A DNA stretch of 23,857 nt, taken from IMG/VR virus record IMGVR_UViG_3300006916_000385, positions 1 to 23,857 of that record. The stretch is one strand, 5' to 3'. This document shows positions 1 through 23,857 of the stretch, one piece after another. Below the pieces are notes generated by a model. The model worked only from the letters and a program-made list of their open reading frames with translations. It was not told where the DNA came from and ran no database searches. The position numbers were made by a program, and so were the translations under genes. The number at the start of each line of letters is the position of its first letter. Within the stretch, counting starts at the first letter, position 1. The DNA is from a virus.

Positions 1-105
1 ACGCAGATCGTAAGTATTGAAACAGACGATGGTTCTATACATCCCGTCGGAGGTGTTATTATAACGGTACGGATTGAATACCAATTCACCAGAGGCACAA
101 CTTAG
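1..105 (+). CDS. C-terminal end of a small tail completion/terminator-type protein (partial)
   Basis: An open frame enters from the left edge and stops with TAG at 103-105, leaving 34 codons. The visible end contains IEYQFTRGTT, a pattern of alternating hydrophobic and polar residues like the last beta strand of small phage tail completion or terminator proteins. Its place directly before the tail tube gene, 11 bases away, fits a tail terminator or tail completion role. The family cannot be named from this fragment; the assignment rests on position and on the look of the last strand. Confidence 0.55.
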   Translation, partial: TQIVSIETDDGSIHPVGGVIITVRIEYQFTRGTT

Positions 106-116
106 AGGATTTCTAA

Positions 117-518
117 ATGGCTACCACAAAAGGATCAAGCGGCGTTGTAAAACTCGCTGTAAGCGGCGGCACTGTTGCTGCTATGGGTGAGGTTCGATCC
201 TACACCCTGACACAATCTGCTGACACAATTGAAGACACCACAATGGGTGATACTTCGCGCACCTATCAATCATCCTTGAAGACGGGCACTTTATCTGCCG
301 AGGTCTACTGGGATGACGCCGACGCGGTTCAGCTAGTAATGGATGCTGCGGCTTCTATTATCTTTGAGGTCTACCCGACAGGCACAGGCACCGGAGAGAA
401 GTATTACAGCGGCGGTGGTGTAGTAACGAGCAACGAAATCACTGCATCTTTCGATGGAATGGTTGAGGGTTCGTTTGAAGTACAAATCTCAGGCGCGGTA
501 ACAGAAGCAACAGCATAG
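117..518 (+). CDS. Major tail tube protein
   Basis: This 133-residue protein is probably the subunit that stacks in rings around the tape measure to form the tail tube. It opens with MATTKGSSG, continues with the tube-like stretch SYTLTQSADTIEDTTMGD (residues 28-45), and then has beta-rich segments containing GTLSAEVYWDD and a C-terminal SFEVQISGAV strand. Length and Gly/Thr/Ser-rich beta character match siphophage tube proteins. A GAGGA Shine-Dalgarno lies at 105-109. It follows the tail completion fragment and precedes the chaperone and tape measure genes, the standard order. It is expected to be one of the most abundant virion proteins. Confidence 0.85.
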   Translation: MATTKGSSGVVKLAVSGGTVAAMGEVRSYTLTQSADTIEDTTMGDTSRTYQSSLKTGTLSAEVYWDDADAVQLVMDAAASIIFEVYPTGTGTGEKYYSGGGVVTSNEITASFDGMVEGSFEVQISGAVTEATA

Positions 519-527
519 GGGTAGCAC

Positions 528-878
528 ATGGGTCTAGCTAAAGAGCTTAGAAACAGACGCACAGTAACCCCTCGCACGATAAGCGTTGATGCATGGGCTG
601 ATTCGGAAGGTCAGCCTTTTGTCATGTACTGCTTCCCGATTACCTGTTACGACATTAACGAGTTGCAGAAGAAGCATCCCAAGTTCTTAGAGAACACGAC
701 CATCGCGGCAATGGTTGACCTGATTGTGATGAAAGCGGCGAGCGAGGATGGCGAAAAGCTATTCAAAGCTGCCGAGGATCGGGTTGATCTGATGGGCGAA
801 GAGACTGCGGTTATATCCGCTATCGCCGAGCAAATGTTTGCCGAGATACAGTCGCCGGAGGATGCTGAAAAAAACTAA
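528..878 (+). CDS. Tail assembly chaperone (lambda gpG-like, zero-frame product)
   Basis: A 116-residue acidic, helix-rich protein lies between the tube and tape measure genes, where siphophages encode the chaperone that coats the tape measure during tail assembly. The segment CYDINELQKKHPKFLENTTIAAMVDLIVMKA and the charged tail SPEDAEKN are typical in character for such proteins, but no catalytic motif is expected. The gene ends in GAA AAA AAC TAA, which forms an A_AAA_AAC slippery heptamer at 869-875, and the following reading frame lies in the -1 frame. This is the arrangement used to make the longer gpG-T type fusion. The assignment is mainly by position, size and the frameshift signal. 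Confidence 0.75.
   Translation: MGLAKELRNRRTVTPRTISVDAWADSEGQPFVMYCFPITCYDINELQKKHPKFLENTTIAAMVDLIVMKAASEDGEKLFKAAEDRVDLMGEETAVISAIAEQMFAEIQSPEDAEKN
869..875 (+). promoter_or_regulatory. Probable programmed -1 frameshift site A_AAA_AAC
   Basis: Seven A residues followed by C fit X_XXY_YYZ in the zero frame of the chaperone gene (GAA AAA AAC). The zero-frame stop TAA follows at once (876-878). The -1 frame has a TGA at 866-868 just before the slippery run and is open afterwards to 1018, so the only place the frames can be joined is this site. A slip would give a fusion of about 163 residues (116 + 1 + 46). Confidence 0.7.
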
Positions 879-1018
879 TGTCCGATCCGTTGAGGATGAA
901 TCTATTGTCCTTGGCTGATCGGTTACATATGAGCATTGCAGAAGCCGAGCAGATGTCGCTAAGTGAAGTAAACGAGTGGGCGGCATACTTTAAGATTTTG
1001 AGGGACAGAGATGGCTAA
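878..1018 (+). CDS. Downstream part of tail assembly chaperone (lambda gpT-like), -1 frame
   Basis: A 46-codon reading frame starts with an ATG that overlaps the chaperone stop (TAATG) and ends inside the tape measure start, overlapping it by 8 bases. The peptide has the helical motif SLSEVNEWAAYFKIL, as seen in the second chaperone cistron of siphophages, where SxxEFxxWxAYF-like segments are common. It can be expressed as the C-terminal half of a -1 frameshift fusion with the upstream gene, or by termination-reinitiation at the TAATG overlap. The frameshift is favoured by the heptamer at 869-875 and by analogy with lambda G/GT. It is too short to be a typical free protein. Confidence 0.7.
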   Translation: MSDPLRMNLLSLADRLHMSIAEAEQMSLSEVNEWAAYFKILRDRDG

Positions 1019-2687
1019 CCAAGATGTAAGAATCAACATCAAGGCGGTTGATAAGACCAAGGCTGGCTTTTCTGGCATAACCAAAGGCTTGAAGAAGGTA
1101 TCGGGCGCTGTCTTCAGCATGAAGAATGCTTTAGTCGGCGCTGTAGGTGCTGCGGGGTTTGGCGCACTTATAAAATCATCCATTAACGCTGGCGATGAGC
1201 TTGCAAAAACTGCCGATAAACTGGGCGTTACAACTCAAGCACTAGCTGGGTTGCGTCACGCTGCGGAGTTAACAGGCGTATCTACTGGCACGATGGACAT
1301 GGCTTTGCAGCGATTTACGCGCAGGGCTGCGGAAGCTGCGCAGGGTACGGGCGAGGCCAAAGGCGCACTCCAAGAACTAGGTATTGACGCTGATGAGTTG
1401 GTTAGACTGCCGCTCGATCAGCAGATGAACGTAGTTGCTGAGTCTATGGCTGGCGTTAAGAACCAATCGGATAAAGTTCGGTTGGCGATGAAGCTGTTTG
1501 ACTCGGAAGGTGTTGCGTTAGTTAACACGCTGGGTGGTGGTGCTGAAGCGTTACAGAAGATGACCGAAGAAGCGGAGCATCTAGGCGTAACGTTAAGCCG
1601 TACTGATACTGCGCAGATGGAAGCGGCAAACGACGCCATAACTAGGCTAAAGGCCGTATTCACTGGATTAACTAATCAACTGTCCGTAGCTTTTGCGCCA
1701 ATTATCACTTTTGTGGCTGATGGCTTTAGGCAAGCGGCTTTAGATTCTAGCGATTTTGGTAATACCGGCCAGAAAGTAGCAAGTGCTGTAATTAAGGCGT
1801 TTGGGTTCGTTCGAGATATTATTCACTCGGTTCAAATCTTCTTCTTACAGGCAAAGCTAAGCGTTCTGGAGTTTGCAGATAGCATTGGCAGCAAGCTGAT
1901 ACCGTTCTTGCAAGGGTTTATAGACGTTTATAACAAGATTGCGCGTCTTAATCCGTTTATGGATGAGATCACTGAATCAGCCGAGCAGATAATAGGCAAC
2001 TTGCCACAAGGAATTGCAGCCACCTCTGCTGAGATTGATCGACTAAAAGCGTTAAAGCCGGGAGAAGCGTTGGTCGCGGAAATGGAGCAATTCATAGCTT
2101 CTAATCGAAAAGCCGCCGAGTCTGTTGCTGAACTAAAAAACGACATCGCCCAGCTACCACCGCCAGCGGTTTCTGGCTTTGAAAAGATGGGCAAAAGCGT
2201 TACTGACTTCTTAGCCAAGATGCCGACGCTTAAAGATAACCTCGATGACATAACCAAGACCACGTTTAAGAATATGTCCGAAGGGTTGATGGGGATTGTC
2301 AAAGGCACTACATCCGTTGCTGATGCGTTTAAGCAAATGGCAGCGCAGCTAATAATGCAAGCCATCCAGTTGTTTGTTGTAGATAAGATAACAGGCGGGT
2401 TTTTATCGTTTGCTAAAGGCTTAACGGGTAAGGCGATAGGTGGCCCAGTACAAGCTGGTCAGCCCTATATGGTCGGCGAGCGTGGGCCTGAGATGTTTAT
2501 TCCAAACTCATCGGGGTCGATTGTCCCTAATGACAAGATGGGCGGCGGTATTACTGTCGTGAATAATGTTAATGCGTCTGGCGCTGGCCCTGAGGTGGAC
2601 TTAAAGATCCGAGCGGCTATGCAAGAAACGTCCCAGCAGACTATTCTATCAATACAAGATTTGATGCGTAGAAGGCGCTTTGTATGA
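1011..2687 (+). CDS. Tail tape measure protein
   Basis: This 558-residue protein would set tail length and sit in the tail lumen; at about 0.15 nm per residue it predicts a tail near 84 nm, fairly short. The N-terminus (residues 1-60) is basic with FSGITKGLKKVSGAVFSMKN, followed by the Ala/Gly-rich hydrophobic segment GAVGAAGFGALIKSS. Next comes the widely conserved tape-measure block with LGVTTQALAGLRHAAELTGV (about 71-90) and the helical ALQRFTRRAAEAA. Hydrophobic helices occur at about 215-300. The C-terminus has the typical GGPVQAGQPYMVGERGPEMF motif (about 475-494), shared by lambda-type tape measures. The start overlaps the chaperone frame, and its end overlaps the next gene (ATGA). Confidence 0.92.
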   Translation: MANQDVRINIKAVDKTKAGFSGITKGLKKVSGAVFSMKNALVGAVGAAGFGALIKSSINAGDELAKTADKLGVTTQALAGLRHAAELTGVSTGTMDMALQRFTRRAAEAAQGTGEAKGALQELGIDADELVRLPLDQQMNVVAESMAGVKNQSDKVRLAMKLFDSEGVALVNTLGGGAEALQKMTEEAEHLGVTLSRTDTAQMEAANDAITRLKAVFTGLTNQLSVAFAPIITFVADGFRQAALDSSDFGNTGQKVASAVIKAFGFVRDIIHSVQIFFLQAKLSVLEFADSIGSKLIPFLQGFIDVYNKIARLNPFMDEITESAEQIIGNLPQGIAATSAEIDRLKALKPGEALVAEMEQFIASNRKAAESVAELKNDIAQLPPPAVSGFEKMGKSVTDFLAKMPTLKDNLDDITKTTFKNMSEGLMGIVKGTTSVADAFKQMAAQLIMQAIQLFVVDKITGGFLSFAKGLTGKAIGGPVQAGQPYMVGERGPEMFIPNSSGSIVPNDKMGGGITVVNNVNASGAGPEVDLKIRAAMQETSQQTILSIQDLMRRRRFV

Positions 2688-3283
2688 CCACTTATTCATT
2701 CCCGTCGATAACGCCATCAAGCAGTACGTTTGAGCTAGTTACTAATACTAGAACCTACCGATCACCGCTAACTAACGCGGTGCAGACTGTAGGGCGCAGA
2801 GGTTCGTTATGGCGAGCCACGTTACAGTTCAACAACCTTACAGGCGCAGATCGTGCGGCCATGCAAGCGTTTGTTACTAAACTAAACGGACAAGAGCATC
2901 GCTTTAATCTACACGACCACTCTTTTACCCGACGCGGCACCGGAGGCGGTACGTTACGAGTGAACGGCGCTAATCAGTCTGGCGCTAGTTTGGTATGTGA
3001 TGGCGCAACAGCTAGTGTTACTAACTACCTCAGAGAAGGTGACTATGTGTCGTTTGGTAACGAATTACACCTAATCACGGCAGATAGTAATTCTGATGGC
3101 TCTGGTAACGTCACGTTGTCTATTGCTCCACCGATTAGAAAGTCACCAGCAGACGATACGGCTATTGATTACACCTCGCCCGTTAGTGGCGTGTTTATGT
3201 TGGCTAGTCCTGCATCTTGGTCTAATCAGCCGGGAGTCTTTTCTAGCTTTAGCATCGAAGCAATCGAGGATGTTCTAGCGTGA
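2684..3283 (+). CDS. Minor tail protein, distal-tail-like
   Basis: A 199-residue beta-rich protein starts in an ATGA overlap with the tape measure gene. It contains WRATLQFNNLTGADRAAMQA (about 43-62), with a Trp/aromatic strand followed by a helix, then LNGQEHRFNLHDHSF and a beta-barrel-like second half ending in SIEAIEDVLA. In siphophages and gene transfer agents the gene after the tape measure encodes the distal tail ring that connects the tube to the hub (DUF2460/Dit-like or lambda gpM/L position). Position and fold-like features support that role; the exact family is not certain. Confidence 0.65.
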   Translation: MTTYSFPSITPSSSTFELVTNTRTYRSPLTNAVQTVGRRGSLWRATLQFNNLTGADRAAMQAFVTKLNGQEHRFNLHDHSFTRRGTGGGTLRVNGANQSGASLVCDGATASVTNYLREGDYVSFGNELHLITADSNSDGSGNVTLSIAPPIRKSPADDTAIDYTSPVSGVFMLASPASWSNQPGVFSSFSIEAIEDVLA

Positions 3284-3909
3284 GCCGTGATTTTCCGACA
3301 AATGTAGCTGCGGCGTTAATCGCTGATCACGTTGCGACGGTTACATTCGTTAAGCTAGAGTTTTCTAGTGGCACGCTATACCTGCATAACTCGATTGGTA
3401 CTTACACTTGGGGCAGTCAGAACTGGCTAGGCGTTGGGGATCTCGGAGACATATCCGCGATAGAAGAAGGGGCCGAAGTTAGCCCTTACAAGATTACGTT
3501 AAGTCTTTCTGGTATCGACTCGACCATCAGTAACGCGGCGCTAAATGAAGATTACTACATGCGTCCGGTTACACTGTATATCGGTGCGCTGGATTCTGAC
3601 GATGATTTATTAGCTAATCCGACTGAAGTCTGGACGGGCTTTATTGATCAGATGAACGTATCGCTAGGCGTCGAAGGCGGTGATGGCATTTCTTTAATCG
3701 CCGAGAGTGAATTAGCAAAGTTTGACCGCGCATCGAATCGTAAATATACCGACGCACATCAGCAAACCACATTCTCGGGCGACCTATTCTTCGGGTTCTT
3801 GAAAGACATAGAAGGGGCCAAGATTCAGTGGGGTAGCGCAGGCAAGGAAGGTACTGCGGGTACAGACTCAACTGGCCCAGTCAGACCGATGTATGATGAA
3901 ACGCGCTAA
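3280..3909 (+). CDS. Tail hub / minor tail protein (DUF2163-like)
   Basis: The 209-residue product begins MSRDFPTNVAAALIADHVAT, then has WGSQNWLGVGDLGDIS (about 45-60) and YKITLSLSGID, and near the end SNRKYTDAHQQTTFSGD and FGFLKDIEGAKIQWG. These features resemble the baseplate hub proteins described as DUF2163 (gene transfer agent gp13-like), which bridge the distal tail ring and the central tip protein. It starts with ATG in an ATGA overlap with the preceding gene and ends in a TAATG overlap with the next, indicating translational coupling. The role is inferred from family resemblance and gene order. Confidence 0.7.
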   Translation: MSRDFPTNVAAALIADHVATVTFVKLEFSSGTLYLHNSIGTYTWGSQNWLGVGDLGDISAIEEGAEVSPYKITLSLSGIDSTISNAALNEDYYMRPVTLYIGALDSDDDLLANPTEVWTGFIDQMNVSLGVEGGDGISLIAESELAKFDRASNRKYTDAHQQTTFSGDLFFGFLKDIEGAKIQWGSAGKEGTAGTDSTGPVRPMYDETR

Positions 3910-4271
3910 TGAAGGTACTAGCCGCACTCAATAAGTGGCAACGGCGCGAGTTCAATTACGGCGATGCCGATTGTTGTCAGTTTGCAGCTTTTATAGCCAA
4001 AGAACTAACTGGGCAGGATTACGCTGCCGATTTCCAATATAATACCGAGCAAGAAGCCGATGAGATTGTAAACGGTGATCTTAAAGGCTTGATCGTGTCG
4101 ATTCTGGGTAATGAGTCAGACCAGCTTAAAGATGGCGACCCTTGTTTGATTGAGGTTCCTATCGTTGGTCAGTTAATGGGCGTAAAGCTGGGCGATAAGA
4201 TTGTTGCCCTAACGCAGAAAGGGCTAATCAGAATCAGTGATCGTTATTTAGTCTGCGGTTGGAGCGTGTAG
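3909..4271 (+). CDS. DUF6950-like tail-tip protein (NlpC/P60-like position)
   Basis: A 120-residue protein with FNYGDADCCQFAAFIAKELTG near the N-terminus: an aromatic, Gly, Asp, Cys-Cys pattern like the catalytic Cys region of NlpC/P60-type tail peptidases and of DUF6950. The second half has GDPCLIEVPIVGQLMGVKLGDKIVALT and GLIRISDRYLVCGWSV, matching the usual end of that family, in which a G(D)xV and a terminal aromatic-rich strand are conserved. No obvious catalytic His is visible, so peptidase activity is uncertain. It lies between hub and J-like genes, where gene transfer agents place their tail peptidase (gp14). Confidence 0.65.
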   Translation: MKVLAALNKWQRREFNYGDADCCQFAAFIAKELTGQDYAADFQYNTEQEADEIVNGDLKGLIVSILGNESDQLKDGDPCLIEVPIVGQLMGVKLGDKIVALTQKGLIRISDRYLVCGWSV

Positions 4272-4274
4272 TAA

Positions 4275-7200
4275 ATGCCTCAAATTATTCCAACATTAAT
4301 TACGATTGGATCAGCGGTTACTTTAGGTGTGGCAACAGGTAGTGCTGCGGCTGCTATCGGTGCAATCGTGGCAACTGCTGCTGTTGTTGGTGGCGCAAGA
4401 TTAGCAACGTCGATGATGGCACCTGATTTAACCAGCGCCATTAATGACAACTCTTTAGCTAGACAGTCCACAGTCAGAAGCACCACAGAACCACAAAAGC
4501 TAATCTATGGCGAGGCTTTGGTGTCTGGGCCGATTACGTTTGTAGGTACGGCTGGTGATAAGAACCGCGACCTATACCATCAGATTGCATTGGCTGGCCA
4601 CGAAGTCCACAGCATCACTGATATTTATTTCGATGATCAGGTTATAGCTAACTCCACTATTAATTCTGGCAACGCGGCGGGTGGTAATGTCACAAGCGGC
4701 GACTTTGGCCCCATCGACAGCACTGTTATTTGTAAGATTAACAAGCACCTCGGGACATCGACCCAAGCGGCAGATGCAGACCTAGTAGCAGCGTTTAGTG
4801 AATACACTAGCGCCCACCAAGGTAAGGGGATTGCCAATATCGTAACCAAATGGATTCTAAACGATGAGTCCCAATCCGTATGGGATCAGAAACGCCCTAA
4901 CAACATAAAAGCCCTAGTTAAAGGCAAGAAAGATATCTATGACCCGCGTCTGGATACATCTGCGGGGGCCAATCCTACCAATTCGAGTTATCAGGCATGG
5001 ACGGACAACCCTGCGCTGTGCATAGCTGATTACTTGATGAGTTCGACCTTCGGGCTAGGTATCGCTGCCGCTAAGATTGATTGGGATGCGATAGTTACTG
5101 CGGCGAATGCTTGTGATGTAAGCGTATCAATCCCCGGCTCTACCACTGAAAAACGTTTCACGTGTAACGGTGTAATTTTTGGCACCGACCAGCACCGCCA
5201 AAACATCGACAAGATTCTTAGTGCGATGAATGGCAACCTGACCTATACATCGGGTAAATACACGGTCAGAGCGGGCGTGTACGCGGCTCCTAGCGAGTCT
5301 TTGGGCGAGGATGATCTATCTGGCCCTGTAATGGTAAAAACGTCTGTAGAACGTTCTCAGCGGTTTAACAAGATAACAGGGATGTATATAGCGCCAACTG
5401 ATAACCACAAGTCGGTAGAATTCCCGCCAGTACAACTGACTGCGGCCCTACAGCGTGACAACAACGAGACGCTAGTCCGCAACATCAGCTTACCGATGAC
5501 CAATACCAGCTACATGGCACAGCGTATTGCCAATAAGCTGATTCAGCTAAGTGACCAGCAGAAGGTAATCACGTTCCCAGCTAACTTATCTGGGTTGCGT
5601 GTGGCAGTAGGTGACCGAGTAAATATCACCCTTAGCGACTTGGGGTACTCAAACAAGGTATTCCGCTGCGTTGGTTGGTCGTTCTCAGAGTCCAACGCTA
5701 ACGGCGTTAACTTAACGCTGATCGAGGATGACTCAGGCAGTTACGCTGACCCTGCGGTTATTGAATACTCGACGGTAAGCCCTACTGGGGTTATTACGGC
5801 TGGATTCCCCGGCGTACCCGATCCCAGTAATTTAACGGCTACGGCTGGCTTGAAGAATATCGAGCTTAACTGGACTAACCCCACTGAGACTAGCCGATTC
5901 AACGAGATTGCTGTTTACGCCTCGCCTAACTCTAGCTGGGCAAGCAAAGTAGAGATTGGTCGTGTAAGAGGTACGCAATTTATTCACGATGCCTCTAACG
6001 CCGCTGACGCGATTGTGCCGAACGACACTCGTTATTACTGGATTCGCGCATTAGCTTACGGCGCGGGTACTGGCGCAGGGATCGAGTCGGATAGAACCCC
6101 AGACAATGACACCAGTACGATTAGCGCCACCTGCGGGCGGGTTAACTGGTCAGATGTTCGAGGTTCGACAGATGCCCCCGATGACAACGCAACAGTCGGC
6201 GGTACGTTTGGCACTAATATCTATGACGGTTCTGGAAACATCGTTGGGTTTACCACTGTTCAAAACAGCGTCCTAGCACAACAGATTCTCAACGTAGAAG
6301 TCGAAGCCGGACAAGTTCTTGATTTAGAGACTGGCGCTGATGTCGATATTCAGAATCTTGGCGACGTTGCTATTTATGTCAGCGACAACTCAACGACATT
6401 ACAGGGCAACATCAACACGGTTAGCACTAGCTTATCTAACCTAGAAAATACCGTTGCAGATATCACATCTGGAACATCTGATGTTTTTGTAAGCGCATCG
6501 GCACCTGTCGCGGGTGTTGGTGGTGTACCTGATCCGATACCTACGTTTAGCCGTTGGTATGACTCGGATGACAACAACCATCCCTATTACTGGACGGGCA
6601 GCGCGTGGGTTAGCTTAGAAGACCCGCGAATTGCTAGTAATGCGTCATCAATAACTAGCCTAAATGCCAATCTCAGCACCACGAATACTAATGTAACGAC
6701 TGCCCAAACAACTGCGGACAGTAAAATCGTCGCATTGTTTCAAGATGATGAGCCATCAACGTCCGGCAGAACTACGGGTGACCTTTGGTTCGATACAAAT
6801 GATTCCAATAAGGTCTATCGGTTTAATGGAACCGCATGGGTTTCTGCGCGTGATGCTGGCATTCAGACTGCCATCACTAACGCGGCATCAGCGCAATCTA
6901 CAGCAGATGGCAAGATTGATTCGTTCTACCAAGACGATGAGCCAGCAGGATCGGTCAGCAGTCTAGGTGACCTTTGGTTTGATACCAATGACGGTAATAA
7001 GGTCTACCGATATAGCGGCAGCGCATGGGTCGCGGCGCAGGATTCACAGATAGCTACGGCGATTAGCAATGCTGCCACAGCTCAATCTACTGCCGATGGA
7101 AAGGTCACTACATTCTTTGGCGCAAGCGCCCCAACAGCAGAAGGCATTGGGGATCTTTGGTTTGATACCTCAGATAAGAACAAACTTCATCGCTGGTCTG

Positions 7201-9062
7201 GTAGTTCATGGGTAGAGTCACGCGATACCGACATCCCCACAGCAATTGCTAACGCGGCGACTGCTCAGGCTACCGCTGACGGTAAAATCGTTACTTTCGT
7301 ACAAGATGATGCGCCTACTGCCACGGCTACGGGCGATTTGTGGATAGACAGCAACGATAACAACAAACTCTACCGCTGGTCGGGTTCGGCTTGGGTTGCT
7401 GTTAGAGATGGCGGGATTGACGCAAACACAAGCGCGATTAATGTCCTAGATACTACAGTGACTAACCTAGATGGCACTGTGACTGCTCTATCAGCGTCGA
7501 ATACTACGCTGGTAAGTGACCTAAAGGTTCGCACAAAAATACAAGATGAATCCAACGACAACATCGAAACGGAGGCTAGTGCCGACGTTGAAACCGAAAC
7601 GCTGGATAACGTCACGGCTGCGCTATCGACTGCCGACCAAACATTGCAGACGCAAATCACAGCGACTGATGAAACGGTAACCCAGCAATCGACCCAGCTA
7701 ACTAGCCTGAGTTCGTCTTTAGATACGGTAATAGCAACCACTGGAACAAATACCACTGCTATAGCAGCTAACTCTACCGCTGTCAGCGGATTAGATACCC
7801 GCGTCACATCGGCAGAAGGCTCTATTACCTCACAAGCATCGGATATTACTTCCCTGCAATCGGATTTGACTACGGCAAACAACAACATCACAACCAACGC
7901 CACAGCGGTCAGTGGGCTGGATACTAGAGTCACTACAGCCGAAAGTTCGATCACTTCTCAGGCGTCAGACATTACAACGCTGCAATCTAGCGTGACCACA
8001 GCGCAAAGTGACATCACAAGCAATGCGACTGCGATATCAGGATTAAGCACTAGGGTTACATCAGCCGAAGGGTCTATCACAAGTCAGGCTGCGGATATCA
8101 CAACCCTGCAATCTAGCTTAACAACAGCGAACACGAACATTACTGCAAATGCTACGGCAGTCAGCAGCTTAGGCACTAGGGTTACCAGTGCAGAAGGCAG
8201 CATCACAAGCATTTCCAGTGACGTTACAACGCTGAATACAACGGTAGGTAACAACTCTGCATCTATAACAACGCAAGCGACTTCGATTAACGGGTTGAGT
8301 GCGCAGTACACGGTCAAGATTGATAACAATGGCCGCGTTGCGGGTTACGGGTTGGCGTCAACAGCGGGCAATGCTACCCCGACTAGCGAATTTGCCGTAG
8401 TCGCGGATAAGTTCTCAGTTGTTAACCCATCGTCAACATCTGACAACCCGATCATCCCGTTTCAGATTGCCAATAATAAAATCTCGATGACTAGCGACGT
8501 TGAGCTAAACGGCGACTTAATCGTTGCCGGAACTATTAGCGCCAACCGCCTAAGTATCAGCGGAGTCTATCTTGCAGTAGTGAATGGACAGTTAACAGTT
8601 ATAGGCGCGCCGGGAACCACAACAGGCCGATCCTTTGGCACAACATCCACATCTGGCGCGTATGGTTCACCTTCAGATGCCGTGACAATTACATCAACGC
8701 AATCTGTTAAAATAACTTTCGATTTAAGCGCGGATGGTTCGCCGACGTTTGGAGGTACTACCAACTTCCCCGCGACGTTTATAATTCAGAAATCGACAGA
8801 TGGCGGCTCGACATATTCGACAGTTAAGTCTATTAAGATGAATCCAACTGCTGCGAATAACGTGGACTTGGTGACGGGCTTTTATACCCCATCGCCCCAA
8901 GGCGGTGAGCCGGGAATAATGTATCTAAGTGCAGATGGTGCCTCGTTATTAGATGGGCCATCGTCAGGATCAGAAAGCGCAAGGTTCAGAACCGCGCTAC
9001 AATTTAATAGTTATGATGGTATCAACACGGTCAGCGTCAGCTGTTTAGTAGAGGTCTTCTAA
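4275..9062 (+). CDS. Tail tip attachment / host specificity protein (lambda J-like)
   Basis: This 1595-residue protein is the central tail-tip protein expected to contact the host receptor. It has a hydrophobic Gly/Ala/Val N-terminus (about 1-45), then the J-type hub region with KLIYGEALVSGPITFVGT (about 75-92) and the ring-forming body to about 500. A fibronectin type III-like domain follows (about 513-610; LTATAGLKNIELNWTNP). Next come a linker with VEAGQVLDLETGADV, a block of about five Trp-rich repeats (735-1047), a coiled-coil block of 42-residue repeats (about 1170-1337) and a DUF1983-like domain from about 1338 (SAQYTVKIDNNGRVAGYGL). The beta-rich C-terminal domain (about 1430-1595) is the likeliest receptor-binding part. 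It starts 3 bases after the previous gene; an AGTAA-type weak ribosome site suggests coupling. Confidence 0.88.
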   Translation: MPQIIPTLITIGSAVTLGVATGSAAAAIGAIVATAAVVGGARLATSMMAPDLTSAINDNSLARQSTVRSTTEPQKLIYGEALVSGPITFVGTAGDKNRDLYHQIALAGHEVHSITDIYFDDQVIANSTINSGNAAGGNVTSGDFGPIDSTVICKINKHLGTSTQAADADLVAAFSEYTSAHQGKGIANIVTKWILNDESQSVWDQKRPNNIKALVKGKKDIYDPRLDTSAGANPTNSSYQAWTDNPALCIADYLMSSTFGLGIAAAKIDWDAIVTAANACDVSVSIPGSTTEKRFTCNGVIFGTDQHRQNIDKILSAMNGNLTYTSGKYTVRAGVYAAPSESLGEDDLSGPVMVKTSVERSQRFNKITGMYIAPTDNHKSVEFPPVQLTAALQRDNNETLVRNISLPMTNTSYMAQRIANKLIQLSDQQKVITFPANLSGLRVAVGDRVNITLSDLGYSNKVFRCVGWSFSESNANGVNLTLIEDDSGSYADPAVIEYSTVSPTGVITAGFPGVPDPSNLTATAGLKNIELNWTNPTETSRFNEIAVYASPNSSWASKVEIGRVRGTQFIHDASNAADAIVPNDTRYYWIRALAYGAGTGAGIESDRTPDNDTSTISATCGRVNWSDVRGSTDAPDDNATVGGTFGTNIYDGSGNIVGFTTVQNSVLAQQILNVEVEAGQVLDLETGADVDIQNLGDVAIYVSDNSTTLQGNINTVSTSLSNLENTVADITSGTSDVFVSASAPVAGVGGVPDPIPTFSRWYDSDDNNHPYYWTGSAWVSLEDPRIASNASSITSLNANLSTTNTNVTTAQTTADSKIVALFQDDEPSTSGRTTGDLWFDTNDSNKVYRFNGTAWVSARDAGIQTAITNAASAQSTADGKIDSFYQDDEPAGSVSSLGDLWFDTNDGNKVYRYSGSAWVAAQDSQIATAISNAATAQSTADGKVTTFFGASAPTAEGIGDLWFDTSDKNKLHRWSGSSWVESRDTDIPTAIANAATAQATADGKIVTFVQDDAPTATATGDLWIDSNDNNKLYRWSGSAWVAVRDGGIDANTSAINVLDTTVTNLDGTVTALSASNTTLVSDLKVRTKIQDESNDNIETEASADVETETLDNVTAALSTADQTLQTQITATDETVTQQSTQLTSLSSSLDTVIATTGTNTTAIAANSTAVSGLDTRVTSAEGSITSQASDITSLQSDLTTANNNITTNATAVSGLDTRVTTAESSITSQASDITTLQSSVTTAQSDITSNATAISGLSTRVTSAEGSITSQAADITTLQSSLTTANTNITANATAVSSLGTRVTSAEGSITSISSDVTTLNTTVGNNSASITTQATSINGLSAQYTVKIDNNGRVAGYGLASTAGNATPTSEFAVVADKFSVVNPSSTSDNPIIPFQIANNKISMTSDVELNGDLIVAGTISANRLSISGVYLAVVNGQLTVIGAPGTTTGRSFGTTSTSGAYGSPSDAVTITSTQSVKITFDLSADGSPTFGGTTNFPATFIIQKSTDGGSTYSTVKSIKMNPTAANNVDLVTGFYTPSPQGGEPGIMYLSADGASLLDGPSSGSESARFRTALQFNSYDGINTVSVSCLVEVF
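6726..7416 (+). repeat. Tandem Trp-rich repeats inside the J-like gene
   Basis: Four clear copies of a 61-63 residue unit carry the motif GDLWFDTNDxNKxYRWSGSAW; their GDLW codons begin (GAC/GAT) at 6780, 6969, 7152 and 7335, giving periods of 189, 183 and 183 bases. A fifth, degenerate copy precedes them (about 6480-6725; WYDSDDNNHPYYWTGSAWV). Each unit pairs a small beta module, rich in Trp, Asp and Asn, with a short helix ending AxAxxAQSTADGKI. Such modules look like small beta repeats strung along a stalk. DNA identity between copies is partial, so they are old or diverged. Confidence 0.85.
7782..8285 (+). repeat. Four exact-length 126-base coiled-coil repeats inside the J-like gene
   Basis: The codon corresponding to the first residue of VSGLDTRVTSAE begins at 7782, 7908, 8034 and 8160, exactly 126 bases (42 residues, six heptads) apart, and the register continues into SINGLSAQ at 8286, where the DUF1983-like domain begins. 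The unit contains the pattern ITSQASDITxLQSxLTTA, a typical trimeric coiled-coil of tail fibres rich in Ser/Thr and Asn. Confidence 0.88.
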
Positions 9063-9063
9063 A

Positions 9064-11523
9064 ATGAGTAAAATTAGCGAACTATCAAACGGCGGCGCGC
9101 TGTTATCCACGGATGATTTAATCGTTGTTCGGTCAGGCGGCAACGTCAGGGCGCAACTGTCATCACTAAACGGCATAGCCATCGGGTCATCTACCCCAGC
9201 GGCGGGAAGTTTTACGACGCTCACCGCAAGCGGTTCCGCAACATTAAACGGCGGCGTAACAATAGACCCAGCAGACGGTGTTGCAGACGATGCTTATGCT
9301 TTAACCGTTCGCAACAATGAGGCAACTGACGGTAGAAATTACGGGTTGTGGGTTCGCGCTGGTAGCAACTCAAGCGATGAGTCGTTCAGTGTTAGAAACC
9401 ACGACAACTCAGCGACCTATTTCAAGGTTCGCGGCGATGGAGCGGTTGGAGTGGGCACTAGCTCACCCCAAGCTAAACTTCACTCCTACACCAGCGGGAC
9501 AGGTTCAATTCCTACAGGTCAGTTCAACCAGACCGCTGATGACAACACTGCCTTGACACTGATTAACGCCAACAATTCAGCCACCTATTCAGCGATCAAA
9601 TTAGAAACTAGAGAAAGTCAAGCCGCTGGCTGGATGATTGCAAATGAGTTCCAGAGCGCGTTTAACGGCGACTTGGTTTTCAGAGGTCGCGACGGTGGCA
9701 CATCCTCAGCGGAAGTTTTAAGGCTGAAATCAAACAGCAACGCCACATTCAGCGGCTCCGTGGGCATCGGGACTAGCAGCATAAATGCAAACTTAGAGAT
9801 TCGTGGTTCGTCCAGTAACGGGCAAGTGCGGCTGGGAGGAAGTACCTCCGGAGTCTACGGAAAACTTTACAGTGACAACGATGGGGTATTCATTGTTTCG
9901 GCAGACTCTGGGAATGCGGCGGCAAACAGCTATTTCGGCGTTGAAGTTGATGGCAGCGAAGCCATGCGCATAAGCGGCGGCGATACAACATTCAAAACAA
10001 GTGCTGGGCATTTATCAGTAGAAGCATTGGGAGGCGGCTCAGTATTGCTCAATTCTAATGGCTCAATGGGAATGAATGTTGCTTCTGGTTTTAGCTACGA
10101 AATAGATGTCGGTGGCAGTGAAGTCATGCGCATCAACAGCACTGGCGTGGGCATCGGTCAGTCATCGCCCAACAGAAACCTTCATGTCAGCGGAGGAAGC
10201 GCAGACACATCCATCGGATTAACCAACACGGCTTCTGGTCATAACGCCGCTGATGGCTTCAGTATTACAATTGAAAATCCTACTCCAGAAGTTGCTATCC
10301 GTCAGCGTCAAAACCAACCGATGAAGTTCTACACCAACAACATCGAACGCATGCGCATCGATAGCAGCGGCAATATCACCCAAACATTTTCAGATGGTTC
10401 AAACGTCACTGCTGGCAACATGCCTAGCGTTACCGGCTATACGCTGACGAACACAACTAACTCCAATGGCTCTGGCGCTAAATTAGAGTTTTCGCTGAAC
10501 AACGGTAGTGCTAAAGCAGCAATTGCGGCAGAGCAAAGCGCGGCAACTTCTTCTAGCTTGAATTTTTATACAGAAAACAGTGGCACCTCGGCCGAACGCC
10601 TACGAATTGACGCGGCTGGGGCGTTTCAGATCGGAGGTACGACGAACGCTGCATTCATAGATTTTGATACCAACGCTTTGCAATTCAACACGCAGCGAAA
10701 CCCTAATACTGGCGCTTTTGTAAACACCGGCAAATCCCACGCGGGTATTACGTTGTTTGGCGGAAGTGGCGACAGCTACATAAAGTTTTATACCACTAAT
10801 GCCAATAACAGTGCTGCTCCGGAGCGCATGCGCATCGAGAGCAATGGCAGATTGCTAGTCGCAAAATCATCCTCAGCATTTGGAACGGTAGGGCATGAAC
10901 TTGATGCTCTTGGTCAGGTTAGCACAACGGCAGACGGTAGGACTGCCGTATACTTAAACAGACTAAGTAGTGACGGAAACATTTTGCAGTTTCATAAGGA
11001 CGGGACAGAAGTTGGCACAGTTGTCTCTCGTGGAAGTGTCGCTACATCGTTTGTTTTTGATCCACGCTCAAATGGCTCAGGGTTGAGTGGGGGTACGAGG
11101 CAAATTCAACCCACAAATGAAGACGGCGCAGTTGTCGATAACATACTTGATATTGGTTCAGGAACGACTCGTTTTAAGGACATATACGCCACTAACGGCA
11201 CCATTCAAACTTCAGACCGTAACGAAAAGCAGGACATAGAAGAACTATCCGACGCAGAGCAACGTGTGGCTGTAGCCGCTAAAGGCTTACTACGCAAGTT
11301 CCGTTGGAAGTCTTCTGTAGAGGAAAAGGGCGACGATGCCCGTATTCACTTTGGAATCATCGCACAAGACCTGCAAGACGCATTCACAGCCGAAGGCTTA
11401 GACGCTGGACGCTATGCAATGTTTATTTCAAGCACATGGACAGACGAAGAAACAGGCGAAGAATGTACACGGCTTGGTGTGCGCTATTCAGAGCTTTTAG
11501 CGTTCATCATTTCAGCAATTTGA
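9064..11523 (+). CDS. Tail fibre protein with C-terminal S74 intramolecular chaperone
   Basis: An 819-residue fibre. The N-terminus (KISELSNGGALLSTDDLIVV) is of a type seen in phage fibres attached to the tail tip, followed by the repeat-like SSTPAAGSFTTLTASGSATL. The middle is a beta-rich shaft with recurrent GVGIGTSSPxxxLHV and ERMRIDSSG elements. Residues 717-819 form the peptidase S74 chaperone domain: TSDRNEKQDIEEL contains the Ser717/Lys722 dyad expected for autocleavage just before the Ser, and FGIIAQDLQDAF is the second family motif. The domain drives trimer folding and is then released. The protein ends at YSELLAFIISAI, without the helical tail that usually follows. It starts one base after the J-like gene's stop codon. 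Confidence 0.9.
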   Translation: MSKISELSNGGALLSTDDLIVVRSGGNVRAQLSSLNGIAIGSSTPAAGSFTTLTASGSATLNGGVTIDPADGVADDAYALTVRNNEATDGRNYGLWVRAGSNSSDESFSVRNHDNSATYFKVRGDGAVGVGTSSPQAKLHSYTSGTGSIPTGQFNQTADDNTALTLINANNSATYSAIKLETRESQAAGWMIANEFQSAFNGDLVFRGRDGGTSSAEVLRLKSNSNATFSGSVGIGTSSINANLEIRGSSSNGQVRLGGSTSGVYGKLYSDNDGVFIVSADSGNAAANSYFGVEVDGSEAMRISGGDTTFKTSAGHLSVEALGGGSVLLNSNGSMGMNVASGFSYEIDVGGSEVMRINSTGVGIGQSSPNRNLHVSGGSADTSIGLTNTASGHNAADGFSITIENPTPEVAIRQRQNQPMKFYTNNIERMRIDSSGNITQTFSDGSNVTAGNMPSVTGYTLTNTTNSNGSGAKLEFSLNNGSAKAAIAAEQSAATSSSLNFYTENSGTSAERLRIDAAGAFQIGGTTNAAFIDFDTNALQFNTQRNPNTGAFVNTGKSHAGITLFGGSGDSYIKFYTTNANNSAAPERMRIESNGRLLVAKSSSAFGTVGHELDALGQVSTTADGRTAVYLNRLSSDGNILQFHKDGTEVGTVVSRGSVATSFVFDPRSNGSGLSGGTRQIQPTNEDGAVVDNILDIGSGTTRFKDIYATNGTIQTSDRNEKQDIEELSDAEQRVAVAAKGLLRKFRWKSSVEEKGDDARIHFGIIAQDLQDAFTAEGLDAGRYAMFISSTWTDEETGEECTRLGVRYSELLAFIISAI

Positions 11524-11535
11524 GGAGAACAACTA

Positions 11536-11865
11536 ATGCAATGGCAAGTATCAACAATGGAAAGAACCCTAAACGACTCAGAAAGTGGTTTAGAGGGGGT
11601 GGTCAACATACTGCACTGGCAGGTAACGGACAGTCAGACAGTGGATGAGATTGTCCACTCAGGCCGCTGCTACGGCACTGTAGGGCTAGAAGCGCCAGAT
11701 GCGGACAGCTTTACTGCTTACTCAGACATTTCTCACGATGATGCTGTAGAATGGGCTAAATCTGCTCTTGGCGAAGAAGCGGTATCCCAGTATGAGGATA
11801 GCGTTGCCAGCCAGATAGAGTTATCCAAGAATCCAGTTCAAGCGAGTGGTACACCGTGGACTTAA
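11536..11865 (+). CDS. Small conserved phage protein after the fibre (DUF7936-like)
   Basis: A 109-residue acidic protein with a GGAGAA-type ribosome site at 11524. It has ILHWQVTDSQ, GRCYGTVGLEAPDADSFTAYSD, VEWAKSALGEEAVSQYEDSVASQIE and the ending NPVQASGTPW. The SQIExxKNPxxxxGTPW ending is one I associate with a widespread, uncharacterised family of small proteins encoded beside phage fibres; I name it DUF7936-like with moderate certainty. It is in the same reading frame as the fibre, separated only by the TGA at 11521-11523 and four codons. A fibre accessory or assembly role is an inference from position. Confidence 0.65.
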   Translation: MQWQVSTMERTLNDSESGLEGVVNILHWQVTDSQTVDEIVHSGRCYGTVGLEAPDADSFTAYSDISHDDAVEWAKSALGEEAVSQYEDSVASQIELSKNPVQASGTPWT

Positions 11866-12014
11866 TAGATTTATTCAACGTTGCTACGGCAGCAGTTACA
11901 TTAGCGAGTGCAATCACTGCGCTAACGCCGACTCCGCAGGACGATGCTCTAGTGGCTAAGGCGTACAAGCTACTAGAATACCTCGCACTGGTATGCGGTA
12001 GAGCGAAAGAATGA
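11856..12014 (+). CDS. Small phage protein with hydrophobic N-terminus (52 aa)
   Basis: A GTG-started frame overlaps the previous gene by 10 bases and the next by 4 (ATGA). The product has an N-terminal hydrophobic stretch (VATAAVTLASAITAL) followed by TPTPQDDALVAKAYKLLEYLALVCGRAKE. The TALTPTPxDD...AYKLLExLAL pattern is a recurrent small protein of phage genomes, usually listed as hypothetical and often next to holin-like genes. The overlaps on both sides and the conserved-looking end support that it is real. Function is unknown; a membrane or lysis role is possible given its two membrane-protein neighbours. Confidence 0.7.
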   Translation: MDLIDLFNVATAAVTLASAITALTPTPQDDALVAKAYKLLEYLALVCGRAKE

Positions 12015-12232
12015 CCAAAGAAGAGCGCAACCTAGCCCTAGATGCTTTAGAGCGGATCGCAAAGCATGAGAAAGAATGCGGCGAGAGATGGGGCGAAGCT
12101 GTAGTGGAGTTAAAGCAACTCCGAGCAGCAACGGATGCGCACGCGGCCAGATGGGAGAAGCTGGCTTGGTTAGTAATCACAACAGCCCTTGCAACGGCTG
12201 CAACAGTAATCACAACACATTTGGTAGGGTAA
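12011..12232 (+). CDS. Small tail-anchored membrane protein, XhlA-like architecture (possible holin)
   Basis: The 73-residue product has an amphipathic, charged N-terminal helix (residues 3-48, ERIAKHEKECGERWGEAVVELKQL) and one C-terminal membrane segment at about 51-69 (LAWLVITTALATAATVITT). Soluble coiled-coil then single terminal membrane helix is the layout of XhlA-type and some other lysis-associated phage proteins. Start is in an ATGA overlap with the 52-residue gene. The lysis link is only by architecture; a second, more typical holin is encoded at 22590-22967. Confidence 0.6.
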   Translation: MTKEERNLALDALERIAKHEKECGERWGEAVVELKQLRAATDAHAARWEKLAWLVITTALATAATVITTHLVG

Positions 12233-12233
12233 T

Positions 12234-12545
12234 ATGTCTCAGGAAAATGCAATTAAGATCCCAACGTGGGCGCTGCCAATCGTGGCGGCTGCTGTTTCAT
12301 TCTTGATGGGCTACGGGGCTATGCAAGCGAATGCTGCTGCAACCGAGAATACCGTCAGCCGTATTGAAGCTGAAGTCCGTGAGGCGGCTAAGAAAGCTGA
12401 AGAAGCTGGTACAACGGGAAAATTAAACGAGCAAGCCATCCAGCAGATAACCAGAAATCTCAGCGAAATGCAGGAAACCGCCAAATCCAGCGACCAGAAG
12501 TTGCAACAGCTCATCAATATAATGATCCAGCAAGCGCAGAACTAG
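12234..12545 (+). CDS. Small membrane protein with N-terminal anchor and coiled coil
   Basis: 103 residues: a single membrane segment at about 13-34 (ALPIVAAAVSFLMGYGA) followed by a long helical, coiled-coil-prone domain (about 38-100; SRIEAEVREAAKKAEEAG and MQETAKSSDQKLQQLINIMI). This is the layout of inner-membrane spanins, but no outer-membrane lipoprotein partner is encoded within or just after it in the other frames that I can see. An AGGG ribosome site precedes the start. With 11856-12014 and 12011-12232 it makes a run of three small membrane-type genes. A lysis or host-envelope role is an inference. Confidence 0.65.
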   Translation: MSQENAIKIPTWALPIVAAAVSFLMGYGAMQANAAATENTVSRIEAEVREAAKKAEEAGTTGKLNEQAIQQITRNLSEMQETAKSSDQKLQQLINIMIQQAQN

Positions 12546-12598
12546 ACCCGTTTCCGTTCTTTGACCCCACATTAAAGTGCGATTTAAGGCGCTGGGAG

Positions 12599-12820
12599 AT
12601 GCTAAGAACGTTATACGGAAAAGCACGTAGAGACGCCGCTATAAAGTGGCTGACTGACGCGCAGCAGACCTGTAGCTACGGCGCTAGAATATACGTTCAG
12701 AACAGCTTGCATCGGTATCTGGCGGGGGCAGTTAATCGACGGATTGAGCTGCTCACTTGGACGTTGCAGGCTCCACAAGCCAAGAAGACGCAGGTTATCA
12801 CCAAGAAGCGAGAAATATAA
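12599..12820 (+). CDS. Hypothetical basic protein (73 aa from ATG)
   Basis: The product (LYGKARRDAAIKWLTDAQQT, CSYGARIYVQNSLHRYL, NRRIELLTWTLQAP) is basic and helical and ends with a Lys-rich tail. I do not recognise a function. The reading frame stays open upstream to about 12401 and the translation just before the ATG (DPFPFFDP, CDLRRWE) looks protein-like, yet no ATG, GTG or TTG lies in that stretch. The 12599 ATG has an AAGG element 9 bases upstream. Either translation begins here or the true start is unusual. It ends immediately before the next ATG. Confidence 0.5.
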   Translation: MLRTLYGKARRDAAIKWLTDAQQTCSYGARIYVQNSLHRYLAGAVNRRIELLTWTLQAPQAKKTQVITKKREI

Positions 12821-13081
12821 ATGCCGGAGATGCTTGTTTATGTTTTGCTGATGTACGTTGGTGGAGTGCAGGAGCCTAGCTTCCAAGTACACTTCCGCAC
12901 GTTGTCGCAATGCAGCAAGCACAAGGTAGCGATAGAACATCAGAGCGGCGATGATTTTCCGTACATCTTTCCCAAGACCAACCGCTTTAGCCTAGTCTGT
13001 ATGCCGAAGGTAATTACATCTCGGCAAGCTGGCACCGAAATCATATTTCACGACTTGCCTGATGTGGAAGTAGACGATTAA
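12821..13081 (+). CDS. Small protein with hydrophobic N-terminus, probably exported or membrane-bound
   Basis: 86 residues beginning MPEMLVYVLLMYVGGV, a short hydrophobic segment that could be a signal anchor, followed by a small domain with two Cys (FRTLSQCSKHKVA and SLVCMPKV) that may form a disulphide outside the cytoplasm, and an acidic end (LPDVEVDD). Similar short exported proteins with a QC...C pattern occur among phage late genes, but I cannot name a function. It directly abuts the preceding stop codon. A promoter candidate lies just after it. Confidence 0.55.
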   Translation: MPEMLVYVLLMYVGGVQEPSFQVHFRTLSQCSKHKVAIEHQSGDDFPYIFPKTNRFSLVCMPKVITSRQAGTEIIFHDLPDVEVDD

Positions 13082-13089
13082 CCTTTTAG

Positions 13090-13118
13090 CTGTCATCCAA
13101 TAGGTTATTTGTTAAAGT
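13090..13118 (+). promoter_or_regulatory. Candidate sigma70-type promoter for the 13145-14039 gene pair
   Basis: CTGTCA at 13090-13095 and TAAAGT at 13113-13118 are 17 bases apart, and the -10 box has an extended TG (TGT before TAAAGT). The gap 13082-13144 is the only non-coding stretch in the late region. The sequence AAAGTATC at 13114-13121 is repeated at 16606-16613, 18 bases after another -35-like box. Downstream, TCCCC (13120-13124) can pair with GGGGA (13135-13139), covering the ribosome site of the next gene. Confidence 0.4.
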
Positions 13119-13144
13119 ATCCCCTCAACCAAACGGGGACAAAA

Positions 13145-13351
13145 ATGATCACAATTGATGACGTTACTTACGCTGAGGAAGACCTGACCGAAGAAGCGAA
13201 GATTAGGGTTAAGAGAATCCAAGAACTGCGCGGCCAGATTGATGCTTTGATGATAAACTACGAAGAGATCCAAGCAGCGATAAGTCATCACGCGGGCAAA
13301 ATCAAAGAGGTGATGGATGTATCAGTACAATCCGACGAGGCCAACGACTGA
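13145..13351 (+). CDS. DUF6447-like small coiled-coil protein
   Basis: 68 residues from the ATG at 13145: MITIDDVTYAEEDLTEEAKI, then a coiled-coil-prone helix to about residue 55 (IQELRGQIDALMINYEEIQ). The start MITIDGxxY...LSDEAKxQL followed by a heptad-like helix is typical of DUF6447, a family of very small phage proteins of unknown role. The ATG is preferred over the upstream TTG at 13109 because it gives the family-like start and has GGGGA five bases upstream. It overlaps the next gene by 35 bases. Confidence 0.7.
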   Translation: MITIDDVTYAEEDLTEEAKIRVKRIQELRGQIDALMINYEEIQAAISHHAGKIKEVMDVSVQSDEAND

Positions 13352-14039
13352 GTTTTTATTTGATGTCGCTAAAGGCAACATCTGGGACACCACTGCGGTT
13401 AATATATTTGGGTTCAACCGAGCCGTAGGGACATCTTTTGAAACCATCTGGAATAACGGAGCTTTATACGCCTATCCATCTTCTGCCGTTGCAATGTCAG
13501 TGGCAAGTTCTGCATCTGGCGATACTGGCTTGCAGGTTAAAATTACGGGACTCGACGCAAACTATGCTGAGGTCACTGAAACACTAACCACTGATGCATC
13601 AGATGGCACGACTGCGGTAACTGGCAGCGTATTATTCTATCGGATCAACAGTGCGATAATCTTAAACGGTAACGCTACTGGGAACATCTCGATAACGAAT
13701 GGCGGCACAACGTATGCCTACATTGAGGCGACGTTAGGAACTACGCAGAGTTCCGTATATTCTGTCCCGGCTGGGCATAGCCTGTACCTATTCCGCATTG
13801 ATGTTAACTCTGCAACGGCTAACGGTAATCAGTATTTGGTTATCAGGAATGTTGTGACTAACAGCGCGGGGAGAACCCTAAAGGTGGCTGAGGCTACGTT
13901 TTCGGATTCGCAGGTTAGCTATGACCGACAAGTACCATTTAAGATAGCGGAAAAGACCGACTTTCACTTTGAGGCTAAATCCAGCGCATCGAGCAACGAG
14001 ATCGCCATATTCATTGAGGCCATATTAGTCCGCGACTAA
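13317..14039 (+). CDS. Phage virion structural protein (beta-rich)
   Basis: 240 residues. The N-terminus (FDVAKGNIWDTTAVNIFGFN and GTSFETIWNNGALYAYP), then VKITGLDANYAEVTETLTTD, and VYSVPAGHSLYLFRIDVNSA near residue 140-170 form a pattern common in a structural protein of marine phages, usually described only as virion protein or fibre-associated protein. The start has a good AGAGGTGAT ribosome site inside the preceding gene. It ends the rightward late block, overlapping the end of the leftward operon by 4 bases with no room for a separate terminator. Role on the particle (capsid decoration or fibre) is not determined. Confidence 0.7.
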   Translation: MYQYNPTRPTTEFLFDVAKGNIWDTTAVNIFGFNRAVGTSFETIWNNGALYAYPSSAVAMSVASSASGDTGLQVKITGLDANYAEVTETLTTDASDGTTAVTGSVLFYRINSAIILNGNATGNISITNGGTTYAYIEATLGTTQSSVYSVPAGHSLYLFRIDVNSATANGNQYLVIRNVVTNSAGRTLKVAEATFSDSQVSYDRQVPFKIAEKTDFHFEAKSSASSNEIAIFIEAILVRD

Positions 14040-14314
14040 GACTTCAAGAATCCGCGTTCTTTGGTTGTAAAAACCGATCCCTTGGTTGGCGCTCGCCACA
14101 ACAGTAGTTCATCAGGTTGTGGGATATCAGCTAACGCGCTGCGGGCTGCATCTTTATCTTCTTCCAGACAGGCCAGCTTAAACTCTGAGATTGAATCCCA
14201 GTTACGCTTTACAGCATCCAGATAATCGACAAAGAATTCCAACGGAACCGTCTGCCGATCATCGGACACCGTAGCGCCATAGAGATCCTCTTCACTTACG
14301 GTTGTATCGGTCAT
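14036..14314 (-). CDS. Hypothetical protein, last gene of leftward early operon
   Basis: 92 residues if translation begins at the ATG of MTDTTVSEEDLYG; an alternative ATG three codons upstream (14323) and a TTG at 14332 are in frame and none has a strong ribosome site, so coupling to the preceding gene is likely. The sequence contains EFFVDYLDAVKRNWDSISEF and an acidic segment LEEDKDAARSALADIPQPDE. No known motif is recognised. It overlaps the previous gene by about 20 bases and converges on 13317-14039. Confidence 0.55.
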   Translation of the reverse strand: MTDTTVSEEDLYGATVSDDRQTVPLEFFVDYLDAVKRNWDSISEFKLACLEEDKDAARSALADIPQPDELLLWRAPTKGSVFTTKERGFLKS

Positions 14315-14474
14315 ACATTTCATCAATTTCAATGGCGTTGATAATTGCCATAATTCGGCCTTTTAGCTTCATTAGTTCGGCAATCTTATCCACACCGTTC
14401 AGTTCCTCCCATCTAGCAGGGTATTTAATCTGTACATACCGCTGGTCGATTGAGACTTTATGCGCCGCCGTCAA
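14292..14474 (-). CDS. Hypothetical small helical protein (60 aa)
   Basis: A TTG start overlaps the stop of the preceding gene (TTGA). The product (VSIDQRYVQIKYPARWEEL, KIAELMKLKGRIMAIINAIE, DEMYDRYNRK) is short, basic and helical. No family is recognised. Its tight overlaps on both sides and consistent operon direction are the main support. Confidence 0.5.
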   Translation of the reverse strand: MTAAHKVSIDQRYVQIKYPARWEELNGVDKIAELMKLKGRIMAIINAIEIDEMYDRYNRK

Positions 14475-14737
14475 AACGGCACATCCTCTAGTAACTCACC
14501 CTTGGTCGGCATCTCAGTCTTAGGCACTAACGGCTCGCTGGTTGGCTTCCAAGTGTTAACCTCAAAATACCAGCTACCCTTTTGGCTTTCTTTCATGTCG
14601 ATCTTGATTTTCTCAGGCTGAGATTCTAGCCATTTCACAAGATCAGCCGTGTGGATCACCACATTGGCTTTGATAAAGTCCGGCGACTTCTCGTTTGGCT
14701 TAAAGGCTCGCAGACCATCTACGAATTGTTTTTCCAC
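14471..14737 (-). CDS. Small protein with SSB-like acidic C-terminal tip
   Basis: 88 residues from a GTG start with AGGAG eight bases upstream. The body contains AFKPNEKSPDFIKANVVIHT, a DLVKWL helix and GSWYFEVNTWKP, resembling small phage proteins found beside recombinases. The end, ELLEDVPF, closely resembles the C-terminal tip (acidic residues then PF) with which single-stranded DNA-binding proteins recruit partner enzymes. It sits two genes downstream of a Rad52-type annealing protein. Either it is a compact ssDNA-binding protein or a peptide adaptor that mimics the SSB tip. No OB-fold can be shown by eye. Confidence 0.6.
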   Translation of the reverse strand: MEKQFVDGLRAFKPNEKSPDFIKANVVIHTADLVKWLESQPEKIKIDMKESQKGSWYFEVNTWKPTSEPLVPKTEMPTKGELLEDVPF

Positions 14738-15118
14738 TTACATTGCTCCTAGTAGGGTTGAGATAAAAGCTGACACAACAACAGACGCAAACACGCATGT
14801 GCTGATAATTTTTTCGGGGCTTATTACGCTCGATTTAGGCGTTTCGACCTCTACCCTTTGGGGTTGGGTCTCTTCGACGGTAATTCGTTTAATTGGGGCT
14901 TTATAAGCCGTTGTACGGGCTTTATATCGACCCTTATCGGTACGGATCAAGAACCCGCGCTGGATGCAGTTGTCCAACGCTTTCTTAACCTGTTTTTCAC
15001 TGGCGTTTTTGTGCGACTTTCTGACTGTCTGGATGATGGCTTTAGTCGTTACGCCTAGATCGTGGCCTTGGACTCGTTCGACCACGATTTTGCTGATTCC
15101 GTTCTTTGGTAACTTCAT
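14738..15118 (-). CDS. Winged-helix-like protein with C-terminal membrane anchor
   Basis: 126 residues. The N-terminal 67 residues look like a winged helix: LGVTTKAIIQTVRKSHKNAS (first helices), EKQVKKALDNCIQRGFLIRT (recognition helix and turn) and DKGRYKA (wing). A linker rich in Pro, Glu and Gln (70-100) leads to a single membrane segment at about 104-125 (IISTCVFASVVVSAFISTLL) at the very C-terminus. The start overlaps the annealing-protein stop (ATGA). A DNA-binding domain on a tail-anchored protein is unusual; it could tether phage DNA to the membrane. DNA binding itself is inferred only from helix pattern. Confidence 0.6.
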   Translation of the reverse strand: MKLPKNGISKIVVERVQGHDLGVTTKAIIQTVRKSHKNASEKQVKKALDNCIQRGFLIRTDKGRYKARTTAYKAPIKRITVEETQPQRVEVETPKSSVISPEKIISTCVFASVVVSAFISTLLGAM

Positions 15119-15615
15119 GCTGTTGGCCTCGGTAGTTTCTGATCGTACTGCTCTGGCGATAGCAATGGCCCGTCACGGTAAAGATAGCGAGCTACCCCGA
15201 AAGATACCGCTGCGCGTTTGAATGCGTCACTGAATTGACCCTTCTCGCCTTCGATACTGGTTTCACCAGCGCCATCGGATTTGGCTATCCACTGATCGCC
15301 CATCTTGATTGATAAAGTACAGCAGCAGTTGCCGCCGATCTCTGAGTAGTGCGATTGCCAACCATCTGGGCCAACTACAGCATCGAGCCTAGCCATAACC
15401 TGTCGCGCATCGACATAGGAAAGCATCTTGCCTCCCGGCCCCTTGCGCTCTTTGACTTGGTTAGTAGGCCAAGGGCGTTTTAGTTCCCAAGAAATAAGTT
15501 CTGCGCTTTTGGTCATATCAGCCTCGGTGAATTTGGGTAGTGGTGAATCTTGAACGATGGCCTCTAGCTCATCGAACACCTCGGAAAACTTCATTAGTTC
15601 GTCTTTGACCTTCAT
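15115..15615 (-). CDS. Rad52/DdrA-family single-strand annealing protein
   Basis: 166 residues from the ATG at 15615, chosen over an upstream GTG-type extension because GAGGTGA lies just before it. After a helical lead it has the annealing-protein core from about 41 to 147: ISWELKRPWP, LSYVDARQVMARLDAVVG, GWQSHYSEIGGNCCCTLSIK, and SDAFKRAAVSFGVARYLY, the most diagnostic part. Such proteins bind ssDNA in rings and anneal complementary strands in phage recombination and replication. It overlaps genes on both sides by ATGA, and shares its operon with an SSB-tip-like protein, which fits a recombination module. No paired exonuclease is seen next to it. Confidence 0.85.
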   Translation of the reverse strand: MKVKDELMKFSEVFDELEAIVQDSPLPKFTEADMTKSAELISWELKRPWPTNQVKERKGPGGKMLSYVDARQVMARLDAVVGPDGWQSHYSEIGGNCCCTLSIKMGDQWIAKSDGAGETSIEGEKGQFSDAFKRAAVSFGVARYLYRDGPLLSPEQYDQKLPRPTA

Positions 15616-15887
15616 GGCGTCACCTCGGTAACCGTACCAACGGCATAACCATCTTGATCCGCAATGGTAGAAAAGCCATCGTGGTTTAGGTCGAGTTCGG
15701 AATATGACCACTGATTGCGCGGTCTGAGTGTTTCGCCGACTAATCGGTCTAGCTGGGTCAGGCCAAGAACTGAGTGAGTATCTTCGCCAAAGATAACAAC
15801 ATCGAACTCGCGGTCTGCGTCATCGAGTGGTTCTTGGTTGAATGGTGCGCGTGGATTAGCGCGGTCTTCATCGGATCTACAAATCAT
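15612..15887 (-). CDS. Hypothetical acidic protein, first gene of leftward operon
   Basis: 91 residues from the ATG at 15887, preferred over the longer frame since AGGGGAAA is placed before it. The product is acidic (DEDRANPRAPF, EPLDDADREFDVVIFGED, YSELDLNHDGFSTIADQDGY). No known family is recognised. The DLNHDGFSTIADQDG stretch looks superficially like an EF-hand loop but lacks the flanking helices to claim calcium binding. As the promoter-proximal gene it would be the first early product on this side. Confidence 0.55.
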   Translation of the reverse strand: MICRSDEDRANPRAPFNQEPLDDADREFDVVIFGEDTHSVLGLTQLDRLVGETLRPRNQWSYSELDLNHDGFSTIADQDGYAVGTVTEVTP

Positions 15888-15916
15888 AGGTTTCCCCTGT
15901 CTTAGTGTTTCTCGTG

Positions 15917-15934
15917 ATCGGCTTCCCAACCGAT
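15917..15934. promoter_or_regulatory. Inverted repeat in the leader of the leftward operon
   Basis: ATCGG at 15917-15921 and CCGAT at 15930-15934 are perfect inverted arms separated by eight bases, with an inner TT/AA pair possible. It lies between the first leftward gene and the divergent operators, so it could be a leader hairpin of the leftward transcript or a protein-binding site. Confidence 0.4.
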
Positions 15935-15944
15935 ACAAGAATAA

Positions 15945-15979
15945 TAAACCCGTCGTTTAGGAAAATAAAGGTTTATTTT
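15945..15979. promoter_or_regulatory. Divergent control region with operator TAAAC-N5-GTTTA and an AT-rich palindrome
   Basis: TAAAC-CCGTC-GTTTA at 15945-15959 is a perfect five-base palindrome with a five-base spacer. AAAATAAA-GG-TTTATTTT at 15962-15979 is an eight-base palindrome 16 bases away centre to centre. Related operator copies lie at 16570-16586 and 22127-22143. The pair sits between the leftward operon and cro, where a repressor would control both directions. TTTAGG at 15956-15961 is a weak -35 candidate for cro transcription. Confidence 0.6.
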
Positions 15980-16006
15980 TAGTTTTAGCTGATTTAAGAT
16001 CGCCCG

Positions 16007-16207
16007 ATGGATCAGGAAGTTTTCAAAAGAATCAAAAAGTATGTTGGGACGCAGCGCGACTTAGCGAAGCATCTCGGCGTGCAACCTCAGGCAATCTCGA
16101 AGTGGAAGCGAACGCAGATCCCTGCGACTAGGGTGGTTGAGATTGAACGACTAACTGGTGGGAATGTAACTCGCCAAGAGATTCGGCCTGATGTATTCTA
16201 CGGTTGA
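16007..16207 (+). CDS. Cro-like / YdaS-type repressor
   Basis: 66 residues with a helix-turn-helix at about 14-36 (GTQRDLAKHLGVQPQAISKW) followed by PATRVVEIERLTGGNVTRQE and RPDVFYG. The last stretch (RxxEIExLTGGxVTRxExRPDxF) is the classic ending of Cro/YdaS-type phage regulators. It probably binds the palindromes just upstream and the related sites at 16570 and 22127. The start has no Shine-Dalgarno-like sequence, so the messenger may be leaderless or nearly so. No divergent CI-type repressor is encoded beside it: the leftward neighbour is the early operon itself. Confidence 0.88.
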   Translation: MDQEVFKRIKKYVGTQRDLAKHLGVQPQAISKWKRTQIPATRVVEIERLTGGNVTRQEIRPDVFYG

Positions 16208-16531
16208 GCGCCGGCCTCCACATCCCCCGACGACTTCCCACGGAGGTCGGTTGCTCCCCTTATCCAAGCTCCACGAAAGTGGCAGAAACCCTAACGGGCG
16301 CGGTCTAGTCAGTATTGAACCGTTGAGCGAAACAAATCTGATGACAAACGTTGAGAAGCTACGCGCTTTTGGTGCAGCGCGAAATTGAACATCCGTTAAA
16401 GGTGTCGTGACCCGAAGGGGTAGGACGAGTTTGGGCCAGCTTGCATATACCGCGAAATGGTCGGATGAAAATATAGCCTCAACTGACAAACCCCTCAGGT
16501 GATAGGACACCCTACGCACCCAGCGGTCACT
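16208..16531 (+). ncRNA. Gene-free stretch between cro and terminator; candidate structured RNA
   Basis: No convincing gene is present in these 324 bases. Local hairpins are numerous: CCGGCCTCC (16211-16219) with GGAGGTCGG (16242-16250), nine pairs with one G-U; CCAC-GAAA-GTGG at 16271-16282 with a GNRA loop; CGCGC/GCGCG at 16362-16381; ACCC-GAAG-GGGT at 16410-16421. The first begins four bases after the cro stop. The stretch is on the cro transcript side of a strong terminator, so it would be the 3' part of that transcript or a separate small RNA. No known RNA family is recognised; short open frames (for example the 15-codon MTNVEKLRAFGAARN at 16341) remain possible. Confidence 0.4.
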
Positions 16532-16559
16532 ATGGCTTTTTGAAACAAGCCATTTTTTT
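16532..16559 (+). terminator. Intrinsic terminator downstream of cro
   Basis: ATGGCTT (16532-16538) and AAGCCAT (16547-16553) form a perfect seven-pair stem with an eight-base loop, followed by six more T residues (16554-16559). It would end the cro transcript and insulate the rightward early operon, which has its own promoter candidate right after it. Confidence 0.85.
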
Positions 16560-16569
16560 GATCTAAATA

Positions 16570-16610
16570 GTAAACCAAGAGTTGACTTAGGGTTGCTTAG
16601 GTGGCAAAGT
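16570..16610 (+). promoter_or_regulatory. Operator and promoter candidate of the rightward early operon
   Basis: GTAAAC-CAAGA-GTTGAC (16570-16586) matches the operator at 22127 with one mismatch in the right arm. The right arm contains TTGACT (16582-16587), a good -35 box; CAAAGT at 16605-16610 lies 17 bases on as a weak -10. A repressor on the operator would cover the -35. It is the first possible promoter after the terminator at 16532-16559. Confidence 0.5.
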
Positions 16611-16654
16611 ATCACCGTCGAAACAAATTAAGTAATAACCAACAGGAGATCGAC

Positions 16655-17065
16655 ATGGAAAACATCAAACAACCTTTAATCGAAAAGATCGCTGAAGCTA
16701 AAGCAGAAATTGCTGAACTAGGCATCGACTACGATACTGCCGAGTCTATATGGGACGCGCAGCCTAGCATTGATGATTTGGACGCATTGCGGGAATTCTA
16801 CTCATCCAAAGCCAACACCGACGCGCTAACTGCATACCGACTGTATTTGGATATCGAAGCCTACCAAGTAACGATGGATCTGCCGTTGGCAAAGGTCGAA
16901 ACCCGTTACGTAATCACTGATGGCCCGCTTATCTCACCCGCTGGCTTTTATCTTGATTCCGGCGTCTACATCAAAAACGACGTATGGATCGAAACGGATC
17001 GGCTGCCACGATCATTGCGAGGCCTAAAAGCCTACGACGTACAGAAAGACAAGGAGGCCGCGTAA
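16655..17065 (+). CDS. Hypothetical protein, first gene of rightward early operon
   Basis: 136 residues from the ATG preceded by AGGAG at 16644-16648; a GTG frame start at 16601 is less likely because it would lie in the promoter region. The N-terminal half is helical and acidic (EKIAEAKAEIAELGIDYDTA); the second half has LAKVETRYVITDGPLISPAG and YIKNDVWIETDRLPRSLRG. No family is recognised. The end, KDKEAA, is encoded within the hairpin at 17056-17071, so the stop codon lies in its loop. Confidence 0.6.
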   Translation: MENIKQPLIEKIAEAKAEIAELGIDYDTAESIWDAQPSIDDLDALREFYSSKANTDALTAYRLYLDIEAYQVTMDLPLAKVETRYVITDGPLISPAGFYLDSGVYIKNDVWIETDRLPRSLRGLKAYDVQKDKEAA

Positions 17066-17071
17066 GCGGTC
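17056..17071 (+). repeat. Stop-codon hairpin, copy 1
   Basis: GGCCGC-GTAA-GCGGTC forms a six-pair stem (one G-U) closed by a GUAA tetraloop. The UAA in the loop is the stop codon of 16655-17065. The next gene begins 18 bases later. Three related copies occur at 17236, 21606 and 21850. Confidence 0.75.
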
Positions 17072-17088
17072 TTTGGGGGATTACACAA

Positions 17089-17244
17089 ATGGCGAAGCAA
17101 CAAGAAAGCCGATTTGTTTACGAAATCTACAGGTGCATTCACCAAGCTAGTGATCGTAAAGCTCAATTAGAGCAACAGGGCTACGAGGTTAAAATTCGCG
17201 AAACAACGCGCGTTCTCTTAGCCGCAAGAAAGGTCGCCGCGTAA
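17089..17244 (+). CDS. Hypothetical small basic protein (51 aa)
   Basis: Starts at the ATG preceded by GGGGGA at 17075-17080, which makes more sense than the longer frame opening inside the previous gene. The product (MAKQQESRFVYEIYRCIHQA, DRKAQLEQQGYEVKIRETT, VLLAARKVAA) is basic and looks like a small alpha/beta protein. No family recognised. It also ends in VAA with its stop codon in a GUAA hairpin loop, like its upstream neighbour. Confidence 0.6.
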   Translation: MAKQQESRFVYEIYRCIHQASDRKAQLEQQGYEVKIRETTRVLLAARKVAA

Positions 17245-17250
17245 GCGGTC
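17236..17250 (+). repeat. Stop-codon hairpin, copy 2
   Basis: GCCGC-GTAA-GCGGT, five pairs with one G-U at the base, GUAA tetraloop, UAA in the loop is the stop codon of 17089-17244. The helicase ATG follows 10 bases later with no Shine-Dalgarno sequence of its own in between. Confidence 0.72.
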
Positions 17251-17260
17251 ATTGCCTCCT

Positions 17261-18784
17261 ATGAAACTGCGAGAATATCAAAGCAAGGCGGTAGGGGAGT
17301 CTATCGCCGAGCTATCAAGGCGCGACGCGATTGTCCTACAAGCTCCAACTGGATCGGGTAAAACCGTCATGGCTGCGGCTGTTGCCGATTATTACCTACA
17401 AAAACATCAGCGGGTTCTGTTTTTATTGCCGAGGCGCGAGTTAGTTGATCAGACCGCCGATAAGTTCGACGCCATTGGCTACGACTTTGGAAACGACTAC
17501 GGCATCATAATGGCTGGCGAAGAGATGACTTATTGGACTCTCGGATGCCCATTGCAGATAGCCTCAAAGGACACGCTACACGCCAGAACAAAGAGCGGCA
17601 GGATCGAACTACCCGAAGCCGCATTGTTAATTGTAGATGAGTGTCACCTTTCACTAAGCCCGACTTGGCTGAAACTAATTGACCACTACAAAGAGCAAGG
17701 AACGCATATTCTGGGTCTGACTGCCACGCCAGCGCGGGGAGATGGCAGGGGGTTAGGTGAAGCCTATTCAATGATGGTACAGGCTCCTATGGTGTCTGAG
17801 TTGATGAATATGGGCCATCTGTCGAGAGCCACATATTACGCGCCGACTCAGGTTGACTTAGACGGGATCGCCTTTGACCGCAAAAAGCACGACTACAACG
17901 AAACGCAATTGCAGGAGCGGATGTCCCAGCAGCACATCGTCGGCGACATTGTAGAGCATTGGTTAAAGCTGGCTGGCGGCAGACGGACTGTTGTGTTCTG
18001 CGCTGGGGTTAAGCACAGCATTTTAGTGAGGGACAGGTTTAGATCGCAGGGCATAAAAGCAGATCACGTTGATGGCATGACTGATATCAATGAACGCAAA
18101 GCTATCTTTGATCGGTTCCGATCCGGCGAAACACAAGTATTGACCAACTGCATGGTGGCAACTTATGGTTTCGATTTGCCGGAGATGGATTGCGTTGTAT
18201 TAGCGAGGCCAACTCAGTCGATCATCCTGCACTTGCAGATGTTAGGACGGGGCCTGAGAACAGCCGAAGGGAAGGAAGATTGTTTGGTACTAGATCACGC
18301 TGGCAATGTAGTCCGTTTGGGATTTGCGAGCGATGAAGTGCCGTGGGGATTAGAACCGACGGGGAATTTGTATGAGCGAATCGCACAAGAACGACTTAAG
18401 AAAACGATTGAAGACAGTGAAGGAATTGTCTGTGATAGCTGCGGCCATATCTTTACGAGTGCTAGAAAATGCCCGTCATGCGGCTGGGAGTTACCTGAGA
18501 AAAAAGGCAAAGACATCAACGTTGCTGACGGTGAACTGGTTTCCTACACCGCGCAAGATGGCGTTGATGTTGACGAAATTAGAAGATTCTATCGTGAGAT
18601 GTTGGGGTTATGTCACTTGCGAAACCGCAAAGCTGGGGTCGCTTATTTCCGCACGCTGGCAAAGTACAATTACAAAGCGCCATATTCTTGGCTCAAGCTA
18701 CCGCCGTTGCAGCCATCGGAAACAACAATCGGTTACGACAAATATCAACAAATCAAATACGCTAAAAGCAGGGGGCGCAGATGA
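17261..18784 (+). CDS. SF2 DEAD/DEAH-type helicase with C-terminal zinc ribbon
   Basis: 507 residues from the ATG; an in-frame TTG three codons earlier is less likely. Motifs in order: Q-like REYQSKAV; Walker A APTGSGKT (28-35); Ia LLPRRELVDQTADKF; Walker B DECH (126-129); TATP (154-157); motif IV-like VVFCAGVKHSILV; motif V TNCMVATYGFDLP; motif VI QMLGRGLRT (326-334). A zinc ribbon C391-x2-C394-x9-C404-x2-C407 follows, then a helical tail. RecQ/UvrB-like SF2 helicases of this layout serve as the phage replication or recombination helicase. No Shine-Dalgarno is visible before the ATG, so translation may depend on coupling with the preceding gene. It overlaps the next gene by ATGA. Confidence 0.9.
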   Translation: MKLREYQSKAVGESIAELSRRDAIVLQAPTGSGKTVMAAAVADYYLQKHQRVLFLLPRRELVDQTADKFDAIGYDFGNDYGIIMAGEEMTYWTLGCPLQIASKDTLHARTKSGRIELPEAALLIVDECHLSLSPTWLKLIDHYKEQGTHILGLTATPARGDGRGLGEAYSMMVQAPMVSELMNMGHLSRATYYAPTQVDLDGIAFDRKKHDYNETQLQERMSQQHIVGDIVEHWLKLAGGRRTVVFCAGVKHSILVRDRFRSQGIKADHVDGMTDINERKAIFDRFRSGETQVLTNCMVATYGFDLPEMDCVVLARPTQSIILHLQMLGRGLRTAEGKEDCLVLDHAGNVVRLGFASDEVPWGLEPTGNLYERIAQERLKKTIEDSEGIVCDSCGHIFTSARKCPSCGWELPEKKGKDINVADGELVSYTAQDGVDVDEIRRFYREMLGLCHLRNRKAGVAYFRTLAKYNYKAPYSWLKLPPLQPSETTIGYDKYQQIKYAKSRGRR

Positions 18785-19110
18785 GTAGGGAAATCGACCA
18801 GCTTGATAGGATTCTTGATAAGCTAAGTACGAGAATTGAAGAATGGGATGCAGCGCAAAGCGAGGCAGCAGAAGCCGAGGCAAGACTGAAAAGCCAAGAA
18901 GCAATGGCCGCTAAAGCGATGATGGATAGCGGCATGAGCGCAGCCAAAGCCCAGCAAGAAGTTAGGGCCAAGGATGAATGGCAAGAAATGTATCTCGATG
19001 TTCAGTACAAAAGCATCGCAGCGCAAAAGGTGAAAATGCAGATCGAGCTAGGTAATAAATACTTTGAGGCCGAAAGAACGCGACAAGCCAACCTGCGAGG
19101 TATTCGCTAG
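18781..19110 (+). CDS. Small coiled-coil protein
   Basis: 109 residues, almost wholly helical and charged: EIDQLDRILDKLSTRIEEW, QSEAAEAEARLKSQEAMAAK, then YLDVQYKSIAAQKVKMQIEL and FEAERTRQANLRGIR. No catalytic motif. It starts in an ATGA overlap with the helicase and its stop overlaps the GTG of the NinG-like gene, so it is co-translated with both. Probably a structural partner or adaptor; no function is known to me. Confidence 0.65.
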   Translation: MSREIDQLDRILDKLSTRIEEWDAAQSEAAEAEARLKSQEAMAAKAMMDSGMSAAKAQQEVRAKDEWQEMYLDVQYKSIAAQKVKMQIELGNKYFEAERTRQANLRGIR

Positions 19111-19514
19111 TGCCAGAAACCCTACGGGCTAAGGCAATGAAAAAGCTGCAACTGCTAAGCAGAATCGCGGCGGCAGATGATCACGGTTATGTGGATTGTG
19201 TTACCTGCGGTATCACTAAGCACTACAAAGAAATGGACGGGGGCCACTTTATTCCCAAGGGTAAATCTAGCTACTGGGCGTTAGAAGTGGAGAACGTTCA
19301 CCCGCAGTGTAAGGCGTGTAATAACTGGGGTATGAAACACGGCGCAGCAGCGCAAGCCTATACAATCTGGATGATCGACTATTACGGTAAAGATTTCGTT
19401 GAGCATATGCTAGAAACGCAACGCAAAGTCAGAAAGCTATACACGGCTGACTATCGCGATATGATTAAGCAGTTCACGAAAGACATAAAATATCACGAGG
19501 GGCGAATATCGTGA
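19110..19514 (+). CDS. ninG: NinG/Rap-like HNH-type recombination protein
   Basis: 134 residues from a GTG that overlaps the previous stop. It carries C30-x2-C33 (DCVTCG), GGHFIPKG with the His at 46, then NVHPQCKACNNWGMKHG with C67-x2-C70, and YTIWMIDYYGKDF. This matches the NinG (Rap) family of lambdoid phages, structure-specific nucleases acting on recombination intermediates. The family is usually longer; here the zinc-binding nuclease core is present and the N-terminal arm short. Neighbouring helicase and small zinc protein fit a recombination/late replication block. Confidence 0.82.
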   Translation: MPETLRAKAMKKLQLLSRIAAADDHGYVDCVTCGITKHYKEMDGGHFIPKGKSSYWALEVENVHPQCKACNNWGMKHGAAAQAYTIWMIDYYGKDFVEHMLETQRKVRKLYTADYRDMIKQFTKDIKYHEGRIS

Positions 19515-19729
19515 GGGAATCATTCAATGCGAAACGCGAAGCATCCCGAAGAAGGTTGCAGCAGGACGTTGAGAAATTTACAGAAAATGGGGGTAAAATC
19601 ACCCAAGTAGAAGGGTATAAGCCAGTTGAGCTACTCTTTTGCTCGCACTGTAGGACTCGGAAGGCACGCGCCAAGTTTCCGAAGATTACAGGGATGGGGC
19701 AGTCAAAATGTTTTGATTGCGTACTGTGA
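19511..19729 (+). CDS. Small zinc-ribbon protein
   Basis: 72 residues from a GTG in GTGA overlap with the NinG-like gene. A basic helical start (RESFNAKREASRRRLQQDV) is followed by a short linker and C-x2-C (FCSHCRTRK) with a second pair SKCFDC 23 residues on, forming a likely four-Cys zinc site. Such small zinc proteins are common beside NinG-like genes; DNA or RNA binding is plausible but unproven. Stop overlaps the next GTG. Confidence 0.7.
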   Translation: MRESFNAKREASRRRLQQDVEKFTENGGKITQVEGYKPVELLFCSHCRTRKARAKFPKITGMGQSKCFDCVL

Positions 19730-19923
19730 AGCCGCGTCAGATAGCCGCCAAGATGATCAAGGCGATGGATGAAGCTGCTAAGCAGGTCTGGGAACAAGAA
19801 AAAGACCACATCGAAAAACAATACCGTAAGGGCTGGAAAGGACTCATTTGGGCGCATGTAACAAATCACTACATGAGGCAGAGCAGTGCAGCAGTATCGA
19901 GACAGGTCGGGATTGAACCATGA
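19726..19923 (+). CDS. Hypothetical small basic protein
   Basis: 65 residues from the GTG at 19726, chosen because it makes the same GTGA overlap as the two genes before it; a TTG at 19717 is an alternative. The product (MKPRQIAAKMIKAMDEAAKQ, HIEKQYRKGWKGLIWAHVTN) is basic and helical. No family is recognised. Its end lies within the next gene (38 bases shared). Confidence 0.55.
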   Translation: MKPRQIAAKMIKAMDEAAKQVWEQEKDHIEKQYRKGWKGLIWAHVTNHYMRQSSAAVSRQVGIEP

Positions 19924-20854
19924 AGAATGGGTGGCTGAATTTAAGAGATTGGGCGCGGCAGGATTCGCGCATAAATACGATCTCGATGTCAGGAACGTCT
20001 ACAAAAAGCGAAGAATGCTAGAGGCGACGTTTGGAGAGATAAAGAACCCACTCAACCTAGATAAAAACAAACCAGCGAAGCATGTACGCAAAGAAATTGA
20101 CACGAATGATCTAGTAATCATCGTCGGGTCAGATGCGCACTATCAACTGAATACCGTATCAACGGCACATCTAGCTTTCGTTGAACTAACCAAAGAACTA
20201 CAGCCCGATATGATCATCTTGAATGGGGATATGATCGACGGGGCAAGTATTAGCCGACATCCGCCAAGAGGCTGGGAATATATACCAGCGTTATCCGATG
20301 AGATGGAAACCGTACAGCAGCGGCTAGAAGAAATCGAAAAAGCAGCGCCGAGCGCAGAGCGGATCTGGACTATAGGTAATCACGATGCTCGTTTTGAATC
20401 ACGCCTAGCGAGCCAGATGCCAGAGCTTAGAGGGCTGACAGGTACGCGATTGGAAGACTTTTTCCCAAGCTGGTCGATTTATATGTCTATGCACATAAAC
20501 TTCGGCGATAGGGAGAAGCTAGTTATTAAGCATAGATGGAATGGCGGCGTTCACGCGGGGTATAACAACGTTCTAAAAGGCGGGGCTAATATGGTTACAG
20601 GCCACACCCATCAGCAGGAATGTAAGCCGTACACTGATTACACCGGAACACGATTTGGCATTCAGCTAGGGACAATGCAGGAGCCACACGCGCCAGCGTT
20701 TGAGTATGCAGAAGATTCCCCGAAGAACTGGGTTAGTGGGTTTGCTGTAATAACGATCCGAGATGGCATTCTAATGATGCCTGAGTTCATAAGAGCGCAT
20801 AAGCCGGGGACTTACGAGTTTAGGGGCGAGTTGAGGAAGATAGATGATGACTGA
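19886..20854 (+). CDS. Calcineurin-like metallophosphoesterase
   Basis: 322 residues from a GTG with GAGG eight bases upstream. The N-terminal 50 residues look like a helical DNA-binding or docking region (EEWVAEFKRLGAAGFAHKYD). Metal-site motifs follow: SDAH (82-85), NGDMID (113-118), GNHD (164-167), and GHTHQQ (239-244), the full set for a two-metal phosphoesterase. Related phage proteins act as DNA nucleases or DNA-end processing phosphatases, but no SbcD capping domain is seen. Located just after the NinG-like and zinc proteins, it probably works on DNA. The substrate is not determined by sequence. Confidence 0.85.
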   Translation: MQQYRDRSGLNHEEWVAEFKRLGAAGFAHKYDLDVRNVYKKRRMLEATFGEIKNPLNLDKNKPAKHVRKEIDTNDLVIIVGSDAHYQLNTVSTAHLAFVELTKELQPDMIILNGDMIDGASISRHPPRGWEYIPALSDEMETVQQRLEEIEKAAPSAERIWTIGNHDARFESRLASQMPELRGLTGTRLEDFFPSWSIYMSMHINFGDREKLVIKHRWNGGVHAGYNNVLKGGANMVTGHTHQQECKPYTDYTGTRFGIQLGTMQEPHAPAFEYAEDSPKNWVSGFAVITIRDGILMMPEFIRAHKPGTYEFRGELRKIDDD

Positions 20855-21071
20855 AGTTTACCCAATAGATTTGATCGTATCGCGGCGAATGGGATACCTC
20901 GACGGTGAGACAATCAAAGAGGTTACGGCATTTGCTGAGACGCAAAACATAGAAAATTTGCACAACGCCCGAGCGCATCTTGCTAAACTGATCGAGCGCG
21001 AAGAATTTAAGCGCAAGCAACAAGCAGATTACGAACAAAGGGCAGGATACTATGGCGAACATACTGATTGA
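20844..21071 (+). CDS. Hypothetical small helical protein
   Basis: 75 residues starting at the first of two ATGs, with GAGG seven bases before it. MTEVYPIDLIVSRRMGYLDG is followed by helical, charged TIKEVTAFAETQNIENLHNARAH and LIEREEFKRKQQADYEQR. No function recognised. Overlaps the metallophosphoesterase by 11 bases and the next gene by 20 bases. Confidence 0.55.
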   Translation: MMTEVYPIDLIVSRRMGYLDGETIKEVTAFAETQNIENLHNARAHLAKLIEREEFKRKQQADYEQRAGYYGEHTD

Positions 21072-21219
21072 GGATATGCAGCCGGGGACGATAATCACAG
21101 TAATTTGCGAATATCAGGGAGAGATCGAGGGGCCTGATCCCGGCGAAGAAGCCCCCGAAGATGAAGAAGAACAGATATTAAGACTTGTCGGCGAACCGAT
21201 AAGGGCAGGTCGGGCGTAA
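21052..21219 (+). CDS. Small acidic protein (55 aa)
   Basis: An ATG with AGGATACT upstream opens a 55-codon frame: MANILIEDMQPGTIITVICE, then a highly acidic middle (EIEGPDPGEEAPEDEEEQ) and ILRLVGEPIRAGRA. About a third of the residues from 20 to 43 are Asp or Glu. It overlaps the previous gene by 20 bases, and its end overlaps the end of the leftward gene 21178-21363 by 42 bases. A DNA-mimic or inhibitor role is possible for so acidic a protein but nothing in the sequence proves it. Confidence 0.55.
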   Translation: MANILIEDMQPGTIITVICEYQGEIEGPDPGEEAPEDEEEQILRLVGEPIRAGRA

Positions 21220-21363
21220 CTCTTTGAAGTCAGGCCAAATACCGTCACAGACGTTGGTCATGTATTCAGATTCTTCGAGCAGTTCATCGTTAAACGACAT
21301 TGCCGATGACCACATCATCAGCACGAATAAAGCGCCTATCAGTAAAACGTAACGTAATCGCAT
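21178..21363 (-). CDS. Small exported or membrane-anchored protein
   Basis: 61 residues with a signal-anchor-like start (MRLRYVLLIGALFVLMMWSS) and a short outer part ELLEESEYMTNVCDGIWPDF...RPTCPYR with two Cys. I recall similar phage-encoded exported mini-proteins with a C...GWPDxxxxxxxC pattern. It starts in a TAATG overlap with the previous leftward gene and converges on 21052-21219. Function unknown; interaction with the host envelope is an inference from topology. Confidence 0.6.
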   Translation of the reverse strand: MRLRYVLLIGALFVLMMWSSAMSFNDELLEESEYMTNVCDGIWPDFKELRPTCPYRFADKS

Positions 21364-21593
21364 TACAAAACTCCCGAACGGATGAAGCGGCGAACCGCGT
21401 TGTAGATTGTGCTTTGAGCCAAACCCATCTCGCGAGAGATAGCGGCCTTTGTATAGCCTTGCTGATATAGCTCACCAATGCGGTCAATTTGTGCCTCGGT
21501 CAGCTTTTTAGGTGCTGGCCTATTGCTAGAACGCCCGTACATATCGGGCAGCTTTTTGAGCGCCTGAGTTGCTCGGTAGAAGGTGTCGTTCAT
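21363..21593 (-). CDS. Helix-turn-helix protein, resolvase/Hin-type HTH
   Basis: 76 residues from the ATG at 21593, with GGGGG seven bases upstream. The C-terminal half holds a strong HTH, LTEAQIDRIGELYQQGYTKA followed by ISREMGLAQSTIYNAVRRFI, like the DNA-binding end of Hin/resolvase recombinases and small transposase-type regulators. The N-terminal part is basic (ATQALKKLPDMYGRSSNRPA) with no catalytic domain, so it is a stand-alone DNA-binding protein. It may control this leftward cluster or the lysis genes. Hairpin copy 3 lies just upstream of its start. Confidence 0.72.
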   Translation of the reverse strand: MNDTFYRATQALKKLPDMYGRSSNRPAPKKLTEAQIDRIGELYQQGYTKAAISREMGLAQSTIYNAVRRFIRSGVL

Positions 21594-21605
21594 TATGCCC
21601 CCAGA

Positions 21606-21619
21606 GCCGCTTACGCGGC
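21606..21619 (-). repeat. Stop-codon hairpin, copy 3
   Basis: On the minus strand GCCGC-GTAA-GCGGC, five perfect pairs with GUAA loop. It lies 9 bases beyond the TGA of gene 21629-21838, but the loop UAA is still in the frame of that gene (Ser-Thr-Ser-Ala-Ala-stop would follow read-through), so it keeps the same register as the other copies. The next start is 12 bases downstream. Confidence 0.72.
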
Positions 21620-21628
21620 GCTTGTTGA

Positions 21629-21838
21629 TCATCGTAGACGCAAATCCAGTTTGTCTGCGCCGTGTAAAACAGTGGCGTCAATCGTGTGAATTGCGTCGTG
21701 CCATAAATCGTCTTGCCGCACCTTAGCCTGTTCAGCCAGCTCCATCGTAGGGTAAACGCCAACAATGGATGTGTAATCAGACATTTTGCTAAAACGGCTG
21801 AGAACGTAGGCATTCGCCAAAATTTTTCGCTCTTTCAT
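21629..21838 (-). CDS. Hypothetical small protein (69 aa)
   Basis: Starts with ATG preceded by AGGAGGAAAGA, the strongest ribosome site in this cluster. The product (KILANAYVLSRFSKMSDYTS, IVGVYPTMELAEQAKVRQDD, LWHDAIHTIDATVLHGADK) resembles small alpha/beta proteins with a repeated VYxTxELAExA-type segment. No family is recognised. It lies between two hairpin copies, one before its start and one after its stop. Confidence 0.6.
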   Translation of the reverse strand: MKERKILANAYVLSRFSKMSDYTSIVGVYPTMELAEQAKVRQDDLWHDAIHTIDATVLHGADKLDLRLR

Positions 21839-21849
21839 TCTTTCCTCCT

Positions 21850-21865
21850 AGCCGCTTACGCGGCC
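21850..21865 (-). repeat. Stop-codon hairpin, copy 4
   Basis: On the minus strand GGCCGC-GTAA-GCGGCT, six pairs with a terminal G-U and GUAA loop; the loop UAA is the stop codon of 21856-22056. AGGAGG of the next gene begins at the base of the stem. Confidence 0.75.
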
Positions 21866-22056
21866 ACCTCCGTCAGTTCAACACCACCAACTTGACTTTG
21901 AACGTAGTCAACAACTTGTTTTTTGCTCCAACTTTGTGGCAACCACATTTCCAAACCGTTCTCCAAAACAATCTCAAAAGCCTTGCCAGTATTGAGTTTG
22001 TTGGTTCTGAAGTTTATGTAATCAGTGACTTCCGTTTTTCTTATGGTTCCTTTCAT
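21856..22056 (-). CDS. Hypothetical small protein, first gene of the second leftward cluster
   Basis: 66 residues from ATG with AGGAAACGA upstream. Sequence: MKGTIRKTEVTDYINFRTNK, then AFEIVLENGLEMWLPQSWSK, KKQVVDYVQSQVGGVELTEVAA. Its beta strands and a C-terminal helix suggest a small globular protein. No family is recognised. Like the genes before copies 1 and 2, it ends in an Ala-Ala that comes from the hairpin. The divergent region upstream holds an operator. Confidence 0.6.
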   Translation of the reverse strand: MKGTIRKTEVTDYINFRTNKLNTGKAFEIVLENGLEMWLPQSWSKKQVVDYVQSQVGGVELTEVAA

Positions 22057-22188
22057 CTTGTCGTTTCCTAGTTGTTTGATCTTAATTTGTTCCGACGGGT
22101 TAATAATTACAAAAACTAAACTAAAAGTAAACCTTTTGTTTACGATAGCAAAAGGGTTAAAATATCCGATTTGCTATGTTGAGGTGAC
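22057..22188. promoter_or_regulatory. Divergent promoter region between leftward small genes and lysis operon
   Basis: 132 AT-rich bases. Rightward: TTGTTT (22136-22141) and TAAAAT (22158-22163), 16 bases apart, are a plausible promoter for the lysis operon, with GAGGTGA before the 22189 ATG. The perfect operator GTAAAC-CTTTT-GTTTAC (22127-22143) overlaps the -35. A second, poorer site TTAAC-CCGTC-GGAAC lies on the minus strand at 22089-22103; with flanks it matches 14 of 16 bases of the site at 15940-15955. Leftward promoter boxes are not clear. Confidence 0.6.
22127..22143. promoter_or_regulatory. Perfect operator GTAAAC-N5-GTTTAC
   Basis: Six-base arms GTAAAC/GTTTAC with a five-base spacer CTTTT. 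The arms match the operator at 15945-15959 and, with one mismatch, that at 16570-16586. It is the best preserved of the set and overlaps the lysis operon -35 candidate, so binding should block that promoter. Confidence 0.65.
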
Positions 22189-22599
22189 ATGAAGACTGTA
22201 AAACTAGAACGGCTGGCGTATTTGGAGGAAGGGACATTCGGCGAACTGACATCCGATTGCGGGTTTCACTGTTACACCGTAGAGCGGCCTTGGCTTAATA
22301 ACAAACCTTGGGAGTCATGCGTCCCCGAGGCCAGCTATGAATGCCAGCCATTCGACGGTAATAGATTCAAGGGCGTCGTTGAGCTAACTAACGTGCCTGA
22401 TCGCAGCCATATCCTGATCCACGCGGCGAATTGGCCTAAAGAGCTACACGGCTGTATAGGGTTGGGTAACGGATGGGAGATTACAAAAACTGTTCCGATG
22501 GTTTACAATTCCAAGGCGACCTGTAGAGAATTCTTTGCAAAGGTCGGTAAAGAGTTCATTTTGACCATTACGAGTCGGAGTGCGATTTTATGGGAATAG
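22189..22599 (+). CDS. DUF5675 protein, possible peptidoglycan-acting lysis protein
   Basis: 136 residues with GAGGTGA ahead of the ATG. Family-like segments: CYTVERPWLNNKPWESCVPE (28-47), SYECQPFDGNRF, VPDRSHILIHAANWPKELHG (69-88) then CIGLGNG, the signature of DUF5675. The IH...HGCIGL arrangement looks like the catalytic HG...HGCIRL region of L,D-transpeptidase (YkuD) folds. It lies directly upstream of a holin, the usual place of an endolysin, and no other endolysin candidate is seen in the window. The lytic activity is an inference; the family is uncharacterised to my knowledge. Confidence 0.75.
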   Translation: MKTVKLERLAYLEEGTFGELTSDCGFHCYTVERPWLNNKPWESCVPEASYECQPFDGNRFKGVVELTNVPDRSHILIHAANWPKELHGCIGLGNGWEITKTVPMVYNSKATCREFFAKVGKEFILTITSRSAILWE

Positions 22600-22967
22600 G
22601 CATTGTTAAAGAACTGGTCGGGCCTGTAACGGGCATTCTTGATAAGTTTATCGAGGACAAAGACCAGAAGGCGCAATTAGCGCATAAGATCGCGACGATG
22701 GCCGACGAACACGCGCAAGAATTAAGCCTAGCGCAGATCGAGTTGGCCAAGGTAGAAGCTGGCGGTAACTGGCTACAGCGAAGCTGGCGTCCTATGATCG
22801 GTCATATCTGTTGGATAGGGCTGGCCTACAACGTAGTGGTCTCGCCGTTTCTAGGGATATGGTTACCTGTTCCTGAGATACAATCCGACCTACTGTATCC
22901 GGTGCTTTTGGGGATGCTTGGAATGTCAGGCATTCGTGGTTATGAAAGAGTGAAGGGTAAAGCATGA
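22590..22967 (+). CDS. Holin of the 3-TM/gene-transfer-agent type
   Basis: 125 residues: an amphipathic N-terminus (IVKELVGPVTGILDKFIEDK), a charged helix rich in Gln/Glu/Lys (about 25-58), then the signature NWLQRSWRPMIGHICWIGLA that opens the first membrane segment, a second hydrophobic stretch VVVSPFLGIWLPVP, and LLYPVLLGMLGMSGIRGYER. The WLQRSWRP followed by membrane helices and GxRxYER end is typical of the holin family found in gene transfer agents (holin of 3TMs). It would form the lysis hole that releases the endolysin. Starts inside the DUF5675 gene (10 bases). Confidence 0.85.
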   Translation: MGIGIVKELVGPVTGILDKFIEDKDQKAQLAHKIATMADEHAQELSLAQIELAKVEAGGNWLQRSWRPMIGHICWIGLAYNVVVSPFLGIWLPVPEIQSDLLYPVLLGMLGMSGIRGYERVKGKA

Positions 22968-23188
22968 TGCGTGGCGTATTACTGTTTAATCAGGATGGCA
23001 CGATATACGCGGGCCTAGTTCATATAATGCCGAATGGTGAAGTCCATACGGGCACAACCCATACAGCGGCAAGTAAGCGGGTCTTTTACTACTCAGACCT
23101 GCCCCCGCCTAGTCGGATCAGAGCATTAGAAGCTATGGTGGAGCGGCACGATAACCCGAGTAGAACAAACGGAAGCCTAAACAACTGA
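22964..23188 (+). CDS. Hypothetical protein between holin and terminase
   Basis: 74 residues from an ATG in ATGA overlap with the holin. MMRGVLLFNQDGTIYAGLVH, then HIMPNGEVHTGTTHTAASKR, FYYSDLPPPSRIRALEAMVE; the first half looks like a small beta sheet with a G-D-G-T turn. Such short beta-rich proteins are often encoded near phage terminase genes, but the function is unknown. Stop overlaps the next start (TGATG). Confidence 0.6.
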   Translation: MMRGVLLFNQDGTIYAGLVHIMPNGEVHTGTTHTAASKRVFYYSDLPPPSRIRALEAMVERHDNPSRTNGSLNN

Positions 23189-23541
23189 TGGCAAGACCAT
23201 TGACCGAGATAGACTGGGATCAAGTCGATACTATGTGCGAGATACACTGCACTGGCGAAGAACAGGCAGCAGTTCTCGGCGTTGACTATGACACGCTTAA
23301 CACGGCGTGTAAGCGCGAGCATGGCGTCGGTTTTTCGGACTATTTCAAACAAAAGAGCGCAGCGGGCAAAATGAGCCTCAGACGTAGGCAATACACCAAA
23401 GCAATGGACGGGGACAATACCCAGCTTATATGGCTAGGAAAGAACTGGTTAGGCCAGATGGATCAGCCAGAAGCCGCACCGATAGACTTGCAGCCCATAG
23501 TTATCGAGCGAGCCGATGAAGCTAACCAAGCCTCAGGATGA
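23188..23541 (+). CDS. Terminase small subunit
   Basis: 117 residues. An N-terminal HTH (PLTEIDWDQVDTMCEIHCTG, EEQAAVLGVDYDTLNTACKR) is followed by GFSDYFKQKSAAGKMSLRRR and DNTQLIWLGKNWLGQMDQPE. The TxxQxAxxLGVxxxTL...KREHG...YxxxKxxxGKxxLRxxQ...NxxxxIWLGKxxLGQ pattern is that of small terminase subunits which recognise phage DNA and recruit the large subunit. The following gene is the large subunit, overlapping by 26 bases, as expected. Confidence 0.85.
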   Translation: MARPLTEIDWDQVDTMCEIHCTGEEQAAVLGVDYDTLNTACKREHGVGFSDYFKQKSAAGKMSLRRRQYTKAMDGDNTQLIWLGKNWLGQMDQPEAAPIDLQPIVIERADEANQASG

Positions 23542-23857
23542 TATATTCTTTAACGACTGCCGCTTTCGGGTAGTTGTTGCAGGTAGACGATTCGGCAAGA
23601 CGTTCATTTGCGTGTATGAGTTACTGCGCGTTGCTCTAAGTGGTAAAGGCAAGAATTGCTGGTATGTTGCTCCGACCTACAAAGCAGCCAAAGAGATCGC
23701 TTGGACTATGCTTCTCGATGCTATACCTGATGGGTACATAGAGCGCAAAAACGAAACGTCACTCACGGTAACACTACGCAACGGGTCAACCGTTTCACTA
23801 AAAGGCGCTGAGAACCCCGACAGTCTGCGGGGTAGGGCGCTAGATTTCGTTGTGATG
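23516..23857 (+). CDS. terL: Terminase large subunit (N-terminal part, cut by window end)
   Basis: The first 114 codons are present. After MKLTKPQDDIFFND comes the ATPase core: VVVAGRRFGKTF (Walker A GRRFGKT, about 22-29), CWYVAPTYKAAKEIAWTMLL (the adenine or motif Ia region) and SLRGRALDFVVM, where the next residues should be the Walker B acidic pair. This is the packaging motor that pumps DNA into the capsid; its nuclease domain lies beyond the window. Start ATG lies inside the small subunit gene. Subfamily cannot be resolved from this fragment. Confidence 0.92.
   Translation, partial: MKLTKPQDDIFFNDCRFRVVVAGRRFGKTFICVYELLRVALSGKGKNCWYVAPTYKAAKEIAWTMLLDAIPDGYIERKNETSLTVTLRNGSTVSLKGAENPDSLRGRALDFVVM

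Follow-up and report, generated by a model that had tools for sequence, protein, structure and literature searches.

Small accessory genes of uncultured phages end in a stop-codon hairpin that marks a gene-exchange boundary

In many uncultured phages, small accessory genes share one terminal hairpin, in which the stop codon lies in the loop, and this hairpin is a boundary of gene exchange, which is a new finding. It was followed from a window of 23,857 nt (IMG/VR virus record IMGVR_UViG_3300006916_000385, positions 1–23,857), that is, the whole stretch of DNA analysed; sequences compared with it are given L numbers. The best reading, and a probable one, is that the exchanged units are promoterless cassettes, each made of an ORF and its stop-hairpin.

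Hairpins and accessory genes in the window

The exact 13-mer GCCGCGTAAGCGG occurred four times in the window, at 17057–17069 (+), 17236–17248 (+), 21619–21607 (-), and 21864–21852 (-), and all four GCCGC-GTAA-GCGGY hairpins that a preliminary description had placed at gene ends were found there exactly. With up to two mismatches, six matches were obtained in the window vs. 0.77 expected, two of the six being the palindrome seen on the opposite strand, and no shuffle got six. The hairpins and the genes around them were as follows:

16655..17065 (+; start alternatively 16601): accessory gene 1, 136 aa, ending ...KEAA-stop in hairpin 1
17056..17071 (+): hairpin 1, G-GCCGC-GTAA-GCGGT-C; the stop codon is the loop TAA (17063–17065)
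17089..17244 (+): accessory gene 2, 51 aa, ending ...KVAA-stop in hairpin 2
17236..17249 (+): hairpin 2, GCCGC-GTAA-GCGGT; the stop is the loop TAA (17242–17244), with the helicase ATG (17261) 11 nt on
17261..18784 (+): DEAD/DEAH-type DNA helicase, first core gene past the + strand cassettes
21363..21593 (-): core gene in the early operon of the - strand; its small protein has a resolvase-type helix-turn-helix
21606..21619 (-): hairpin 3, GCCGC-GTAA-GCGGC; the loop TAA is the next in-frame stop
21629..21838 (-): accessory gene 4, 69 aa, with a TGA stop 18 nt ahead of the loop TAA
21851..21864 (-): hairpin 4, GCCGC-GTAA-GCGGC; the loop TAA (21858–21856) is the stop of the gene 22056–21856
21856..22056 (-): accessory gene 3, 66 aa, ending ...VAA-stop in hairpin 4
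22080..22180 (-): promoter/leader of the early operon on the - strand; the alignment shows it conserved in L244–L246 as far as the beginning of the cassette site

The loop UAA had been described as the actual stop codon of three copies, and the proteins of all three end in Ala-Ala. In the fourth copy, said to hold the next in-frame stop past a TGA, the TGA lies at 21631–21629 and the loop TAA 18 nt further on, at 21613–21611. The spacing from hairpin to next ATG was 18, 11, 12, and 12 nt; the measured gaps of 11–18 nt agree with the 10–18 bases previously given. All four hairpins were followed by a purine-rich Shine-Dalgarno (SD) sequence or a short spacer, without a T run. Shared ends by descent had been named as an alternative, and by inspection none of the four genes is a paralogue of another. 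None of the four had a match in Pfam, PHROGs, or NCBIfam.

Comparison of the window with L244, L245, and L246 showed collinear flanks and variable accessory genes. On the + strand, accessory gene 1, the first gene of the early operon with an SD (AGGAG) preceding its ATG, was replaced by another gene in L244 and was missing from L245, where the helicase stands directly behind the promoter. The blastn gap around the + strand accessory genes covered 16656–17261 vs. L244 and 16591–17271 vs. L245. On the - strand, accessory gene 3 was missing from L244, L245, and L246, and the site of accessory gene 4 held a 210-aa gene in L244 and no gene in L245 and L246, where the resolvase-type helix-turn-helix gene lies directly behind the leader. 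The nucleotide homology of the window to L244 stopped exactly at 21619, the edge of hairpin 3. In each early operon of the window, the hairpin pair thus marks two accessory genes placed between the leader and the first core gene. The empty sites in L245 and L246 keep no hairpin, and therefore the first acquisition at a new site requires another route. By inspection, L259 has a hairpin-tailed protein that resembles the accessory gene 1 product.

Pairing and the stop codon are conserved

Among 1262 gene ends, stop-in-loop stems of 5 bp or more numbered 49 vs. about 5 expected, and the stem excess vanished when the loop was shifted by one base. At gene ends without the exact 13-mer, stems of 6 bp or longer still numbered 10 vs. 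1.4 expected. Between homologous gene ends, both arms had changed with the pairs kept in 23 pairs, for example GAGGC-TTAG-GCCTC and GCGGC-GTAA-GCCGC. Pairing is selected at gene ends, with the stop held at loop positions 2–4. The element consisted of 14–18 nt with a GC stem of 5–6 bp; pairing past pair 6 was no better than in shuffles, and folding predicted that the stem forms in its context.

The loop had been called a GNRA tetraloop. The tetraloop stands; strict GNRA does not, as the loops of the relatives (GTAA, ATAA, TTAG, GTGA, GTAG, ATGA, and CTAA) are all one base plus a stop codon. A GAAA-loop version was found at 48 sites, without a stop in the loop and in mixed context. Since the GAAA sites are not of the stop-in-loop type and ATAA, TTAG, GTAG, and CTAA loops exist, GNRA was rejected as the conserved feature, and what is kept is the stop codon.

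Distribution of the hairpin

In a viral scan, the hairpin followed by an SD and ATG was found in at least 120 viral stretches, while a scrambled-stem control gave 4. The arm-swapped stem GCGGC-GTAA-GCCGC was found in at least 120 viral stretches, and the ATAA-loop version in 89. Comparison of the scanned sites with stop codons, a search that the preliminary description had proposed, showed that at 184 of 227 sites the loop stop truly terminates an ORF of 40 aa or more. The earlier view that a hairpin common to unrelated operons is not due to chance is strongly supported by the scrambled control and by the structural excess at gene ends.

Bacterial genomes were rejected as the chief home of the hairpin, with 107 scattered stretches in 257 Gb. 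Some bacterial matches, of Roseobacter type and with constant spacing, look like a single conserved gene. Among cultured phages, DNA matches were weak and a clear gene-end copy was present in two records only, the complete phage records OQ984150 and MZ188970, in which annotated genes end in the hairpin. Rfam gave no match up to E = 1 for the window, L232, L188, and L700. Placement at the operon head holds in the window, and it was rejected as a general rule for the group (first-three share 0.33 vs. 0.40).

Genes are exchanged, gained, and lost at the hairpin

Exchange was compared at junctions whose neighbours were at least 80% identical. By family means, the gene across the junction was unrelated in 71–73% of comparisons at hairpins vs. 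12–24% at other junctions nearby. The family-level values were 0.71–0.78 at hairpins vs. 0.12–0.37 where the junction was gapped or non-adjacent and had no hairpin (Mann-Whitney p 2e-5 to 2e-8); these rates are conditional because nearly all contigs were found through the hairpin itself. Within the same pairs, the hairpin side gave 0.82 vs. 0.29 at the non-hairpin side, and also 0.81 vs. 0.25, a control that lessens the bias of collecting by hairpin search and does not remove it. Sequence identity breaks at the hairpin edges.

A single ORF was gained or lost exactly between hairpins in L543/L499, L279/L574, L543/L279, L576/L510, and L709/L723. In these cases the hairpin was a direct repeat flanking the ORF on both sides, and the flanks were collinear. 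L574 carries a hybrid hairpin, and cassette arrays hold up to five hairpins (L543). Neighbouring genes are exchanged, gained, or lost with the hairpin as the boundary. The suggestion that the hairpin spreads as a small gene-end element was the nearest of the earlier guesses, in that the hairpin bounds exchanged genes; the ORF moves together with its hairpin, and the hairpin does not move alone.

Fusion of unrelated contigs by assemblers at a repeated hairpin could imitate such breaks, and almost all of the sequences are metagenome contigs. This artefact is extremely unlikely, as the exact repeats are mostly shorter than 19 nt, below the usual assembly words, the flanks are collinear both in the gain/loss cases and in the window vs. 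L244–L246, and the two complete phage records also have the hairpin at annotated gene ends.

Ala-Ala tails

The ssrA tag ends in ...LAA, and a C-terminal Ala-Ala degron might mark early proteins for ClpXP-like proteases, with the hairpin as a by-product of GC-rich Ala codons. Ala-Ala was encoded at 293 of 321 hairpin ends, and hairpin-free Ala-Ala ends were about twice as frequent as expected in these contigs (79 vs. 35). The proposed check of homologues lacking the hairpin gave a divided answer: 48 of 87 homologues without a strict hairpin end in Ala-Ala, but several of the "no hairpin" homologues have loops of 5–6 nt that still contain the stop. Against the degron, the third-last residue was mostly Glu, Lys, or Val, and the Leu of an ssrA-like Leu-Ala-Ala terminus was found in only 14 of the 321 hairpin ends; the fourth window copy, moreover, is placed beyond an earlier TGA. 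The non-coding 3' arm tracked the coding arm in the 23 homologous pairs, and compensated stems gave Glu-Ala, Ala-Glu, Gln-Ala, or Ala-Ser. Because the non-coding arms co-vary with the coding arms and some stems encode Glu-Ala or Ala-Glu, the protease signal put forward earlier is disfavoured as the main cause, and we regard it as very unlikely.

Roles in the mRNA

Coupling, ribosome release, and mRNA stability are possible as purely RNA roles. In folding, the predicted accessibility of the next SD was 0.51 vs. 0.49 and was thus not changed by the hairpin; an SD about equally open with or without the hairpin speaks against a switch that works simply by sequestering or coupling. A second hairpin masking the next SD (CCCTTAC..AAGGG by eye) was rejected, its folding excess being nil (z = +0.11). 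The difference in SD frequency between hairpin and other junctions was set aside, since the scans selected for SD.

The hairpin may be an intercistronic mRNA element only, which stabilises or processes the 3' end of the cistron mRNA or insulates translation. The link to exchange would then be a by-product, in that the genes surviving a transfer by illegitimate recombination are those that bring a proper 3' end along. This alternative deserves serious weight, although it falls somewhat short of probable. It agrees with the structure being kept with differing stems and loops, with the predicted formation of the stems, with the short identical repeats between partners, and with some copies with T runs that look terminator-like (e.g., L232 and L279). 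However, the exact gain and loss of ORFs between direct-repeat hairpins and the hybrid in L574 fit a crossover in the hairpin better than passive co-transfer, and the sequence (GCCGC or GCGGC) is more uniform than structure alone demands.

Intrinsic terminators or attenuators overlapping the gene end are a very improbable explanation. The GC stems are stable, a T run lay behind 27 of 259 sites in unrestricted scans (7 of these at true gene ends), and TTAG-type copies were followed by TTTTTTTT in L279, L574, and L576; most copies, including all four in the window, instead have a purine-rich SD or short spacer. Intrinsic terminators thus differ from this element, which has a U tract directly after the GC stem only in a minority of copies and at none of the four in the window.

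A cassette model and the route of recombination

Under the reading as promoterless ORFs with stop-hairpins, the unit would be a small accessory gene with its own SD and a terminal GC hairpin of 5–6 bp, in which a single base and the stop codon form the tetraloop. On the mRNA, this hairpin would close behind the terminating ribosome and mark or protect the 3' end of the cistron, and the ORF could thereby be inserted into an operon with the next gene undisturbed. Because the short GC palindrome is common to many junctions, cassettes might be added, deleted, and swapped by strand annealing or template switching from one hairpin copy to another, through phage annealing proteins or replication. A consensus promoter scan of the cassettes was no better than shuffles, and the window cassettes stand behind a conserved operon leader. 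The exact identity between hairpins on one contig was only 5–19 nt in most pairs, which falls below the minimum of 23–27 nt reported for Red-beta (PMC3945230) and counts against the annealing route.

That the hairpins serve a dedicated phage cassette system, both as translation-safe ends and as recombination sites actively used by a single-stranded route or a specific enzyme, is unlikely. If true, such a system would bring accessory genes, possibly with anti-defence roles, into early operons by shuffling, as a phage counterpart of integrons that needs only 14–18 nt. The narrower idea of a DNA-level site for a dedicated, integron-like recombinase is highly improbable. A promoterless ORF with a 3' hairpin resembles integron cassettes in form, arrays reach five hairpins, and serine recombinase genes adjoin hairpins in L414, L438, and L443. 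However, no recombinase was common to the contigs, many of which are fragments (serine recombinase PF00239 in 8 of 50 records, PF04404 ERF in 6, and phrog_1097 in 3). The loop always takes its orientation and frame from the stop codon, although a DNA site would have no need of this, and 14–18 nt is far below the length of attC.

Comparison with known systems

Integron attC sites are about 57–141 nt (>50) with R boxes, and the integron has a dedicated integrase. The exchange unit here is likewise a promoterless ORF with a hairpin-forming 3' element; unlike attC, the element belongs to the end of the coding sequence. Morons of lambdoid phages, reportedly described by Juhala et al. in 2000, are said to carry their own promoter and terminator. 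The cassettes are similarly single accessory genes between core phage genes, but they appear to stand behind the operon promoter and mostly have no T run. CUUCGG hairpins were reportedly found in T4 intercistronic regions by Tuerk et al. in 1988. Both are stable small tetraloop hairpins between phage cistrons; the element here has no C(UUCG)G loop and marks exchange boundaries.

Short conserved boundary sequences between phage modules were described by Susskind and Botstein (1978) and, for coliphage HK620, by Clark et al. (2001), both as cited in PMC3029335; such lambdoid-type boundaries are proposed as foci of homologous recombination. A short conserved junction sequence with differing genes on either side, at which homology breaks, is found in both. 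In contrast to those boundaries, the hairpin holds the stop of the upstream gene in its loop, compensatory changes preserve its pairing, and many junctions in unrelated gene families carry it. The SAS/ESAS of cluster K mycobacteriophages, a 13-bp sequence GGGATAGGAGCCC at translation starts, lies at many small-gene junctions, in part with inverted repeats, and its function is unknown (PMC3203893). The two are alike as repeats of about 13 bp at many small-gene junctions; SAS is asymmetric and lies at the start codon, whereas the element here is a hairpin of other sequence at the stop codon.

Significance for phage mosaicism

The gene-by-gene mosaicism of tailed phages is an old open question, and the hairpin points to a missing piece of it: a compact and recognisable boundary element that occurs in many gene families unrelated to each other and at which genes are exactly gained and lost. 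It also offers a built-in reason why genes joined at it work, namely a complete ORF end followed by a fresh start. The question of mosaicism becomes testable by a simple recombination assay, and the hairpin provides a sequence flag for accessory phage genes, the majority of which belong to no known family.

Hairpins at gene ends in the window

Four copies of the hairpin GCCGC-GTAA-GCGGY were located by exact 13-mer match, at the positions given in the preliminary description:

17057-17069, plus strand: GCCGCGTAAGCGG, exact match (hairpin 1)
17236-17248, plus strand: GCCGCGTAAGCGG, exact match (hairpin 2)
21619-21607, minus strand: GCCGCGTAAGCGG, exact match (hairpin 3)
21864-21852, minus strand: GCCGCGTAAGCGG, exact match (hairpin 4)

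The window's count of near-matches to the 13-mer was reached in 0 of 100 window shuffles. ORF reading agreed with that description: the loop TAA was the stop codon in three copies (genes ending at 17065, 17244 and, on the minus strand, 21856), and in the fourth a 69-aa gene ended at TGA, the loop TAA being the next in-frame stop. The following ATG lay 18, 11, 12 and 12 nt from the hairpin. The first plus-strand gene most likely started at ATG 16655, preceded by AGGAG. The window represents part of the genome of an uncultured phage; its genes include those for a DEAD-box helicase and NinG as well as Cro-like and Rad52/Erf-like genes, and in the ORF list its right end carries a terminase-like ORF.

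A selected structure with the stop codon in the loop

The sample comprised 1262 unique gene ends (~800 kb), drawn from metagenome contigs carrying one or more copies and from relatives of the window, with genes called by a simple greedy ORF script. Forty-nine ends had the stop at loop positions 2-4 and a stem of at least 5 bp, against about 5 expected when upstream and downstream halves were re-paired at random; the excess was gone when the loop was shifted by one base in either direction. With ends carrying the exact 13-mer excluded, 10 stems of at least 6 bp were found (1.4 expected). Pair 6, which lay outside every search pattern, was paired in 83% vs 75% in shuffles (sd 1%). Loops in the set chosen as stop-in-loop were one base plus a stop (GTAA, ATAA, TTAG, ATGA, GTGA, GTAG, CTAA, TTAA and TTGA).

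Among homologous gene ends (protein identity of at least 50%, extending to the C terminus), the same stem was kept in 180 pairs, one arm was changed in 18, and both arms were changed with pairing preserved in 23. At one orthologous junction, contig L279 had GCGGC-GTAA-GCCGC and contig L543 had GAGGC-TTAG-GCCTC. Several homologues scored as lacking the hairpin had a 5-6 nt loop, again containing the stop; in a homologue on contig L468, the hairpin was lost and the gene overlapped the following start as ATGA. Junction RNAs folded in context were predicted to form the stem nearly always, with the loop open. Rfam gave no match. The hairpin is thus a selected structure with the stop codon in its loop.

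Distribution

In unrestricted scans, the 14-mer ending in T or in C occurred in at least 120 IMG/VR stretches each; at 84 of the 259 sites among the loci listed, it held the actual stop of an ORF of 40 aa or more, followed by a Shine-Dalgarno sequence (SD) and a start. A restricted pattern (hairpin, then gap, GGAG and ATG) was found in at least 120 viral stretches for GCCGC-GTAA-GCGGC, at least 120 for the arm-swapped GCGGC-GTAA-GCCGC, 89 for GCCGC-ATAA-GCGGC and 48 for GCCGC-GAAA-GCGGC, and in only 4 for the scrambled stem CGGCG-GTAA-CGCCG of equal composition. The loop stop ended an ORF of at least 40 aa in 184/227 sites of the first class and 93/103 of the arm-swapped class, among the matches listed, and in 71/79 ATAA sites. 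GAAA sites were different in kind, the loop having no stop.

Among 84,980 bacterial and archaeal species genomes, the restricted pattern occurred in only 107 stretches. In several alphaproteobacterial genomes, mostly Roseobacter-type (L296, L303, L306, L328, L355, L356, L358, L361 and L362), the 14-mer occurred with SD and ATG and the spacing hardly varied (spans of 43-44 nt), which probably reflects a single conserved chromosomal gene junction.

Cassette sites in the window and its relatives

The helicase protein was 88-100% identical to the window's in the relatives L243, L244, L245 and L246. On the minus strand, the window had two genes with one hairpin each; L244 had a single 210-aa gene with a terminal GCCGC-ATAA-GCGGC, and its homology to the window broke off at position 21619, precisely on the edge of hairpin 3. 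L245 and L246 were empty sites, with the conserved leader running directly onto the ATG (21593) of the helix-turn-helix gene. In the window, the other early operon opened with two hairpin-tailed genes ahead of the helicase; L244 had a different gene there, lacking a clean hairpin, and L245 had no gene. The two operons described as unrelated but sharing the hairpin are thus both cassette sites.

On the minus strand, the core gene that follows the cassettes (21363-21593) had only a resolvase-type helix-turn-helix (PF02796), without a catalytic domain. In both early operons (16560-16655, plus strand; 22080-22180, minus strand), an upstream GTAAAC..GTTTAC-like palindrome lay beside the promoter, and the transcribed leader contained CCGTCG[A/G]AACAAATTAAG; both elements were conserved in L244-L246 and are probably an operator for a common repressor and a leader element used by both operons. 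On contig L422, the N-terminal stretch of one ORF resembled what the window's 69-aa gene (21838-21629) encodes when read in an alternative frame, and the gene after this ORF was also hairpin-tailed.

Gene exchange at hairpin junctions

Pairs of hairpin junctions from different contigs were compared with pairs of hairpin-free gapped junctions at most 4 kb from a hairpin. Where upstream proteins were 85-100% identical, 75% of the hairpin pairs (63 pairs) had unrelated next genes, vs 28% of the controls (122 pairs); where downstream proteins were, the preceding gene was unrelated in 71% vs 6%. With each family counted once at 80% identity, the fractions were 0.71 vs 0.24 (p 2e-5) and 0.73 vs 0.12 (p 2e-7), from contigs sampled via the hairpin. 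Because of this sampling, the two sides of one gene were compared within the same contig pairs. When the upstream gene was shared (identity of 85% or more), its left neighbour, on the non-hairpin side, differed in 0.29, compared with 0.82 for its right neighbour across the hairpin (discordant 10 to 1); for a shared downstream gene, the hairpin side differed in 0.81 and the other side in 0.25 (discordant 9 to 0). Below 60% identity the sides were alike, as expected once both have turned over. The pairs compared were not wholly independent of one another.

When the downstream gene differed, positional identity was ~0.9 as far as the hairpin and dropped directly after it; when the upstream gene differed, identity climbed at the hairpin. 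The spacer and SD tended to go with the downstream gene. By these sequence comparisons, the hairpin behaves as a gene-exchange boundary.

Exact gain or loss of a gene was seen in five contig pairs, whose difference was one ORF precisely between two hairpins:

L543 vs L499: 60 aa
L279 vs L574: 126 aa
L543 vs L279: 87 aa
L576 vs L510: 99 aa
L709 vs L723: 75 aa

The hairpin left in L574 was a hybrid: its upstream flank was that of one parental hairpin, and its TTAG loop and terminator were those of the second, the outcome that a crossover within the arm would give. Contig L135 (2299-2350, minus strand) had two hairpins 38 nt apart, apparently with the end of a lost gene between them.

Cassette contents

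The 324 hairpin-tailed genes formed 158 families, of which 102 had a single member. Only a small minority of 131 family representatives had Pfam matches, including ArdC antirestriction (such as the ArdC-like product of L692:476-1420), AlpA and other helix-turn-helix proteins, and a few structural proteins. Serine recombinase genes (MIYGYTRVST...) lay directly downstream of a hairpin in contigs L414, L438 and L443, and PF00239 occurred in 8/50 hairpin-bearing records.

Possible mechanism

Phage T4 has stable intercistronic hairpins. Boundary sequences at phage gene junctions were proposed earlier; according to PMC3029335, none can be found for the majority of mosaic boundaries. Cluster K mycobacteriophages have start-associated repeats (PMC3203893). 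A stop-in-loop hairpin acting as cassette boundary was not described in the literature searched, most subscription journals being outside its coverage, and the hairpin is placed with the boundary sequences as a variant new to that literature.

Short repeats may allow cassettes to recombine, through annealing or template switching. Phage annealing proteins of the Rad52 type recombine homologies that are short or diverged, and 23-27 nt is quoted for Red-beta (PMC3945230). The weakest link of this proposal is that runs shared between hairpins were shorter than this (median 11 nt within one contig) and that no recombinase common to the hairpin-bearing contigs was found.

Translational coupling had been suggested as a role. 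Predicted access of the next SD was 0.51 with the hairpin and 0.49 with it deleted, so the hairpin does not look like a coupling switch. The favoured RNA role is that of a 3'-end marker, which would close behind the terminating ribosome and would leave the next start independent.
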